From an uncultured bacterium (GTDB lineage: Bacteria; Cyanobacteriota; Vampirovibrionia; Gastranaerophilales; Gastranaerophilaceae): a DNA stretch of 64,000 nt. Positions within the stretch are counted from its first letter, which is position 1, and every line of letters starts with the position of its first letter. The stretch is from NCBI GenBank assembly GCA_949296245.1, contig CASFNW010000011.1, positions 1-64,000 of the forward strand, in the 5' to 3' direction. The notes below the pieces were generated by a model that saw only the letters and a program-made list of their open reading frames with translations, did no database searches and was not told where the DNA came from. Positions 1 to 64,000 of the stretch are shown here, piece by piece. The position numbers and the translations under genes were made by a program.

Positions 1-67
1 CAAAAGCTTCGCTTTTGACTTAGCCTGCCTCTATTCGAAATCGACATTTAGTCAATTTCGAATAGAG
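1..67 (+). repeat. R1 dispersed hairpin element, copy A
   Basis: Two hairpins in series. The first is caaaagc-ttc-gcttttg (1-17). The second has a 13-bp perfect stem, 29-41 paired with 55-67, extended by gac/gtc after one mismatch. The linker 'acttagc' and the loop 'acatttag' are shared with the copy at 54304-54402, but the stem bases differ. The conserved tail seen in other copies is degenerate here. Truncation by the window edge cannot be excluded. Confidence 0.7.
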
Positions 68-246
68 TTCTTGGAACGAAAAAATGAAATATATGCTCTA
101 ATACTCAATATACAAATTTACATAATAAATATTATCAATATATAAACTCTGTCACCAAATTACGTAACAATTACAATACTCAAACTCATAAGTCTTTCTG
201 TTTATAACAACATTGTGTGAAGAATGTAAAATATTACCGGGTATAG

Positions 247-735
247 TTATATCTCCTTTCTTATTATTTGTGATTTAATGTATTCCGGTTCAAATTTTTT
301 GCCTTCCGGCATCTGCGCTTTAAAAACCTGCCTGTTTCCTGATTCATCAAAATAACGCACTACCTGAGTAGTTGAGTTTACTGTTTTTCCGTAAACCCAG
401 GGGATTCTTTTTGAGTATTGATAAGTTTTTAAAGGACAGCATTGGGGTTGTCTGATTCTCATATTTTTTGTCCTTTCCAAAAATGTTAATGCACCCTCAC
501 CTTTTATGGACTGGGTATACAAAAGCTTTAATCTGCCGTTTTCTTTTCCGTAACTATGGAGCTCAAGCTTTAAACATCCGTGTTTTTTGCAGCAGAGAGT
601 ATACACAATCTGCTTATAAATTCTTTTCCCGCCAATGATATTATCTATAGGCTTTTTTAGGTGGTAAGTTTCAATACACCAGTAAGTTTCAGGATCTTGT
701 GTGGAATACACAATCCCGCAGCAGTAGAATTTCAC
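247..735 (-). CDS. Cysteine-rich hypothetical protein (162 aa)
   Basis: I do not recognise this family. The start is GTG, preceded by a good Shine-Dalgarno (ggggagagg) in the minus-strand reading, which supports a real gene. Cysteines fall in pairs or clusters: CCG at residues 5-6, CC-x-x-H-x-C in the first half, and a CC pair in the middle. This suggests a small metal-binding (zinc ribbon-like) fold. The protein is basic overall, has no signal peptide and no membrane segment, and the C-terminal third is charged. It stands alone, divergent from the next gene, with an R1 element just downstream. Function unknown; a zinc-binding role is inference only. Confidence 0.6.
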   Translation of the reverse strand: MKFYCCGIVYSTQDPETYWCIETYHLKKPIDNIIGGKRIYKQIVYTLCCKKHGCLKLELHSYGKENGRLKLLYTQSIKGEGALTFLERTKNMRIRQPQCCPLKTYQYSKRIPWVYGKTVNSTTQVVRYFDESGNRQVFKAQMPEGKKFEPEYIKSQIIRKEI

Positions 736-1008
736 AATCCTCTCCCCTTTCTCGCATTGAAGTATATATCTAATCTTTACAGGAACAACAAGTCACAGTT
801 GTCCCTGTTTGTGTAAATTGTGCTTACAACCTTTTGTAAACAGTTCACGTTTTTATATATAGCACATTTCATTTATCCTTGTGGATAAACTTTTTTGTAA
901 AACAAATCTAACCCGAAAGAGCTATAAAATAATATACCCGATTTTACCAATGAAAAAGCTTTTTACACAAATTACAATAAAACAGTGAAAGGAAAAAGGA
1001 GTTAGAAA

Positions 1009-1557
1009 ATGGCAGATATGGTAAAAAGATTCTGTAATACATTTCTCGTGGAAGGTATTTTTATCCTGATTGTAGGTATGCTGCTTATTGTACTGCCGCA
1101 GGTTTCAACACTTGCACTCAGCCTTATGATAAGTGTAGCTTTGATTCTTGCCGGTATTTATAAACTGATAAGCTCCGTAATCAGACGCGATGAAATAGAA
1201 AAATCATGGCTCAGTGCAATCATCGCCATACTGATGATTGGTACAGGAGCATACCTGACTGTTAGACCTTTATTTAACCTATTTTTAATCACTCTGGGTG
1301 TAGGTATCTACTTTGTTTTGGAAGGTATTAACTCTATGATAATTGCCTTTGAAAGCAAAGGGGTGCTAAAACACTGGTGGGTAGGGTTATTAGCCGGTCT
1401 GGCACAGTTTGCACTCGCTTTTCTTATTCTTTTCGGACTTCCGGGAAGCGCATTGTTTACAATAGGCTTGCTGCTTGGTATAAGCATGCTTCTCTCCGGT
1501 ATTGCACTGATTTCTGTCTACACGGGAGCAGGATGTCCGAGAATGGTAGAAGCCTGA
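1009..1557 (+). CDS. HdeD/DUF308-like six-helix membrane protein
   Basis: A 182-residue integral membrane protein with about six hydrophobic segments in three pairs, and short polar loops such as RRDEIEKS near residue 62. Length, topology and the repeated 'G(I/V)..L..GI' helices match the HdeD/DUF308 family, whose best-known member is an acid-resistance membrane protein of enterobacteria; most other members have no established function. ATG with aaggag about 9 nt upstream. The gene is monocistronic, ending in TGA just before two hairpins. A stress role is inferred from family naming only. Confidence 0.75.
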   Translation: MADMVKRFCNTFLVEGIFILIVGMLLIVLPQVSTLALSLMISVALILAGIYKLISSVIRRDEIEKSWLSAIIAILMIGTGAYLTVRPLFNLFLITLGVGIYFVLEGINSMIIAFESKGVLKHWWVGLLAGLAQFALAFLILFGLPGSALFTIGLLLGISMLLSGIALISVYTGAGCPRMVEA

Positions 1558-1564
1558 CAATTTA

Positions 1565-1635
1565 ACAGCAGAACCCGCATTGAAATTATTTGTTCTGCTG
1601 TGAGTCCGGGGCTGAGATCCCGGGCTCTTCTATAT
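1565..1635 (+). terminator. Double-hairpin terminator after the HdeD-like gene
   Basis: A 10-bp perfect stem (1565-1574 with 1592-1601) is followed directly by a GC-rich 9-bp stem (1602-1610 with 1619-1627, one G-T pair) and a T-rich tail. The gene stop lies 8 nt upstream. Confidence 0.7.
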
Positions 1636-1775
1636 ATAATTGTATATGTTCCATAATTCAATGACAGATAGTAGGTCAGCTTTACTAAGCTGACATTACC
1701 TAAATCCGATGCAATAAATTACCGGCTGACATCCTAAGGCTTAAACTTGGCAAAAGAAAAGATACAATTCGATCC

Positions 1776-1807
1776 AAATAAAAAAGATGAGTTTTGAGGA
1801 CTCATCT
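1776..1807 (-). terminator. Rho-independent terminator of the minus-strand gene at 1853-2383
   Basis: Eight-bp perfect stem (1785-1792 with 1800-1807), loop of seven. Read on the minus strand it is followed by a T-tract (a-run at 1778-1785 on the plus strand). It lies about 45 nt past the stop codon. Confidence 0.75.
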
Positions 1808-1852
1808 GATAATTAAGCAATAAGTATTTACTAGGGGAATGTTGAAATTTGA

Positions 1853-2383
1853 TTATGCAAAGATATTGATAACTTTTTCTTCTCTTTGCTCTCTTTGTTC
1901 ATTGCCTTTGTTTGTGTTCATTGCATTGAATGAAAAAGGATTTGAACCTCTTTTGTCTTTGTCAAGATTTTTAGAGTTTGTTAATTCAATTGTTCCTGGA
2001 AGATTGAACACATTTCTGATTTCTGATTTTTCGCCTTCCGGTACCGGAGCAATCAATTTTCCTTCAACATTTTTTTGAACTTTTTCAGTGCCCATTGCAG
2101 CCATAGTGTTCAAATATTGAACATTAGCAATAAAGTTTTGATTCAGGTTGATATCAAGACCTGCATTTCTTACTGCTACAAATTTTGCAGTATCGAGATT
2201 TGTTCTCTGGCTGTACAAATCAATGCCGACTTCAGGTCTTCTGAATTTTGACAAATCAACTACATTTGTATCGATAGAAGCTGCTTTTGTATCTGCTTTA
2301 GTAAAAATCTGTTTTGCAATTTCATTTACTGCAGATGTGTCGATGTAGTTTCTGTTTGTGTTTAATGTGATGCCAAGACTCAT
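1853..2383 (-). CDS. Hypothetical protein (176 aa)
   Basis: Not recognised. I start at the ATG giving MSLGITLNTN because 'aagggg' lies about 10 nt before it; an in-frame start 14 codons upstream lacks this spacing. No signal peptide or hydrophobic helix. The protein is polar, Asn/Lys/Thr-rich and ends in a very charged tail (NTNKGNEQREQREEK). The pattern 'NTNRNYIDTSAVNEIAKQ' at the N-terminus suggests a helical, possibly structural or flagellin-like secreted polypeptide, but no family motif is visible. It has its own terminator and sits divergently from ftsH. Confidence 0.6.
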   Translation of the reverse strand: MSLGITLNTNRNYIDTSAVNEIAKQIFTKADTKAASIDTNVVDLSKFRRPEVGIDLYSQRTNLDTAKFVAVRNAGLDINLNQNFIANVQYLNTMAAMGTEKVQKNVEGKLIAPVPEGEKSEIRNVFNLPGTIELTNSKNLDKDKRGSNPFSFNAMNTNKGNEQREQREEKVINIFA

Positions 2384-2531
2384 TTTTATCATACCCCTTA
2401 TTGCTTGTACTTTTTGTATCGGCAAAATAAGTTGGAAACTTTATGCTTTTTGATTTATAATTTACATAAGTTTACAATTTGATAAAATGGACATTATGTC
2501 CCTATCTCTTTGTATAAATAAAAAAAAATGA

Positions 2532-2537
2532 TATAAT
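2532..2537 (+). promoter_or_regulatory. Candidate -10 box upstream of ftsH
   Basis: TATAAT at 2532-2537 with a weak 'tttgta' at about 2509-2514. Transcription from here would give a leader of about 135 nt made almost entirely of repeat fragments (R1-like 2549-2571 and R3-like 2603-2660) before the ftsH ATG. Confidence 0.45.
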
Positions 2538-2548
2538 TTTGTAAAAGC

Positions 2549-2571
2549 TGTCCGAGAAAATTTTGCGATAA
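2549..2571 (-). repeat. R1 element, degenerate tail fragment (copy I)
   Basis: 'tgtccgagaaaattttgcg' followed by 'ataag' resembles the reverse complement of the R1 tail (consensus TCTTATCACGAATTTTTCTCGGACA). It is diverged, with no variable hairpin attached. Confidence 0.4.
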
Positions 2572-2602
2572 GGAACATGAGCAAAATTTTTGAGTGTCAC
2601 TT

Positions 2603-2660
2603 GAAAAGGTGAGCAGATGCCGGCAGCGTTGTTCCGGCGGTATTTGCGACACCAGATTAG
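2603..2660 (-). repeat. R3 GC-rich repeat, short copy
   Basis: 'ggtgagcagatgccggcagc' at one end and 'tttgcgacaccagattag' at the other match, in reverse orientation, the ends of the copies at 24595-24710 and 54050-54283. The middle is shortened. It lies in the ftsH leader. Confidence 0.6.
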
Positions 2661-2680
2661 ATTAATTAGAGGAAGAAATA

Positions 2681-4552
2681 ATGAATAAAAGCCAATCTAC
2701 AGGTATCTGGATAGTTGTTGTTCTTTTGATATTGTGCCTTGCATCGATGTTATTCCCGGGACAGGCTACTGATACAAAAGATATTTCATATTCACAGTTT
2801 TTAAACAAAGTTAAAAGCGGACAGATAGAATCAGTCCAGATTGATAAAGATACACTTATCGCAAAACCCAAAGCCGGCCAGCAGGATAAAGTTGTCTCCG
2901 TTGCAAATAAAAAACACGTTGTAAGCGTTCAATACAGGGTTATGATTCCAATGAACGACCTGAGCCTTTATCAAAAATTAGAAGAAAAAAATGTAGATGT
3001 AAATGTTAAAAAACCCAGTGATACTTCTCAATTTATGGGATTTTTGTCTATCATTCTTCCGTTTGTTCTGATTATAGGTTTTGTTATATTAATGGCAAAA
3101 ACACTTCAATCAGGCGGTTCTCAGGCAATGTCTTTTGGTAAAAGCAGAGCCAAGTTGATGCTAGACAGCAAGGTTAAAGTCACATTTAACGATGTTGCCG
3201 GTATAGATGAAGAGAAACAGGAACTTGAAGAAATTGTAGATTTTCTTAAAAACGGCGAAAAATATATTAAACTCGGTGCAAAAATACCTAAAGGCGTCTT
3301 GCTTGTAGGCGTTCCGGGTACCGGTAAAACATTAATGGCAAAAGCTGTTGCCGGAGAAGCAGGTGTTCCATTCTTTTCCATAAGCGGTTCCGACTTTGTG
3401 GAAATGTTTGTAGGTGTAGGTGCTTCTCGTGTAAGAGACCTTTTTGAACAGGCAAAAAAACATCAGCCCTGCATTATATTTATCGATGAAATCGATGCTG
3501 TCGGTCGTCAGAGAGGTGCCGGCATGGGCGGCGGTCATGATGAAAGAGAACAGACGTTAAACCAGCTTCTTGTTGAAATGGATGGTTTTGATGAAAATAC
3601 AAATATTATCGTTATCGCAGCAACAAACAGACCGGATATTCTGGATAATGCATTATTAAGACCGGGACGTTTTGACAGACAGATAGTTGTACACAGACCT
3701 GATATTCTCGGTCGTGAGCAAATATTGAATGTACATGCCAAAAATAAACCTCTGGCGGATGATGTGGATTTGAAAGTTCTTGCAAAAAGAACTCCGGGCT
3801 TTACCGGTGCTGATTTGCAGAACCTCTTAAACGAAGCAGCTTTGCTTGCAGCCAGACACAATAAAGATAAAATAGACATGCCTGATTTAGAAGAAGCTAT
3901 TGATAAAGTAATTGCAGGTCCTGAAAAGAAAAGCAGAATTATCTCTGACGAAGAAAAAGAAAATACTGCTTATCACGAAGTCGGACACGCACTTCTTGCA
4001 AAGCTGTTGAAAGATACAGACCCGCTTCACAAGGTTTCTATTATCCCGAGAGGCATGGCACTCGGTGTAACAATGACACTGCCAGAAAAAGACCACCTGA
4101 CTCTGAAAAAGTCACAGCTTTTAGACAGAATTACAATGCTTTTAGGCGGTCGTGTTGCAGAAGAGATTATCTACGGGCCTGATTCCATCACAACAGGCGC
4201 CCAGAATGACCTTGAAAAAGTTACGTCTACAGCAAGAAACATGGTTACAACCTACGGTATGTCTTTTAAAATGGGGAACATGGCTTACGGAAAGAGTGAA
4301 GAACACGTATTTATGGGCAGAGATTTCGGACATTCCAGAGATTATTCTGAAGAAATTGCTGCTGATATAGATAGAGAAGTAAAAAGAATTGTAGATGAGA
4401 GATACAATCTTGCCAAAGAACTTCTTCTCGGCAACCGTGATATGTTGGAAGTTATTGCAAAAGAACTGCTCGAGCGTGAAACTCTGGATGAAGAGGAGTT
4501 TGTAGCGATAATGAAACGCGTTGAAGAATCCAGACAGCCACACGATGCGTAA
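2681..4552 (+). CDS. ftsH: ATP-dependent zinc metalloprotease FtsH
   Basis: Membrane-anchored AAA+ protease that degrades misfolded and regulatory membrane and cytosolic proteins as a hexamer. Of 623 residues, two membrane helices (about 9-26 and 119-139) flank an extracytoplasmic domain of about 90 residues. The AAA module has Walker A GVPGTGKT (210-217), Walker B IIFIDEID, and the second region of homology [17 protein letters not shown]. The protease motif is HEVGH where most family members have HEAGH; the two His and the Glu are intact, so activity is expected. ATG with aggaag just upstream. Monocistronic with a strong terminator. The leader consists of repeat fragments. Confidence 0.97.
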
Positions 4553-4585
4553 AACAGCAGGATAAAGATTAATAATTAATAGTTA

Positions 4586-4622
4586 ACACCCGTTATTGAT
4601 ATCAATAACGGGTGTTTTGTAT
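4586..4622 (+). terminator. ftsH terminator
   Basis: A 30-nt perfect palindrome (4586-4615, acacccgttattgat and its complement) followed by a T-rich run. It lies 34 nt past the ftsH stop and may also serve the convergent gene at 4640. Confidence 0.9.
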
Positions 4623-4639
4623 CTTTTAAGAAAGGATTC

Positions 4640-5002
4640 TTATGATTTTGTTGAGGTTTTCAAACTTTTCATTTCTTTTTTTAACGAATTAACTATACCT
4701 TTAATGTTTTCTAACAAGGATTTTTTCACTTCTTTAATTTCGTGTCTTTTTACTTTACCTGTTAATTCTTCATTTCTGGAAGCTTTATATTTATTTACTG
4801 TTTCTTTTATAAAATCTTTCAAATATTTATAGTTTTCGATAAATTCTTTTACCCAGATATAAGCGCGTTTAAAAATATTTTTACTGTAAGGGTGCGATTG
4901 GACATTTTCGCTATACAATGATTTAAAATCATCGCTGGCATTTGTGAGGTTAATTTTATTTTTTGCAACATTTTTTACTGCTTTTCTTCCCAGTGTAGTC
5001 AT
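4640..5002 (-). CDS. Lysine-rich helical hypothetical protein, possibly with a broken start
   Basis: A 120-residue very basic protein (Lys/Asn/Glu-rich, few hydrophobics), mostly helical in appearance. No family recognised. The first ATG of this frame (MTTLGRKA) has no ribosome-binding site. The strong Shine-Dalgarno 'aggaaggag' lies 30 nt further upstream, before ATG TTT GCA GTA ACA AGA TTA GCA GCA TGA, which is in the same frame and stops immediately before the ATG used here. The gene may therefore be a single-base nonsense variant of a longer protein (MFAVTRLAA-X-MTTLGRK...), or a re-initiating pair. TGA acts as a true stop elsewhere in the window, so recoding is unlikely. Confidence 0.55.
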   Translation of the reverse strand: MTTLGRKAVKNVAKNKINLTNASDDFKSLYSENVQSHPYSKNIFKRAYIWVKEFIENYKYLKDFIKETVNKYKASRNEELTGKVKRHEIKEVKKSLLENIKGIVNSLKKEMKSLKTSTKS

Positions 5003-5145
5003 TCATGCTGCTAATCTTGTTACTGCAAACATTTTTACTCCTTCCTAAGGGTTAGCTTATCTTCTAAATACTTATGAAAAATATATTTTTCTATGATATG
5101 AAAGATTATTAATCTTTTGTTACACAAACAGGAGTATCTTTTAAA

Positions 5146-5151
5146 TATAAT
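5146..5151 (+). promoter_or_regulatory. -10 box placed for a leaderless miaB transcript
   Basis: TATAAT ends 7 nt before the miaB ATG at 5158, the usual distance from a -10 box to the transcription start. There is no Shine-Dalgarno in between. A good -35 hexamer is not evident. Confidence 0.4.
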
Positions 5152-5157
5152 ATTTTT

Positions 5158-6552
5158 ATGGAAAATAAAAATTTTAACAAAAAAGTTTATATAGAGACAA
5201 TGGGCTGCCAGATGAATAAATCCGACACGGAAAGAATCCTCGGTATGCTTTCTCACTTTGGATATGAAGAAACAACAGAACCTAAAGAAGCGGATTTGTT
5301 GATGGTAAATACCTGCTCTATTAGACAACTTTCCGCAGATAAAGCATACAGCCTTGTCGGTGTGTGGGGTAAATGGAAACAGGAAGAAAGACAAAAAGAG
5401 CTTCAGGGTAAGCCCTTTAAGAATATCAAAATTGCCTTTTGCGGATGTGTAGCGCAGCAGGATAAAGAAAAGCTACTAAAACGTTTCCCGTACGTAGATT
5501 TAGTCTTTGGCACAAACAATGTTTACGAACTTCCGGAATTAATCAAAAGAATAAACGAAGGTGAAAGAGTCTGTGCTGCAAACGAAACTCCGAAGAAATT
5601 TACTGACGGTCAAGAAGAAGCAAAATATGAAATTAAAAGGGCAAAAAGCCTGAATGCCTGGATTCCGATTATGGAGGGCTGCAACAATTTTTGTACCTAC
5701 TGTATAGTCCCTTTTACAAGAGGAAGAGAAAGAAGCAGAAAGCCTGCCGAAATTTTAGAAGAAGCCAAAAAAGCAATACAAGAAGGATTTAAGGAAATAA
5801 CACTGCTCGGGCAGAATGTTGACAGTTACGGCAAGACTCTTGATAAAGACACAGATTATGACGGCAGAGAGGTTACTCTGGCTAACCTGCTTCGGGACTT
5901 GAATAAAATAGAAGGAAAATTTAGAATCCGTTTTGTAACATCTTACCCGACAGATATTACCGATGATTTGATTCAAGCGGTAAAAGAATGTGACAAAGTA
6001 TGCGAATTTTTCCACATTCCGATGCAGTCAGGCAACTCAAAAGTGTTGAAAGAAATGAACCGCAGATACAATAGAGAAGAATACGGACAGATTGTCAAAA
6101 AAATCCGTGACACTTTTGAAAATGTAACAATAACCTCAGATTTTATAGCGGGATTTCCCGGAGAAACAGAAGAAGAGTTTATCGATACTCTGAGTGCAAT
6201 AGATGAATTTGAACTGGATTATTCCAATACAGCAGCATATTCTCCAAGAGTAAAAACAAAAGCTGCAAAATGGACAGACAAGTTTATTGACGAAGAAACA
6301 AAATTTGAAAGACTTGCCCGTTTGAATGAAAAAAACAGAGAAGCCTGCTTGAAATCAAATGAAAAATGTATAGGAAAAATTTTTGAAATTCTTGTTGAAT
6401 CATTTGAAGACAAAGACGGTAAAATTATTCTTGCAGGCAGAGCAAGAAATAATAAGATAGTCCATTTTGAAGGTGACAAAAATCTTGTCGGTGAATTTGT
6501 CAACGTAAAAATAACAGGCGCCAGCACATGGCATCTCAGAGGAGAATTGTAA
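5158..6552 (+). CDS. miaB: tRNA-2-methylthio-N6-dimethylallyladenosine synthase MiaB
   Basis: Radical-SAM methylthiotransferase that adds a methylthio group to i6A37 of tRNAs reading UNN codons. Of 464 residues, the N-terminal MTTase domain has three Fe-S ligands (C17 in ETMGCQMN, a Cys in NTCSIR, one in FCGCVAQQ). The radical-SAM core has CNNFCTYC, and a C-terminal TRAM domain carries the ILVESFEDKDG region. The NTCSIR and GCNNFCTYC signatures favour MiaB over RimO or MtaB. No ribosome-binding site precedes the ATG; see the -10 box at 5146. The stop codon abuts the next ATG, so the two genes are probably co-transcribed. Confidence 0.95.
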   Translation: MENKNFNKKVYIETMGCQMNKSDTERILGMLSHFGYEETTEPKEADLLMVNTCSIRQLSADKAYSLVGVWGKWKQEERQKELQGKPFKNIKIAFCGCVAQQDKEKLLKRFPYVDLVFGTNNVYELPELIKRINEGERVCAANETPKKFTDGQEEAKYEIKRAKSLNAWIPIMEGCNNFCTYCIVPFTRGRERSRKPAEILEEAKKAIQEGFKEITLLGQNVDSYGKTLDKDTDYDGREVTLANLLRDLNKIEGKFRIRFVTSYPTDITDDLIQAVKECDKVCEFFHIPMQSGNSKVLKEMNRRYNREEYGQIVKKIRDTFENVTITSDFIAGFPGETEEEFIDTLSAIDEFELDYSNTAAYSPRVKTKAAKWTDKFIDEETKFERLARLNEKNREACLKSNEKCIGKIFEILVESFEDKDGKIILAGRARNNKIVHFEGDKNLVGEFVNVKITGASTWHLRGEL

Positions 6553-7014
6553 ATGAATTCAGCCGTATACAAAAGGCTTTGCGCTTTGTTTATTATTCTG
6601 GCATCAGTTTGTCTGCCTGCTTTTTCAATGAAAGTAATTAACAAGATAGACTGGAACCAAAAAAGAAAAGCGGAATTTATAGGTATAGAAGATGCGCTGG
6701 AAATAAAAATAAAAATGGAACGAATGCTGGTGTCTGCGTATATCTCGAACTTAAATTGCCATGAATACAGCAGGGTATATGCTCTGAAAAGCAGCGGCGG
6801 AAATATTTATCTTCGCCCGAGAAGACGTTCTGTCAGAATCAGCAGAGAACCTTCTGTATATTTATTAAAAATTTTCAGGGAACACAAGGATAATATCTAT
6901 TTCAAACCAAACGGAGTCGGACTTTTCGGAAACCTTGTAGGCGAATTTTATATAGGCAATGACAGCCTCAGCAAGCACATGGTGGATGCCGGTTATTGCG
7001 ATTATGTAAAATAA
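6553..7014 (+). CDS. Small secreted hypothetical protein downstream of miaB
   Basis: 153 residues. A signal peptide is evident (MNSAVYKRLCALFIILASVCLPAFS, cleavage probably after AFS near residue 25). The mature part is basic with several Arg clusters (RPRRRSVRISR). The ending 'GEFYIGNDSLSKHMVDAGYCDYVK' superficially recalls the C-terminal strand-helix of staphylococcal-nuclease-like domains (G-x-v-y-v-g...l...m...G.a), but the catalytic Arg/Glu pattern of that family is not recognisable. The start directly abuts the miaB stop, implying translational coupling. Function unknown. Confidence 0.65.
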   Translation: MNSAVYKRLCALFIILASVCLPAFSMKVINKIDWNQKRKAEFIGIEDALEIKIKMERMLVSAYISNLNCHEYSRVYALKSSGGNIYLRPRRRSVRISREPSVYLLKIFREHKDNIYFKPNGVGLFGNLVGEFYIGNDSLSKHMVDAGYCDYVK

Positions 7015-7078
7015 TATTGTTTAAAATTGTTTAATAAGCTATACTGAGGAGCAGAAAGATTTTTTTAAGGAGAGTTCT

Positions 7079-7966
7079 ATGAATATGCGATTTGATGCGG
7101 GTGAAATTATTACGGCAATGATTACGCCGATGGATAAAGACAGAAATGTCGATTACAAATCGCTTGAAAAACTTGTAGAACATCTCATTTCAACAGGAAC
7201 GGAAAGCATCCTTGTTGCAGGAACTACAGGTGAATCCCCGACACTTACTCATGATGAAGAAGTTGAAATTTTTAACTTTGTAAAAAAGGTTACAAACGGC
7301 AGAGCAAAACTTATTATGGGTGCCGGCTCCAATTGTACAAAAACTGCTGTTATGGCAACAAATAACGCAAAACAATGCGGCGCTGATGCAATATTGTCAG
7401 TAGTTCCGTATTATAATAAACCTTCACAAAAAGGTCTTATTGCTCATTTTTCAACTATTGCAGAGTCTACTGATTTGCCGGTTCTTTTATACAATATTCC
7501 GGGTCGTACCGGTATTACAATGAAACCGGAAACAATCGCACATCTGGCGCAAAAGCATAAAAATATCTTTGCAGTAAAACAAAGTCTGGCAGATATGGAT
7601 GTTATCACTGAAACAAGAAGATTATGTCCTGAAGATTTTGTGATTTATTCCGGTGATGACAGTCTTACACTGCCGATGGTTTCTGTCGGCGCACACGGTG
7701 TAATCTCCGTTGCTTCTCATATTATAGGTAAACAAATGCACGAAATGCTCGACCTTTATAAATCCGGTAAAGTTGCAGAGGCTACAAAAATGCACCTAAA
7801 ACTCTATCCGTTATTCAAAAAAATCTTTATGGCACCCAATCCTGTTCCTGTCAAAGAATGTCTCAAACAAATGGGTATTATCGAAAATTATGTAAGACGT
7901 CCCCTTGTCGAACTCGATGAAGACGAAAAAAAAGAACTTATTTCGGTTTTAAAAAATTATATTTAA
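7079..7966 (+). CDS. dapA: 4-hydroxy-tetrahydrodipicolinate synthase
   Basis: Condenses pyruvate with aspartate semialdehyde, the first committed step of lysine and diaminopimelate synthesis, supplying wall cross-links. 295 residues, the usual length. Visible family elements: GTTGESPTL near residue 48 (pyruvate-binding Thr-Thr), VVPYYNKPSQKG with the catalytic Tyr, YNIPGRTG with the substrate Arg, and FAVKQSLAD with the Schiff-base Lys near 165. ATG has aaggag 7 nt upstream; an in-frame ATG two codons later is also possible. Monocistronic by position. Confidence 0.95.
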   Translation: MNMRFDAGEIITAMITPMDKDRNVDYKSLEKLVEHLISTGTESILVAGTTGESPTLTHDEEVEIFNFVKKVTNGRAKLIMGAGSNCTKTAVMATNNAKQCGADAILSVVPYYNKPSQKGLIAHFSTIAESTDLPVLLYNIPGRTGITMKPETIAHLAQKHKNIFAVKQSLADMDVITETRRLCPEDFVIYSGDDSLTLPMVSVGAHGVISVASHIIGKQMHEMLDLYKSGKVAEATKMHLKLYPLFKKIFMAPNPVPVKECLKQMGIIENYVRRPLVELDEDEKKELISVLKNYI

Positions 7967-8028
7967 ACGGACTTGTATCAAATAAATAAACAGAAGACTG
8001 CAGCTTTGCCGCTCCAAATGCTTCAAAA

Positions 8029-8064
8029 TAAAAAAGGAGGTTTTTTTAACCTTCCCTTTTTATT
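8029..8064. terminator. Bidirectional terminator between dapA and ileS
   Basis: An imperfect hairpin (aaaaaaggaggtt against aaccttcccttttt, two-base bulge) with A-rich left and T-rich right flanks, between two convergent genes. Confidence 0.6.
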
Positions 8065-8097
8065 TTATAAACACTAATTACTGATTCTGATTACTGA

Positions 8098-10923
8098 TTA
8101 ATCCTTGCCGTTTATTGCATTGAGACAATCCTGACAGATTCTGCCGTGCTCTCCGTAATCGGAAAGCTCTCTGTATTTCCAGCATCTGTCGCATTTTTCG
8201 CCGTGTGCTTCTGTTACATAGATTGTGTAATCATCTTCCGTATATTCATTCAGCACATTATCAGGTGCTTTTTCCGTAAGTTCCGCCTGAGATGTGATAA
8301 ATATATTAGGCAGCTCTTTTGCGTAGTGTTTTAAAAGCGTATGGTCGCCGCCTTTTACATATACAGCAACTTCGAGTGAACTTCCGATTTTTTTGTCAGC
8401 TCTTAAAGGCTCAATTGCTTTTGTAACTATTTCTCTTAATTTTAATATTTTTGTAAATTCTTTTTCTATTTTTTCATTAGCCCATTTTGCGTTTGTTACA
8501 GGCCAATCTGCAAGCAGAATACTTTCCAGATTGTTTCTTTGCTTTTCAGGAGTGTTCTGCCAGATATCCTCTGCCTGATGAGGCATTACTGGAGCAAGCA
8601 TTCTTGTAAGCGCCTGAGATATTTCATAAAGAACAGTCTGACAGGCACGTCTTGATAACGATTTTTTCCCGGCTGTATACAATCTGTCTTTTACAATATC
8701 CAGATAGAATGAGCTTAAATCTGCTGCAGCAAAATTTTGCAGATGCTGGAAGTACTTATAAAATTCATAATTTTCAAATGCTTCCGTAACATTTGCAATA
8801 AGATTATTTAATTTGTGCAGTGCAAATTTATCAATAGCTTTCAAATCTTTATAGAAAACATAATCAGCTATCGGGTCAAAATCATAAAGGTTACCTAAGA
8901 GAAATCTTGATGTATTTCTCATCTTTTTAAAGATTTCAACCATCTGTTTAATGGCAGTATCACCGATTCTTACATCGTTTCTGTAGTCTACGGAAGCGGC
9001 CCAGAGTCTCAATACATCAGCTCCGTAGAGTTTTATAATATCCTGAGGTGCAACAGTGTTGCCCAGAGATTTACTCATCTTTTTGCCTTCGGCATCAAGA
9101 ACAAATCCGTGTGTTAATACTGTCATATAAGGAGCACGTCCGGAAGTTGCTACAGCCGTAAGAAGTGATGACTGGAACCAGCCTCTGTGCTGGTCTGAGC
9201 CTTCCAGATACATTTCAACAGGCAAATGCCCGAGTTCTTTGTATCTTTTTTCCACTACCGCACGGTGTGTGATACCGGAATCAAACCATACATCCATGAT
9301 ATCTTTTTCTTTAAGGAAATGTCTGCCGCCGCAGTGAGGGCATTTAAACGCTGTAGGAAGAAGGTATTTTGCTTCTTCTTTTGCCCAGATATCAGAAGAT
9401 TCTTTTTCAAATATTTTTGCAAGATTTTCAATTGTTGCAGGAGTAACAATAGCCTCTCCGCAATCCTTGCAATAAAATACAGGAATCGGTACACCCCAGA
9501 CTCTTTGTCTGGAAATACACCAGTCTGTACGGGAAGCAACCATGTTAGAAATTCTCTGCTCGCCGGAAGCCGGAATCCACTGTACATTGCTTATTTCTCT
9601 TAATGCTTCTTCTCTGAATTTGTCTACTTTTACAAACCATTGAGGAGTTGCTCTGTAGATTACGGGGTGCTTGCATCTCCAGCAGTGAGGATAACTGTGT
9701 GTAATTTCTTTGTGTCCGAGAAGTGCCCCTGCAGCATCCAGACGTTCCAGTACAACCTTATTTCCGTCTTCATAGTAGATACCTTTCATATCCTCGACTT
9801 CGTCAGTCCAGTATCCTTTTGCATCAAGAGGAGACAAGACATCTATTCCGTACTTCTGGCAGACTTCCCAGTCCTCAAGACCGTGCCCAGGAGCCGTATG
9901 TACACAACCTGTACCGGCATCTAGAGTAACGTGGTCACCCAGTATTACCTGACTCATTCTGTCATAAAGCGGATGTTTTGTTTTCATGTTTTCAAGGTCT
10001 TTTCCGCTGACAGTACCTAAAATAGTTATCTCTTTTTCATCAAAAGCATTGTCTGCAACGAATGCATTTACAAGATCCGTTGCTATTATATAAATTTCAT
10101 CAGTATACTGAACAAGAGAGTATTCAAACCTTTCATTCAAGCATATTGCAAGGTTAGAAGGGATTGTCCAGGGTGTTGTTGTCCAGATAACCGCATATAT
10201 TTTGTTTTTGCTTTGTATACCCGCAAGTTCTTTAATCTTAAGAGAATCTACTTCTCTAAATTCAAATTTTACATAAATGGCTGTAGATGTGTGGTCTGCG
10301 TATTCCACTTCTGCTTCGGCAAGTGCAGTTTCACATTTCGGGCACCAGTAAACAGGTTTCAAACCCTTTTCGATATAGCCTTTCTGGTACATTTCACCAA
10401 AAATTCTAACCTGTTCCGCTTCTATTTCTGGGGAAATAGTTACATAAGGATTTGACCAGTTGCCCCATACCCCGAGACGTCTGAAATCTTCTTCCTGTCC
10501 GTGAAGGTTTCTTAAAGCAAACTCTCTGCATTTCAGGCGGAGTAAATATTTTGAAACAGCTTCTCTTCCGCCTTCAATAGTTTTTACAACCGCATTTTCA
10601 ATAGGCAGCCCGTGTCCGTCATACCCAGGAACATAAGGAGAGTAATATCCGCCTAAAGATTTATATTTAATAACAATGTCTTTAAGAATTTTGTTTAAAG
10701 CTGTCCCTATATGGATTTTAGGAGAACTCAAGTACGGAGGCCCGTCGTGGAGTACAAATTTCTTTTCAATATCTCTTTGTGCAAGATTTTTTTCGTATAT
10801 TTTTCTGTCTTCCCAAAAATCCTGTATATCAAGTTCTCTGACAGGAGCATTTGCCCTCATGGCAAGTGTTGTCTGCGGCAGATTCAGTGTATCTTTAAAC
10901 TCAAATTCTTTTTTATCCGACAT
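8098..10923 (-). CDS. ileS: Isoleucyl-tRNA synthetase
   Basis: Class Ia synthetase charging tRNA-Ile, with editing of Val. 941 residues. HIGH-type motif HIGT at 71-74 after GPPYLSSPKI, an editing (CP1) domain with TTPWTIPSN, the WCISRQRVWGVPIP block, KMSKS in EGKKMSKSLGN, an anticodon-binding domain, and a C-terminal zinc module (CDRCW ... CQDC). This is the bacterial type with the C-terminal zinc site. No T-box or other leader structure was seen before the start. It is the last gene of a minus-strand run (apt, metY-like and others upstream), but the 69-nt gap to apt may hold its own promoter. Confidence 0.97.
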   Translation of the reverse strand: MSDKKEFEFKDTLNLPQTTLAMRANAPVRELDIQDFWEDRKIYEKNLAQRDIEKKFVLHDGPPYLSSPKIHIGTALNKILKDIVIKYKSLGGYYSPYVPGYDGHGLPIENAVVKTIEGGREAVSKYLLRLKCREFALRNLHGQEEDFRRLGVWGNWSNPYVTISPEIEAEQVRIFGEMYQKGYIEKGLKPVYWCPKCETALAEAEVEYADHTSTAIYVKFEFREVDSLKIKELAGIQSKNKIYAVIWTTTPWTIPSNLAICLNERFEYSLVQYTDEIYIIATDLVNAFVADNAFDEKEITILGTVSGKDLENMKTKHPLYDRMSQVILGDHVTLDAGTGCVHTAPGHGLEDWEVCQKYGIDVLSPLDAKGYWTDEVEDMKGIYYEDGNKVVLERLDAAGALLGHKEITHSYPHCWRCKHPVIYRATPQWFVKVDKFREEALREISNVQWIPASGEQRISNMVASRTDWCISRQRVWGVPIPVFYCKDCGEAIVTPATIENLAKIFEKESSDIWAKEEAKYLLPTAFKCPHCGGRHFLKEKDIMDVWFDSGITHRAVVEKRYKELGHLPVEMYLEGSDQHRGWFQSSLLTAVATSGRAPYMTVLTHGFVLDAEGKKMSKSLGNTVAPQDIIKLYGADVLRLWAASVDYRNDVRIGDTAIKQMVEIFKKMRNTSRFLLGNLYDFDPIADYVFYKDLKAIDKFALHKLNNLIANVTEAFENYEFYKYFQHLQNFAAADLSSFYLDIVKDRLYTAGKKSLSRRACQTVLYEISQALTRMLAPVMPHQAEDIWQNTPEKQRNNLESILLADWPVTNAKWANEKIEKEFTKILKLREIVTKAIEPLRADKKIGSSLEVAVYVKGGDHTLLKHYAKELPNIFITSQAELTEKAPDNVLNEYTEDDYTIYVTEAHGEKCDRCWKYRELSDYGEHGRICQDCLNAINGKD

Positions 10924-10992
10924 TTCGTCCCTCTATTCATTAATATTGTAGTAATTATAATTTTATATTAAAAATCTTAAGAAAAAAAGCGG

Positions 10993-11520
10993 TTATAAAC
11001 CTTTATATTGAATCATTGATGTAACTTCTACTCCTTCGAGTTTTTTTCTTCCGCCGAGATCGGAAAGCTCAATAATAAACCCTGCACCGACTACATTTGC
11101 ACCGGCTTTTTTAAGTAATTTGCAAGCCGCATCAACTGTTCCGCCTGTTGCCAGCAAATCATCAATAACAAGCACATTTTTGCCTGGTTCTACAGCATCT
11201 GCATGCATTTCAATTTTATCTGTACCGTATTCCAGTTCATATTCCTGAGAAATGGTGTCCGCAGGAAGTTTACCCGGCTTTCTTATCAAAATAAAACCGG
11301 CTCCGAGTTTGTATGCAAGAGGCGCACCGAAAATAAAACCTCTGGACTCAATACCGGCTACATAATCAATTTTTTTATCTTCATACTGCTGTACAAGAAA
11401 ATCAATCATAAACTGCATTGCTTTTGCATCTTTTACTGCAGTTGTAATGTCTCTGAAAACAATTCCTTTCTTGGGAAAATCAACAATATCTCTAACCTTT
11501 GATTCTACATAATTTTGCAT
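10993..11520 (-). CDS. apt: Adenine phosphoribosyltransferase
   Basis: Salvages adenine with PRPP to AMP. 175 residues, normal length. The PRPP-binding loop is VLVIDDLLATGGT, and the family N-terminal block FPKKGIVFRDITTAV and the ESRGFIFG loop are present. Close behind the O-acetylhomoserine sulfhydrylase gene (25-nt gap) on the same strand. It complements purB, hpt and prs elsewhere in the window. Confidence 0.95.
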   Translation of the reverse strand: MQNYVESKVRDIVDFPKKGIVFRDITTAVKDAKAMQFMIDFLVQQYEDKKIDYVAGIESRGFIFGAPLAYKLGAGFILIRKPGKLPADTISQEYELEYGTDKIEMHADAVEPGKNVLVIDDLLATGGTVDAACKLLKKAGANVVGAGFIIELSDLGGRKKLEGVEVTSMIQYKGL

Positions 11521-11545
11521 CTTTTTCTGTTCTCTTCCTTTTCCT

Positions 11546-12808
11546 CTAGTGTAGTGCCTGTTCTATATCATTTATTATATCATCAACATCCTCAAGACCA
11601 ACAGACAGTCTCATAAAATCATCGGATATCCCGCAGGCTTTCAGCTGTTCATCATTAAGCTGTCTGTGTGTTGTAAGACATGGATATGTAATTATAGAGC
11701 GGGAGTCGCCTATATTGGTTGCGTGTATTAAAAGTTTTACATTTTCTATAAATTTGATTCCTGCTTCTTTTCCGCCATTTATACCAAAGCTTATGATTGA
11801 AGAAGCACCTTTGGGCATATATTTTTGAACAAGATGATAATATTCATTGTTTTCGAGTCCCGGATAGTTTACCCATGCAATATGCGGATGTTTTTGCAGA
11901 TATTTAGCTACCTTTAGCGCAGTATCAGATACCCTCTTCATTCTAAGAGGAAGAGTTTCCAGCCCCAGAAGCGTAAGATAAGCATTAAAAGGGCTTGTGC
12001 AGCAGCCAAGGTCTCTCAATAACTGTCCTCTGGCTTTTACAATATATGCAGCTTTACCGAAAGATTCAGTATAGCTGAGCCCGTGATATGACTCATCCGG
12101 CTCAACAAGTTCAGGGAATTTTCCTGATTTTTTCCAGTCAAAATTTCCTGAATCAACTATTATACCGCCCATTGAATTGCCGTGCCCCGAGATGTATTTT
12201 GTCGTGGAATGAACAACAATATCAGCACCCCATTCAAAAGGTCTGCAAAGATACGGCGAACATACGGTATTATCCACAATTAAAGGTATATTGTGCGCAT
12301 GTGCCACCTGTGCAGCAGCTTCTATATCAAGAACATTGAGCTTGGGGTTGCCCAGCATTTCCGTAAATATACACTTTGTGTTCGGGGTAATCGCTTTTTC
12401 ATAATCTTCGCAGGTTTCTCCTTTTACAAAAATCGTATTTATCCCGAGTTTTCTAAGAGTTGTATTTAAAAGATTAAATGTCCCTCCATACAAAGTAGAA
12501 GATGCCACAACATCGTCGCCTGCTTTTGTTATATTCAATACAGCGATTAAAGATGCAGACTGTCCGGATGATACAGAAAGTGCTCCGACACCTCCTTCCA
12601 GTGCGGCAATACGTTCCTCCAGCACCTGTGTTGTAGGGTTGGAAATCCTTGTATAAATATCTCCGGACGTTTTCAAATCAAATAAATCAGCGGCATACTG
12701 TACGTTATCAAAATCAAACGCAGTTGTCTGGTATATCGGCACTGGGATACAGTGTCTGTTATCTTTGGCTTTATGAGCACCCTGAACGGCTATTGTGTCA
12801 AAATTCAT
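11546..12808 (-). CDS. O-acetylhomoserine aminocarboxypropyltransferase/sulfhydrylase (MetY type)
   Basis: PLP enzyme of the Cys/Met metabolism family that makes homocysteine (or cysteine) from an O-acylated homoserine and sulfide. 420 residues, matching the longer OAH-sulfhydrylase branch rather than cystathionine gamma-synthase (about 380). Features: YTRISNPTTQVLEERIAALEGG near 53, the phosphate-binding SSGQSA, and the PLP lysine in HSTTKYISGHG. The N-terminus VQGAHKAKDNRHCIPVPIYQ is typical of this branch. Together with thrB later in the window it fits homoserine-derived amino-acid synthesis. Exact acyl preference cannot be read from sequence. Confidence 0.88.
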   Translation of the reverse strand: MNFDTIAVQGAHKAKDNRHCIPVPIYQTTAFDFDNVQYAADLFDLKTSGDIYTRISNPTTQVLEERIAALEGGVGALSVSSGQSASLIAVLNITKAGDDVVASSTLYGGTFNLLNTTLRKLGINTIFVKGETCEDYEKAITPNTKCIFTEMLGNPKLNVLDIEAAAQVAHAHNIPLIVDNTVCSPYLCRPFEWGADIVVHSTTKYISGHGNSMGGIIVDSGNFDWKKSGKFPELVEPDESYHGLSYTESFGKAAYIVKARGQLLRDLGCCTSPFNAYLTLLGLETLPLRMKRVSDTALKVAKYLQKHPHIAWVNYPGLENNEYYHLVQKYMPKGASSIISFGINGGKEAGIKFIENVKLLIHATNIGDSRSIITYPCLTTHRQLNDEQLKACGISDDFMRLSVGLEDVDDIINDIEQALH

Positions 12809-12847
12809 TTTATCTTCTCTCCAACTCTTCTTAAAAGCAAAACAGAA

Positions 12848-13270
12848 TTAAATCTGACCTCTTAAATTGGTTTTAATAATGTCTGAAACCCACGGTACAT
12901 AGCTGTCAGAGCCTCTGAGAACACCAATAATAAGATAAATAATGAACAAACAATATACAAAAGTTATTATTGAAAATCCGAGAATAATCGGAGTATTCAT
13001 AAAGAAAGTAATCATTCCTATAACATTTTTCAATACAGGGATATAACTCAAAAGGTTAAACAAATATGTCAGCCCCGTAAATACAAGCCAGAGAGCGAAT
13101 GCAATAAAGATTGACTGAAATATATGGTATTTCAAAAACGGTCTTAAATCTTTTTTCATAAGTGCAGCAATAATTATAAAGACAAACCCTATCAGAGGAA
13201 ACATATATGACAGTACGGCAACTAATTTTTCGAATAATGAAGGATTGTTATAGTTTCTATGATACGGCAC
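12848..13270 (-). CDS. Tic20-like/DUF4870-like membrane protein
   Basis: 140 residues with four hydrophobic segments (about 16-38, 50-73, 78-95, 98-118). The segment 'RPFLKYHIFQSIFIAFAL' resembles the conserved 'FIRFNxMQAxLLDI' block of cyanobacterial and plastid Tic20 proteins, and the preceding 'LSYMFPLIG' resembles their 'LPYLLPLID'. Tic20 forms part of the plastid inner-envelope import apparatus; the role of bacterial relatives is not established. DUF4870 proteins share this layout, so the assignment is tentative. Its first 14 nt overlap the end of the TPR gene, suggesting coupled translation and a shared job. Confidence 0.6.
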   Translation of the reverse strand: MPYHRNYNNPSLFEKLVAVLSYMFPLIGFVFIIIAALMKKDLRPFLKYHIFQSIFIAFALWLVFTGLTYLFNLLSYIPVLKNVIGMITFFMNTPIILGFSIITFVYCLFIIYLIIGVLRGSDSYVPWVSDIIKTNLRGQI

Positions 13271-14342
13271 TTTTTTCTCCTGAAGATTTCTTCTCTTTTC
13301 TGTTTATATATTCCTGAAGAATTTCTATATAAACAAGTTTATTTTCCATCGAATCCGGTTTGTATTTTAAAGCGGTTCTGTAAGTATAAATCGCATTTTC
13401 CAAATCATTAAGCATAAAATAGGTATTGCCTATGAAGGTATAAGTTTTTGCATCTTGCGGCTGTATTTGCGATGCTTTTTTATAGCAATCCAGCGCCTCA
13501 AGATACTTGTGCCTGTCTACATATATATTGCCGAGAAGTATATATGCATTCGGCATATCAGGTGCAATTGATATAGCCTCTTTGTATTTGTCTATAGCCA
13601 TATCTATTCTGCCTGCATCGGAAAATGCTATAGCATGGCATACATATATCTGGTAGAATTTATCATCAATTTTATAACATTTCTGGAAAAACTTTTCAGC
13701 ATTATTAAAATCTCTGATGGAGGCATAGCAGTTTGCCGTACAAATGAGTGCTTTTAGATTAGTTTTGTTAAGAGAAAGTGCATTTTTCAATGTCTTGATT
13801 GCTTCTCTGTACATGTGCATAGACATTTGTGCACTGGCTTTGTTTATATAGTTTTCCGGCTCTTCCGGCTCAATTGCAATAGCTCTGTCATAGTTTACAA
13901 TTGCACTCAGATAATCCTTGTTGTCCTGATACAACAATCCTATTGCATTAAACAAAGTTGCACTGTTGTTCTCAAGCTCCAATGCTTTTGAATAATTCTT
14001 CATTGCTCTGTCAAAATCGTTTAATTCAGCATAAGCATTGCCGAGATTCATATAAACAGAAAAACTCTTTGACTCCAGCTCGGTTGCTCTTGAATAATAA
14101 TCAATAGCTTTATTTATATTTTTAAAATAAAAATATAAACTGCCTGCATTAATGAGAGCCTGCGAATTAAACGGATTTATTTTCAACAGTGCTTCATAAA
14201 TACCGAGAGCCTCATTAAAATTTTGTTCACCGAGATAAATTTTACTCAGCTCAATATAATTTTCTTCATTGGCAGGATCTTTGCCAATGGCTTCTATCAA
14301 TTTTTCTTTAATTTCTTTTTCGTTATTGTTGTTAATTTCCAT
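13257..14342 (-). CDS. Tetratricopeptide-repeat protein (about 10 TPRs)
   Basis: 361 residues consisting almost wholly of 34-residue TPR units from about residue 18 to 340. Repeated signatures are ALGIYEALLKINPFNSQAL, AIDYYSRATELESKSFSVY, AMKNYSKALELENNSATLF and AIVNYDRAIAIEPEEPENY. No signal peptide, so probably a cytoplasmic scaffold, or membrane-associated via its overlapping partner, the Tic20-like protein. Only a short charged tail lies outside the repeats. First gene of the minus-strand run. Partner unknown. Confidence 0.9.
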   Translation of the reverse strand: MEINNNNEKEIKEKLIEAIGKDPANEENYIELSKIYLGEQNFNEALGIYEALLKINPFNSQALINAGSLYFYFKNINKAIDYYSRATELESKSFSVYMNLGNAYAELNDFDRAMKNYSKALELENNSATLFNAIGLLYQDNKDYLSAIVNYDRAIAIEPEEPENYINKASAQMSMHMYREAIKTLKNALSLNKTNLKALICTANCYASIRDFNNAEKFFQKCYKIDDKFYQIYVCHAIAFSDAGRIDMAIDKYKEAISIAPDMPNAYILLGNIYVDRHKYLEALDCYKKASQIQPQDAKTYTFIGNTYFMLNDLENAIYTYRTALKYKPDSMENKLVYIEILQEYINRKEKKSSGEKSAVS

Positions 14343-14482
14343 AGTAATTAATATATTACTACAATTTCTTATAAATATAAACTTTGTAAAACTTGTTATA
14401 TGTATAAACTTTTGTTAACAATACAATGTAAAAATTTTTATACACTAGCAAAAAAATATATGTTGTTTATTTATATTTATGG

Positions 14483-14488
14483 TATAAT
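14483..14488 (+). promoter_or_regulatory. -10 box upstream of the four-wHTH regulator
   Basis: TATAAT at 14483-14488, with 'ttgttt' at 14463-14468 as a poor -35 (14-nt spacer). A Shine-Dalgarno 'ggagg' lies 11 nt before the ATG at 14520. Confidence 0.4.
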
Positions 14489-14519
14489 AAAATGAATATT
14501 TGTGGAGGCATATTTATAA

Positions 14520-15722
14520 ATGCAAAAGAAAACTGCATCTGATACATCAAATTATGAAAAAATTGAAAAATCAGGATTAAAAAGAATCGAAATTTCTCAA
14601 CTGCCAAAAGAAATTCCTAATTTTAAAAATTCTTTTGAATCAAAAGATTCTGTTATAAAAAAATGGCTTACTGATTGGATAACATCCGGTTTCAAAAAGG
14701 GTATGCTAAAAGAAAATACCCTTTTGCCTAAAAAATCTGACCTTGCATACTATCTCGGTGTAAGTGTCGGTACAGTGCAGAATGCTATTCGTTTTGTAGA
14801 AGATGCCGGATATCTGGAATCTAAACAAAGAATCGGTACTATTCTGCGTGATGCTAACAACTCAAATCCGATTATAAGAAAGGCCTCTTCTAAGAGAGAA
14901 AAAGTTATAACTTTGATAAAGAAATATATTCTGGACAATAAGCTTGAAGCAGGCAGCGCATTGCCTTCCGCTCGTACATTGTCTTCTATAATAGGCAATT
15001 CTACAAACACTACCCGCCTCGCATTAGATTTTTTGTGTTCTCAGGGAATAATCGAAACAAAAGCTTTCCGCTCCAATGAATCTAACTGGATAATAAAAGT
15101 TGTTCCTCAACTAACTGAGGAAGAAAAAATTCTTTCTGCTTCAGAAGAGCTTTCTGCAGAAACACTTGTAACTAAAGTGGAAAATGATCTTAAAGAATAT
15201 ATCAAGAATAATTTTAAAGTAGGTGACAGACTTCCCGCTCATCAGGAACTTTCAGAAGTTTTGAAAGTAAGTATAAAAACCGTGCATGATGCAATGAAAA
15301 ATCTTGTTGACGAGGGATGTCTTCTTGCCAGAAGAGGCCGATACGGTACGATAATAGCAAAAATCCCCGGAGAAAATGTATTGCAGCCGATGAACGAAAC
15401 TTCTATTTTTGCAAAAGCTGAGGATGCAGCATTTTACAGCTATCAAAAAATAGAAAATCTCATAAAAAATTATATAAGAGATAATTTTGAAATAGGGGAT
15501 AAACTTCCGTCTATGGATGCTTTGTCGAAACATTTTGATGTATCATCAAACACTATCAGAAAAGCTTTACAAAATCTCTCAAAACAAGGTTACGTCAATT
15601 TTTCCCGCGGACGTTACGGCGGTACTTTTGTAATTGAACAGCCGGAAAATGAGCAACAGGAAACTTTCCAGTGGCTGGCTGTAAGCCCTGACTATACAGT
15701 ATCTTACGATAAAAATAATTAA
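14520..15722 (+). CDS. Regulator with four tandem GntR-type winged-helix domains
   Basis: 400 residues. I count four winged helix-turn-helix units at about 45-110, 125-193, 214-282 and 307-372. Each has the GntR-style order: amphipathic helix, a LP(S/A/K) turn, recognition helix (VSVGTVQNAI, STNTTRLALD, VSIKTVHDAM, VSSNTIRKAL), then 'G(Y/I/C)' and a wing (RRGRYGTII, SRGRYGGTF). Domain 2 has the least conserved wing. No FadR, UTRA, aminotransferase or other ligand domain is present. GntR proteins normally have one wHTH and dimerise; four in one chain could bind an extended or repeated operator alone. It precedes the metallopeptidase gene by 10 nt, so they are one transcript. Confidence 0.85.
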   Translation: MQKKTASDTSNYEKIEKSGLKRIEISQLPKEIPNFKNSFESKDSVIKKWLTDWITSGFKKGMLKENTLLPKKSDLAYYLGVSVGTVQNAIRFVEDAGYLESKQRIGTILRDANNSNPIIRKASSKREKVITLIKKYILDNKLEAGSALPSARTLSSIIGNSTNTTRLALDFLCSQGIIETKAFRSNESNWIIKVVPQLTEEEKILSASEELSAETLVTKVENDLKEYIKNNFKVGDRLPAHQELSEVLKVSIKTVHDAMKNLVDEGCLLARRGRYGTIIAKIPGENVLQPMNETSIFAKAEDAAFYSYQKIENLIKNYIRDNFEIGDKLPSMDALSKHFDVSSNTIRKALQNLSKQGYVNFSRGRYGGTFVIEQPENEQQETFQWLAVSPDYTVSYDKNN

Positions 15723-15732
15723 TAAAAATGTT

Positions 15733-16455
15733 ATGGCACCAATTTCACCAGTATTTTCATATATTGGCTCCGGCGTATCAAAATACCGCTGGAATAATCA
15801 AGTTACCGATCCAGTAGAACAAAGGCGGGCTCAGTCTATTGATTTTATGAAGGAAATGCCATGGGTAACGGATAATGCCATTGCAACAGCTCTGACAGAA
15901 CTAAAAGGGCTTATGTTTGCGCCTGAAGATTTATATTATTTAAAAAAAATGGGTATAGAAGCACCTTTTGCCTCAGGAAAAGAAGCTGTTGATTTTATAG
16001 AAAAAGAAAATATAAGAATTATTTTTGATACTCCTGCAGAAGAAGGCGTCCATGCACAGTATGATTTTTATAAAAATATCATCACCATAAATAAAAGATA
16101 TAAGAATACAACTGATTTTGCTGTTATGCTTGCTATTGCGGAAGCTATTTTGCATGAGACAGGTCATGCTAAAGATAAAGATGGGAATAGTTCTATACAG
16201 GAGGAGTTAAACTTTCTGGGGATGAATGCAATTGCACATCGTGCTTTTCTTAAAAAGTACGGAGATATTTTTTCTGATTCATATGAACCAATAATAAAGG
16301 ACGGTGTAAGCCTGTATGCAAAATTATTTTTTGACAATGATATTGATAAAAAAGCTCTGATAAGCAGAATAAAAGAAAAGTACGGTGACTTACCTGCTGG
16401 AGACAGGCTGCATCCACCTGGTAAAATTGCAAGGACTGCAAAAAAACAATTGTAG
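15733..16455 (+). CDS. Putative HExxH zinc metallopeptidase
   Basis: 240 residues. The motif ILHETGHAKD is a canonical HExxH zinc site. 'EELNFLG', about 19 residues after the second His, could give the third (Glu) ligand as in gluzincins. The surrounding 'FYKNIITINKRYKNTTDFAVMLAIAEA' resembles the strand and helix that precede the active site in this fold. No signal peptide, so cytoplasmic as read. The C-terminus is Lys-rich with a His-Pro-Pro-Gly segment. It is 10 nt downstream of the multi-wHTH regulator. Regulator plus cytoplasmic metallopeptidase suggests proteolytic control, but no substrate is visible. Confidence 0.65.
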   Translation: MAPISPVFSYIGSGVSKYRWNNQVTDPVEQRRAQSIDFMKEMPWVTDNAIATALTELKGLMFAPEDLYYLKKMGIEAPFASGKEAVDFIEKENIRIIFDTPAEEGVHAQYDFYKNIITINKRYKNTTDFAVMLAIAEAILHETGHAKDKDGNSSIQEELNFLGMNAIAHRAFLKKYGDIFSDSYEPIIKDGVSLYAKLFFDNDIDKKALISRIKEKYGDLPAGDRLHPPGKIARTAKKQL

Positions 16456-16584
16456 TTATTACACCATTTTTGTTACTTTTTGTAAAGACATATTTCTTTA
16501 AATACACTTGATTTTTAGCAAAAATTTACGTTTACATGTTTTACATTTATAGTAAATGGTGTAGCAAACATGGTCTAAATGTGT

Positions 16585-16590
16585 TATAAT
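16585..16590 (+). promoter_or_regulatory. -10 box for the 52-residue ORF
   Basis: TATAAT 60 nt before a strong Shine-Dalgarno (aaggagg, 16641-16647) and ATG at 16652. No convincing -35 hexamer. Confidence 0.45.
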
Positions 16591-16651
16591 TAACCCATAG
16601 GTCAGGTTTGATATTTTATATATATTTTACAAATTAATCAAAGGAGGCTCT

Positions 16652-16810
16652 ATGTCTACTAAAACTGCATCAAAGGAAGTAAAAGAAGTAAAATCAAAAT
16701 TCAATGATGAATTTGATAATTACTTAAAAAGACAATGCTTAAAAACAACATTTAACGGCCTGGAACTCGAAACTTTCAGCTGGTACAAAAAAATGTTGGG
16801 CTTAGTATAG
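16652..16810 (+). CDS. Small hypothetical protein (52 aa)
   Basis: Starts MSTKTASKEVKEVKSKF and ends YKKMLGLV before TAG. The start is supported by a perfect aaggagg 5 nt upstream and a TATAAT box. The product is Lys-rich and helical at the N-terminus, with a short hydrophobic/aromatic C-terminus (TFSWYKKMLGLV). No homologue recognised. It is followed by three hairpins in a row, so it looks like an independent small transcription unit. It could be a small regulatory protein; nothing in the sequence fixes the role. Confidence 0.6.
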   Translation: MSTKTASKEVKEVKSKFNDEFDNYLKRQCLKTTFNGLELETFSWYKKMLGLV

Positions 16811-16831
16811 CCAACATAAAAGTTAAAAAAT

Positions 16832-16930
16832 AATTTGCGATGATATGCTCATCGCAAATTACAGAAGGGTCAATTGTCTTTAAAATGACAATTGACAAGG
16901 AAAGAGGACTTTTTGTCCCCTTTTTTGTTA
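16832..16930 (+). terminator. Three tandem hairpins, the last with a T-tract
   Basis: Stem 1: 12 bp, 16832-16843 with 16849-16860. Stem 2: 10 bp, 16869-16878 with 16887-16896. Stem 3: aaagaggac against gtccccttt (one A-C mismatch), followed by seven T. The third looks like the terminator; the first two may stabilise the mRNA 3' end. Confidence 0.7.
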
Positions 16931-16940
16931 TCATATAAAT

Positions 16941-17031
16941 GAATCTCTGATTGGAACTGTGTTAACCGAATTGGGATTTATCTCTAACTGAGTTATTGGA
17001 ATCTAGTGATTCTTGCAGCCAATCAGGGATT
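16941..17031 (+). other. Candidate structured RNA between the small ORF and lipA
   Basis: aatctctgattgg (16941-16953) pairs with ccaatcagggatt (17019-17031) over 13 bp with one G-T, enclosing about 65 nt. Inside is gaatc-tagt-gattc near the 3' side. No ORF and no tRNA or known riboswitch signature. It may be a small RNA or the lipA leader. Confidence 0.35.
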
Positions 17032-17067
17032 TATTAAATTATCCTAGAAAATTCATTCATGTCATTT

Positions 17068-17138
17068 CCCTCTCACAAAACAATTCACTGGATTGTTTTG
17101 TGCGGCGGAGTCTTATCACGAATTTTTCTCTGACAATC
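17068..17138 (+). repeat. R1 dispersed hairpin element, copy C
   Basis: ccctct, then an 11-bp stem cacaaaacaat/attgttttgtg (17074-17084 with 17092-17102) with loop tcactgg, then cggcggag and the tail tcttatcacgaatttttctc-tgacaat. This is the most complete copy of the tail. Confidence 0.75.
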
Positions 17139-17219
17139 AATTAAATTCGTTATATCAATTATCAGGCATGTATAAAATAGCCTCTGTTTAATTTTGAAAT
17201 TATGAAGTAAACTAAAAAT

Positions 17220-18086
17220 ATGGAAAGAAAAAGACTGCCTGAATATCTAAAAAGAGGAATAATAGACACAGAAAAAACAAAACTTGTCCGTTCAATTTTG
17301 AAAAACAGGTGTTTAAATACCGTTTGCGAAGCTGCGAGGTGCCCTAATAAAGCGGAATGTTATGCAAAAAATACCGCGACATTTTTGATTCTGGGAAATA
17401 TTTGCACAAGGAACTGCCGTTTTTGTAATATTTCCGGTGGAAAACCGGAGCCCTTAGACAGGACAGAACCATTAAAAGTTGCACAGGCAATAAAAGAACT
17501 GGATTTAAAATATGCTGTTATTACATCTGTTACACGTGATGATTTGCCGCTGCAAGGTGCAGATATGTTTGCTCTTGTTATTGAAGAAACAAAAAAGCTT
17601 ATTCCTGATATAAAAATTGAAGTTCTTACTCCTGATTTTGAGGGAGTAGAGGATTTGATTGACATTGTTGTTGATGCAAAACCGGATGTATTCAATCACA
17701 ATGTGGAAACCGTAAAAAGACTTTATCCGAAGGCCAGACCTTTAGCAAATTATGAACGTTCAATCAATTTTTTAAAACACATAAAAGAACGCAGCCCGAA
17801 AATGGTTACAAAAACAGGGCTTATGGTCGGTCTGGGTGAAACTTTTGACGAGTTATATGAAACTTTTGCCGATTTGAAATCTGTAAACTGCGACATTGTG
17901 ACTGTAGGGCAGTATATGCAGCCTTCTAAAAACCATCTTGAAGTAGAAAAATATTATACTGATGATGATTTTAAAACAGTTGAAGACATTGCACGCAAAA
18001 CCGGTATAAAATATATTGTCGCATCTGGTCTTGTTAGGAGTTCGTATAGAGCGTTTGAAACTTTTGAATCCGTTCAATTCAGATAG
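17220..18086 (+). CDS. lipA: Lipoyl synthase
   Basis: Radical-SAM enzyme inserting two sulfurs into protein-bound octanoyl groups to make lipoyl cofactor for 2-oxoacid dehydrogenases or the glycine cleavage system. 288 residues, the usual size. The auxiliary cluster motif is C36-x4-C41-x5-C47 (CEAARCPNKAEC), the radical-SAM motif C62-x3-C66-x2-C69 (CTRNCRFC), and the C-terminal RSSYRAFETF supplies the Ser ligand. No Shine-Dalgarno; a 'taaact' about 7 nt upstream of the ATG allows a leaderless transcript. Convergent with the wall hydrolase, overlapping it by 13 nt at the 3' ends. Confidence 0.95.
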   Translation: MERKRLPEYLKRGIIDTEKTKLVRSILKNRCLNTVCEAARCPNKAECYAKNTATFLILGNICTRNCRFCNISGGKPEPLDRTEPLKVAQAIKELDLKYAVITSVTRDDLPLQGADMFALVIEETKKLIPDIKIEVLTPDFEGVEDLIDIVVDAKPDVFNHNVETVKRLYPKARPLANYERSINFLKHIKERSPKMVTKTGLMVGLGETFDELYETFADLKSVNCDIVTVGQYMQPSKNHLEVEKYYTDDDFKTVEDIARKTGIKYIVASGLVRSSYRAFETFESVQFR

Positions 18087-20095
18087 TCAATAATGCCATC
18101 CAGTATAGAGTCTATCATTTGTTTTTTGAAATTTTCCGAATTCAGATTAGCCACATCATCTTCATTTTTCAGGTTGCCTGTTTCAATTAATACACCTGGA
18201 ACAGGTGAAGATTGTATATTATTAGCGGATAAAACACCCAGAGATTGTTCTTTTTTATAAGTAATACCTCTAAACCAGCTGTGTTTATTTAAGCTATTAA
18301 CAATAATTTTAGCCAGTTCATTATCTTTTTTATCTTTTATTAGTCCTCGTTTATTTGCAATTACATATATCCCTCTTTTTTCACCATTCGAATTACTATG
18401 CAAGCTAACAATCATATCTATATTATTTTTATTTTGAATATCTCTTATTGCTTTCATCGCACTATAGACAGATCCCTGAACATAAATCACTTTTCCGCCT
18501 TCTTTATTTATTTTTTTTACAAGTTCTTCAGCAATTCTTTGGTTTACAACCCATTCTTCAAGAGCTCTGCCGCCGTTGCCTATAAATTTATTAGTTTCAA
18601 CATTAGGGTTCTTTTTACTCATAACAGCATTGCTGGTACCGGGGTCAAAATTTACATTTAACCTTCCTTTAGATTCTTTTTTGTTCATTGCACCGCCATG
18701 GCCCGGATTTATTATTATAGTTTTCCCTGATAGTTTACCATTTCCAGCAGGATTAAAAGTTGCGACATAGGCCTGAATATTTCCGTTTTCATCTACTTGA
18801 GGAAGCGGACGCTTTACGAATCGATGCTGCCTTTTTGCTGTTTTTTCCCAGTCTCTATAAAGAGAATTTATTGTCCAATTGGTTTTTTCTCCGTCTACAA
18901 AAATATAATTAGAATTATCAGCTGCTGTATGAGATTTTGTATTTTGAAATTCACTTTTAGCTCTTATTGACTGTTGTCCTAGTTTTCCGTCATATAAATT
19001 ATAGGCTATATTTTCGTATTCAGCTAACACATTTTTATATACGTCATTTGACATTTCGCCTTTGTTTTTTTCTGCTTCAAGATATTCAAGACCTCTTTTG
19101 TAAACTGCATTAGCAGAATCGGCAACAACATCCGGCATTCCGTTTTTGAATATTTCATTAGCATTTGCCATATTGTACAATCTGCGTTTGCTCAATCCTG
19201 CCGCCGGTTTATGAACTTTTTCGCCTTTTGCGTTTGTAACTACTGAATAATCCTGTGTAAGATTTGCGATTGCGACCGGATAGTTTTGTTCATTAAGCGC
19301 TTCGCATAATGCATTATTATCGCTTACTGCACCAACGCCTTTATTAAAAGCTAAATCTATAACGGATTCTTTTAAATGAACAGGCATATTGTAGTATGCC
19401 TGTTCATTTATAACAGTTTGCAAATCCAAATCCACATCAAGTAAGTCCTGAGCAAGCAGTGTGTATACTTGTTCATCAGTAATTACTTTATCTTTATACA
19501 ATTCTTTTTCTTCTTTATTTAAAAGATGGCCGATGCCTATTGTTTCGTTATTGTTTCTGTCTTTGTATACATTATTATGCTTTTCTTCAATATCACTAAG
19601 AAATTCTAAATAATCCATGCTCAAGCCGGACATTTTTGACACATCTTCAAGTGATTTTATACTTTTTACGGTATAAGATTCAGGAATAATCAATGTATCA
19701 CCGGGATAAATTACAGAATTTTTATCCATACCGTTTTGAGACAAAAGTCTTCTCAATGATACATTGTGCTTCTTAGCAATAGCGTATGGAGAATCACCGG
19801 ATTTTACTTTATAAAGAGAACTTGCATCTTTGTCTGTATACATAGCACGATAAGTGGTATCAGCTGGTGCATCTACAATAACTATCTCATTTGGATTCAC
19901 ATTCTGGATGTTATTACATGTTTTTACTATGCCGAGTGTCGGCAGCAAAAACAAAGCTGCAATGGCTCCATTTCGTATTTTCGGAAAATTGCTTATATCA
20001 ATAGGCGCAGAAGCTGTTTTTCGGGATTTTTGTTTATTTTTATCACTATTTTGTGGTGTTGCTTTAAAAGACAATTTATTAAAAGATACATTCAT
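18074..20095 (-). CDS. LysM / T4-lysozyme-like (GH24) / Amidase_3 wall hydrolase
   Basis: 673 residues. Short N-terminal 'LSFKAT' motif, a membrane anchor or signal (about 43-59), LysM (about 95-138, YKVKSGDSPYAIAKKHNVS), and a GH24 domain with catalytic-triad spacing identical to T4 lysozyme: E170, D179, T185 (E-x8-D-x5-T, then IGIGH). The C-terminal N-acetylmuramoyl-L-alanine amidase (Amidase_3, about 450-670) has zinc residues in INPGHGG, a Glu, SLHSNSN and the catalytic VLIETGNL. One chain could thus cut both glycan and peptide-stem links. Start supported by aaggaagg. Monocistronic; probably peptidoglycan remodelling or cell separation. Confidence 0.88.
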   Translation of the reverse strand: MNVSFNKLSFKATPQNSDKNKQKSRKTASAPIDISNFPKIRNGAIAALFLLPTLGIVKTCNNIQNVNPNEIVIVDAPADTTYRAMYTDKDASSLYKVKSGDSPYAIAKKHNVSLRRLLSQNGMDKNSVIYPGDTLIIPESYTVKSIKSLEDVSKMSGLSMDYLEFLSDIEEKHNNVYKDRNNNETIGIGHLLNKEEKELYKDKVITDEQVYTLLAQDLLDVDLDLQTVINEQAYYNMPVHLKESVIDLAFNKGVGAVSDNNALCEALNEQNYPVAIANLTQDYSVVTNAKGEKVHKPAAGLSKRRLYNMANANEIFKNGMPDVVADSANAVYKRGLEYLEAEKNKGEMSNDVYKNVLAEYENIAYNLYDGKLGQQSIRAKSEFQNTKSHTAADNSNYIFVDGEKTNWTINSLYRDWEKTAKRQHRFVKRPLPQVDENGNIQAYVATFNPAGNGKLSGKTIIINPGHGGAMNKKESKGRLNVNFDPGTSNAVMSKKNPNVETNKFIGNGGRALEEWVVNQRIAEELVKKINKEGGKVIYVQGSVYSAMKAIRDIQNKNNIDMIVSLHSNSNGEKRGIYVIANKRGLIKDKKDNELAKIIVNSLNKHSWFRGITYKKEQSLGVLSANNIQSSPVPGVLIETGNLKNEDDVANLNSENFKKQMIDSILDGIIDYLN

Positions 20096-20269
20096 TATTT
20101 CACCTTCCTATTTTCAAAAAAACATTGGATAGTGAATATTGCCAAAGTTTTATTAAACAATTACAAAAGTTTATAAATATTTTACAGTTTTATATTTTTA
20201 ATTTAGAATGATATTAAACGGTATAGCTTTGAAAAAAGTGAAAAGTTTTTTTAAAAAAGTGGGTTTAAA

Positions 20270-20911
20270 TTGGACATAAAGACAAAAGCTGCTATAAGAA
20301 AAAGTTTGTCAGAGTATAACGAGCTTATTGAAACAATTGCAAAGATAGAGTTCAAAAAGCTTTCATCATCTTATTTGATAGATTTTTCAGAGCTTATAAA
20401 CATAGGTACACAGGTTGTACATCATTTTTGTACATCCACAGATATTACCAATTACAACAATTCATATATTTCTACAGCAATAAAATGGGCAATAAGAAAT
20501 GAAGTCCGCAGAAGATACAAATGGTATTCACAAAAAACTAAACAAGAAAACACAGCTCATCTGACAACGGAAGAAGCACAGGAAGCAAATAATGATATAA
20601 GAGAAGCCATTTACAAAACAATACTATCCATTGACGAAATGGCCGAAGCCGAAAATCCGACACAGATTAAAGATGACGCACGTACTCCTGAAGAACTTGT
20701 CGCTTTTAATGAGATGAGCGCTGCTATAAAAGAAGCTTTGAAAAAACTGCCGCAACGAGAGCATGATTTAATCGAAGCAAAGTTCTTTCATGACAAAAAA
20801 TTAAGAGAACTCTCCGATGATTTCAATATTTCTCCTTCACGTATTTCAAGAATTATCCAATCCGGATTAAACAAAATCAGAAAAGAACTGGAAAAAGAAA
20901 ACCTTCTTTAA
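20270..20911 (+). CDS. Sigma-70-family factor, divergent (TTG start)
   Basis: 213 residues. Region 2-like part at about 35-90 (DFSELINIGTQVV ... NSYISTAIKWAIRNEVRRRYKWY, aligned with sigma-70 'DLIQEGNIGLLRAVEKFD...FSTYAYWWIRQAI'). Region 4 is at about 155-205 (LKKLPQREHDLIEAKFFHDKKLRELSDDFNISPSRISRIIQSGLNKIRKEL), a clear HTH. Region 3 is short, with an acidic linker. The frame opens with TTG after an in-frame stop, with no better start visible. It resembles the WhiG/FliA/SigB group in size. Its stop shares TTAA with the stop of ftsY on the other strand. It may control the flagellar or prepilin genes, but that is conjecture. Confidence 0.75.
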   Translation: MDIKTKAAIRKSLSEYNELIETIAKIEFKKLSSSYLIDFSELINIGTQVVHHFCTSTDITNYNNSYISTAIKWAIRNEVRRRYKWYSQKTKQENTAHLTTEEAQEANNDIREAIYKTILSIDEMAEAENPTQIKDDARTPEELVAFNEMSAAIKEALKKLPQREHDLIEAKFFHDKKLRELSDDFNISPSRISRIIQSGLNKIRKELEKENLL

Positions 20912-21900
20912 GCAAACAGTGCTTTTATAAAATCGTTTGCATCAAAATCTTTTAAATCATCCATCTTTTCGCCTACTCCGATTAATTTTACAGGAAGATT
21001 CATCTCTTTGGCAATAGCAATAATTATGCCGCCTTTAGCGGAACCGTCAAGTTTTGTCAGAGCTACACAGGTCAGGTTTACACATTCCGTAAAAACTTTT
21101 GCCTGAGAAAGTCCGTTTTGACCGGTATTTGCGTCAAGTACAAGGATGGATTCCCTGAGGGCTTCCGGTGCATTTTTATCAATAACTGATTTTATTTTTG
21201 ACAGCTCCTGCATGAGATTGAATTTGTTTTGCAGTCTTCCTGCAGTATCCACCAGTATTACATCATAATTTTCGTTTTTAGCTTTTTTGATTGCATCAAA
21301 AACAACAGAAGCAGGATCCGCACCGTCATTGCGTACGATATCGGCACCGGCTCTTTCGCTCCAGATGTTCAATTGTTCTTCTGCCGCAGCTCTAAAGGTA
21401 TCGCCAGCAGCAACAAGCACCCTTTTACCCTGTTGTTTAAAACGATTTGCCAGTTTGCCTATAAGCGTAGTTTTTCCGGCACCGTTTACTCCAACAATAA
21501 AATATATATTCAGCTCATTTTCTTTATAGTTTAGAGTATTATCTCCCGCTTCTTTCAAGACTAAAGAAAACTCATTTTGTAAGTATGCTCTGACCTGAGA
21601 GGGTTTCATATTGTTCTGTTTTCTTAATTTGTCAACTATAGAAGAAGCGGTATTTACTCCTAAATCCGCTTTAATAAGCAATTCTTCCATATCATCAAGA
21701 ATAAACTCATCAAACTCTTCCTCCTGTTCAACATGCTGTATAACGTTGCCGACAAGGGATTGAGAAGTATTCGCAATAGTTTTTTTTAAGGATTCAAAAG
21801 TAAGAGAAAAGATATTTTTTTTCTCTTCCTGAGATTTTTGTGTTTCAGGCTGATTGTCCTGAGCGGTATTTTCAGTTTTTTTCTTAAAAAAATCAAACAT
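20908..21900 (-). CDS. ftsY: Signal recognition particle receptor FtsY
   Basis: SRP receptor GTPase that docks ribosome-nascent chains at the membrane. 330 residues. Short acidic, Gln-rich A region (1-55), N domain (60-125), G domain with G1 GVNGAGKT (137-144), DTFRAAAEEQL, G3 DTAGR, G4 TKLDGSAKGG and the closing loop. Immediately follows nusB (3-nt gap), forming an operon. Its 3' end overlaps the sigma-factor gene tail to tail. Confidence 0.96.
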   Translation of the reverse strand: MFDFFKKKTENTAQDNQPETQKSQEEKKNIFSLTFESLKKTIANTSQSLVGNVIQHVEQEEEFDEFILDDMEELLIKADLGVNTASSIVDKLRKQNNMKPSQVRAYLQNEFSLVLKEAGDNTLNYKENELNIYFIVGVNGAGKTTLIGKLANRFKQQGKRVLVAAGDTFRAAAEEQLNIWSERAGADIVRNDGADPASVVFDAIKKAKNENYDVILVDTAGRLQNKFNLMQELSKIKSVIDKNAPEALRESILVLDANTGQNGLSQAKVFTECVNLTCVALTKLDGSAKGGIIIAIAKEMNLPVKLIGVGEKMDDLKDFDANDFIKALFA

Positions 21901-21903
21901 TAT

Positions 21904-22578
21904 CTAAATTTTTTCTTTGTCTCTTGCTTTTTTCTCATCAACGATTTTGCCTAATATACCGTTGATAAAAGAAGAAGAATCATCTGTAGAATATTTTTTA
22001 GCCAGCTCCAGTGCCTCATCAACAACTACCTTCACAGGTGCTTCGTCAATAAACAAAAGCTCGGCAATAGCTATTCTCAAGATATCTTTGTCAATTTTGA
22101 CAAGTCTGTCTATATCCCAGCCGTGAGCAAATTTTTGTATCAAAGAATCAATTTCCTGAGAATGCTCTTTAAATGTATTTGCTATCTGAATTACATAATT
22201 TTTTACTTCGCCTGTATGCTCCAATGCTGTCATTTCTGCAATTTCAAGAGCAAGAACAATTTTTTCACTTATATTGAGTAACTCTTCCAGCCTGCCTCTA
22301 AGGTCTGATGTCATAGGCAGCGCAATAGGAATATTTGTAGCATGCATAGGACGGTTAAGGTTTTCAGGATTTTCCGCCTCATATGTATCTACGTATTCTT
22401 TCATTGCATTTATTGCACCGACAGAAACTTTTAATTCATCCAGTGCGTTGTTTGTAAGTGTTCTTACTGATTTTAGGATAATATCTTCAAATTCCGCCTG
22501 GTTGTATTGCGCAATTTTTTTATCAAATTGAGAAAATAATATTAAAGCCAGTTCTCTTGCAGCTCTTCTTGCTTGCAT
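21904..22578 (-). CDS. nusB: Transcription antitermination protein NusB, long form
   Basis: Binds boxA RNA with NusE (S10) in rRNA antitermination. The start MQARRAARELALILFSQFD and the core 'DRLVKIDKDILRIAIAELLFIDEAPVKVVVDEALELAKKYSTDDSSSFINGILGKI' are classic NusB. At 224 residues it is far longer than the usual 130-150 because of an insertion of about 70 residues between the first helix and the core. Long NusB proteins are also seen in cyanobacteria, which agrees with the lineage suggested here. Confidence 0.92.
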   Translation of the reverse strand: MQARRAARELALILFSQFDKKIAQYNQAEFEDIILKSVRTLTNNALDELKVSVGAINAMKEYVDTYEAENPENLNRPMHATNIPIALPMTSDLRGRLEELLNISEKIVLALEIAEMTALEHTGEVKNYVIQIANTFKEHSQEIDSLIQKFAHGWDIDRLVKIDKDILRIAIAELLFIDEAPVKVVVDEALELAKKYSTDDSSSFINGILGKIVDEKKARDKEKI

Positions 22579-22657
22579 TTGTTATTCCTTCTTTATCTTT
22601 ATTACTTATGTCTATTATAGACATAAAAAAAGTTTAAATAAAGAAAATAAGAAAATT

Positions 22658-23278
22658 TTATTTTTCAGATGCATCACTCAACTTAACATTTTTAAAAAAT
22701 TGTTCAGAAATAATCTGTGAATATTTGCCGCTGTCATTTGCAGAAACCATGATTTTATTTTTTCCGTCTTTATCAGTTACTACGGATATTATTCCTTTAA
22801 GGTTTTTAACCGGCAGATTTGTAACCTCCGCTTCAAACTGTGCATAAGGAACTGTTTGCCCCATTGCTTTCATTGTGCCCTGTTTTAGAATCTTAAAATT
22901 TTCTACATGAATATACTGATAAGACAATTTTTCGTTTACTTTATCAATCTTTTTTTTTAACTGTCCGTTTTTAAAGTCTTCTTTTGTAATTTTAAGCGCT
23001 TTGTTTTCATTTACTACCGCAAGTTTTTGACCTGTGGCATCGTGATTTGCAACTACAGCTCGAAACCCGAGAATATTGGCAGATTTAGATAATTCATACT
23101 CATCAGGAATAGAGGAAAAATCCGCAACATCCTTGCTCTTTTCAATCAATGCCTCCTGTGACGGCTTTTCTCCTATATGGAATGTTTTTACCATCCAGTC
23201 CCAGCCGCCGATTGATTTAAAACCGATTATTGCAAGAACGATGATTGCTATTTTTATTATTAATTTTAAACAGCCCAT
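22658..23278 (-). CDS. Membrane-anchored hypothetical protein (206 aa)
   Basis: One N-terminal hydrophobic helix (about 4-22, LIIKIAIIVLAIIGF) then a soluble, probably extracytoplasmic, Lys/Asp-rich domain. The C-terminal part 'YAQFEAEVTNLPVKNLKGIISVV' suggests a beta-rich fold. No family recognised. Its ATG overlaps the purB stop (TAATG), so translation is coupled to purB. A link to purine metabolism is not implied. Confidence 0.65.
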   Translation of the reverse strand: MGCLKLIIKIAIIVLAIIGFKSIGGWDWMVKTFHIGEKPSQEALIEKSKDVADFSSIPDEYELSKSANILGFRAVVANHDATGQKLAVVNENKALKITKEDFKNGQLKKKIDKVNEKLSYQYIHVENFKILKQGTMKAMGQTVPYAQFEAEVTNLPVKNLKGIISVVTDKDGKNKIMVSANDSGKYSQIISEQFFKNVKLSDASEK

Positions 23279-24573
23279 TACAATCCAAACCTCTTGAATA
23301 TTGTATCAATGTTCCTTAAATAATACCCTGAATCAAAACAGTTTTCAATTTCCTGCGCCGATAATACGGAAGTAACGGAAGAATCATTATAAAGATTCTT
23401 TTTAAAATCACCCCCCTGTTTATTAAAAGCGGACAGTGCATTTCTCTGTACTATGGAATAAGCCTCTTCTCTTGACAATCCTTTTTGCGTCAATGCAAGA
23501 AGCACTCTTTGCGAATACACTATACCACCAAACAGCGATGTGTTTTTAAGCATGTTTTCTTTATGTACAACAAGCCCTTCTACGAGTCTGTTGAAACGAT
23601 TCAGCATATAATCTATAAGGATTGTTGAATCAGGGAAAATTATACGTTCCACAGAGCTGTGGGATATATCTCTTTCATGCCATAATGCAATATTTTCCAT
23701 AGCAGCTTGAGCATTGCTCTTTACAACCCTTGCAAGACCGGATAGATTTTCCGAGGATATTGGATTTTTCTTATGCGGCATTGCAGAACTTCCCTTTTGT
23801 CCTTTTTTAAAGGCTTCTTCAGCTTCCAGCACTTCTGTTCTTTGAAGATGCCTTATTTCAATTACACACTGCTCAATAGCCGAAGCAATCAATGCCAGCG
23901 CCTGCATATAATAAGCATGGTTGTCTCTTGCTATAACCTGTGTGGAAATTCGGGCAGGTTTTAGACCCAAATTTTTGCAGACAATCTGTTCGATTTCCGG
24001 TGAAATATTGCTGTAAGTTCCGACAGGCCCTGATATTTGTCCCTGTGCAACTTCTTCTTTTGCTGTTATAAAACGTTTTTTTGCTCTTTCAAAATGATCC
24101 AGCCAGCTTAAAAGCTTAACCCCGAAAGTCATGGGTTCAGCGTGTATACCGTGTGAACGTCCGATACATACGGTATGTTTATATTCAACAGCTTTATTTT
24201 TTATTGTTTCAATAACTTTATCAAGGTCATTTTCTATAATTTCCGAAGCCTTTTTTATCTGCAGAGCAAATGCAGTATCTATAACATCGGAGCTGGTCAT
24301 ACCCATATGTATAAATCTTGATGCTTCGCCGACATTTTCATTTACATTTGTCAAAAAAGCAATAACATCATGTCCTACTTCTTTTTCGATTTCATCAATA
24401 CGCTCTATACTAAAAGTTGCACGCTCTTTAATTGTTTTCAGGTCATTATCGCTGATATCTCCGAGTTTATTGTAAGCATCACAAACAGCAAGTTCCACCT
24501 GCAGATAGAAACCGAATTTTGATTCGAGTTCCCATATATCTTTCATTTCTTTTAAACTGTATCTTTCAATCAT
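23278..24573 (-). CDS. purB: Adenylosuccinate lyase
   Basis: Cleaves SAICAR and adenylosuccinate, releasing fumarate, in purine synthesis. 431 residues, usual length. Fumarase/aspartase superfamily signature GSSAMPHKKNP near 265; GRSHGIHAEPMTFG and TSSDVIDTAF are the other active-site segments. First gene of a two-gene unit with the anchored hypothetical protein. An R3 repeat lies directly upstream (24595-24710). Confidence 0.96.
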   Translation of the reverse strand: MIERYSLKEMKDIWELESKFGFYLQVELAVCDAYNKLGDISDNDLKTIKERATFSIERIDEIEKEVGHDVIAFLTNVNENVGEASRFIHMGMTSSDVIDTAFALQIKKASEIIENDLDKVIETIKNKAVEYKHTVCIGRSHGIHAEPMTFGVKLLSWLDHFERAKKRFITAKEEVAQGQISGPVGTYSNISPEIEQIVCKNLGLKPARISTQVIARDNHAYYMQALALIASAIEQCVIEIRHLQRTEVLEAEEAFKKGQKGSSAMPHKKNPISSENLSGLARVVKSNAQAAMENIALWHERDISHSSVERIIFPDSTILIDYMLNRFNRLVEGLVVHKENMLKNTSLFGGIVYSQRVLLALTQKGLSREEAYSIVQRNALSAFNKQGGDFKKNLYNDSSVTSVLSAQEIENCFDSGYYLRNIDTIFKRFGL

Positions 24574-24594
24574 AATTGCCTTTCATACAATATT

Positions 24595-24710
24595 CTAATC
24601 TGGTGTCGCAGTTGCTGCCGCTGACTACGCTGCGCTGCCGTCAGCTTAGCATTTGCTCACCGGGTTCACCCGTCAGGAATTCCTCTGACCGCAGCCAGCA
24701 CCTGAAATTA
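24595..24710 (+). repeat. R3 GC-rich repeat, medium copy
   Basis: Begins ctaatctggtgtcgcag, has the inverted pair gctgac/gtcagc, and ends ccagcacctg. GC content is far above the surroundings. The right end covers the stop codon (24708-24710) of the phosphoesterase gene, so the insertion may have set that protein's C-terminus. Confidence 0.7.
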
Positions 24711-25454
24711 TTGCGGATATCTGCTTGTTGCACACAGCAGCATTGCGGCAAGTTTATCCGCACCTTCAAAACCTCTGTTTTTTAGAATTTCCGAAGCTGT
24801 TTTAACATCGTATTCAACAAGATTGTGTTTAACGGAAAATTCATTTCCCTGTATGTCTATAATTGCATAGCAGGCTTTTGGCTCTTTTGCAAAAGGACGT
24901 CCGACACTGCCGGCATTAACAACAGTTTGTTTTGTATTTGTCTGATAACCGCAGGGAACATGTGTATGACCGCAAAAAATTACATTTGCATCTGTTCCTG
25001 ATATCATTTCTTCAACTTCTTCAATCTTTAAGTTATCAAAAATATTTTCGTTATTTTTTCTGGGGCTTCCGTGAACCAGAAGAATTTTTACCCCTTCAAT
25101 TTCTATTTCTTTTTGTGCAGGCAAGTTTCTCAAAAAGTTTTTTGCCTCTTCTGAAAGAACCGTAACATCACACTCAAGAGCATGAGCCATAACCGGATTG
25201 TTCTCTTCCAGCATATGAATCATCTGATTGTCGCAGTTTGCTATCATCTGGTCTGTGTTTCCCTGAATACAAACAAAATCACTGTTCTGTACAAAATCCT
25301 TAATTGTTTCCACTGTTTTTTCAGGTTCCGGCCCTGCCATTGCAAGGTCGCCCAGACAAAAAATTCTGTCGCATTTTTCCTTCTCAATATCTTTTAATAC
25401 AGACTCTAATGCCTGCATATTTCCGTGTATATCAGATATTACAGCAATTTTCAT
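24708..25454 (-). CDS. YfcE/MJ0936-type metallophosphoesterase
   Basis: 248 residues of the calcineurin-like phosphoesterase superfamily. Metal-binding motifs in order: SDIHGNMQAL (residues 7-16), LGDLAMAGPEP, GNTDQMI, VHGSPR, CGHTHVP. It probably acts on small phosphodiesters in the cytoplasm; substrate unknown. The stop codon lies within the edge of an R3 repeat, so the last residues (TSRYPQ) may derive from the repeat junction. Confidence 0.85.
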   Translation of the reverse strand: MKIAVISDIHGNMQALESVLKDIEKEKCDRIFCLGDLAMAGPEPEKTVETIKDFVQNSDFVCIQGNTDQMIANCDNQMIHMLEENNPVMAHALECDVTVLSEEAKNFLRNLPAQKEIEIEGVKILLVHGSPRKNNENIFDNLKIEEVEEMISGTDANVIFCGHTHVPCGYQTNTKQTVVNAGSVGRPFAKEPKACYAIIDIQGNEFSVKHNLVEYDVKTASEILKNRGFEGADKLAAMLLCATSRYPQ

Positions 25455-25549
25455 AGTTTATCCTTTTTTGTGTTAATCAACTATAAAATTTTATCATATT
25501 ATAGTTTTTGAGATAGAATTATTACGTAAATTAATGCGGGTGAATTACA

Positions 25550-26680
25550 GTGAAATTTAACAGAACATCATTTCTTAATACACACAGAGACGCATGGGTA
25601 GAAGTAAACTTAGATTGTATAGAACATAATATCTTAGAATTCAAAAAGTATTTGAAAAAAGACGCAAAACTTTTTGCTGTTGTAAAAGCAGATGCTTACG
25701 GGCATGGTGCTGTTATGATTGCACCTGTGCTGCTGGCTTCCGGTGTGGATTTTCTCGGGGTTTCATCAATTGATGAAGGGCTGCAGCTTAGGGAAAATGA
25801 TATTACTGCTCCTATTCTGGTCTTAGGCGCTGTTCCTGTCTGGTCATTTGATAGAGCAGCACAAAATAATATTTCTGTTTCAGTATTTTCTGATGAACAC
25901 ATTGAAGCCTGCAGGCAGACTTATGAAAAGCTAAAAATTAAACCCAAAGTTCATGTAAAAATAGATACAGGCATGAACAGAATAGGTGTGAGACCTGATA
26001 GAGCTGTTGAATTTATACAAAAAATTCAACAAAGTGATTTTATAAATCTTGAAGGAATATTTACACACTTTGCAACAGCAGAGACAAAAGAACTTGCTCT
26101 AAGACAATATGAGAAATTTCACAATGTAGTACAGTCTGTTGACACAGAAGGTCTTCTTATACACTGCTGCAATACAGCTGCTGTTATAAGTTACAAAGAT
26201 TTTGATTACAATATGGCAAGAGTCGGAATAGGAATATACGGACTACAGCCGGATTTGCCTGTTGGAATACCGGCACCTGACTTAAAACCGGCAATGTCTC
26301 TTAAAGGAAGAATAACAAATATTCATACAGCACCAAAAGACGAAGGTGTAAGTTATTCTCATACTTTTGAAACCCAAAAAACAACAAAGATAGCAACGAT
26401 TCCTGTAGGATACGCAGACGGTGTGTTTAGAGGTTTGTCAAACAAGATTTACGGTATTATAAACGGCAAAAAAGTCAAACAAATCGGTAATATTACAATG
26501 GATCAAATGATGTTTGATATAACAGACTGCAATGCACAGGAAGGCGATATTATTACGCTCATCGGAAAAGACGGAAATGAAGAAATAAGAATAGATGAAT
26601 GGGCAAAAATTTTAAATACAATCCATTATGAACTAACCTGTGCCCTCAGGGTCAGACTCCCGAGAGTTTACACAAGATAG
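25550..26680 (+). CDS. alr: Alanine racemase
   Basis: PLP enzyme interconverting L- and D-alanine for peptidoglycan. 376 residues. PLP lysine K46 in FAVVKADAYGHGA, and the catalytic Tyr of the second subunit face in GVSYSHTF near 269; 'RVGIGIYG' and the C-terminal 'YELTCALRVRLPRVY' are typical. The frame opens with GTG and the Shine-Dalgarno is weak (gcgggtg). Transcribed alone; convergent with a small minus-strand gene 1 nt away. Confidence 0.96.
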   Translation: MKFNRTSFLNTHRDAWVEVNLDCIEHNILEFKKYLKKDAKLFAVVKADAYGHGAVMIAPVLLASGVDFLGVSSIDEGLQLRENDITAPILVLGAVPVWSFDRAAQNNISVSVFSDEHIEACRQTYEKLKIKPKVHVKIDTGMNRIGVRPDRAVEFIQKIQQSDFINLEGIFTHFATAETKELALRQYEKFHNVVQSVDTEGLLIHCCNTAAVISYKDFDYNMARVGIGIYGLQPDLPVGIPAPDLKPAMSLKGRITNIHTAPKDEGVSYSHTFETQKTTKIATIPVGYADGVFRGLSNKIYGIINGKKVKQIGNITMDQMMFDITDCNAQEGDIITLIGKDGNEEIRIDEWAKILNTIHYELTCALRVRLPRVYTR

Positions 26681-26681
26681 A

Positions 26682-26939
26682 TTATCCTTTTACATCAAAA
26701 CCGCCGTTAGTGCTATCAGCTCTTAATGCAGCGCCGATATTATACATCATTGCATTATACTTTGCTATCTGCATTGAAACGTTTCCGGTAAAGACATTCT
26801 GGTTTTCGTCAATAAAATTGAACAACGGCTCCCATATTCCGTTTACAGTACCGCCGGCAGTTTTTTCAATCTGTTTTATTGTTTTTGTTGGTACTTTTAC
26901 ATTAAGACCAAAAGGCTGTTTTATCAAATTATCCGCCAT
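26682..26939 (-). CDS. Small hypothetical protein (85 aa)
   Basis: Starts MADNLIKQPFGLNV with 'ggggtg' 10 nt upstream. No signal peptide. A central amphipathic helix followed by 'NVSMQIAKYNAMMYNIGAAL' suggests a coiled or oligomeric small protein. Not recognised. Tail-to-tail with alr. Confidence 0.55.
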   Translation of the reverse strand: MADNLIKQPFGLNVKVPTKTIKQIEKTAGGTVNGIWEPLFNFIDENQNVFTGNVSMQIAKYNAMMYNIGAALRADSTNGGFDVKG

Positions 26940-27296
26940 ATTTTTGTCACCCCTGTAGCTGTTCTAACCAGTATATCGACCTTACCTTTTTTAAACTTTA
27001 ATAATTTTTTATAATTTGTAAAGAAATGTATATTAAAATAATTGTTAACTTTTGTAAAAATAAATTTAAATACAAAATTGAAATTATAAAATTTAAAATA
27101 AATATAAAATTCACATATTAAACAAAAACATTTTTATTATTAAATAAAAAATCGTATTTTCAAAGCAGGCTTCAAAAATTTTAACATTTATAAGTAGCAA
27201 CTTTTTTTTTGAGTGGATTTGTATTTAGAGTAAGTCTTTCATATCATAAGGTTATCAATCACCTTAGGGTTTAAAAGACATTAGACGAAAATTATT
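26940..27296. other. AT-rich intergenic region before the FKG-motif genes
   Basis: About 357 nt, extremely A/T-rich, with no ORF and no repeat of the R1-R3 families. A weak hairpin aaggt...acctt lies at about 27247-27264, shortly before the ATG at 27297. Promoters for both divergent genes must lie here, but no -10/-35 pair stands out from the background. Confidence 0.5.
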
Positions 27297-28997
27297 ATGA
27301 TTAACAAAATAAGTTTAAATAATCAGGAAGTTTATAAAAAAGACACAGGGCTGTCTTCATATAATAACAATGTAAAACAGGGTAACCCTTCTTTTAAAGG
27401 ACCTGTTGAAGCTGCAACGGCGGTTTTGCAATTTTGCAATACAAACCCTATGGCGGGTGTTTCTCTTATAGACATGGTAACGGCTATTGCACCGAGAACT
27501 ATTGTAGATGCAAAGACTAACGGTTTTGCAGCTGCTGAAACATTCAGAAGAGAATCCTCCGGATTGATTGTTAACTGTTTAATCCCCGGCTTTATCGTTC
27601 TTGGGGTAGCCAAAGCATTAGAAGCTTTTGGTTTCGGTGAAAAAGGCTTATCAAAAATGTGGGCAAATCAAGAAGCTCTTGAAACTTTCCAGCAGCATTT
27701 CCATGACATAGAAAATACTCCGGATGCTGCCGGCAAATTTGTGGATTCGCTTTTAAATGATGCCAAAGTATTAAACAATGCAAATCCAAAGCCATGGACA
27801 CCTTTGAATACAAAGGATTTGGAACAGGAAATAACAGAATACAAACGTGTAATCCAAGACAATGTAAAAGACAAAAAAATTGTTAAAGCAGCAAGAGACG
27901 GATTATACAACAAAATTCTTGAAGTAACCGGCGGTGCGGAACATATCAAAATCGGAGCATACAAAGAAGTTGTCAAAGACGGTGCTAAAGTCTTTGAAAG
28001 AACAGGTGAAAAAGTTTACCATGACAATATTACTACACTGCTCAGAGATGCTGTTGAAGTCGGACAAAAATTCATTCATGAACACAAATGCGACAATAAA
28101 GAAATTGCAAATTTCGTGAAAAAAGCAACAAAATTTGTTAACCAGAAGAGCCTTTTGGGTCTTGCTATTGTTATCCCTCTGGCAGCTTCAATGCAGTCTA
28201 TAAACAGATGGATTACAAAAAAATCTTCCGGACAAGAAGGTGCTCCTATCTATAAAAACTTTGGCAAAGGCAAAGAAAAAGAAGAAATGTCACCGGCGCA
28301 AAAGTCTGCTTTCTGGACTAAAAAAATCGGTGCGGCAGGCTTAATGGTTGGTGTAGCATTGCTGTCAATGATGAAAAAGCCGAGTCTTAAGATGCTTCAA
28401 TTTACAAAAAATATGCCGTCTATGGACCAGTGCAGATGGATTGCGACAGCTACATTTGCCAGCCGTATGCTTGCATCTGAAGATGAAAACGAATTACATG
28501 AAGTTACCTGGAGAGACATTGCTACATTCAGCAGTTTGTATTTCTTGGGCGATTATGTGTCTAAAGGTGTCGGAACAATAATTCAAAAAGTAAAAGGTAT
28601 TCCTATGTTGAATTACATGACGGACAAGCCTGATACCAAAAATCCGCTCAAGAAATTCTGGTTCTGGGTAAAAGATACTAAGCTCAAGAGCTTTGATGAA
28701 GCAAATGCAATAAAAGACGGAATTGTAAAAAATGGCGAACAAATAATAAAAGAATACAAAGGCGGAGCGAAAGCAAAAGGTCTGCGCGCAATATGCGAAG
28801 TAAGCTCTCTTAGCTTTTCTATGCTGGTTCTCGGTATTCTTGTTCCATGGTATGTACGTAAAGAAACAGAAAGAAAAGAAGAATTAAAACTTAAAGAAAG
28901 GTTGAAAAATTTAATCTTTTATCCTTCAATAAATTCTACTGGCAACAAAAAAACTTTTCAGGCGTTTGGTATGATGATGCATCAAATGCAAAAATAA
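27297..28997 (+). CDS. Large hypothetical membrane protein with NPSFKG motif, paralogue 1
   Basis: 566 residues, no known family recognised. The N-terminus is polar and Asn-rich with NPSFKGPVE at 30-38. Hydrophobic segments at about 84-106, 285-305, 345-362 and 515-538 suggest a multi-spanning membrane protein with long Lys-rich soluble loops. It is a paralogue of the next gene; shared blocks in the same order are PRTIVD, FRES(S/A)G, the 'P(S/T)MDQ' helix, G(D/G)(Y/F)VSK, and a C-terminal KTF(Q/S)AFG. It is 16 nt upstream of its paralogue, hence co-transcribed. Function unknown. Confidence 0.7.
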   Translation: MINKISLNNQEVYKKDTGLSSYNNNVKQGNPSFKGPVEAATAVLQFCNTNPMAGVSLIDMVTAIAPRTIVDAKTNGFAAAETFRRESSGLIVNCLIPGFIVLGVAKALEAFGFGEKGLSKMWANQEALETFQQHFHDIENTPDAAGKFVDSLLNDAKVLNNANPKPWTPLNTKDLEQEITEYKRVIQDNVKDKKIVKAARDGLYNKILEVTGGAEHIKIGAYKEVVKDGAKVFERTGEKVYHDNITTLLRDAVEVGQKFIHEHKCDNKEIANFVKKATKFVNQKSLLGLAIVIPLAASMQSINRWITKKSSGQEGAPIYKNFGKGKEKEEMSPAQKSAFWTKKIGAAGLMVGVALLSMMKKPSLKMLQFTKNMPSMDQCRWIATATFASRMLASEDENELHEVTWRDIATFSSLYFLGDYVSKGVGTIIQKVKGIPMLNYMTDKPDTKNPLKKFWFWVKDTKLKSFDEANAIKDGIVKNGEQIIKEYKGGAKAKGLRAICEVSSLSFSMLVLGILVPWYVRKETERKEELKLKERLKNLIFYPSINSTGNKKTFQAFGMMMHQMQK

Positions 28998-29013
28998 AAA
29001 AACAGGTTAAGAT

Positions 29014-30792
29014 ATGCTATCACAAATTACACCCTATAAAATACAACCGCAAACATTAAAACAGAATAAAAATAATAAAGATAACAAAACAAACCCGAGT
29101 TTTAAAGGCCCTGTTGAAATGGGTACACAGGTGCTGAATTTCTTGAATACAAGCCCTGCTATCGGTGCGGTGTTTGTTGACTTTTTCTCAATGGTTATGC
29201 CAAGAACCATTGTTGACTTTTCACGTTCTAAAGATGCTGGACTGGAAACAGGATTTAGAGAATCAGCAGGTACAATTAATCATGCAATGGCAGGTATAGT
29301 AGGTCTTGGCGCCGGTTATGCAGTATCCGCAGCCTTTAATAAAGCTAATGGCGTAAAGGCACATCTTTTGTTTGCTAACAGTGATACAATAGATACATTT
29401 GGACAATTAATGGCTGACAGCGTTGCTGACGGTAAGTATGATGCTAAAAAATATTGGAACCAATTTTTTAAAGGTCTGGAAGGCTTAAATACAACAGAAG
29501 GTGCAAATACCTGGAAAACTTTAAGCAAAGATTCTGCTGAAAAAGCTGCACAAATAATGATTGATGCTGGTACAGAAAAGTATAAAGCGCCAAAATCAGC
29601 AATTGCTAAAGCCATTGAAATTGTTACAGGTGAAACAGGTGCAGGCTCTACATTTAAAGTTAATTTTGTTAAAGAAGCAAATGATAAAATTGTCGACAGA
29701 ATACCTACAAAAATTGAAGGTTCTATTGATAATCTCATTGGCAATGCATATGCAATGAGAAAAACAGTATTGGACAAAGCTGCACATGATAGAACAGAAA
29801 TTGTAGAAAACCTTGAAAAATTTCTGAAAGGAATAAAAGGCAGAAAATCGGCAACCGTTGCGGCAGGTCTTGCTATTCCGGTTATCATTGGTATGTCATC
29901 TCAACCGTTTAACAGATATCTTACAAAAAAGCGTACAGGTTCTGACGGATTTGTCGGTGTAGAAGGAAGAGAACCGGATAAATCATTCGGTTTTAAAGTA
30001 TTAAAAACGGTTCTTGGTTTAGGTCTTGGTACTGCTATGGTATCTTGCATATTAAAAAACCCTCTTGCACTTGTTAAAAAAGGTGCACTAAAAGCCTGGA
30101 AAGAAGCACCTGCAGAAATTGCCAAAAAACTTCAATACAAAGGCGCTGTACCCACTATGGATCAATTTAAGTTTATCTACGGCTTGACAATTATGAGCCG
30201 CATATTTGCTGCGCGTGATAAAAATGAAACACGTGAATCCGCAATCAAAGATAGTCTCGGCTTTGCAAACTGGTTGATTTTGGGCGGTTTTGTTTCTAAG
30301 CTTGCAGCAAAAAAATTCAACGGTATAGTAAACTTTGACCCAAAAACACAAGGTGAGGGATTGTGGAACTATATCACAAAAGCTGTAGAAAAAACTCATG
30401 AAGAACTACTTTATCCTGCTTTAAAAGATTTAAATATAAGTATTATGGACGGAGATAAAAAGATTCCGTTCAGAAAATTGATGAAAGAAGTCGAAAAAAT
30501 AGCCCGTAACCAGAATGATAAAAATTCCAAAATTGCACAAGCAGCCATTAAGAAGTTAAAATACAAAAACTATATACAGCTTCTGGGATATCTATACTCC
30601 GGAGTAGTTCTTGGCTGGGGTATTCCAAAACTAAATATAGCAATTACAAATGCTGTAGAAGGCAAAAAAGGTAAAAAATCCGGCAATAAAAATGTATTAC
30701 AGGATAAGATGAAAGTTATGTCTGCTCCTCTTGCACAGCCGGTAGAGCCTGCCAGCAAAACCTTCTCTGCTTTTGGTGCTTATCTTAACTAG
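29014..30792 (+). CDS. Large hypothetical membrane protein with NPSFKG motif, paralogue 2
   Basis: 592 residues. NPSFKGPVE at 27-35, then the same architecture as the preceding gene. Hydrophobic stretches occur at about 90-108, 285-300, 330-350, 420-435 and 530-550. Identity outside the shared blocks looks low, so the duplication is old. The C-terminus KTFSAFGAYLN parallels KTFQAFGMMMH of paralogue 1. Basic and Lys-rich overall; no enzymatic motif is visible. The pair may form a hetero-oligomer, which is inference from tandem placement. Confidence 0.7.
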   Translation: MLSQITPYKIQPQTLKQNKNNKDNKTNPSFKGPVEMGTQVLNFLNTSPAIGAVFVDFFSMVMPRTIVDFSRSKDAGLETGFRESAGTINHAMAGIVGLGAGYAVSAAFNKANGVKAHLLFANSDTIDTFGQLMADSVADGKYDAKKYWNQFFKGLEGLNTTEGANTWKTLSKDSAEKAAQIMIDAGTEKYKAPKSAIAKAIEIVTGETGAGSTFKVNFVKEANDKIVDRIPTKIEGSIDNLIGNAYAMRKTVLDKAAHDRTEIVENLEKFLKGIKGRKSATVAAGLAIPVIIGMSSQPFNRYLTKKRTGSDGFVGVEGREPDKSFGFKVLKTVLGLGLGTAMVSCILKNPLALVKKGALKAWKEAPAEIAKKLQYKGAVPTMDQFKFIYGLTIMSRIFAARDKNETRESAIKDSLGFANWLILGGFVSKLAAKKFNGIVNFDPKTQGEGLWNYITKAVEKTHEELLYPALKDLNISIMDGDKKIPFRKLMKEVEKIARNQNDKNSKIAQAAIKKLKYKNYIQLLGYLYSGVVLGWGIPKLNIAITNAVEGKKGKKSGNKNVLQDKMKVMSAPLAQPVEPASKTFSAFGAYLN

Positions 30793-30922
30793 CAAGGCTA
30801 TGCCGTAATGCTTAATTTATTTTTGTGCAGAAGTAACCCACACTTAATATATCGTAATTATTTTTGAAAAATATTTCTATTTTATATATAATTCAAATGA
30901 AAGAACAAAAAAGGTTAGTATT

Positions 30923-31639
30923 ATGACAGAAAATAAACTTCCATCTGGTGTTGGCAAAAAAATTGTTGAAGCATTAAAAAAACAAGCGGAAATAGAAATT
31001 CAGCCCATACCTGACAGTTCTAAAAATAATTTGATTCAAGAATCTGTTAAAGAAAAACCTGCAGAAAATGTTATCACTGACAATATAAGTCTTGATAATA
31101 ATTTTTCGGATTTTTCACTTGCAGAAGATTTCCCGGATGAGCCGGTTGATTTTACAGACAATAATCTTGATATTGAACTGGACGAAGCAAATCAAACCGA
31201 TTTTGAACAATCATTTACACAGAATCTTAATTTTGAAGAAACGGATACTCAAATGTTTGAAGAAAAAGAAATGTTTAATGCTCAACAGCAGCCCCGTTTG
31301 AATGCTATGCCTCAACAGCAAAAAAATTATTCAATGCCTGCTAATGTAGCAGTATTAAAAAGATTGATTATGCAGCTTCCTCAAGGAGTAACAAAACAAA
31401 CAGGTGCACAAATTATTCGTCAAACGATGGAAGCACTTGGTATTTCCATGAACAGTGTTTTGAAAGAAGCACAGCAGGGACAGGACAGTCTTACTGCAAG
31501 TGCTAAAGTCTGTATGACTCAAATAGCTGAATACAAAAATAATATTAAAAGTCTTGAAAAACAGGTTCAGGATTATAAAAAACAGGCAGTTGCACTAAAC
31601 GATCTTATCAGTCTTTTTGTGTTAACTGACAGACATTAA
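30923..31639 (+). CDS. Acidic hypothetical protein with C-terminal coiled coil
   Basis: 238 residues. N-terminal half is low-complexity, acidic and Asn/Gln-rich with a Gln-rich patch (AQQQPRLNAMPQQQK), probably disordered. The C-terminal third is helical: 'YKNNIKSLEKQVQDYKKQAVALNDLISLFVLTD' has a heptad pattern. 'LKRLIMQLPQGVTKQTGAQIIRQTMEALGI' forms a separate conserved-looking helical block. No signal peptide. It may be an adaptor for the preceding membrane proteins or a cytoskeletal component; neither is shown. Ends before a bidirectional terminator. Confidence 0.65.
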   Translation: MTENKLPSGVGKKIVEALKKQAEIEIQPIPDSSKNNLIQESVKEKPAENVITDNISLDNNFSDFSLAEDFPDEPVDFTDNNLDIELDEANQTDFEQSFTQNLNFEETDTQMFEEKEMFNAQQQPRLNAMPQQQKNYSMPANVAVLKRLIMQLPQGVTKQTGAQIIRQTMEALGISMNSVLKEAQQGQDSLTASAKVCMTQIAEYKNNIKSLEKQVQDYKKQAVALNDLISLFVLTDRH

Positions 31640-31669
31640 TATAAAATTAAAATTTATTCTATAAATATC

Positions 31670-31702
31670 AAAAAAGGCTTTGCAGAACACAAAGCCTTTT
31701 TT
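31670..31702. terminator. Bidirectional terminator
   Basis: 13-bp perfect stem aaaaaaggctttg/caaagcctttttt with a seven-base loop. It lies between convergent genes, and the A- and T-runs let it work both ways. Confidence 0.9.
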
Positions 31703-31729
31703 ATCAAGAATTTTATATTATTACAATTG

Positions 31730-32413
31730 TTACCAGCTTATATTCTTCTCTTTAATAAGTCGAGCTGTACAGCCCCAGCCATCAGCTTCTTGAAACTTTT
31801 GTGCATCATCTGAATCATCTGCAGCATTATCTCCGTCTGTATTGTCTTTTGAAGAATCAGGCGGACATTTGCCTTCTGCAGGATTTACATCCCCGTTTTT
31901 CATTACATCAAAAGCATAAACATCTACACCAATCATATTAGGATCTTTTGTACCGTTTACATCAACTACAAATCTAAAACATACTTTGGATGTTGCATTT
32001 GCAGCATTACAATCATTAACAAAAGCCAGATTATAAATGGCTCCGTCAGCAGCAGTAATTGTTGTATCAGAACTAGAAAAAGTTCCGGAGCCCAGGCTGC
32101 TGTCTTCATTATTCAGAGTTTGTATCTTATATGAATTTGACGGAACACCAACTGATGGCATTATTGTCTTATATTTACTAATAATATCTGCCGCTGCATT
32201 TGATGAAGAATAACTTGTCCACATTGATATAGGACCTTCAGTTCTTTTTATTGATTTTGTAGCAGAAGATAATTCAGAATATGCTTTTAGAGCTCCTGCA
32301 ACATATGCCTTTTCATCAGAAGTTTTTTTCAATGTAGGTATAGTCATTGAAGCAATAACACCGATAATTACCAGCGTCATTAAAACTTCTGCAAGTGTAA
32401 ATGCTTTTTTCAT
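31730..32413 (-). CDS. Prepilin-type (pseudopilin-like) protein 1
   Basis: 227 residues. N-terminal class III signal: KKA|FTLAEVLMTLVIIGVIA, with Glu at +5 of the mature protein and Ala rather than Gly at the cleavage site. The hydrophobic helix is followed by SMTIPTLKK. The C-terminal part carries DVNGTKDPNMIGVDVYAF, a motif shared with its neighbours, and an Asp-rich stretch (DGDNAADDSDDA) that may bind calcium. Last gene of a tandem of four. Pilus or type II-like secretion subunit by family; no assembly ATPase or prepilin peptidase gene lies in this window. Confidence 0.85.
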   Translation of the reverse strand: MKKAFTLAEVLMTLVIIGVIASMTIPTLKKTSDEKAYVAGALKAYSELSSATKSIKRTEGPISMWTSYSSSNAAADIISKYKTIMPSVGVPSNSYKIQTLNNEDSSLGSGTFSSSDTTITAADGAIYNLAFVNDCNAANATSKVCFRFVVDVNGTKDPNMIGVDVYAFDVMKNGDVNPAEGKCPPDSSKDNTDGDNAADDSDDAQKFQEADGWGCTARLIKEKNISW

Positions 32414-32443
32414 AAGATTTTTTCTCCTATCATTATAGAGATA

Positions 32444-33331
32444 TTATTCATAAATAAAGTCAAGTGCATGTTCATCGCCGTTAATCAGTTTAGAAGAACA
32501 AGTATATCCGTCACCCGTCATATCTTTACAATCATCATTTCCGGTATGAGGAATGATGCCGTCAGTACTAACATCAAAAACAAACACATCAATACCCATG
32601 CGGTTAGGCGCTTTTGCACCATTCGTATCTACAATAATATGTCCGCATATATGAACAATGTTATTATATTTCATACTCTCCATATTAGATGCTGAAGATG
32701 AAAAATTGGGCACTGCATATGCAGGAGCACCGAATATATCAAGATGGCTCTTTGTCCTTCCGTGCTGTACTGCCGCCCCCCAATTGTTCTTATTCGCTGA
32801 ACCGGCATACTGCGCTTTAAGATCTACTGTATACTGGCAGCCGCTGTATGTTTTTGATGGGAACCAGTACATATTATCCGCGCTCTGAAAAGATACATTA
32901 CCCGATGAATCAGACAAATTAATCTCTGTCTGACCAATTTTTGCATCTGACATTTCAGCACCGGATAATTTTTTTATCTTATAACCTGCCGGCGGAATAC
33001 CGCTTTGCTGTCCTACAGATATTTTTTGTCTCAACATCCATGAAAATCCCTGGTCGGTACTATCTTTAAATACTCTTTGCCCCTTAATTGCGGCAGGTGC
33101 ATTCTGTGCATCAGACGGAACCATCCAATAAATAGGTGCTCCATACTCAGCCTTTAATGTAGCAAAGGCATTTGTTGCTGTAGAATAAGCTTTTTGCAAC
33201 GCAGCAAGGTTTGCACTCCTGTCAGCAGTTTCTTTTAATGTAGGAATAGTTAAAGCAGAAATAACACCTATAATCATAAGTGTGACAAGTACTTCTGCAA
33301 GTGTAAAAGCTTTTCTTTTTTGTTTAATCAT
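32444..33331 (-). CDS. Prepilin-type protein 2
   Basis: 295 residues, the longest of the tandem. Signal RKA|FTLAEVLVTLMIIGVISA, Glu at +5. The middle has aromatic-rich strands (MYWFPSKTYSGCQYTVDL). C-terminal motif DTNGAKAPNRMGIDVFVF, then CKDMTGDGYTCSSKLI with two Cys able to form the disulfide loop typical of pilin C-termini. 30 nt separate it from prepilin 1. Confidence 0.85.
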   Translation of the reverse strand: MIKQKRKAFTLAEVLVTLMIIGVISALTIPTLKETADRSANLAALQKAYSTATNAFATLKAEYGAPIYWMVPSDAQNAPAAIKGQRVFKDSTDQGFSWMLRQKISVGQQSGIPPAGYKIKKLSGAEMSDAKIGQTEINLSDSSGNVSFQSADNMYWFPSKTYSGCQYTVDLKAQYAGSANKNNWGAAVQHGRTKSHLDIFGAPAYAVPNFSSSASNMESMKYNNIVHICGHIIVDTNGAKAPNRMGIDVFVFDVSTDGIIPHTGNDDCKDMTGDGYTCSSKLINGDEHALDFIYE

Positions 33332-33362
33332 ATTTACCTCTTATTTTTTATATTAATATATA

Positions 33363-34019
33363 CTATTTTCCCTGATATGATTTACAACTATCAGTAGGCG
33401 TATACATCCATGGCATCTTTTTATTTCTTATAACATAAGCAGTACAAGCCCACTCAGAATTACCGTCATTTTTACCATCACCCATTGCATATACGCCAAA
33501 ATCACCGGATTTATTGCTGCCATCGCATAATGAACCGATTCTAAAACCTTGTATATCAATACCTATAGTATTGGGCGGAGCTGAGCCGTTTACATCAACA
33601 AGTGCACATCCTCCTCCACAGCTATAGCCCCCATCATGTATTTCCCAGGCCATACCGTCAGCTGTCATAAATGTAGGATTAAACTTTGCACTTTCTCCAT
33701 TAAGATTAAGCCGTTCCCATGATGTCTTGCTTCCACTAGAGATAGGCACCGTGTTCATTGCTTTTCTATAATATTCTTTAACAGCTGAACTTTTAAAATT
33801 CCAGTTGGATGCATCACCGTATACCAGTTCTGCATTACTTGTTGCAGCTGCTATTTCAGACATTGCTTTTTGAGTAGCTGCAACATATTTGGCTTCATCA
33901 GAATGATTTTTTAAAGTTGGCACTGTCAACACAGAAATTACTCCAACAACAACTAGAGTAAGTAACACTTCCGCCAGAGTAAATGCTTTTTTTCTACAAA
34001 ATTTTTTCATAACATCCAT
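33363..34019 (-). CDS. Prepilin-type protein 3
   Basis: 218 residues. Signal KKA|FTLAEVLLTLVVVGVISV with Glu at +5, followed by LTVPTLK. C-terminal motif DVNGSAPPNTIGIDIQGF preceded by a Gly/Cys cluster (YSCGGGCAL), then 'WACTAYVIRNKKMPWMYTPTD', which is close to the end of prepilin 4, marking 3 and 4 as the nearest pair in the tandem. Confidence 0.85.
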   Translation of the reverse strand: MDVMKKFCRKKAFTLAEVLLTLVVVGVISVLTVPTLKNHSDEAKYVAATQKAMSEIAAATSNAELVYGDASNWNFKSSAVKEYYRKAMNTVPISSGSKTSWERLNLNGESAKFNPTFMTADGMAWEIHDGGYSCGGGCALVDVNGSAPPNTIGIDIQGFRIGSLCDGSNKSGDFGVYAMGDGKNDGNSEWACTAYVIRNKKMPWMYTPTDSCKSYQGK

Positions 34020-34063
34020 CCTTTTTTGTTATTTTAGCGGTTCTAATAAATTTTAGTCAAGAT

Positions 34064-34666
34064 TTAAAGAGATGGACATTTTTCCATTGGCGCTTTTAGC
34101 CAAGGCATTTTGTTATATTTAATAACATAAGCAGTACAACATGCGGACCATGGGCTTTTATTAGAAGTACCGGATACCCCCTGAGGAACAACGCCGTCAT
34201 CTGTCAAATAAAATGCATGAATATCTATACCAATAACATTAGGAAGCTGAGAACCATTAATATCAACTATAAAATTCGGATTATTCGCATTTGTATCTAT
34301 TTTCCAATACATACCATCAGTACCAACAAATACATTTTCACCATTCCAAAGAGAATATTCAGTACCTGAAAAATCTGAACCTTTTAATTCCGTATTAACA
34401 GATATACCTGTATCAAAATTTATTACTTCCTTATACCATTCCGGATATTTTGATTTAGTCCAGAACATCGAGTTGCCATGTTTTGTTTCAAGTCTAACAG
34501 TCGCATCAGAAACGGTATTAAATGCTTTTTGCGTTAAAGTTACAAATTTTTTCTCTTCTGCCTCGTTTTTTAATGCAGGAATGGTCATTGCAGCAATAAC
34601 TCCGATAATAGCCAGAGTTAAAAGCGTTTCTGCAAGAGTGTATGCTTTTTTATTTAATAATTTCAT
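34064..34666 (-). CDS. Prepilin-type protein 4
   Basis: 200 residues. Signal KKA|YTLAETLLTLAIIGVIAA, with Tyr instead of Phe at +1 and Glu at +5. C-terminal motif DINGSQLPNVIGIDIHAF, then 'CCTAYVIKYNKMPWLKAP' as in prepilin 3. It starts 22 nt after the HDOD gene stop, so the four prepilins appear to be the distal part of the wecG-ftsE-ftsX-HDOD transcript. Confidence 0.85.
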   Translation of the reverse strand: MKLLNKKAYTLAETLLTLAIIGVIAAMTIPALKNEAEEKKFVTLTQKAFNTVSDATVRLETKHGNSMFWTKSKYPEWYKEVINFDTGISVNTELKGSDFSGTEYSLWNGENVFVGTDGMYWKIDTNANNPNFIVDINGSQLPNVIGIDIHAFYLTDDGVVPQGVSGTSNKSPWSACCTAYVIKYNKMPWLKAPMEKCPSL

Positions 34667-34687
34667 GGTTCAGCCTTTCAATAAAGA

Positions 34688-35485
34688 TTATCCGGCATTA
34701 AGCGATGCAAAAAGCACATTTGTTTTTTCTTCTATTTTATCTCTGTATTGCATCAAAGTAGTTACATCAAGCCCCAATTGTTCTTTAACAAGAGCCTCGT
34801 CAAATACATCCGGTTCATCGTGAGAAATTTTATTTGCAACATACGCAAGCGTACTAACCTGCGGCATAGAAGAAGACAATGGATCATGGTGATATTTTAT
34901 ACAGTTTGCAAGTAAAACAGAAAGCTTCCATTTTTTTGCAAGCAAAAAGCCCATATCAGCATGGTTTGTTTCAAACAGCTCATTTTCAGCTTCTATTATG
35001 TCCATGCCGTTTTTAACCGAGGTCCTTACTTTTTGATAAAGCATTGTATCAACAATATTTAAAAGGATTTTCCCAATGTCATGTAAAAAACCTATAGTAA
35101 AAGCATCACCTGCATCCACAACACCGGTTTTATCAGCCAGATATTCACACGCAACAGCACATCTTAATGAATGTTTCCACATATCACGACCGCCCTGAGA
35201 TGTGAGCATTGGCTTCATTGCCACAGCAATGATAATATTTCTCGTCTGAGTCATACCCAAAAGAGCCAGAGCCTTGCCTACAGATGTAATTTCCTGAGCA
35301 AAACCATAATAAGCCGAATTAACAAGTTTTAATACCTGAGATGTCAAAGCCTGGTCATAAGCCATAATTTCAGACAATTCTTTTGTCCCTGATGTATCAT
35401 CTTTTATAATACCAAGTGCCTTGACAATTACGTTAGGCATTGCCGGAATTTCTTTTATTTGATCTAATACCTGTTGTGCATCCAT
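34688..35485 (-). CDS. HDOD-domain protein
   Basis: 265 residues made almost entirely of one HDOD domain (about 5-205): LDQIKEIPAMPNVIVKALGI, DQALTSQVLKLVNSAYYG, and GFLHDIGKILLN with an HD pair. HDOD proteins are signalling output modules related to HD-GYP but usually without phosphodiesterase activity. The short C-terminal tail ends KTNVLFASLNAG. It lies between ftsX and the prepilin genes, suggesting a role in surface-structure or division signalling. Confidence 0.9.
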   Translation of the reverse strand: MDAQQVLDQIKEIPAMPNVIVKALGIIKDDTSGTKELSEIMAYDQALTSQVLKLVNSAYYGFAQEITSVGKALALLGMTQTRNIIIAVAMKPMLTSQGGRDMWKHSLRCAVACEYLADKTGVVDAGDAFTIGFLHDIGKILLNIVDTMLYQKVRTSVKNGMDIIEAENELFETNHADMGFLLAKKWKLSVLLANCIKYHHDPLSSSMPQVSTLAYVANKISHDEPDVFDEALVKEQLGLDVTTLMQYRDKIEEKTNVLFASLNAG

Positions 35486-35489
35486 TTTT

Positions 35490-36404
35490 TTATACCTGTA
35501 AGTGTTTCTTTATCGATAGTAAACTTCCGCCGGCACCAAAACCGACAGCTATAATGAATAATACCAGAATTACCGTATTGTTAGCCAGAACCGGAGCAGG
35601 AACCATAAAGAACTCATGCACCTTTAACAGCCCGTTATGAACAGCATTCAAAGGCAATAAAGAAATCAGTGCTCCTAAAAAGCCGTATATTGCTCCCTGT
35701 AATATCAATGGAATTTTGATATACCAGTTGCTTACGCCCATAAGACGCATTATTTCTATTTCTTCTTTGCGTGATTGAATTACCAATTGTATTGTATTAT
35801 TTATTATTGTTATTGTCAAAACAGCTGTAAGTATAACAACAAGTACAGTTATTGTATGTACCACATTGTTAAACATCTGCATTTTTTTTGCAATATCCTG
35901 TGCATAATTAAGGTCTTCTACACCATTATAAGTTTTAATTTTGTTAAATACTGTCGTAATATTTTCAGGCTTGTCTACCTTTACATGCAGCGTATCCGGC
36001 AGCGGATTGTCCATATTTGGAACATCAAACTCTCTTTTTAAATCTGCCCATGATTTTTCTTTTGGTATGATTTTTACCCGTTCAACATGTTCGAGCCCTC
36101 TTATCTCCTGTGCAACAGTTTCTGTTTTTGCATCAGATTTTATATATACCGATATTTCAAGAGCATTCCCCAGTTCATGAACAAAAGAATTAAGCGATAT
36201 TGTAAACCTGAATAAACTGCCGAATATAGTCAAAATAGCTGCCATTGTCGTTATAATAGCAATATTTATCCAGCCTGTTCTTTTTATTCCGTAAATTGTT
36301 TCAAGAGAAATTCTGTATATAATTCTCAGTTCTTTCAGCCAATCCTTCGGAATATGCGCTTTCACCTTCTTTTTTATAATTGCTTTTGTTGATTCTTCAC
36401 TCAT
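35490..36404 (-). CDS. ftsX: Cell-division permease FtsX
   Basis: 304 residues. Four membrane helices (about 45-68, 180-205, 225-250, 265-290), with the extracytoplasmic domain after TM1 and an MLMV-type 'IMRLMGVSNWYIKIPLILQGA' block. With FtsE it forms an ABC-type complex that activates peptidoglycan hydrolases at the septum. Follows ftsE by 44 nt and precedes the HDOD gene by 4 nt. A LysM/amidase at 18 kb is one possible client, but no evidence links them. Confidence 0.94.
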   Translation of the reverse strand: MSEESTKAIIKKKVKAHIPKDWLKELRIIYRISLETIYGIKRTGWINIAIITTMAAILTIFGSLFRFTISLNSFVHELGNALEISVYIKSDAKTETVAQEIRGLEHVERVKIIPKEKSWADLKREFDVPNMDNPLPDTLHVKVDKPENITTVFNKIKTYNGVEDLNYAQDIAKKMQMFNNVVHTITVLVVILTAVLTITIINNTIQLVIQSRKEEIEIMRLMGVSNWYIKIPLILQGAIYGFLGALISLLPLNAVHNGLLKVHEFFMVPAPVLANNTVILVLFIIAVGFGAGGSLLSIKKHLQV

Positions 36405-36448
36405 ATCTCAATCTCATTTTTAGATTTACAAAAAATCTTAATCCAACA

Positions 36449-37123
36449 CTATTCATATGTACCTGCCTGAACATCACGAACTATTTGTCCGTTTTCAAGC
36501 GTTAAAACTCTTTTCCTGAAATAATCAACCATAGCATGATCGTGAGTAGAAACCAATACAGTAATGCCCTTCTGATTGACTTGTTCTAAAATCTGCATAA
36601 TCTCCATTGAATTCTTAGGGTCAAGATTCCCTGTCGGCTCATCCGCAATCAAAAGCGGGGGGCCGTTTACAATTGCACGGGCAATAGACACTCTCTGCTG
36701 TTCACCGCCGGAAAGTTCAGATGCTTTTGCTTTCATTTTATCGTACAGTCCTACAACTTTCAAAGCACCGGAAACTCTCGCTTCTATTTCTTTTGAGCTC
36801 ATTCCGAGAGTTCTGATTACATAAGCGCAATTGTCATATACACTTTGATTCATAAGAAGTTTATAATCCTGAAAAACAATACCCATGCATCTTCGCAGGT
36901 TCGGAACCTTTTCCGAAGGCAGATTGGCTATATTTATCCCGCCTATCATTACACTGCCCGAGGTTGGTGTTTCTTCTTTATACAAAAGCTTCATGAGGGT
37001 GGATTTGCCTGCACCGGAAGAACCCGTAATAAAAACAAACTCACCGGACATTATGTCAAGATTAATGTTTCTTAAAGCATAATTATTCTTATATTTTTTT
37101 GTAACACCTCTTAATTGAATCAT
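36449..37123 (-). CDS. ftsE: Cell-division ATP-binding protein FtsE
   Basis: 224-residue ABC ATPase. Walker A GSSGAGKST (near 34-42), signature LSGGEQQRVSIARA, Walker B LLIADEPTGNLD, and the His switch in STHDHAM. The closest family is FtsE, confirmed by ftsX next door. The start lies 1 nt after the stop of the WecG-type gene. Confidence 0.95.
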   Translation of the reverse strand: MIQLRGVTKKYKNNYALRNINLDIMSGEFVFITGSSGAGKSTLMKLLYKEETPTSGSVMIGGINIANLPSEKVPNLRRCMGIVFQDYKLLMNQSVYDNCAYVIRTLGMSSKEIEARVSGALKVVGLYDKMKAKASELSGGEQQRVSIARAIVNGPPLLIADEPTGNLDPKNSMEIMQILEQVNQKGITVLVSTHDHAMVDYFRKRVLTLENGQIVRDVQAGTYE

Positions 37124-37124
37124 T

Positions 37125-37880
37125 TTATTTTACCAAATTCTCGTGTATTGCTTCTATTATAACCTGAATCAAAAACAATGGCAAAGCAGGAAAAATTCTC
37201 TTAAAACGTGCAGGTTCTTTTACTGTGCGGTATAGCCATTCCAACCCGAGTGTCTGATATATTTTGGGCGCTCTTTTTACCATTCCGGACCATACATCAA
37301 AACTTCCTCCAACACCTATAAAAACAGTGTTAGGCATTTGCGGTTTGAGTTTGGAAATAAAAAGTTCCTGCTTTGGAGCACCCAGCGCAACAAATAAAAC
37401 TCTCGGAGAAACTGCTTTTAATTCCTCAACTATTATCTTTTCCTGTTCTTCGTCAAAATAACCGTTTCTTATATAGGTAATATTTAGATTCGCATGTTCA
37501 TTACGTATATTTTGTACAGCTTTTTGAATTACCTCTTCCTTTGCGCCGATAAGACCTATACTAAAGCCCTCAAGCTCGCACAGTCCAATTAATTTTTTTG
37601 AAAACTCAATTCCGGGAATGTTTTCCTGTGATATTCCCTTTATTTTCAACGCAATTTTAACACCGACTCCATCAGGTATTACCAGATCAGCATTATTTAA
37701 TACGGCAGCAAATTCTTTATCTTTATTTCCTAAAGAAATCATTTCAGGATTTATTGTAACAATTTGCATGCCATTATTTTCTTTTAAGCAAGTATGAACA
37801 TACTGAAGAGCCTCTTCAAATGTAAATAAATCCACCCCAAAACCCAAAACCGGTTCTTTTTTTCTGTGTAAACATTCCAT
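37125..37880 (-). CDS. WecG/TagA/CpsF-family glycosyltransferase
   Basis: GT26-type enzyme that transfers N-acetylmannosamine(uronic acid)-like sugars to lipid-linked precursors. Family motifs: VTINPEMISLGN, ADLVIPDGVGVKIALK (near 65-80), GAKEEV, FVALGAPKQELFI and GVGGSFDVWSG. I start at the ATG for MECLHRKK, where the family homology begins. The frame extends 27 codons upstream to 37961 with a hydrophobic stretch, and neither start has a Shine-Dalgarno. First gene of the ftsEX run and divergent from the GGDEF gene. Confidence 0.88.
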   Translation of the reverse strand: MECLHRKKEPVLGFGVDLFTFEEALQYVHTCLKENNGMQIVTINPEMISLGNKDKEFAAVLNNADLVIPDGVGVKIALKIKGISQENIPGIEFSKKLIGLCELEGFSIGLIGAKEEVIQKAVQNIRNEHANLNITYIRNGYFDEEQEKIIVEELKAVSPRVLFVALGAPKQELFISKLKPQMPNTVFIGVGGSFDVWSGMVKRAPKIYQTLGLEWLYRTVKEPARFKRIFPALPLFLIQVIIEAIHENLVK

Positions 37881-37992
37881 AGTATATTTAATTATATAAA
37901 GGAGCCTGACAATTATCAAGTCGTACAAAACAATTGTAAGAAAAGGAAAAATAGCATCCATTTAATTGATTGAATTATTACAAAAATTTTAA

Positions 37993-37998
37993 TAAAAT
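37993..37998 (+). promoter_or_regulatory. -10-like box placed for a leaderless GGDEF transcript
   Basis: TAAAAT ends 7 nt before the ATG at 38006, and no Shine-Dalgarno precedes that ATG. This parallels the arrangement at miaB. Confidence 0.3.
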
Positions 37999-38005
37999 AT
38001 GTACT

Positions 38006-39613
38006 ATGGAGAATCTTTCGGAAAAAATTAACACTCTTCAAAAAAACTTTTATGACCTTAACAGTTTATTTGAACTGAGTATTATTGCTACACAGGCTGA
38101 TTCGATTGAAGACTTAATTGAGAAGGTTACCGTTTTTGTCACTCAGGCTCTCAATATAGACAATGTCAGATTTTTTATCAATCATGACAAAGTTTATTAT
38201 ATGGTCTCGAATCCAAACGCTGATGACCATGAATTTTTTCAGTTTGAAAATGATGAGGAAGGATTTTGGGAAGTTCTAAACAAAAATGAATTTATAAAAG
38301 TTTCGGATGATAATAATAAGCCGATATACAAATCATTCTGGGAAAAATACGACCTGCAAAATCTTGACAGTTGTTATTTTAAATTATTTCAGAAAGACGC
38401 TGTTCCTTATTTTGTGTGTTCTATAGGAGGCAAAACTGACGGAACCTCATTCAGCACGGAAGATTTACTATATTTAAATAAAGTATTTAATTATATAGGC
38501 CCAATCTTAATAAAATATATAAAAAGAAGAGAGCAGGAAAATGATTTAAAGAAACTGCAAAAATCCCTGCATAATATTTCTATTCTTTATAATATTTCTC
38601 AGGCGGTTAACTTTATTGATGACCTGAAACGTCTTTTAAGAGTAATTTTAAACAAAGCTCTTGAAACAATTGATGCAGAAAAGGGTTCATTGATGTTGTA
38701 TAACTTTGCAGAAAATGTATTGCAGACAAAAGTTGTATACGGGCTTGCTGATAAAAATCTTGAAACAGAAATCAATAACGGTCTTGTTGAGTGTTCAAAA
38801 ATAAAAGTAGGCGAAGGTATCGCAGGTACTGTATTTGTAGAAAAGAAATCAATTATCTCAAACCTCGGTCAGAATGACCCGAGATTTATAGACAACGGGC
38901 AGGAATTGAATGTAAATTCTCTTTTATGTGTGCCATTGATTGCCAAAGGAGAGCCGATTGGTGTTATAAATATAACGAACAAACAAAACGGTAAATTATT
39001 CAACAAACAGGATCTGGAATTTATAGAAGCACTTGCAAATCAGGCTGCTATTGCGATTGATAACGCAAAATTGTATGAACTGGCCACAAAAGACGGTCTT
39101 ACAAAATTATATATTTACAGACACTTCTACACATTGCTGGAAAATGAAATCAAACGTTCATCCCGCTATAACCATGAAATGACACTTTTGATGATGGATA
39201 TTGATAACTTTAAGAGTGTAAATGATACTTACGGACACCCTGTAGGAGACCAGGTTTTAAGAGAAATAGCCAGCTGTATACAACAAACAATAAGAAAAAT
39301 TGACATTGCATCAAGATACGGCGGTGAAGAATTTACGGTAATTCTTCCTGAAACAAATATTCAGGATGCAAAGATTATTGCTGAAAGAATAAGGAAGAAC
39401 ATAAGCCAGATTAAAATAAATGTAAAAGATAACATCAATATATGCCCGACGGTAAGTATAGGTATGAGTGAATACCCGTCCTGCGCACTGGATGAGCAGA
39501 CACTTATAGAACTTGCGGATGTTGCTCTGTATAACGCAAAAAATAACGGCAAAAACTGTATATGCGAATACAATCCGAATACAGGATGTACACTAATACC
39601 AAGGGGCGAATAA
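38006..39613 (+). CDS. GAF-GGDEF diguanylate cyclase
   Basis: About 535 residues from the ATG (MENLSEKIN). The open frame can be extended 12 codons to a TTG at 37970. The N-terminal 180 residues look like a diverged GAF domain, followed by a clear GAF (about 205-360, with VGEGIAGTVFVEKKSIISN and LEFIEALANQAAIAIDNA) and a GGDEF domain (about 370-525, DIDNFKSVNDTYGHPVGDQVL, active site GGEEF). An inhibitory I-site RxxD (RKID) lies five residues before GGEEF, so product feedback is likely. Makes c-di-GMP, which usually governs motility versus attachment; flagellar and prepilin genes are nearby. Confidence 0.93.
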   Translation: MENLSEKINTLQKNFYDLNSLFELSIIATQADSIEDLIEKVTVFVTQALNIDNVRFFINHDKVYYMVSNPNADDHEFFQFENDEEGFWEVLNKNEFIKVSDDNNKPIYKSFWEKYDLQNLDSCYFKLFQKDAVPYFVCSIGGKTDGTSFSTEDLLYLNKVFNYIGPILIKYIKRREQENDLKKLQKSLHNISILYNISQAVNFIDDLKRLLRVILNKALETIDAEKGSLMLYNFAENVLQTKVVYGLADKNLETEINNGLVECSKIKVGEGIAGTVFVEKKSIISNLGQNDPRFIDNGQELNVNSLLCVPLIAKGEPIGVINITNKQNGKLFNKQDLEFIEALANQAAIAIDNAKLYELATKDGLTKLYIYRHFYTLLENEIKRSSRYNHEMTLLMMDIDNFKSVNDTYGHPVGDQVLREIASCIQQTIRKIDIASRYGGEEFTVILPETNIQDAKIIAERIRKNISQIKINVKDNINICPTVSIGMSEYPSCALDEQTLIELADVALYNAKNNGKNCICEYNPNTGCTLIPRGE

Positions 39614-39648
39614 AATAAAAAGCAGTCTTTGTCTGCAGAAAAATATGT

Positions 39649-40200
39649 CTAATTTTCTTCCACAAATTCAGACAGGTCTATGCTGTCTTCATCCTCACCG
39701 TTATCTCTTGCCTGTTTTTCAAGATCTATAATTTTTGCAAGAGTTTTTGCATCGCCTTTTAGTTTAAAATACTCTTTGAATTTTGGCGTTGTTTTAAGAT
39801 TGAAAGAACGTCCGTTTTTGTCTCTGTGACGGGAGATAAGTCCCATTTTTAAAAGTTCCTGAACATGTTCATATGCATTGGAACGCAGTTCTTTAAGATA
39901 AGACTGCCTAATAGGCTCTTTCAGTGCAATGATAGTCAATGTTTTTAAAACAGCCGGTTTCAATTCAACAGGGCAGAGCTGTTCGACTATATCCATATAA
40001 TCCTGTTTCACCTGCAGAATATATCCGTTTTCATCATCTATTTCAAGTGCACCTTCACGGGCTGAATAATCCATAATAAGCTCAAGAAGTGCTTCTTCTA
40101 TAGTATCCGGTTCTTCTTTCAATATTTCTGCAATATCCTGCACTTCCAGAGCCTGTGCTGTTATAAATAAAACTGCTTCAATTCTTGCTTTTAGTGACAT
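39649..40200 (-). CDS. scpB: Segregation and condensation protein B
   Basis: 183 residues with the two winged-helix domains of ScpB (about 3-85 and 90-160). 'LKTLTIIALKEPIRQSYLKELRSNAYEHVQELLKMGLI' matches the family's second wHTH. Partner of ScpA and SMC in chromosome condensation; scpA is not in this window. 23 nt downstream of the homocitrate-synthase-like gene, same strand. Confidence 0.92.
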   Translation of the reverse strand: MSLKARIEAVLFITAQALEVQDIAEILKEEPDTIEEALLELIMDYSAREGALEIDDENGYILQVKQDYMDIVEQLCPVELKPAVLKTLTIIALKEPIRQSYLKELRSNAYEHVQELLKMGLISRHRDKNGRSFNLKTTPKFKEYFKLKGDAKTLAKIIDLEKQARDNGEDEDSIDLSEFVEEN

Positions 40201-40223
40201 TATATAAATCCTTTATAAGTCTA

Positions 40224-41534
40224 TTATACTATAGAAGCAGAAATATTGCCCTGAGATTCTAAACGTTTTTTCAATTCTCCTGTCGGCATATAGTACGGAG
40301 TAACTGTCATAATCTTTGCCGCAATATCAGGATAATAATAGATAAAACGAAGCTCGCTGTCGGTTAAAGGCAGCTGGGTATGTACATTTGCGTAACGTGC
40401 AAGTTCCAGAATATTTCTTGCTTCGTCTTCATCATGAAATTCCAGTTCAAGATTTTTATATACGTTTCTGAATCCTTTGATACCGCCGTATTCTCCGACA
40501 GTAATCATCCGTCCGGTTTCTACAATTTCAGGCTCGCCTCTGCCTAATTCTTCAAAATCATAGAGTTCATAGTTTCTTCTGTCTTTCAGTGCACCGTCAG
40601 CATGGATACCTGATTCATGAGCAAATGCATTTCCTCCTACTGCCGGCTGATTTGCGGGAATAGGAACACCAAAAGCATGAGACGTGTATTTGGCAAGCTT
40701 CCAGGCTTTTGACAGGTCAATTTGCGGGTCTACATTGTATTTTTTTTCAAATCCTGCTGATTTTTTAACTGCAAGAAGACAGGAAATTAAATCTGCATTG
40801 CCGGCACGCTCGCCCATTCCATTGATAGCTGTATTTATATATGCGTCCACACCTGCATCAATTGCAGCTTTTGCACCGAGTACGGAACATCCTACAGCCA
40901 TACCGAGATCGTTATGAAAATGCATTTCCATATCAATCTGAGCTTCTTTTGCTATAGCATAAATACGCTCATATGATGTATGCGGATCTTCATATCCCAG
41001 AGTATCACAGTATCTGAAACGGCTGGCACCATGCTTTTTGCATTCTTTAGCATATTTTATAAGATAATCCAGGTCGCTTCTTGAAGCATCTTCAGCATTT
41101 ACTCCTATAATTTCCGCCCCGCAGGTTTTTGCAGCTTCTACTGCTTCTATTGTTTGGGACAAAATATCTTCTTTAGTCTTTTTGCCGCCGTATTTTCCGT
41201 TTATCATCTGGTCAGACGTAGACTGCGAAAGATTTACATATTTCAGGCGTGGTACATTTCTAAAGGATTCTACAACATCTTTTGCTATTGCACGCATCCA
41301 GCCGGAAAGTTTTGTTCTTTTAATTACACCCCTGTCAACGAGCTCCAGATTTCCGTTAAGATAATTGAGTTCGTGTTTAGTTGTAGGAAAGCCAAATTCT
41401 GACTGTGTTATACCCATGTCATCAAGCATAATATTTATTATTGTTTTTTGAAGTTTTGCAAGCCCCAGACGTGAAGTCTGTACACCGTCTCTGTTTGTAA
41501 CATCCACAAAATAAATTGTATTGCTGCTTGTCAT
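40224..41534 (-). CDS. Homocitrate/2-isopropylmalate synthase-like enzyme
   Basis: HMG-CoA-lyase-like superfamily (DRE-TIM). The N-terminal 'VDVTNRDGVQTSRLG' has the R-D-G-x-Q metal and catalytic motif. 'MEMHFHNDLGMAVG' gives the HxH metal ligands, and 'INTAINGMGERAGNADL' and 'HESGIHADGAL' follow as in homocitrate and isopropylmalate synthases. 436 residues, shorter than LeuA (about 510) and without its regulatory domain, so closer to homocitrate synthase/NifV or a related branch. I use the ATG 11 nt after 'aggggg'; a GTG four codons earlier is possible. Substrate uncertain. Confidence 0.8.
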   Translation of the reverse strand: MTSSNTIYFVDVTNRDGVQTSRLGLAKLQKTIINIMLDDMGITQSEFGFPTTKHELNYLNGNLELVDRGVIKRTKLSGWMRAIAKDVVESFRNVPRLKYVNLSQSTSDQMINGKYGGKKTKEDILSQTIEAVEAAKTCGAEIIGVNAEDASRSDLDYLIKYAKECKKHGASRFRYCDTLGYEDPHTSYERIYAIAKEAQIDMEMHFHNDLGMAVGCSVLGAKAAIDAGVDAYINTAINGMGERAGNADLISCLLAVKKSAGFEKKYNVDPQIDLSKAWKLAKYTSHAFGVPIPANQPAVGGNAFAHESGIHADGALKDRRNYELYDFEELGRGEPEIVETGRMITVGEYGGIKGFRNVYKNLELEFHDEDEARNILELARYANVHTQLPLTDSELRFIYYYPDIAAKIMTVTPYYMPTGELKKRLESQGNISASIV

Positions 41535-41724
41535 CAGTAATGACACCCCCTGATAATATATTAATAGGTTGATTATATCATATTTTAATTAGTTTTTACG
41601 AAAATATTATTAAACAGGATTATAAATTTACTTAGCCGTTTAGTCTAATGTAATTTTTTTCAAAAATGTAAAAATGGGAATGTGAGAAGCAAAACACTCA
41701 CGCAGAATAAAAGGAGAATTTATT

Positions 41725-42024
41725 ATGAAAAAGATATTAGCACTTACTGCAGCTGCAATGATTATGGCAGCAACAACCGCATTTGCGTCATGTTCTTTAA
41801 AACCTGTACCAATGCAAAATTCATGTTCAATAGGAGTACCGACAGGTGCAGCTGCTCCTGTAAGCTATAGTTATATAGTTTCACCGGTACAGCAAAGAAC
41901 ATATCTTCCTGCCTGTAATCAGTGCAACACCCCTGCTAAAAAAGGATTCTTTAGCAAAATATTTACCCCTGTCCAAAATGTTTATGATGCAACGTTCGGA
42001 CAAATATTTACGGGCTTATACTAA
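41725..42024 (+). CDS. Small secreted hypothetical protein (99 aa)
   Basis: Clear signal peptide (MKKILALTAAAMIMAATTAFA), with cleavage after AFA or possible lipidation at the adjacent Cys (FASC is a poor lipobox). The mature part has four Cys and a Pro/Tyr-rich stretch, and ends in an amphipathic helix (FFSKIFTPVQNVYDATFGQIF). aaaggag 8 nt upstream. Divergent from the homocitrate-like gene and tail to tail with the repeat protein. Not recognised. Confidence 0.7.
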   Translation: MKKILALTAAAMIMAATTAFASCSLKPVPMQNSCSIGVPTGAAAPVSYSYIVSPVQQRTYLPACNQCNTPAKKGFFSKIFTPVQNVYDATFGQIFTGLY

Positions 42025-42027
42025 TTT

Positions 42028-43020
42028 CTAAAGAATCATTGCTAAAACCATAAGCAGTATACTGCCTATTTGTATGCCCGTATTTATACGCTGTGCCCAT
42101 TTGTTGGAGTCGTAAGCTTTAGATGTCTTTTGTGCGGTAGTAACCGCCAGAAGCCTCTGGGTTCTGGCTTCATCGTTATCACTAAAGGTACGTTGAAACA
42201 CTTTGTTTTCGAGACGGGCAAGACGTTTGGAGGGCGGCTCCTGTATAAATCTTTTACCGAAGAGCTGCTTTTCCAAAATGTCTAGGTCATAATTCTGGGC
42301 ATATCTTTCGCCCGTGGTCTGGGCATAGTCATAAGAATTGTCATCTTCTAAACTGTTCTGCTGAGGAATTCTGTTTTTAGACCCTTCATAGCTGTAATAA
42401 TTGTAGTGCGAATCATTATTACCGCTGCCAAAATACGGACTTTCAATATATTTTCTTCCGTTTTCAAGAACAATTTCTTCTGTATCAGGGTCAATTTCCG
42501 CAGCAGTCCTTGAATCACCTCCCAAAATTTTATTACGCAAAGCATCCACTCTTTCATTTAAAGAGAGGGTGCTTTCTTTTTTAAAAGTCTGTTTTTCAAG
42601 CCTTGAAAGCCTTAAATAAATATCCTCATCAGGATAAGTCTTTTTAAATACTTTTTCTTCCAGTTTATCCACAACCGGATATTTTATGCCTGCTTCGGCT
42701 TTCGGCCCTATATCAGCAGACGCCTGCTCTGTTTGAGGTTGTACAGGTGCAGCAGCGCCGGTCTGTATGTCGAGGTTCATATCTTTATAAATTTTCTCCG
42801 CTCTTTGCCTTTGACTTCCGGCATTTGTTCTGCCGTATATATTCTTCTCTAATCTGGACAGTCTTGATTCATTGCTGCCATGATATGTGTAGCCGAAAAA
42901 GCTTTTTTCCGCCTCATCCAGCCTGGAAGCTACAGTATCAATCCCCCAGACCTGTAGATTAAAAGCCGTAAACAAACAAAAAATTACAACTGATATTAAA
43001 AACAGTCTATTGTTGTGCAT
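42028..43020 (-). CDS. Anchored protein with repeated 'LE-x2-3-(F/Y)G ... RL-x-RLE' units
   Basis: 330 residues. N-terminal signal or anchor (about 6-26) and a C-terminal hydrophobic helix (IGSILLMVLAMIL). Between them a motif of about 25 residues recurs: ASRLDEAEKSFFGYTY..SRLSRLEKNIYG, DKLEEKVFKKTY..LRLSRLEKQTFKK, and DILEKQLFGKRF..KRLARLENKVFQRTF. The spacer from about 165 to 245 is polar and Tyr/Ser/Asn-rich. No family recognised. The repeats predict short helical hairpins and may mediate oligomerisation at the cell envelope. Confidence 0.7.
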   Translation of the reverse strand: MHNNRLFLISVVIFCLFTAFNLQVWGIDTVASRLDEAEKSFFGYTYHGSNESRLSRLEKNIYGRTNAGSQRQRAEKIYKDMNLDIQTGAAAPVQPQTEQASADIGPKAEAGIKYPVVDKLEEKVFKKTYPDEDIYLRLSRLEKQTFKKESTLSLNERVDALRNKILGGDSRTAAEIDPDTEEIVLENGRKYIESPYFGSGNNDSHYNYYSYEGSKNRIPQQNSLEDDNSYDYAQTTGERYAQNYDLDILEKQLFGKRFIQEPPSKRLARLENKVFQRTFSDNDEARTQRLLAVTTAQKTSKAYDSNKWAQRINTGIQIGSILLMVLAMIL

Positions 43021-43678
43021 AATTCAAAAAACCCGTTTATACGTATCCGAAATTAACTTAAACGGATTTTACGGCTGTCTCAATTGTCCTGTTTTATACT
43101 TTATTTTTGAAAATATCAGGCAGAAAAGTCTAATACTTTTTTACTATAAAACCTGAAAAAATATTATACAAATATTTCATATCGTCAACTGACTCCAACT
43201 ATGTCTTGGATTGTTGCCGGTTCAAAAGTTTTTGCACTCCGTTTAGATTTGCTTTGCAAATCACACTTCGTCAAACTTTTTCACAGGACAGCGTTCCCAC
43301 TTCCCTCTCACAAACAATTCACCGGATTGTTTGTTCGGCAGAGTGGTCAGCCTTGCCAAAATCTGCTCTTAGATTTTCTTCACGCTCGGACAGTTTCCAA
43401 TTTTTATACTTTACGGAGATACTTCGTATCTCCGTGCAAAAGACTCCGTATGAAGGAGCCTTTTGCACGTTTCGGATGGAGGCTCTGCCGAATAAAAGCA
43501 ACTAAATGTTGCTTTTATGAAAGGTGCTAAGTCAAAAGCGAAGCTTTTGCGTGCAGTATAAAGATTAATACAAGCCGTCCGAATCAGGATGCCCTCGGGT
43601 ACAAGTGAGGGCTTACTCAGACAGCCTGAAGCTTTAGCCATACTGACAGGATACTCCGGAGTACAAGCGAAAGCCGTT
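43021..43678. repeat. Intergenic repeat cluster with R1 copies D and E
   Basis: 658 nt without a credible gene; the open frames here run through palindromes. Contents: a hairpin gatttgc-ttt-gcaaatc (43247-43263); R1 copy D (43303-43343, 9-bp stem, loop tcaccgg); cggagatac-ttc-gtatctccg (43414-43434); gtgcaaaag/cttttgcac (near 43434-43469); R1 copy E reversed (43483-43549, 11-bp stem plus caaaagc-gaa-gcttttg); and two 'aggat..ctc.ggtacaagcga' units (43587-43612, 43645-43675). Several hairpins keep a CTTCG apex while their stems differ. Confidence 0.7.
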
Positions 43679-44317
43679 TCAAATGTTCTCTTTTGCCAGA
43701 TACTGTAATGATTCTTTTAATATCTCTTCCGAAGAATCTTTCTTTGCTGTTTGGCAGGCAATCTTTATAGCGTTTTTAGCTTCATTTACTGAATATCCGA
43801 GAGACAAAAGCACTGCCTGTGCTTCTGTTATTGCTTCGTCAGAAACTTCTTCAATATTTGTATTAATATCAGAAATATCTATCGGAGATGTTTTTTGCCA
43901 GTTGATGAGTTTATCTTTAAGTTCAAGAATTATTTTTTGAGCAAGTTTTGGACCTATTCCTTTAGCTCTTGAGAGTTCTTTAAAATCTCCTCTTATTACA
44001 ACGGAAATCAAGTCGCATCCCGAAAATTCATCCAGAAGCACAAGTGCAACTTTCATACCCACACCGGATACAGTTATAAGAATATTAAAGATATCCCTGT
44101 CTTCTCTGTTTAAAAAGCCGCACAAAAGCATTGCATCTTCTCTGTGAATCAGACAGGTATAAATTTTTATTTCGTCTCCGGTTTCACCGGCAATAGAGAT
44201 ATTTCTGTTTGTTGTGTTAATGAGATATCCGATATTGTTATTTTCTACAACAATCGTTGCTCCTTTTGCACCTGCAGTTTGTTTGGAAATGAGTTTGCCT
44301 TTAATATAATCTAACAT
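43679..44317 (-). CDS. ruvA: Holliday junction ATP-dependent helicase subunit RuvA
   Basis: Binds four-way junctions and loads RuvB. 212 residues. Domain I OB fold (1-65, MLDYIKGKLI.., CGFLNREDRDIF), domain II with two HhH motifs (VSGVGMKVALVLL and AKGIGPKLAQKIILEL), and a domain III helix bundle at the end (AQAVLLSLGYSVNEAKNAI). Overlaps the bioB stop by 7 nt, so they share a transcript. The stop codon lies at the edge of the repeat cluster. Confidence 0.95.
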   Translation of the reverse strand: MLDYIKGKLISKQTAGAKGATIVVENNNIGYLINTTNRNISIAGETGDEIKIYTCLIHREDAMLLCGFLNREDRDIFNILITVSGVGMKVALVLLDEFSGCDLISVVIRGDFKELSRAKGIGPKLAQKIILELKDKLINWQKTSPIDISDINTNIEEVSDEAITEAQAVLLSLGYSVNEAKNAIKIACQTAKKDSSEEILKESLQYLAKENI

Positions 44318-45231
44318 TTTATCTTTTTTCCTATTCTTTGAACCATTTCTATATCCTGATTTGGCGCCTGTCCTATTGTGGTAAGATAGTTGCCGACCAT
44401 TAGTCCCTCAACACAGCACCTCAGAGCCTTTTCCTGATTTTCAATACTTAATCTCATCCTGCCCCCGCAGAGTCTCAGAATCGAAGACGGATTTGCAATC
44501 TTAAATATTGCAAGAGTTCTCAATATATGTTCTTCATCGATTTTATCTATGTAGCTTTCAAACGGAGTTTTTGCTATAGGCATTAATATATTTACAGGGA
44601 TTGAATCCGGCGCAATATCTGAAAGTGTTATTGCCATTTCAATACGCTGTTCAACACTTTCCCCCATACCGAGAATCACCCCGCAGCAAAGCTCCATTCC
44701 GTATTTTTTTACAAGCCTGCAGGTATTTATTCTTTCTTCAAAAGTATGTGTTGTACAAATTTCAGAATAATATGACTCTGCCGTATTGATATTGTGATGA
44801 AATCTTTTTAACCCTGCATCAGCAAGTTTTTTTGCCTGCTCTTCATTCAATATTCCGATAGATGCACAACTATTGAGTCCTTGTATAGTATTAACCTCTT
44901 TAATCATTTCAAGCATTTTATCAAAATCGCTTTCATCAGGAGTTTTGCCCGATGTAACTATTGCAAACCTTGATACTTTATTCTGAAGTGCATCAAAAGC
45001 AGACTCTTTTACTGTTTTTATATCAACAAGGGGAAACGATTCTATATCAGTGTTGTAATGTGAACTCTGAGCGCAATATTTGCAGTTTTGTGAACATTTG
45101 CCGTTTCTTGCATTTATCAAAGAGCAGAACTCTACCTCATTTTTGACATACATAGAAGAAATATTTAACAATTCTTCCAAATCCAGATTATATAATTTTT
45201 TTAGCTCTGTTTTATCTTTTAATAAACTCAT
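44311..45231 (-). CDS. bioB: Biotin synthase
   Basis: Radical-SAM enzyme converting dethiobiotin to biotin. 306 residues. SAM-cluster motif C46-x3-C50-x2-C53 (GKCSQNCKYCAQS), then 'TSGKTPDESDF', 'CASIGILNEEQA', 'HHNINTAESYY' and 'RLCGGRMRLS', which includes the Arg near the second Fe-S cluster. No other bio gene is present in the window, so this may serve salvage of dethiobiotin or the pathway may lie elsewhere. Confidence 0.92.
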   Translation of the reverse strand: MSLLKDKTELKKLYNLDLEELLNISSMYVKNEVEFCSLINARNGKCSQNCKYCAQSSHYNTDIESFPLVDIKTVKESAFDALQNKVSRFAIVTSGKTPDESDFDKMLEMIKEVNTIQGLNSCASIGILNEEQAKKLADAGLKRFHHNINTAESYYSEICTTHTFEERINTCRLVKKYGMELCCGVILGMGESVEQRIEMAITLSDIAPDSIPVNILMPIAKTPFESYIDKIDEEHILRTLAIFKIANPSSILRLCGGRMRLSIENQEKALRCCVEGLMVGNYLTTIGQAPNQDIEMVQRIGKKIKC

Positions 45232-45247
45232 AAACCAATATTACAAC

Positions 45248-45284
45248 AAACAGCGGACTTTTAAAATTTAGAAGTCCGCTGTTT
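45248..45284 (-). terminator. Terminator of the minus-strand gene at 45307
   Basis: 13-bp perfect stem (45248-45260 with 45272-45284), with a T-rich flank on the minus-strand exit side. It sits 23 nt past the stop of the upstream gene and just before the bioB start. Confidence 0.8.
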
Positions 45285-45306
45285 GAAGATTTATTTTAAA
45301 TCTTTT

Positions 45307-45843
45307 TTATGCTTTATGAGTTATTTTATTGAAAAAAGCAACTGCCTTTTGCCAGAGAGAAACTACAAAATCTTTTACGAATTTTGCCCCGGTAACAACT
45401 TTTTCGAAAACCCATTTCGCAATTTCTGTTGTTTTTGTTTTTGCACTTGAAAATGCACCTGCAACATTATTGCTTACATTAAGATTTTTAAATTTATCTT
45501 TTATATTGTTCATAGACTCGGCACTTTTTTCCTGAAAAGCAGCCTTAGTCTTTTCAAATCCGCCTTTTAAGCTTTCTGCTGCATTACGAACTTTAGCCTT
45601 AATGTTTGCCATAGAAGGTAATTTTAATGATTTAATAAAGTTGCCGATAGGCTTTCTGAAAACAATACCGGCTGCAACTGCTAGTGCCAAGCCTACGCCT
45701 GCAGCGATATAAGTACCGTTATGTTTTTTTTGTGTGTTTGTTTTATCTGTTTCTTCAGGATGTTTTGCAAAACTTACATGATTATCTTTTTTTAATGGAG
45801 TACAACCCATACTACTTTTAAAATTAACTGAACTTACCGACAT
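45307..45843 (-). CDS. Hypothetical protein with N-terminal VNFKS/VSFAK motifs and one TM helix
   Basis: 178 residues. The N-terminus (SVSSVNFKSS, then HVSFAKHP at about 22-29) recalls the FKG/FKA motif of the paralogue pair and the wall hydrolase. One membrane helix (about 45-64, YIAAGVGLALAVAAGIVF). The rest is a long amphipathic Lys/Ala-rich helical region with 11-residue-like periodicity (NIKAKVRNAAESLKGGFEKTK..), similar in character to LEA or apolipoprotein-like helices. aggag before the ATG and its own terminator. Not recognised. Confidence 0.65.
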   Translation of the reverse strand: MSVSSVNFKSSMGCTPLKKDNHVSFAKHPEETDKTNTQKKHNGTYIAAGVGLALAVAAGIVFRKPIGNFIKSLKLPSMANIKAKVRNAAESLKGGFEKTKAAFQEKSAESMNNIKDKFKNLNVSNNVAGAFSSAKTKTTEIAKWVFEKVVTGAKFVKDFVVSLWQKAVAFFNKITHKA

Positions 45844-45953
45844 TTAAAATCTCCTATTTTTACTTCTGTGCTCATGTAAAAGTTCCTCAAATTCATGAAT
45901 TGCCTAAATTTTATAATTTTGTAATATTTGTTTACAATTTATTACTAAGTAAA

Positions 45954-46223
45954 ATTGTCCGGGAAAAATTCGTGATAAGACTCTGCGAATAAAACATGTC
46001 ATTCTGAGGCGTCAGCCGAGGAATCTCTCTTCGAGTCATTCTGAGTCGTAAGGCGTACCCTAAAGGGCATCCTGATATGTACGGCTCGTACCTCGCCTAC
46101 ATCTCAAGCAAGAATCTTTTGTTTTTTAGATTCTTCAGTCGTTTCACTCCTTAAGAATGACGCAACTCCGTCATTCTAAGCACTCTGCCGAACAAAACGA
46201 TTAAGTATCGTTTTGTGAGAGGG
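45954..46223 (-). repeat. R1 element (copies G and F) apparently split by R2 repeats
   Basis: Reading the minus strand, the R1 hairpin is at 46183-46223 (10-bp stem acaaaacgat/atcgttttgt) and the R1 tail at 45954-45990 (attgtccgggaaaaattcg.. gataagactctgc). Between them about 190 nt of R2-type sequence intervene. The 'ctctgc' boundary is present on both sides, consistent with insertion of R2 into R1. Confidence 0.6.
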
Positions 46224-46282
46224 CGAAGAATCTAAAATATAGTTAAACAGATTCTTCGGGTTTCACCCTCAGGATGAAGGTT
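45996..46282. repeat. R2 interspersed repeats (several units)
   Basis: Alternating 'gtcattctgag', 'gaggaatct', 'agattcttc' and 'cagaatgac'-type words in both orientations, including the left arm of a 51-bp perfect inverted repeat (46067-46117; partner 48201-48251). No ORF. Confidence 0.7.
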
Positions 46283-46334
46283 ATTGCGGCAGAGGAATGT
46301 TTTTCATAACAATATCAATCATTACTTAAAGAAA

Positions 46335-46360
46335 AGGCTCTTCTTAGTGAAGAAGAGCCA
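46335..46360 (-). terminator. Terminator of the Gly-rich prepilin gene
   Basis: 10-bp perfect stem ggctcttctt/aagaagagcc (46336-46345 with 46350-46359), four-base loop, followed by a T-rich run on the minus strand; about 75 nt past the stop codon. Confidence 0.75.
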
Positions 46361-46433
46361 AATATTATCTAAACACTTATTTACTGTCTATATAGTCTAT
46401 ATAAGGAGTGTGTTTAGAAACCTTTTTTATTAA

Positions 46434-47939
46434 TTACCATTCGATAATTACAACACCGGGTGTGCCATCTGCACCATTGCCGGCTTTATTCTGGCTTGCA
46501 CTATAACCACCGCCGCCTCCGCCGTCACCGTATCCTTTACTTGTCATACCATCATAAGAATTGTTAGTTTGAGCATCAGTACTTGAATATATAAGTGTAT
46601 TAAGCCCGCCGACACCTCTTTGCGGGTTATTCGGATAGAATAATGTAGTTAACTCACCATTCCCGCCGGGTGTATCAACAAATGTCTGTATTGTTTCAAA
46701 TCCACTGCCGCCAGCTCCACCCTGTTTGCCAATAAGAACTTCATTCTTATCATTTAACAATGATGTATCTCCGCCTCTAAATCCGTTAGACGCACCGCCA
46801 GAGCTGTTTGTTACACCGCCCCGGCCGCCGTCACCGATTATTGCCTTCAGGTATTTTGCTTCAAATTTAGGATAAAACATACTGGATACTGATTGACCGG
46901 CTTTGCCGCCTTTTCCTGCTTTATATATCTTAGCCATTACCATTGCATATCCGGATGTGCCATCTCTTGAAAATGCGTGATTTAGACTATCACTACCTTT
47001 TGAACGATTAGGCTGGCCTCCATTGCCATATTGATTTTTTTCATATCGGCTTGGATTTGTAAATACAACATACGGAGATACAAAATTATTAACTTCGCGC
47101 TGAGAACGCTCATCTATATAACCATAACAATAAAACTCACCACAGCTGCTCGTACCAGGGCGCGAATTAAGTACAGTAACCCCACCAACATCAGTTAGAA
47201 CACCGCCTTGTGAACCTCCATTGCCATTACCATGCCTACATTGGTTTTCCATTCCCCATCTTCCGTTGCCACCACCGCCGCCTGCTGCGTATATAAGTGT
47301 CATATTTTCTAAATTGCCTGTTGATGGATTTCTGCGTACAGCAATAATAGATGAAGGTCCTCCGGCAGGCGCATTATAGTTATCATCATCTACATGTGCA
47401 TATCCTCCGTGTACCATTTTTATCTGTGTAATATTTTCATCTACCTCATATTCCAGATATGCGGCACCGCCTGCCCCGCCGCCGCCTGCTTTTTTATAGC
47501 ATTTTGTTTGTCCCGCCGAACCTCCTGCACCAATAGCAACCATTCTATATTTGCCTGTGTATTCCACAGCAAAATCAGATGTCCAGTACTTTTCAAGTTT
47601 TGTAGCACTGGCTCCGCCACCACCGCCGCCTGCTATTGTTACTGCAAAATTTCTTGCATTAATCGGGGGTACAAATTTACAATAATTTTGTCCTGTTTTA
47701 TCCCATGTATCAGGATTATTCATATCTCCGCTAGAATTGCTCTCTGACCAGAATACAGTTTGTCCCTCACTGTTTTTTGTGCAAATCCATTTGCCGTGCA
47801 CTGCATCAGAAGCCAAACTTCTTTTTTTCTTAGTCAAGACAGGTATGGATGCAAGTGTAATAAGACATACGATAAGCAATGTTATCAATGCTTCTGCCAG
47901 AGAAAAGCCGGAACTTTTCTTTAAAAAAGTTTTATTCAT
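46434..47939 (-). CDS. Prepilin N-terminus fused to a glycine-rich domain
   Basis: 501 residues. N-terminal class III signal KSSG|FSLAEALITLLIVCLITLASIP, here with Gly at the cleavage site and Glu at +5. From about residue 90 on the protein is Gly-rich with GGGGGG, GAGGSAG, GGGGAGGAA, AAGGGGGNG, DGGRGGV and DGGGGGG, ending in NGADGTPGVVIIEW. That ending and the repeated 'vtiaGGGGGG' strands are typical of the Gly-rich domains of phage tail fibres and adhesins. The likely product is a minor tip pilin with an adhesive head. The gene lies between the arms of a perfect inverted repeat and has its own terminator. Confidence 0.82.
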   Translation of the reverse strand: MNKTFLKKSSGFSLAEALITLLIVCLITLASIPVLTKKKRSLASDAVHGKWICTKNSEGQTVFWSESNSSGDMNNPDTWDKTGQNYCKFVPPINARNFAVTIAGGGGGGASATKLEKYWTSDFAVEYTGKYRMVAIGAGGSAGQTKCYKKAGGGGAGGAAYLEYEVDENITQIKMVHGGYAHVDDDNYNAPAGGPSSIIAVRRNPSTGNLENMTLIYAAGGGGGNGRWGMENQCRHGNGNGGSQGGVLTDVGGVTVLNSRPGTSSCGEFYCYGYIDERSQREVNNFVSPYVVFTNPSRYEKNQYGNGGQPNRSKGSDSLNHAFSRDGTSGYAMVMAKIYKAGKGGKAGQSVSSMFYPKFEAKYLKAIIGDGGRGGVTNSSGGASNGFRGGDTSLLNDKNEVLIGKQGGAGGSGFETIQTFVDTPGGNGELTTLFYPNNPQRGVGGLNTLIYSSTDAQTNNSYDGMTSKGYGDGGGGGGYSASQNKAGNGADGTPGVVIIEW

Positions 47940-48365
47940 TTGTGCTCCTTGTTATAGATAGATATATCTTTATGTTATATCTATCTTCGGCACGTTTCAT
48001 CAAATTCGACTTTACATTTGTTTATATTTCGGGTTTTATTTAAGTTTTATTAAGAAAATTTTACTGGTTTTATAACATCAATCTGCTTTTTAAAACATAT
48101 GTAATGGTTATTTTTAGATTCTTCGGGCACTTCGTTTCCTCAGAATGACGGACTTTTGTCATCCTGAGGGAATGTAATGACCGAAGGATCTTTATGTAAT
48201 AGATTCTTGCTTGAGATGTAGGCGAGGTACGAGCCGTACATATCAGGATGCACTCGGGTAAAAGCGAAGTCCCTCTCTGACATTTTTTGTATGTTTTGTT
48301 AACATACACAGAAAATTTGCTTATGTTATAATTTGTATGAATTAGATGAGTATATTGGATAAAGT
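47940..48365. other. Intergenic region with R2 repeats, upstream of thrB
   Basis: No gene. 48116-48275 is R2-type repeat, including the right arm of the 51-bp inverted repeat (48201-48251). TATAAT at 48327-48332 and TATATT at 48351-48356 are -10 candidates for thrB; the second is only 9 nt from the ATG, and no Shine-Dalgarno is visible. Confidence 0.55.
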
Positions 48366-49295
48366 ATGAAAGTCAGTGTAAAAGTTCCTGCCACTACGGC
48401 AAATTTAGGGCCGGGTTTTGATTGTCTGGGTTTGGCTCTGCCTATATACAATACCATAACGGTAGAAGAAACCATAATGCCTGGCACAGGAATAGAAATA
48501 AATATTATAGATGAGACTCATGAGCAGGATCTTATATCAATCCCAACGGATGAAAACAATATTGTATATAAAGCAATTGAACTCTTATACAATTCTATAG
48601 GCCAAACTCCCAGTGAGCTTAAGATTACAATAAAAACACAAATTCCTATTGCCAGAGGGCTTGGCAGTTCTGCAGCCGTTATTGTAGGAGGATTGATTGC
48701 CGCTAACGAATTATTGGGAAAACCTGCTGATGAAGCAGCTCTTTTATCCATTGCAACGGAAATTGAAAATCATCCTGATAATATAACACCTGCTGTTGTA
48801 GGCGGTTTTGTTGTTTCTTCTCTGGAAGAAGACGGCAGTGTTGTTTATTCAAAAATCAACTGGCCTAAAGACTGGAATATAACGGTATGTATTCCGGATT
48901 ATGAACTTTCTACAAGCATTGCGCGCTCTGTTTTGCCGGCAGAAGTTCCTATGAAAGATGCTATTTTTAACCTGAAACATACAGCTATGCTTGTTCAGGC
49001 AGTAAACACTCATGATGAAAAACTTATGAAAATAGCTCTTGATGACAGACTGCATCAGCAGTACAGAGAAAAGCTTATCCCCGGACTTGCGGAAATTAAA
49101 GAAGCTCTAAAACATGAAGAAAATGTGCTGGGAGTGGTAATTAGCGGAGCAGGACCGGCTATTCTTGTTATTTCGCATGGCAACAACCTTAATAAGATAA
49201 GAGAAACCGTTTCTAAAGTCTGGCTTGATATGAATGTTAAATCAAAAGTTTTAACTTTGCAGGTAGAAGAACAGGGCGCAAAGGTTATCGACTAG
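48366..49295 (+). CDS. thrB: Homoserine kinase
   Basis: GHMP kinase phosphorylating homoserine for threonine synthesis. 309 residues. N-terminal 'VPATTANLGPGFDCLGLAL', the ATP loop 'PIARGLGSSAAVIVGG' near 95, and the C-terminal 'GVVISGAGPAILVI'. All match ThrB. Monocistronic; an R1 tail follows the stop. Confidence 0.96.
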   Translation: MKVSVKVPATTANLGPGFDCLGLALPIYNTITVEETIMPGTGIEINIIDETHEQDLISIPTDENNIVYKAIELLYNSIGQTPSELKITIKTQIPIARGLGSSAAVIVGGLIAANELLGKPADEAALLSIATEIENHPDNITPAVVGGFVVSSLEEDGSVVYSKINWPKDWNITVCIPDYELSTSIARSVLPAEVPMKDAIFNLKHTAMLVQAVNTHDEKLMKIALDDRLHQQYREKLIPGLAEIKEALKHEENVLGVVISGAGPAILVISHGNNLNKIRETVSKVWLDMNVKSKVLTLQVEEQGAKVID

Positions 49296-49340
49296 CAACA
49301 GGCTGTTAGTTATTTAATATAGTGCCGCAGAGGAAGACAG

Positions 49341-49369
49341 CAGAGTCTTATCACGAATTTTTCCCGGAA
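49341..49369 (+). repeat. R1 element, tail only (copy H)
   Basis: cagag, then tcttatcacgaatttttc, then ccgga, matching the conserved tail. The variable hairpin is missing. Lies between thrB and fliN. Confidence 0.6.
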
Positions 49370-49399
49370 GCTTATAAATAAAATTTGTTTATCTGTTAT

Positions 49400-49960
49400 T
49401 TACAAGCTTTTAATTCTTTCTTCAGGGTCGGTAATACTTGTTATACGCAGACCAAAATTGTCTTCTATAACAACAACTTCGCCGTTGGCTACATGTTTTC
49501 CGTTGGCAAAAAGCTCTACTGATTCTCCCGCAACTTTATCAAGCTCAATAATAGAACCTCTTGTAAGCTCAAGTACTTTTTTAACCGGAAGCTGGCAGCG
49601 TCCAAGTTCCACTGTCAGTTCAAGTTTAATATCCATTAAAAGTTCAAGGTTTTTGTTTGTATCCGTGTTTGTAGGCGTATAGCTGTCAAACGGAGTAAAT
49701 TCAACCGGTCTGACCGTAACAGGACCGTCATTCGGCTCGGGATTATCCAGATGCACTTCTTCATTGACACTTCGTCCCTGCATTTCATTAAAATCATAAT
49801 TGACGGCATTATCTGCAGGATTGTCATGCGCAGTAGGTTCTGCTGCATCGCCCGCCGTTTCATTTAGTTCAAATTCTGCGGGGTCTATGCTGCTCTCGTT
49901 ATCTTGAGGCGGAATTCCCTCCGGATTAAATTCATTGTCGTTTATATTATCTTCTGCCAT
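49400..49960 (-). CDS. fliN: Flagellar motor switch protein FliN
   Basis: 186 residues. The last 80 form a SpoA domain (LMDIKLELTVELGRCQLPVKKVLEL, GSIIELDKVAGESVELFANGKHVANGEVVVIEDNFGLRI). The first 100 residues are acidic, Asn/Pro-rich and probably disordered, an extension longer than in classic FliN. It is the rotor C-ring subunit next to FliM. Last gene of motA-motB-fliL-fliM-fliN; Shine-Dalgarno 'aaagga' before the ATG. Confidence 0.93.
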   Translation of the reverse strand: MAEDNINDNEFNPEGIPPQDNESSIDPAEFELNETAGDAAEPTAHDNPADNAVNYDFNEMQGRSVNEEVHLDNPEPNDGPVTVRPVEFTPFDSYTPTNTDTNKNLELLMDIKLELTVELGRCQLPVKKVLELTRGSIIELDKVAGESVELFANGKHVANGEVVVIEDNFGLRITSITDPEERIKSL

Positions 49961-49972
49961 GGAAAATCCTTT

Positions 49973-50995
49973 CTAAAAATAACGCTTGAGGGCATCTACA
50001 TAGTAATCATATCTGTCTGTTATTTTGACACAAATCTTGTCTTTTATCCTGCCCGGACGCGCATAAAACTTTCTTTCGCCGTTTACTTTGACTATCAAAT
50101 CTTCGGTGGCGGCATTATCCAATTTTAATACATCTCCTTCTTTTAAATCAAGAAATTCCTGCATTGTTATATCTGTCTGCCCGAACAATACATTGATATC
50201 AACAAGTGAAGTATCAAGTTTTTCTATCATTTTCTGGCGTTCTTCACTGGTTGCAACAATACCTTTTGTCTGGAAAATATGCTGTGTTGTTAATTGTGAG
50301 AGTATATTTTCCAATACCGGATACGGGAAACATAAACTTATCAGCCCGTAATGTTTGCCGGATATATGAACCTCTAAAGTAATCAAGGCAACAATTTCAC
50401 CTGGTGTCGCAACCTGAATACCGGAATAATTATTATCAAGACCTATCAAATTAGATTCGACTGGTATAATATGAGACCACGCTTCTGCAAGAGTCTGGAT
50501 AGTACGTTCTATCATCTTTTTGACAAGTGATTCTTCTACATCTGTTAATTCTCTCGGCTTTATCTCAACAGTACCAACACCGCCAAGCATTCTGTCTACA
50601 ATACTTGATAACACTTCAAAACTAATACCCAAAAGTATCTGTCCGGGTAACGGGTTAAGTTCAAAAATAGCTATTGAAATAGGATTTGGCACAGAACGCA
50701 TAAATTCATCATAAGTAAGCTGGTCAACAGAAACTACATCAACCTCAAGATGCATACGCAAATATGCAGTCAATACAAGTGCCAGCTGTCTTGAAAATTC
50801 TTTGTGTATATCCTGCAAACCTCTTAAGTGGTCTTTGGAGAATTTATCAGGCCGCCTGAAGTTGTATAGTTTATAGCCCTTTTTATGCTCGTCACCCTCT
50901 TCAAGAGAATTTATAAAAATATTCTTGTCCTCATATTCCATAGGAAAAGAAGCATTATTTTTTTCTGTTTTTGAATGTCTATCCGAAGCAGACAT
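49973..50995 (-). CDS. fliM: Flagellar motor switch protein FliM
   Basis: 340 residues. Middle domain (about 45-235) with FRRPDKFSKDHLRGLQDIH, NPISIAIFELNPLPGQILLGIS, DRMLGG and the CheC-like helices, then a C-terminal SpoA domain (about 255-330). The first 40 residues (MSASDRHSKTEKNN..) contain no recognisable 'LSQDEIDALL' CheY-P-binding motif. Couples the rotor to switching and torque. 12 nt before fliN. Confidence 0.94.
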   Translation of the reverse strand: MSASDRHSKTEKNNASFPMEYEDKNIFINSLEEGDEHKKGYKLYNFRRPDKFSKDHLRGLQDIHKEFSRQLALVLTAYLRMHLEVDVVSVDQLTYDEFMRSVPNPISIAIFELNPLPGQILLGISFEVLSSIVDRMLGGVGTVEIKPRELTDVEESLVKKMIERTIQTLAEAWSHIIPVESNLIGLDNNYSGIQVATPGEIVALITLEVHISGKHYGLISLCFPYPVLENILSQLTTQHIFQTKGIVATSEERQKMIEKLDTSLVDINVLFGQTDITMQEFLDLKEGDVLKLDNAATEDLIVKVNGERKFYARPGRIKDKICVKITDRYDYYVDALKRYF

Positions 50996-51015
50996 TTTGT
51001 CTCCCTTTGCATTAT

Positions 51016-51624
51016 TTATTGCATTATAAATTGGCCGAAGCTGACCCTTATAACTTCTCTCTCGCCGTCAAATATGCCGTTAACAGATTCGGCTATCTGC
51101 TGTTTTGCCAGTTCTTTGCCGGCAGTTGTAGAAAGCTCATCCGAGGTCTTGCTGGTTAAAACAGTAATAACCGCATCTCTGATAGCAGGTTTGTATTGTT
51201 CCATTTCCGCTACAATAGCCGCTTTTGGATCAGGTGCAGTTTCTCCGTGCCCTCCGTGACCTCCGGATTTTTTGTCTTCTTCAATCTGTGCGGATGGCTC
51301 CGGATTAGTTATTTCAATTGCAACATTGGCTTTTAAGTAACGTCTCGGGTCAATGTCGCTTAAGTTCATGGTAAAATCGCCGAGATCAAGCACTATCCCC
51401 TTTTCCGGCTTATCAAGCTGTTCTTCTGAGGTTTCGCTTTGGTCTGCCGTTACATTTTGCAATTGGGTTGTTAAAAGATTCGACTGCAGAAAATAGTTCA
51501 CCCCTATAAAGATTATACAAACAATGGTTGTTGTAATTATATTGATTAATATAGAGCTTCCGCCGCCTGTTTTTGAATCTTTATCTTTTATTTCAGGTTC
51601 TTTTACCTGTGTCGGTTTTGCCAT
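51016..51624 (-). CDS. fliL: Flagellar basal-body protein FliL
   Basis: 202 residues: cytoplasmic tail, one membrane helix (about 25-46, SILINIITTTIVCIIFIGVNYF), and a periplasmic domain with 'LDLGDFTMNLSDIDPRRYLKANVAIEI' and 'AIRDAVITVLTSKTSDEL', the family core. A Gly/His-rich insert (SGGHGGHGE) is unusual. FliL rings surround the stator. Lies between motB and fliM. Confidence 0.88.
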   Translation of the reverse strand: MAKPTQVKEPEIKDKDSKTGGGSSILINIITTTIVCIIFIGVNYFLQSNLLTTQLQNVTADQSETSEEQLDKPEKGIVLDLGDFTMNLSDIDPRRYLKANVAIEITNPEPSAQIEEDKKSGGHGGHGETAPDPKAAIVAEMEQYKPAIRDAVITVLTSKTSDELSTTAGKELAKQQIAESVNGIFDGEREVIRVSFGQFIMQ

Positions 51625-51640
51625 TTCATATCTCCAAGCT

Positions 51641-52387
51641 TTAGTTATTTTTTTCTGAGCTTAATACTATTATATCCACTCTTCTGTTTTTTGCACGTCC
51701 TTGAGGTGTAGTATTTTCTTCAACGGGCATGTATTCTCCGTAACCTACGGCAGAAAGCCTGCTGGGCGGGAATTTGTGTATTTCTGTCAAATATTTAATA
51801 ATATTTGTGGCACGTGCCGTGGATAATTCCCAGTTTGACGGATATTTTTCGCTTCTTATCGGCATTGAATCCGTATGCCCCTCTATCAGAACAGGATTCT
51901 GAAATTTTGCCAGAGACAGCGATATTTTATCCAGAGTAGCTTTTGCCTGTGGTTTTATTATAGCAGAACCGGGGTCAAATAGCATAGTATCATTAAGCCT
52001 GATAACTACTCCACGGTCTGTTTTTATTACTTTTACGGAAGTATTTATGTCTATATCTTTTTGAATCTGTTCCGCTACTTTTTGTGCGTCAAGGATTCCG
52101 TCACCGCCGTCTAATATTGTTTTTCCGGTATTTTCAAACTGACTTTGAGGCGTTTGTTCTGTTTCATTATTCTTAACATTTTCTGTTTCTGTGGTATTAG
52201 TTTGTATAGTTTCTGAGGCAAAAACTTTTTGAATGGAGTTTTTTACATCCTTAACCTTTAAATCCCCCATAGAACTGGTCGCAAACATAACCATAAACAA
52301 TGCAAGAAGCATTGTTACAAAGTCTGCATAGGAAATTACCCAGCGGTTTATATAATCATTGGAATTTGAATAATAATCGTTTCTCAT
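51641..52387 (-). CDS. motB: Flagellar stator protein MotB
   Basis: 248 residues. The single membrane helix near 17-40 contains the proton-carrying Asp in 'WVISYADFVTMLLALF', followed by a plug and linker and a C-terminal OmpA-like peptidoglycan-binding domain (about 115-245, 'VLIEGHTDSMPIRSEKYPSNWELSTARA'). The start abuts the motA stop exactly, so expression is coupled. Confidence 0.95.
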   Translation of the reverse strand: MRNDYYSNSNDYINRWVISYADFVTMLLALFMVMFATSSMGDLKVKDVKNSIQKVFASETIQTNTTETENVKNNETEQTPQSQFENTGKTILDGGDGILDAQKVAEQIQKDIDINTSVKVIKTDRGVVIRLNDTMLFDPGSAIIKPQAKATLDKISLSLAKFQNPVLIEGHTDSMPIRSEKYPSNWELSTARATNIIKYLTEIHKFPPSRLSAVGYGEYMPVEENTTPQGRAKNRRVDIIVLSSEKNN

Positions 52388-53188
52388 TTATCTTGTCCCG
52401 TATACTCCCGCTGTTTTTTTATGTTCTATTGAGTGATGTCCGTTATGGTATTTCAAATATGCAAGCAGTTTTTCTTCTATAACCATGGGTGATTCTTCCA
52501 TTTGTATAGAGACAATGCCTTGCAGTACAACTTCTTTTAAAAGAATTTTTTCTCTTGTGTTCATTTTCAGTTTTCCGGCAACAGGAAGAAACAGAAGGTT
52601 AGCAAAGCCCACGCCGTATAATGTTGATACAAATGCAACCGCAATGCCCTGTGCAAGTATATCCGGCTGCTGAATGTATCCCATAATTTGAATAAGCCCG
52701 AAAACTGCTCCGACAATTCCAAAAGTAGGAGCATAACCCCCTAATGCTTCGAATACTCTGGAGTTTATGAGTTCCTCCTCTTCATCATAAGAGATTTCGG
52801 CTTTCAAGATATCATATATCATCTGCGGATTGTTAAAATCTATAGAAAGCTGGATTCCTCTTTTCAAAAAAGGGTCTTGAATATTATCCACAAGACTGTT
52901 GAGTGCAAACAATCCCTTTACTCTTGCCTGGTGGGATAAATAAATAATTTCGTCTATAACTTTCATGTGTGAGGGCTGTTTATCTAAAAAAACGTCAACA
53001 GAAGACCTGAGGGCATTCATTAAAATTGACGGTTTAAAGTTTACTATTGCAGCACAAAAAGTTCCCCCGAGCACTATCATAACCGCAGACGGCTGCAGCA
53101 AAGATACCATCGAAGCTCCGTCAGCTTTGTGCGATGCCAGTATTAAAATTACAGCCGCAAAAATAGCTATTATTGCCGAAAAATTCAA
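52388..53188 (-). CDS. motA: Flagellar stator protein MotA
   Basis: 266 residues, four membrane helices (about 3-20, 30-50, 150-172, 178-200). The conserved 'GGYAPTFGIVGAVFGLIQIM' carries the essential Pro, and the cytoplasmic loop has the charged residues contacting FliG. Ion type (proton or sodium) cannot be settled from this sequence. First gene of the motor operon. Confidence 0.95.
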   Translation of the reverse strand: MNFSAIIAIFAAVILILASHKADGASMVSLLQPSAVMIVLGGTFCAAIVNFKPSILMNALRSSVDVFLDKQPSHMKVIDEIIYLSHQARVKGLFALNSLVDNIQDPFLKRGIQLSIDFNNPQMIYDILKAEISYDEEEELINSRVFEALGGYAPTFGIVGAVFGLIQIMGYIQQPDILAQGIAVAFVSTLYGVGFANLLFLPVAGKLKMNTREKILLKEVVLQGIVSIQMEESPMVIEEKLLAYLKYHNGHHSIEHKKTAGVYGTR

Positions 53189-53319
53189 AACCTACCTCTC
53201 AATTATTAAACATCCCATGGTCTGTTCAGGCATAGATAACGCCTGCAATAATATCATTTCACATTTTTAATACAGGGAATATCCATCAAATAATGTATTT
53301 TTTGAGCTTAATTTTTAAT

Positions 53320-53346
53320 GACAATACCCGTAAAAAAAGATATAAT
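53320..53346 (+). promoter_or_regulatory. Promoter of the sixth prepilin gene
   Basis: TATAAT at 53341-53346 with 'atgaca' at 53320-53325 (15-nt spacer). The transcript would have a leader of about 30 nt with aaggag before the ATG at 53381. Confidence 0.5.
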
Positions 53347-53380
53347 AATCTAAAAATTACTTTTTAATAAGGAGAATTAT

Positions 53381-54046
53381 ATGTTAAAAAATAAAAAATC
53401 AATGACAGCTTTCACTCTTGCAGAAGTTCTTTTAACACTGATGATTATCGGTGTTATTGCTGCAATGACAGTCCCGTCTCTTAAAAGACATGCCGAAATG
53501 GAGGAATATGCAGCAGGGTGCAAAAAAGCATATTCTACAATATCTAACGCTACAAAAATGGTAGAAATGGAGCATGGTGATGTAAAAAGATGGGGAAAAC
53601 TTGATAAAGAACAGGAAAACCTCCAAAAAATATACGATTACTACAGCGAAAAAATGAATATTATCAATTATTGCCCAGCAAATACAAGCGGCTGCTGGGA
53701 ACAGTCCACTTCTTTGGCTGGAGAAGATGAAGGAAGTGCTTATGGTATAGAGCAAAATGCAATATCCTTTACAACTGCTGACGGTATGCACTGGTCTATA
53801 TCCGGCGGTGATCCTGCAACAGTGGGTGTTGGCGATGCACCTGACGGAAGCATAATCGTATGGGCTGACATAAACGGCAACAATAAGCCGAATCAGATAG
53901 GTTCTGATGTTTTTGCTTTTGTAATAGACCCGACAAGAGGTATTCTGCCCGGCGGTTCTGACAATGAGTATGCAAATTGTAAAGCTGATGGCAATGGCAA
54001 AGACTGCGCAGCAAGAGTAATTAAAGAAGGTAAAATTACATATTAA
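53381..54046 (+). CDS. Prepilin-type protein 6
   Basis: 221 residues. Signal MTA|FTLAEVLLTLMIIGVIAA, Glu at +5, then MTVPSLKRH. C-terminal motif DINGNNKPNQIGSDVFAF, and a Cys pair near the end (CKADGNGKDC) as in the tandem set at 31.7-34.7 kb, from which it is separated by 19 kb and on the opposite strand. Own promoter and Shine-Dalgarno; R3 repeat directly after the stop. Confidence 0.85.
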   Translation: MLKNKKSMTAFTLAEVLLTLMIIGVIAAMTVPSLKRHAEMEEYAAGCKKAYSTISNATKMVEMEHGDVKRWGKLDKEQENLQKIYDYYSEKMNIINYCPANTSGCWEQSTSLAGEDEGSAYGIEQNAISFTTADGMHWSISGGDPATVGVGDAPDGSIIVWADINGNNKPNQIGSDVFAFVIDPTRGILPGGSDNEYANCKADGNGKDCAARVIKEGKITY

Positions 54047-54049
54047 TAT

Positions 54050-54283
54050 CTAATCTAGTGTCGCAGTTGCCGCCGGCTGTCTTGAAATTAGACGTTCGGG
54101 AAAAGCGTGGTTTTCCCTCACAAGGGGCGTTCCCTCTCTTCGTTCGGTCTGCCCCGTCTGATTCCGCTGTCTTGTAATTCCTTCCCGCTCGTTGCTGCCG
54201 CTGACTACGCTTCGCTGCCGTCAGCTTCGCACTCGCTCACCGGGTTTCACTCAACGCAGCCGGCACCTGCTCACCTTTTCAAT
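54050..54283 (+). repeat. R3 GC-rich repeat, long copy
   Basis: Starts taatctagtgtcgcag 3 nt after the prepilin stop, contains gctgac/gtcagc around a 'cgcttcgctgcc' loop, and ends 'cggcacctgctcacc'. The interior has about 110 extra nt relative to the copy at 24595. The frames at 54107 and 54192 are repeat-derived and not called as genes. Confidence 0.7.
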
Positions 54284-54303
54284 ATATCATAATTGCTATA
54301 CGG

Positions 54304-54402
54304 CACGCAGAAACTTCGTTTCTGACTTAGCTCCTCTCATAAAAGCAACATTTAGCTGCTTTTATTCTGCAGAGTCTTATCACGAATTTTTCTCGAACAA
54401 TC
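54304..54402 (+). repeat. R1 dispersed hairpin element, copy B (complete)
   Basis: Hairpin 1 cagaaac-ttc-gtttctg (54308-54324), linker acttagctcctctc, hairpin 2 ataaaagca../..tgcttttat (54339-54365) with loop containing acatttag, 'ctgcagag', then the tail tcttatcacgaatttttctc-gaacaa. It shows every element of the consensus. Confidence 0.75.
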
Positions 54403-54468
54403 TAAGGCGGCCTTGCTTGCACTCAAAGCACTGATATGTAGGATTGTGTTAATTTTTGTATTTGCTAT

Positions 54469-54540
54469 AGATCCTTCGCCTTACGGCTCAGAATGACGTA
54501 GGAATAGATTCTTCAGTCGTTTCACTCCTTCAGAATGACG
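54469..54540. repeat. R2 repeat, two units
   Basis: agatccttcgccttacggc-tcagaatgac and agattcttcagtcgtttcac..cagaatgacg in tandem. The remaining sequence to 54803 is AT-rich and holds a small hairpin gtcagcat..tgctgac near 54607-54626, with no gene. Confidence 0.6.
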
Positions 54541-54803
54541 GTTTTTAAAATGCAGGGGCTACGGGAGCGGCATGCACATGTTATAACCTTGATTAGAAAC
54601 AGTAAGTCAGCATTAGTGTGCTGACAAATAATTTTGTCGGAGTTGTAAATCCGACCCACTAATTAATATTATCACTACATATATATTTTAGTTATTAGTT
54701 TTAGTTATTTCTAATATAAAGAAATAACCATTTTTGTCATCTATTTAAGTAACATATACAAGGATGACATGTTGTTTTTTTGTATTCTAATTAACTAATT
54801 AAA

Positions 54804-56591
54804 CTATCTTAATTTAACAAGGTCATATTTTCTCATTCTGATGTTGACGGGAGTAACCTCTACCAGTTCATCATCAGAGATATACTCAAGACATTCTTCC
54901 AAAGACAGATGTCTTGCTGCCTGCAGTGTAACCATAACATCGGCTGTTGCTGTTCTCATATTTGTAAGTTTTTTGGTTTTGCACACATTAACCGGAATAT
55001 CCTGAGACCTGTTACATTCGCCTACAATCATGCCTCTGTACACTCTGGTTTTCGGTGTGATAAAAAACACGCCCCTGTCTTCAAACTGGGCAAGAGCATA
55101 AGGAACTGCTTCTCCTTCTTCGTGAGCGACAAGAGAACCCATTCTCTGGCGGTTTATATCGCCTGCGTATGGTTTATACTCGGCAAAGGTATGGTTCATA
55201 ATGCCTTCGCCCCTTGTCATTCTGATAAATTCGCCTCTAAAGCCGATAAGCCCTCTTGAAGGAATTAAAAATCTCATTTTTGAGCGTGTTCCGACCGCCT
55301 GCATCTCAAGCATTTCGCCTTTTCTGCCGGCTAATTTTTCAATACAGCCGCCTGCGCATTCTTCCGGAACATCTATCAGCAAATCTTCAAAAGGTTCATA
55401 TTGTTCATCGTTAATAGTTTTGTAGATAACTTCCGGTTTTGAAACCTGAAACTCATAGCCTTCTCTTCTCATGGTTTCAATAAGAATGCTCAAATGCAGC
55501 TCTCCTCTGCCGGAAACTTTGAAAACATCAGTGGAATCAGTATCCTCAACACGCAATGAAACATTTTTTTCCAGCTCCTGATACAGTCTTTTTCTTAACT
55601 GTCTTGAGGTTACGAATTTGCCTTCCTGACCTGCAAACGGACTGTTATTTACGGAAAAATTCATCTGCAGTGTAGGTTCGTCAATTTTAATTAAAGGCAG
55701 AGCTTTAGGATTTTCAAGGCTTGCAATTGTTTCGCCTATTTGAATATCCGGAAATCCGGCAATACCAACGATATCTCCGGCATGCGCTTCTTTAATTTCC
55801 ACACGGCCGAGGTCTTCAAAGCCGAATAGTTTTATAATTTTTCCTTTTGTAATTGTACCGTCTGTATGGATATGGCTGACCTGCTCCTGAGATTTCATTG
55901 AGCCGTTTACGATTCTTCCTATTGCGATACGGCCGACATATTCATTGTAATCAAGTGTTGTTACATGGAACTGCAAATCTTTATATGCGTCTGCTATAGG
56001 CGGTTTTACGTTTTCTATAATGCAGTCCAAAAGCGGGATAATATCTTTTGATTCATCTTCTAGTTCTTTTTTTGCAAATCCGTGAAGACTACTTGAATAA
56101 ATAACCGGAAAATCCAGAAGATACTCATCATCGGTAAGTTCCGTAAACAAATCAAACACTTTATTCAATGCTTCATCAGGGTCAGCAGCGGGTTTGTCAA
56201 TTTTGTTTATAACAACAATTACCCTGATACCAAGTTCCAGTGCTTTTTGCAAAACAAACCTTGTCTGCGGCATAGGGCCTTCAGCTGCATCTACAATAAG
56301 CAAAGCTCCGTCTACCATACCGAGAACTCTCTCTACCTCACCGCCAAAATCTGCGTGGCCGGGGGTGTCTACGATATTAATTTTGTACCCGTTATAGTGT
56401 ACGGAAACATTTTTTGCAAGGATTGTAATGCCTCTTTCTCTCTCTAAGTCATTACTGTCTAAAACACGCTCCTGCACAACTTCATTTTGTCTGAATACAC
56501 CGCACTGCTTTAGCATACAATCGACAAGCGTTGTTTTGCCATGGTCAACGTGGGCTATGATGGCTATATTTCTTAACTTTGAACTGTCCAT
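54804..56591 (-). CDS. typA: Ribosome-associated GTPase TypA/BipA
   Basis: Translational GTPase acting in 50S assembly and stress adaptation. 595 residues. G1 AHVDHGKTTL (14-23), effector RERGITI, G3 DTPGHADFGGEVERVL, G4 NKID; then domain II, III and V and the TypA-specific C-terminal domain (FRGEFIRMTRGEGIMNHTF). Monocistronic; 757 nt of repeats lie downstream. Confidence 0.96.
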   Translation of the reverse strand: MDSSKLRNIAIIAHVDHGKTTLVDCMLKQCGVFRQNEVVQERVLDSNDLERERGITILAKNVSVHYNGYKINIVDTPGHADFGGEVERVLGMVDGALLIVDAAEGPMPQTRFVLQKALELGIRVIVVINKIDKPAADPDEALNKVFDLFTELTDDEYLLDFPVIYSSSLHGFAKKELEDESKDIIPLLDCIIENVKPPIADAYKDLQFHVTTLDYNEYVGRIAIGRIVNGSMKSQEQVSHIHTDGTITKGKIIKLFGFEDLGRVEIKEAHAGDIVGIAGFPDIQIGETIASLENPKALPLIKIDEPTLQMNFSVNNSPFAGQEGKFVTSRQLRKRLYQELEKNVSLRVEDTDSTDVFKVSGRGELHLSILIETMRREGYEFQVSKPEVIYKTINDEQYEPFEDLLIDVPEECAGGCIEKLAGRKGEMLEMQAVGTRSKMRFLIPSRGLIGFRGEFIRMTRGEGIMNHTFAEYKPYAGDINRQRMGSLVAHEEGEAVPYALAQFEDRGVFFITPKTRVYRGMIVGECNRSQDIPVNVCKTKKLTNMRTATADVMVTLQAARHLSLEECLEYISDDELVEVTPVNIRMRKYDLVKLR

Positions 56592-56910
56592 TTTATATAC
56601 CTGTTTTTGTTATTAATGTTTGTAACCTTATACTCAGATGATATAACAGACATTGTACAAAGTAAAATTGTCGATTTTTCAATATTTTGCAAATTGTAAT
56701 ATTAACAGTTATTTTATACACAATACATTACATTTGTAACATTTTATTGCAATATAAAATTTCTTCGTTTTTTGAATAACAAAAAATAAATTCAGGGTTT
56801 TTAAAATTTAATACTTAAATAAAAAATAAAAAACATGTATAAAATATAATGATTTACTGCTATAATTTAGAAGTCTGAATGCAAAATAAAAGGCAAGGAA
56901 GGAATTGAAA
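56592..56910. other. AT-rich divergent promoter region typA/prs
   Basis: About 319 nt with no ORF and no R1-R3 repeat. TATAAT boxes at 56845-56850 and 56861-56866 precede prs; the second is followed by a leader of about 37 nt with aaggaagg. Confidence 0.5.
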
Positions 56911-57921
56911 ATGGAACTTACTATGGAATTTCCCCAGCGTGAACGAGTAATAAACCCTACTCATGACATAAAACTTTTTGCAGGGCGCGCACATAAAAAA
57001 CTTGCCGAAGAAATTGCAGAATATCTGGGTACCAGTGTTGGTCCGATGATTATAAAAAACTTTGCAGACGGTGAAATTTATGTTCAGGTACAGCAAAGCA
57101 TCCGCGGCGATGATGTATTTTTAATCCAGCCTCTATCCAATCCCGTTAATGAAAATCTCATGGAACTTTTGATAATGATAGATGCATTTAAAAGAGCAAG
57201 TGCAAAATCTATCACGGCGGTAATTCCTTATTACGGCTATGCAAGACAGGACAGAAAGACTTCCGGCAGAGAAGCTATCACGGCAAAGCTTGTTGCAGAC
57301 CTTCTCACAACAGCAGGTGCTGACAGGATTCTTGCCATGGATTTGCATACAGGTCAGATTCAGGGATTTTTTAATATCCTTGTTGACCATATTTATGCAA
57401 CACCTGTTTTGACAGAATATATTAAAAATTTGAACATACCGGCAGACAAACTCGTAGCAGTAAGCCCTGATACAGGCGGTGTTCAAAGAACAAGAGTTTT
57501 TGCAAAACAATTGGATTGTCCTCTTGCAATTGTGGATAAAAGACGCGACAAACACAATGAAGCGATTGCAGACCATGTTATCGGTGATGTAGAAGGCAAA
57601 ATCTGCGTGCTGGTGGATGATATGATTGATACCGCAGGTACAATCTGCGAAGCATCAAAGCTTTTGATAAGAGAAGGTGCGGAAAAAGTATATGTTTGTG
57701 CCGCTCACGGCATTTTGTCCGGCCCTGCAATACAGAGACTTGAAGATGCTCCTGTAGAAGAAGTTATTATTACAAACTCTATTCCGCTGGACAGAGAAGT
57801 TTCTTCAAAATTCACACAGCTTAGTATTGCGCCGATTCTGGGTGAAGCAATTTCCAGAATTCATGACAATGAATCAGTAAGCTCTTTATTCGGTTTTGAA
57901 AAAGAATACAAATCTTATTAA
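56911..57921 (+). CDS. prs: Ribose-phosphate pyrophosphokinase
   Basis: Makes PRPP from ribose-5-phosphate and ATP, feeding the phosphoribosyltransferases in this window (apt, hpt). About 336 residues. 'FADGEIYVQVQQSIRG', 'YYGYARQDRKTSGREAI' (ATP), 'MDLHTGQIQGFF' and the PRPP loop 'VLVDDMIDTAGT' are all present. I use the ATG 8 nt after aaggaagg; an in-frame TTG two codons earlier is too close to that site. Confidence 0.96.
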   Translation: MELTMEFPQRERVINPTHDIKLFAGRAHKKLAEEIAEYLGTSVGPMIIKNFADGEIYVQVQQSIRGDDVFLIQPLSNPVNENLMELLIMIDAFKRASAKSITAVIPYYGYARQDRKTSGREAITAKLVADLLTTAGADRILAMDLHTGQIQGFFNILVDHIYATPVLTEYIKNLNIPADKLVAVSPDTGGVQRTRVFAKQLDCPLAIVDKRRDKHNEAIADHVIGDVEGKICVLVDDMIDTAGTICEASKLLIREGAEKVYVCAAHGILSGPAIQRLEDAPVEEVIITNSIPLDREVSSKFTQLSIAPILGEAISRIHDNESVSSLFGFEKEYKSY

Positions 57922-58171
57922 TATTTAGATTTTAGTTGTTCTGCTGTCTTGAAATCAGACGCTGAGGAAAACTGTGAAACTGGATTAGATAATTAGAGTA
58001 CATAAAAAAATTGCATACCGTAAACAAGTTCAGTATGACACTTAAGTCTAATTCAATAGATTCCTCGGTCGTTACCTCCCTCAGGATGACGTATTATTTT
58101 TTATATTTCTCATGGGGCATACTGAGAGTAGAGCCCGAAGGTCTATAAAGTCCGGAATTCTTTCTTAAGCT
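57922..58171. repeat. Intergenic region with degenerate R2/R3 fragments
   Basis: 'ctgctgtcttgaaatcagac' (57951-57970) matches the interior of the R3 copy at 54050, and an R2 unit lies at 58055-58092 (aatagattcctcggtc..ctcaggatgac). No gene. Confidence 0.5.
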
Positions 58172-58708
58172 TTATTCAAAATAACCTATATAAGGCAGGT
58201 TGCGCATATAGCCTTCGTAATCCAGACCGTAGCCTGCAACAAATTTGTCATCTATGTCAAAGCCGTAGTAATCAGGTTCTATGTCTGTTTTTCTTGCTAT
58301 TTTTTTGTTTAGAAGTGTGACTACTTTCAGATTTTTTGGTTTGTGTGTTCTGCAAAGAATATCAAGAAGAAACTTCATGGTGCAGCCTGTATCTATTATA
58401 TCTTCCACAATCAATACATTTTTGTGCTCCAGATTCGGCAGGGTCAAATCCATTGCCTGCACATGTCCTGATGAGGTTTGCGAGTTTCCGTAGCTTGAAA
58501 CTCTTATAAACTCCATTTGAACAGGCATTTTCAGGTGTTTTGACAAATCGCAGAAGAAAATACTCGAGCCTTTTAACACGCAAATCAAGGTCAAGTCTTC
58601 TTTTGTGCCGAAGTCATTATTAATTTTTTCAGCAAGTTCTTCGATTCTTTTTTCTATTTGTTCCTGTGTAAACAGAATTTTCAAATCTTCAACTTTTTTA
58701 TCAAGCAT
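58172..58708 (-). CDS. hpt: Hypoxanthine phosphoribosyltransferase
   Basis: Salvages hypoxanthine (and guanine) with PRPP. 178 residues. 'VLKGSSIFFCDL', 'MEFIRVSSYG', the PRPP loop 'VLIVEDIIDTGCTM', and the C-terminal 'FVAGYGLDYEGYMRNLPYIG' are standard Hpt. Overlaps tilS by 8 nt. The tilS-hpt pairing is a widespread arrangement, often with ftsH following, which here is far away. Confidence 0.95.
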   Translation of the reverse strand: MLDKKVEDLKILFTQEQIEKRIEELAEKINNDFGTKEDLTLICVLKGSSIFFCDLSKHLKMPVQMEFIRVSSYGNSQTSSGHVQAMDLTLPNLEHKNVLIVEDIIDTGCTMKFLLDILCRTHKPKNLKVVTLLNKKIARKTDIEPDYYGFDIDDKFVAGYGLDYEGYMRNLPYIGYFE

Positions 58709-60074
58709 TTTTTTGCACCTGTTTTGTTACCGTTAATATATAGGCAGGCAGTTTTTGTGCTCTCAGTTTTTCGCTAAGACATACACCTGCCGCCCACAGT
58801 ATTTCGTTGTTTTTACATAAAAGAAGTATATCGTCTCTTTTGAATTTTTCCAATCCTTTGTTTATAAAGAGTTTTTTGAGCTTCATTGTACCCTGCATTC
58901 CAAAAGGCTGTATAATGTCTCCATGCAAACGGGTGCGCAAAGTAAGTTCAAAATCATCAGGCAGGAAAACAAAGGCTTTTTTCTCAGCTGCTTTAGGATA
59001 TTCAGGTGTTTTTGTATCCGTATATTTTTCTATTTTAAAAATATGATTGTGAAAATTATATGAGCCGCATTTTGTTATTGTAATTTCGTCATTTGTTTTT
59101 ACGGGTTCAAGGTCATCAATTGTACAAATTTTTTCTTTAGAAACAAAGAGCCACAGGTCTTTTGTTAAAGACAGGGTTTTACCGGATTTATATTTTGCGT
59201 TTTTGTTTATAAATTCATAAATTTCATCCACTTTTTTTGAATCGTAATCAAGATTTTTTTCTATCAAAAAGTCAAAAATTATTTTTCTTTGGACGTCTTG
59301 CGAAAGATTTGTAAATTTTTGAGTAATAATACAGTTGTTTTGCGTGATTTCAAGTCGGATTTTGTCCAGATATTCTTTTATAATATTTTGTTCAGATATG
59401 GCAATTTTTGAAAGATTCAGGATTACATCATCTATTCTCGGGTTCAGATTTTTCAACTCCGAAATTATCTGATGTCTTAAAAAATTGCGGGCGTATTTTA
59501 TGTCAAAATTGCTGGAATCATTGTTTGGTACGAGTTTATTGACTGTGCAGTATCGCATGATATCTTTTCTTGAAAAATTCAAAAGAGGTCTGTATATTGT
59601 ACAGGGGCTGCAATCCGGAAGATAAGATTTTTCAAGTATTCCGCACAGCCCTTTTACTCCCGTGCCTTTTGTAAGGCGGTAGAGAATTGTTTCCGTGTTA
59701 TCGGATTTTGTATGTGCAAGGAAGAGTCCGTCTGCATTAAATTTTTTAAAATATTTTTTAAAGAACTCATGTCTTTTTTCTCTTGCTGCAGTTTCTGTTT
59801 TAGGAACCCCGTCAGGCAGAGTTTCTGTATAGAATTCTATGTTTTTTTCTCTGCAGTATCTTTCGCAGTTTTCCTGTTCTATTTCCGCTTCACGCCCGCG
59901 CCAGTTGTGATTCAGGTGCAGAGCAATGAGACGAAACGGTATTTTCTGGGATATCCTGTGTAAAATATCAAGCATGCACATAGAATCATAACCGCCGGAA
60001 AATCCGACAATAAAAGTCTTGTTTTCATCGAGAAGTTCGTGTTTTTTTAAAAAACTTTTAACTTTGTTAATCAT
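58701..60074 (-). CDS. tilS: tRNA(Ile)-lysidine synthase
   Basis: Modifies C34 of tRNA-Ile(CAU) to lysidine so that it reads AUA. 457 residues. N-terminal PP-loop ATPase 'VGFSGGYDSMCML' (SGGxDS), 'HLNHNWRGREAE', 'AHTKSDNTETILYRLTKGTG', then the TilS middle and C-terminal domains ('GDIIQPFGMQGTMKLKKLFINKG'). Overlaps the LdpA-like gene by 8 nt upstream and hpt by 8 nt downstream. It complements ileS in this window. Confidence 0.95.
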   Translation of the reverse strand: MINKVKSFLKKHELLDENKTFIVGFSGGYDSMCMLDILHRISQKIPFRLIALHLNHNWRGREAEIEQENCERYCREKNIEFYTETLPDGVPKTETAAREKRHEFFKKYFKKFNADGLFLAHTKSDNTETILYRLTKGTGVKGLCGILEKSYLPDCSPCTIYRPLLNFSRKDIMRYCTVNKLVPNNDSSNFDIKYARNFLRHQIISELKNLNPRIDDVILNLSKIAISEQNIIKEYLDKIRLEITQNNCIITQKFTNLSQDVQRKIIFDFLIEKNLDYDSKKVDEIYEFINKNAKYKSGKTLSLTKDLWLFVSKEKICTIDDLEPVKTNDEITITKCGSYNFHNHIFKIEKYTDTKTPEYPKAAEKKAFVFLPDDFELTLRTRLHGDIIQPFGMQGTMKLKKLFINKGLEKFKRDDILLLCKNNEILWAAGVCLSEKLRAQKLPAYILTVTKQVQKNA

Positions 60075-60990
60075 TTTTACAGGATTCTATAAGTTTTTTA
60101 GCTTCTATAATTGCATCATCAAGATTTTTGTTTTTAACTATTTTTCTTGCATAAGAACCGATTCCTATACCATTATATCTGAGACAACACATTTTTGCTA
60201 ACTCTGCTGTTTTTTCGTTTGTACCGCCCGACATAAAGATATAAGTACCGAAAGGCTGTACAAGATGTGCCATTGCCGCAGCCTGTAAAGTGGAGTTAAA
60301 AGTGTTGTCCCCTCCTGACATGGGCACACCGTCGGCCTGAATAATGAATCTTGTGTCGCCTTTCCATTTTATTACTTTATTCAAAAGTTTTTTAACTCTT
60401 TCGTTGCTGTAATATTTTCTGTCAAGGCACAGGCTCAATAATCCTTTGAAATTTTTCAAGACATATTTTATTTCTTTTTCAGGAATTTTTTTTACGGAAA
60501 GATGAAGTTCTATGCAGTCAAGATTGTAATCCTGTGCGATTTGTACAATATTTTCCATGCTTTGTACGTTATAGTCGCAAAAACTTATTGCTTTGCATTC
60601 ATCACATTTTTTGCAGCCAATGCATTTTTCTTTTATGACAACAGGATATTTATCTTCCCATACGATTGCCTGTCTCGGGCATTTTTTTATACATTTGCCG
60701 CATTGTTTGCATTTTTTTGTATCAATAAAACATTTTTGTACATGGCTGTCTCCGCTTAGGCCTGTACTTATTGTATAGAAAAAGTCATCTGTGCTTCTGC
60801 CGGTTTTTTCAATTGTCCTAAGTACCGTTTCAACAGCTTCTTTAGAAGGGTTTATATCGAACATGTCCGCACCGGCAAGTGCGTAAATTTCAACAAGATT
60901 TTCTATTTCTTTAAAATCCTGATTGCCAAGCCCCAGAACCAGTTTAAAAATTTTGTTGTTTTCAAGAGTTTGTACAAGATTTTTTTTCAT
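60067..60990 (-). CDS. LdpA-like iron-sulfur protein
   Basis: 307 residues. Two ferredoxin-type clusters: C94-x2-C97-x2-C100-x3-C104 and C123-x2-C126-x2-C129 with further Cys at 132 and 138. The N-terminal 'FKLVLGLGNQDFKEIENLVEIYALAGADMFDI' and the C-terminal 'GVPMSGGDNTFNSTLQAAAMA' and 'FMSGGTNEKTAELAKM...GIGIGSYARKI' resemble LdpA, a cyanobacterial Fe-S protein that links redox state to the circadian clock. The present organism shows no sign of photosynthesis, so the role must be different or ancestral, perhaps redox sensing. In a tight operon after a GT2 gene (3-nt gap) and before tilS. Confidence 0.72.
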   Translation of the reverse strand: MKKNLVQTLENNKIFKLVLGLGNQDFKEIENLVEIYALAGADMFDINPSKEAVETVLRTIEKTGRSTDDFFYTISTGLSGDSHVQKCFIDTKKCKQCGKCIKKCPRQAIVWEDKYPVVIKEKCIGCKKCDECKAISFCDYNVQSMENIVQIAQDYNLDCIELHLSVKKIPEKEIKYVLKNFKGLLSLCLDRKYYSNERVKKLLNKVIKWKGDTRFIIQADGVPMSGGDNTFNSTLQAAAMAHLVQPFGTYIFMSGGTNEKTAELAKMCCLRYNGIGIGSYARKIVKNKNLDDAIIEAKKLIESCKND

Positions 60991-60993
60991 AAA

Positions 60994-61932
60994 CTAAAAA
61001 TTTATTCTTTCTTTTTCAACCACAACAGGTTTTTTGTTCACTCTTGTGTAGATTGCGCCTATGTATTCCCCAAGTACACCCATGCAAAACAGCTGTATAG
61101 AAGCAAGGAAGAAAATACTTATGATAAGAGGAGCAATACCTATAGTGAATTCTTCCCAGAAAATGAGTTTTAAAATAAAATACAATACCGCAGCAAGAAA
61201 ACTCAAAAATGAGAACCCGAACCCGAGAAAAGCCATAAGTCTCAGCGGAACTTTAGAGTGTTTTACTATTCCTATCATTGCATTGTCATACAGTGTGTAA
61301 AAGTTGTTTTTTGTAATCCCTCTTTTTCTTGCGGGCTGTTTAAAATCAACAAAAGCCTTTTCAAAACCTATTTCACAAATCAGACCTCTTATGTAGGGAT
61401 ACGGGTCATCAAGACTTTTTATGATGTCAATCACCTGTTTGTCAAAAAGCCCGAATCCCGTGCAGTTTTTAACAAGGTTTGTATCATCATCCGCAATACG
61501 GGAAATAAATTCGTAGTAAAGTTTTCTCAGAAGGAAAAACAGGAAAGACTCTTCGCTTTCTGTTTTTCGCCCGAGAACAATTTTGTATCCCTGTTCCCAT
61601 TTTTGGATAAAGTCTTTTATGAGTTCAGGCGGATCCTGCAAATCCGATGCAAGATAAATAACCGCATCGCCGGAGGCCTGAATCATTCCGTAGTAGGGGG
61701 AACGAATATGACCGAAATTGCGGGCGTTTAAAATTACTTTTATACGATTATCTTTTGCAGCAAGTTCTCTTAATTTTTCTTCTGTTCTGTCAGTAGAACA
61801 GTTGTCAAGCAGAATATATTCAAACTCATACCTGCCGCAAAAAGGCTCTATTGCTTTCATTACCCTTTCATACAGGGTGTCAAGATTTTCTTCTTCATTG
61901 TAACAGCTTGAAACCAGACTGATTTTTTTCAT
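60994..61932 (-). CDS. GT2 glycosyltransferase, DPM1/GtrB-like
   Basis: 312 residues. GT-A domain with 'LVSSCYNEEENLDTLYERV', 'DNCSTDRTEEKL', 'ASDLQDPPELI' (DxD-type metal site), 'QDP' and the acceptor segment near 180-200; two C-terminal membrane helices (about 228-255, 262-285). Such enzymes move a sugar to polyprenyl phosphate for later transfer outside the membrane. First gene of the operon. Divergent from a DUF2142-like protein, which could be a partner membrane transferase or flippase. Confidence 0.9.
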   Translation of the reverse strand: MKKISLVSSCYNEEENLDTLYERVMKAIEPFCGRYEFEYILLDNCSTDRTEEKLRELAAKDNRIKVILNARNFGHIRSPYYGMIQASGDAVIYLASDLQDPPELIKDFIQKWEQGYKIVLGRKTESEESFLFFLLRKLYYEFISRIADDDTNLVKNCTGFGLFDKQVIDIIKSLDDPYPYIRGLICEIGFEKAFVDFKQPARKRGITKNNFYTLYDNAMIGIVKHSKVPLRLMAFLGFGFSFLSFLAAVLYFILKLIFWEEFTIGIAPLIISIFFLASIQLFCMGVLGEYIGAIYTRVNKKPVVVEKERINF

Positions 61933-62024
61933 ATAACTCCTCGTAAAATTTTCTAAACATTATTATAACACGCACTCTTTTTTAGGATAAACTATAATCA
62001 TCTGATAATTATATGGGAGTTTTG

Positions 62025-63431
62025 ATGGAGAATACCTGGTTTAAACCGGAAAGAGTTTTTTTGATATTGTCTTTATTCTGGGGATTACTGTATCTTTTTG
62101 TTTCTCCGCCTTTTACCGCTGCTGATGAATGTAGTCATTTCTGGAAGATTTATCTTCTTTCCGAAGGAAAAGTAAGTGCCAAAAAACTTACCTCTCCCGT
62201 TGCAAACGGTATCGTAAGAGACAGAGTGCTTTCTATGACGGGTGAGTACGTGCCTTTTGGCATGTACAAAGCCGGATATAAAAATATTAAAACAAGGTGG
62301 AGAGATTTTGAAAAGACAAGTTTTTCGCAAACAAAAGAGATTTTAAGCTATCCTTTAGAAAAAGATAAACTTGTATTCAATACTTTTCCTGTACCGGCAT
62401 ATACGGTATTTTCGTATTTGCCATCCGTAATTCTTATGAAAATAATGACTCTGGCAAACATAAACCCGGGGATTATGATGTATGTTTTAAGACTGGTGTC
62501 TCTTGTTACGTATACTGCTTTAATTTATGCGGCAATAAAAATAATCCCTTTTAAAAAATGGCTTTTTGCTGCTCTGGCGCTTTTGCCAACAGCTTTATAT
62601 CATTCTTGTATGATAAATGCCGATTCTATGACAATCGGATTGGGTTTTTTGTTTACGGCGTTGACTCTTTATTATGCTTATAACGAAAAAGTACAAAAAT
62701 TGACAACGAAAAATTTGTTAGTTTATTTTCTTGCCGGTGTATGGTTTGTTTTTTGCAAATTTGCTTATCTGCCAGTTTTGTTAATTTATTTTTTAATTCC
62801 TGAAAATAAGTTTGAAAGTAAAAAAATAAGATATAAGGCCTTTGTTTATGCTTTGTTATTTGTTTTGCTGTTTACTTTTTTTGTCTTTACAATAAATGCC
62901 AGAATAACAGCAAATACTGATGACTTTTTTATGAGGCAGACGGCTGTTGCATTTTTGATAGAAAAACCGATAATATTTATTAAGGTGGCTTTTTATACCC
63001 TTCTTGTAAAAGGGAAAGACTGCTTGACAGGAGTCATCGGGAGTTTTGGCTGGGGCGAGGTAAAAATCCCGATACATATTGCGGGGTTATATTATCTTTC
63101 TTTGCTTTTATTTTCCGTCTTTAATTTTAAAGAAGAGCAAACACAAAAAACACCTGACACCGTACACAAACTTTTATTTGCCGGTATTTTTATTTTGTAT
63201 TCTATACTGCTTTTTGTTATTTTGTATTTGAATTTTCAAATCTCGAAAGACGGTATAATAGATGGATTCTGGGGCAGGTATTTTATTCCTGTTTTGCCTT
63301 TTATATTTTTATGTTTTCAAAATAAAAAGTTTTTTGTTAAAACAAATGCACTCATTTTTGTAAATTTGTTTTTTATAAATTTTGTTTTGTTTGTAAGTTT
63401 AATAAGGATAGTTTACAGATTCTATGTATAG
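62025..63431 (+). CDS. DUF2142-like polytopic membrane protein 1
   Basis: About 468 residues with ten or so membrane helices. The first loop has 'SPPFTAADECSHFWKIYLLSEG' and later 'FPVPAYTVFSYLPSVILMK', features of DUF2142 and related GT-C-like membrane proteins that begin with a periplasmic acidic loop (P-D/A-E-x-x-H). I take the ATG after gggag (5-nt spacing); an ATG four codons earlier has no such site. Probably a polyprenyl-sugar-dependent glycosyltransferase working with the adjacent GT2; substrate unknown. Confidence 0.75.
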   Translation: MENTWFKPERVFLILSLFWGLLYLFVSPPFTAADECSHFWKIYLLSEGKVSAKKLTSPVANGIVRDRVLSMTGEYVPFGMYKAGYKNIKTRWRDFEKTSFSQTKEILSYPLEKDKLVFNTFPVPAYTVFSYLPSVILMKIMTLANINPGIMMYVLRLVSLVTYTALIYAAIKIIPFKKWLFAALALLPTALYHSCMINADSMTIGLGFLFTALTLYYAYNEKVQKLTTKNLLVYFLAGVWFVFCKFAYLPVLLIYFLIPENKFESKKIRYKAFVYALLFVLLFTFFVFTINARITANTDDFFMRQTAVAFLIEKPIIFIKVAFYTLLVKGKDCLTGVIGSFGWGEVKIPIHIAGLYYLSLLLFSVFNFKEEQTQKTPDTVHKLLFAGIFILYSILLFVILYLNFQISKDGIIDGFWGRYFIPVLPFIFLCFQNKKFFVKTNALIFVNLFFINFVLFVSLIRIVYRFYV

Positions 63432-64000
63432 ACAATGTTTAAAACCGCAGAATATTTTTGCTTTTATATGTCTGGTGTTCGGATTGTTTTTTGTGTTTTT
63501 CAATCCGCCTTTTCAAACACCTGATGAAGCCCAGCACTTTTTTAAGATGTGGGGATTTACGCAGGGTACTTTTAATTTTAAGGTTCTAAACGGATATTCC
63601 GGTGATATTCTGCCGGATAGTGTTATAAAAATAAGCAAATTTGACAGACTGTGCCGTCATCCGGAGTTAAAAACTTCTGCCGGCGAAATTTTTTCCGCAT
63701 TAAAAATAAAACTGGAGAAAGATAAAACCTCTTTTTATGTTTTTACTCCGACTTCTTACACGCCGGTGTCGTATTTTCCGGTGTTTTTAATACTGTGGGC
63801 AATGAAGCTTATTAATGTGCCGCCTTTAATTATGCTGTATATAATGCGGTTATGTTCTTTGTTTTTGTATACGGGGCTTTGTTATCAGGCAATAAAAATA
63901 ATCCCTTTTAAAAAATGGCTTTTTGTCTTGCTTACGCTTTTACCCATGGCTGTATATGAGGGTTCATCCGCTACCGCAGACCCGTTAACTACGGGAACGG
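63424..64000 (+). CDS. DUF2142-like membrane protein 2 (partial, runs off the window)
   Basis: The ATG overlaps the previous gene by 8 nt and the frame is open for 192 codons to the window edge. N-terminal helix 'IFAFICLVFGLFFVFF', then 'NPPFQTPDEAQHFFKMWGF', the same P-x-E-x-x-H loop as the previous protein, and 'TPTSYTPVSYFPVFLI'. 'AIKIIPFKKWLF' is identical in both, and the DNA is identical over 38 nt (62531-62568 and 63888-63925), pointing to tandem duplication with later exchange. Confidence 0.75.
   Translation, partial: MYRQCLKPQNIFAFICLVFGLFFVFFNPPFQTPDEAQHFFKMWGFTQGTFNFKVLNGYSGDILPDSVIKISKFDRLCRHPELKTSAGEIFSALKIKLEKDKTSFYVFTPTSYTPVSYFPVFLILWAMKLINVPPLIMLYIMRLCSLFLYTGLCYQAIKIIPFKKWLFVLLTLLPMAVYEGSSATADPLTTGT

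Follow-up and report, generated by a model that had tools for sequence, protein, structure and literature searches.

The window analysed here, a stretch of 64,000 nucleotides of bacterial DNA, carries on its minus strand a tightly packed run of genes for a family 2 glycosyltransferase (GT2), an LdpA-family protein, TilS and hypoxanthine phosphoribosyltransferase (table 1). The ldpA reading frame opens with ATG, is separated from the end of the GT2 gene (60994) by 3 nt and overlaps tilS by 8 nt, just as had been claimed for these two junctions in the original prediction; tilS and hpt likewise overlap by 8 nt. Purifying selection on the window ldpA is strong and, because dN/dS is 0.04-0.06 in close pairs within the genus, we regard it as a functioning gene. 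Beside the glycosyltransferase, two related large membrane protein genes lie in tandem (62013-63999), the first with a DUF2142 match, and at least three DUF2142-like genes are found nearby in the relatives L002-L004.

Table 1. Genes and protein features of the ldpA region, in coordinates of the window.
Feature	Position	Strand	Basis
LdpA-family protein, tilS-linked paralogue, 307 aa	60067..60990	-	Profile matches, tree, AF2 pLDDT 94.5
tilS, tRNA(Ile)-lysidine synthetase	58701..60074	-	TIGR02432, 180 bits
hpt, hypoxanthine phosphoribosyltransferase (HGPRT)	58172..58708	-	TIGR01203, 198 bits
Family 2 glycosyltransferase (GT2), upstream of ldpA	60994..61932	-	Profile match
ldpA stop/tilS start overlap, 8 nt, ATGATTAA	60067..60074	-	ORF coordinates
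N-terminal barrel part, strands 1-3, residues 1-77; invariant K16, D45, S75	60760..60990	-	Alignment, AF2; weak DUF561/Ycf23 match, residues 1-57
Insert following barrel strand 3: ferredoxin-like 2[4Fe-4S] domain, residues 78-143 (approximate)	60562..60759	-	Profile, AF2
Fe-S motif 1, CX2CX2CX3CP (C94, C97, C100, C104), CKQCGKCIKKCP	60679..60711	-	Alignment
Fe-S motif 2, shortened CX2CX2CX2CK (C123, C126, C129, C132), CIGCKKCDECK	60595..60624	-	Alignment
LdpA_C match, residues 155-287, strands 4-8; E161, H163, Q218, D220-G221, SGGTN (254-258), GSYAR (278-282)	60130..60528	-	Profile, alignment, AF2

Host Genome and Family Membership

The closest records to the window protein (72-98% identity) come from Candidatus Gastranaerophilales MAGs, and the source is a gut bacterium of this non-photosynthetic order of Cyanobacteriota. 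Profile searches of the window's genome (89.9% complete) gave no match to the photosystem reaction centre (Photo_RC) or to KaiB, in keeping with the non-photosynthetic lifestyle assumed at the outset; fuller genomes of the genus agree on this absence, and KaiB and the reaction centre were also without a match in all 16 genomes tested from the same class (the window's and 15 others). A KaiC was rejected, the best KaiC-family match in the window's genome being RadA (614 bits). Because the host belongs to the cyanobacterial phylum, a point that the original prediction had missed, an LdpA homologue is less surprising here.

The window protein is almost certainly a member of the LdpA family. Pfam LdpA_C (PF12617) matches it with E=1.3e-10 (41.6 bits; curated cut-off 22.2), Fer4 with E=2.4e-8 and NCBIfam CircClkLdpA (NF045992) with E=3.2e-26 over residues 5-286, and no family other than LdpA fits its whole length in the Pfam and NCBIfam profile searches. 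The assignment, first made on two Fe-S motifs and on resemblance of the N- and C-terminal parts, is thereby borne out, and the N-terminal part is recovered both by NF045992 and by the Ycf23/DUF561 profile comparison described below. The NF045992 score of 92 bits lies far under the 450-bit equivalog cut-off, and the protein should therefore be named LdpA-family rather than "circadian clock protein LdpA"; three other non-photosynthetic copies score 152-177 bits and a photosynthetic copy 578 bits. With E allowed up to 0.01, Pfam LdpA_Fe-S-bd (PF25160) did not match the window protein; this model matches 30 of 39 LdpA_C-positive members and misses part of the family. Matches in a PDB sequence search were confined to the ferredoxin part, and no plasmid-borne LdpA homologues were found in the plasmid collection searched. 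The window protein shares with photosynthetic LdpA (e.g. Synechococcus elongatus; PF12617, NF045992) the whole-length profile match, eight Fe-S cysteines and related DGxPMSG, GGTN and GSYAR motifs; yet it is only about 25% identical, is shorter and has a shortened motif 2.

Since the cysteines are retained, Fe-S clusters are likely to be present in the window protein. The 18 photosynthetic rows all have motif 1 as CX3CX3CX3CP, and CX2CX2CX3CP prevails in the remainder. For motif 2, the tilS-linked copies of the genus have CX2CX2CX2CK (14/14), some other tilS-linked genera a still shorter version, and the Gastranaerophilales LdpA not linked to tilS the canonical CX2CX2CX3C; judging from these sequences, the properties of cluster 2 may differ in the tilS-linked form.

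Fold and Relation to Ycf23

The AF2 model of the window protein, built with 39 family sequences (pLDDT 94.5, pTM 0.91), is a (beta/alpha)8 barrel, interrupted after strand 3 by a domain that holds both Fe-S motifs. Foldseek returned barrels in general and no single enzyme family, with pyruvate kinase first, followed by TrpA, MfnB and ThiE, at TM-scores of about 0.4-0.6. Pyruvate kinase likewise carries an inserted domain at that point, after strand 3. What LdpA shares with these phosphate-binding barrels is the fold; identity is 7-14%, and the inserted domain is unrelated to that of LdpA.

A relation to one particular barrel family emerged from profile comparison. Over 233 columns, hhalign matched LdpA to Ycf23/DUF561 (PF04481) at a probability of 98.9 (E 2.8e-17), the ferredoxin block falling in the gap; two unrelated barrel proteins used as controls gave probabilities below 1, and a single Ycf23 gave 86. 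Apart from LdpA_C, no barrel family other than DUF561 (15/39) had matches in two or more LdpA members; the window protein itself scores 20.9 bits against a curated cut-off of 21.6, over residues 1-57 only. On this profile evidence it is a distant relative of Ycf23/DUF561, not a member. The two families align from end to end in the barrel and in the invariant K, D, S, E and Q positions; Ycf23, on the other hand, has no Fe-S domain and is encoded by a separate gene in the window's genome (L188, G000:C2:21189-21899). In the alignment, K16, D45, S75, E161, H163, D220, G255 and R282 are invariant in LdpA, and in the model they stand on strands 1, 2, 3, 4 and 6 or just past strands 7 and 8; the K, D, S and E pair with the invariant K18, D47, S69 and E88 of Ycf23. 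From the secondary structure and the order of the elements, the conserved residues would lie near the barrel mouth. Of 34 genomes of the phylum searched for Ycf23/DUF561, 31 have it; the three without it (G140, G182 and G003) all carry unlinked LdpA, too few cases to interpret.

Two Forms of LdpA in Gastranaerophilales

The window's genus is divided between two forms of LdpA: 14 genomes carry one with tilS directly behind it and 72-100% identity to the window protein, 9 carry one that is 39-44% identical, with tilS elsewhere, and none of the 23 carries both. A tree of 52 sequences unites the 24 tilS-linked copies, from about nine genera, in a clade of their own (99/92; recovered in 98% of bootstrap trees) that excludes all 28 unlinked copies. 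G152 has both a linked and an unlinked LdpA, and the two forms are therefore paralogues; the window protein is the diverged, tilS-linked one. Unlinked Gastranaerophilales LdpA (e.g. L066, G140) has the same conserved strand residues, which are retained in both paralogues with few exceptions, but differs in its canonical motif 2 and in not adjoining tilS, being often followed instead by a HAD hydrolase gene (L066:7442-8209 and homologues in Gastranaerophilaceae).

How the linked copy arose is a separate matter, and the answer is compatible with all readings of function. One duplication followed by differential loss would predict genomes with both forms, such as G152. A horizontal transfer among Gastranaerophilales, with replacement of the resident ldpA, would in turn fit the presence of either form alone in the 14 and 9 genomes of a single genus, as well as the TilS tree, whose labels need at least three changes and where an unlinked pair stands beside linked genomes (96/93 branch); yet the resolution of that tree is poor, and with G152 in view we consider transfer possible but somewhat doubtful.

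Distribution and Gene Neighbourhoods in the Phylum

LdpA_C was found in 377 of the 386 genomes sampled across Cyanobacteriota, nearly always in single copy and including nearly all of the non-photosynthetic ones; because three genomes first scored as negative gave weak matches on a repeat search, the true count is slightly higher. No LdpA_C match was obtained in the near-complete genomes G245, G340, G126 and G165, which may represent losses or search misses; G245 and G340 are large genomes of a photosynthetic family. In the 14 control genomes, S. elongatus was the sole positive. A survey of 11,264 genomes in 2017 found LdpA to be exclusive to Cyanobacteria, with no mention of Melainabacteria (PMC5520375). 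In a tree of 68 LdpA sequences, photosynthetic LdpA forms a single clade (100/99) that excludes the window protein, which falls with other Gastranaerophilales LdpA; the trees consisted of LdpA rows only, and the root was placed by hand on the photosynthetic clade, so that separation is shown rather than direction. With photosynthetic LdpA in one clade and the window protein outside, photosynthetic Cyanobacteria are not favoured as a source of transfer. From distribution and tree together, it is highly likely that LdpA was present in the ancestor of the phylum and that it has a role independent of light or Kai.

Outside Gastranaerophilales, in photosynthetic and non-photosynthetic lineages, the gene after ldpA is usually ycf45-like (a SpoIIIAA-type ATPase, PF25516, often with R3H), an arrangement seen at 18 loci, including L082, L076 and L095. 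We take Ycf45 to be the name for this PF25516/R3H domain set. PF25516 occurs in 28 of 28 phylum genomes tested, among them the window's, where it lies on a contig other than that of ldpA, and among the 14 controls in S. elongatus only. Directly upstream of ldpA, an Orn/Lys/Arg decarboxylase-type gene was noted at seven non-photosynthetic loci (two of seven scanned), including L076:7478-8782 and L085:8123-9748. A conserved glycosyltransferase-ldpA unit was considered and rejected, the adjacency being found in the closest relatives only.

The tilS/hpt setting is a derived, lineage-specific arrangement of one paralogue clade and is therefore silent on the oldest role of LdpA. The position of ldpA between the glycosyltransferase and tilS had been read as a sign of an older role unrelated to light, an argument that fails on the derived nature of the arrangement and on a glycosyltransferase neighbour common to the closest relatives alone. 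The older, light-unrelated role itself draws support from phylum-wide presence and from the single photosynthetic clade, and none from the tilS/hpt operon. Of the original account as a whole, the LdpA family and the non-photosynthetic genome stand, the operon as a sign of an older role does not, and the Ycf23-like barrel, along with the host phylum, had been overlooked.

Function of LdpA

Overall, we consider it probable that LdpA began, in the ancestor of the phylum, as a redox enzyme or a ligand binder gated by redox state, was kept throughout the phylum and later became an input to the clock. The barrel itself is probably catalytic or ligand-binding. The clusters would carry electrons between ferredoxin or the quinone pool and a small ligand, which would probably bear a phosphate and have its binding site in the SGGTN and GSYAR loops; fold and motif position hint at such electron transfer to a phosphorylated ligand, a step that we put forward tentatively. 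A housekeeping activity would have come first, to be read out later by the Kai clock of photosynthetic Cyanobacteria, and timekeeping is probably a secondary role of LdpA. We know of no enzyme activity or ligand for LdpA or Ycf23. A narrower version, in which we place a little less than even confidence, holds that LdpA is a barrel enzyme with Fe-S clusters that has gone unrecognised, occurs throughout the phylum, is a relative of Ycf23 and has an ancient partner in Ycf45; its effect on the S. elongatus clock would be a side effect of metabolic activity and not that of a dedicated clock input.

A sensor, on the other hand, could work without chemistry, and the conserved strand residues may serve structure or binding only, which counts against an enzyme. 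In S. elongatus, LdpA has indeed been described as a redox sensor that influences clock period and the level of CikA (PMC13421787, PMC5520375). This published reading favours a protein that has lost catalysis, keeps the barrel as a scaffold, reads the redox state through its clusters and signals to partners. The partner would be CikA in clock-bearing species and here something else, for example the RpaA/RpaB/NblS regulators, whose homologues have been reported in Melainabacteria (PMC3787301, PMC4040986). In a pseudo-enzyme, however, the strand residues would be expected to drift, whereas nearly all barrel strands bear residues conserved as well as the cysteines, throughout the phylum and in both paralogues, and several of these residues are common to Ycf23, itself devoid of an Fe-S domain. 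We regard a pure sensor of this kind as rather unlikely. Far less probable still is a specialisation of the tilS-linked paralogue for a task in tRNA modification or translation with TilS. The linked copies do form one clade in about nine genera and have been kept directly upstream of tilS despite large divergence, with overlapping stop and start and with hpt next; yet hpt is not a tRNA gene, ldpA stands apart from tilS in most genomes, translational coupling alone could preserve the gene order, and the barrel residues are identical to those of the unlinked form. TilS is not known to require any Fe-S or redox partner, which also counts against such a partnership.

Conclusions

LdpA has been known only as a light/redox input to the cyanobacterial clock, and the mechanism by which it controls CikA level is listed as an open question (PMC13421787). 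What is new here is its near-universal presence in the phylum, a paralogue clade linked to tilS, and a predicted barrel fold with an inserted Fe-S domain and a relation to Ycf23; in the literature (open-licence papers), we found nothing that connects LdpA with either Melainabacteria or a TIM barrel. If LdpA is indeed an enzyme, conserved where both Kai clock and photosystem are missing, it would join RpaA, RpaB and NblS among the light and clock network components found outside photosynthetic Cyanobacteria (PMC3787301, PMC4040986). The question would then become what LdpA makes or reduces, and its non-photosynthetic relatives would offer a clock-free setting in which to study it.
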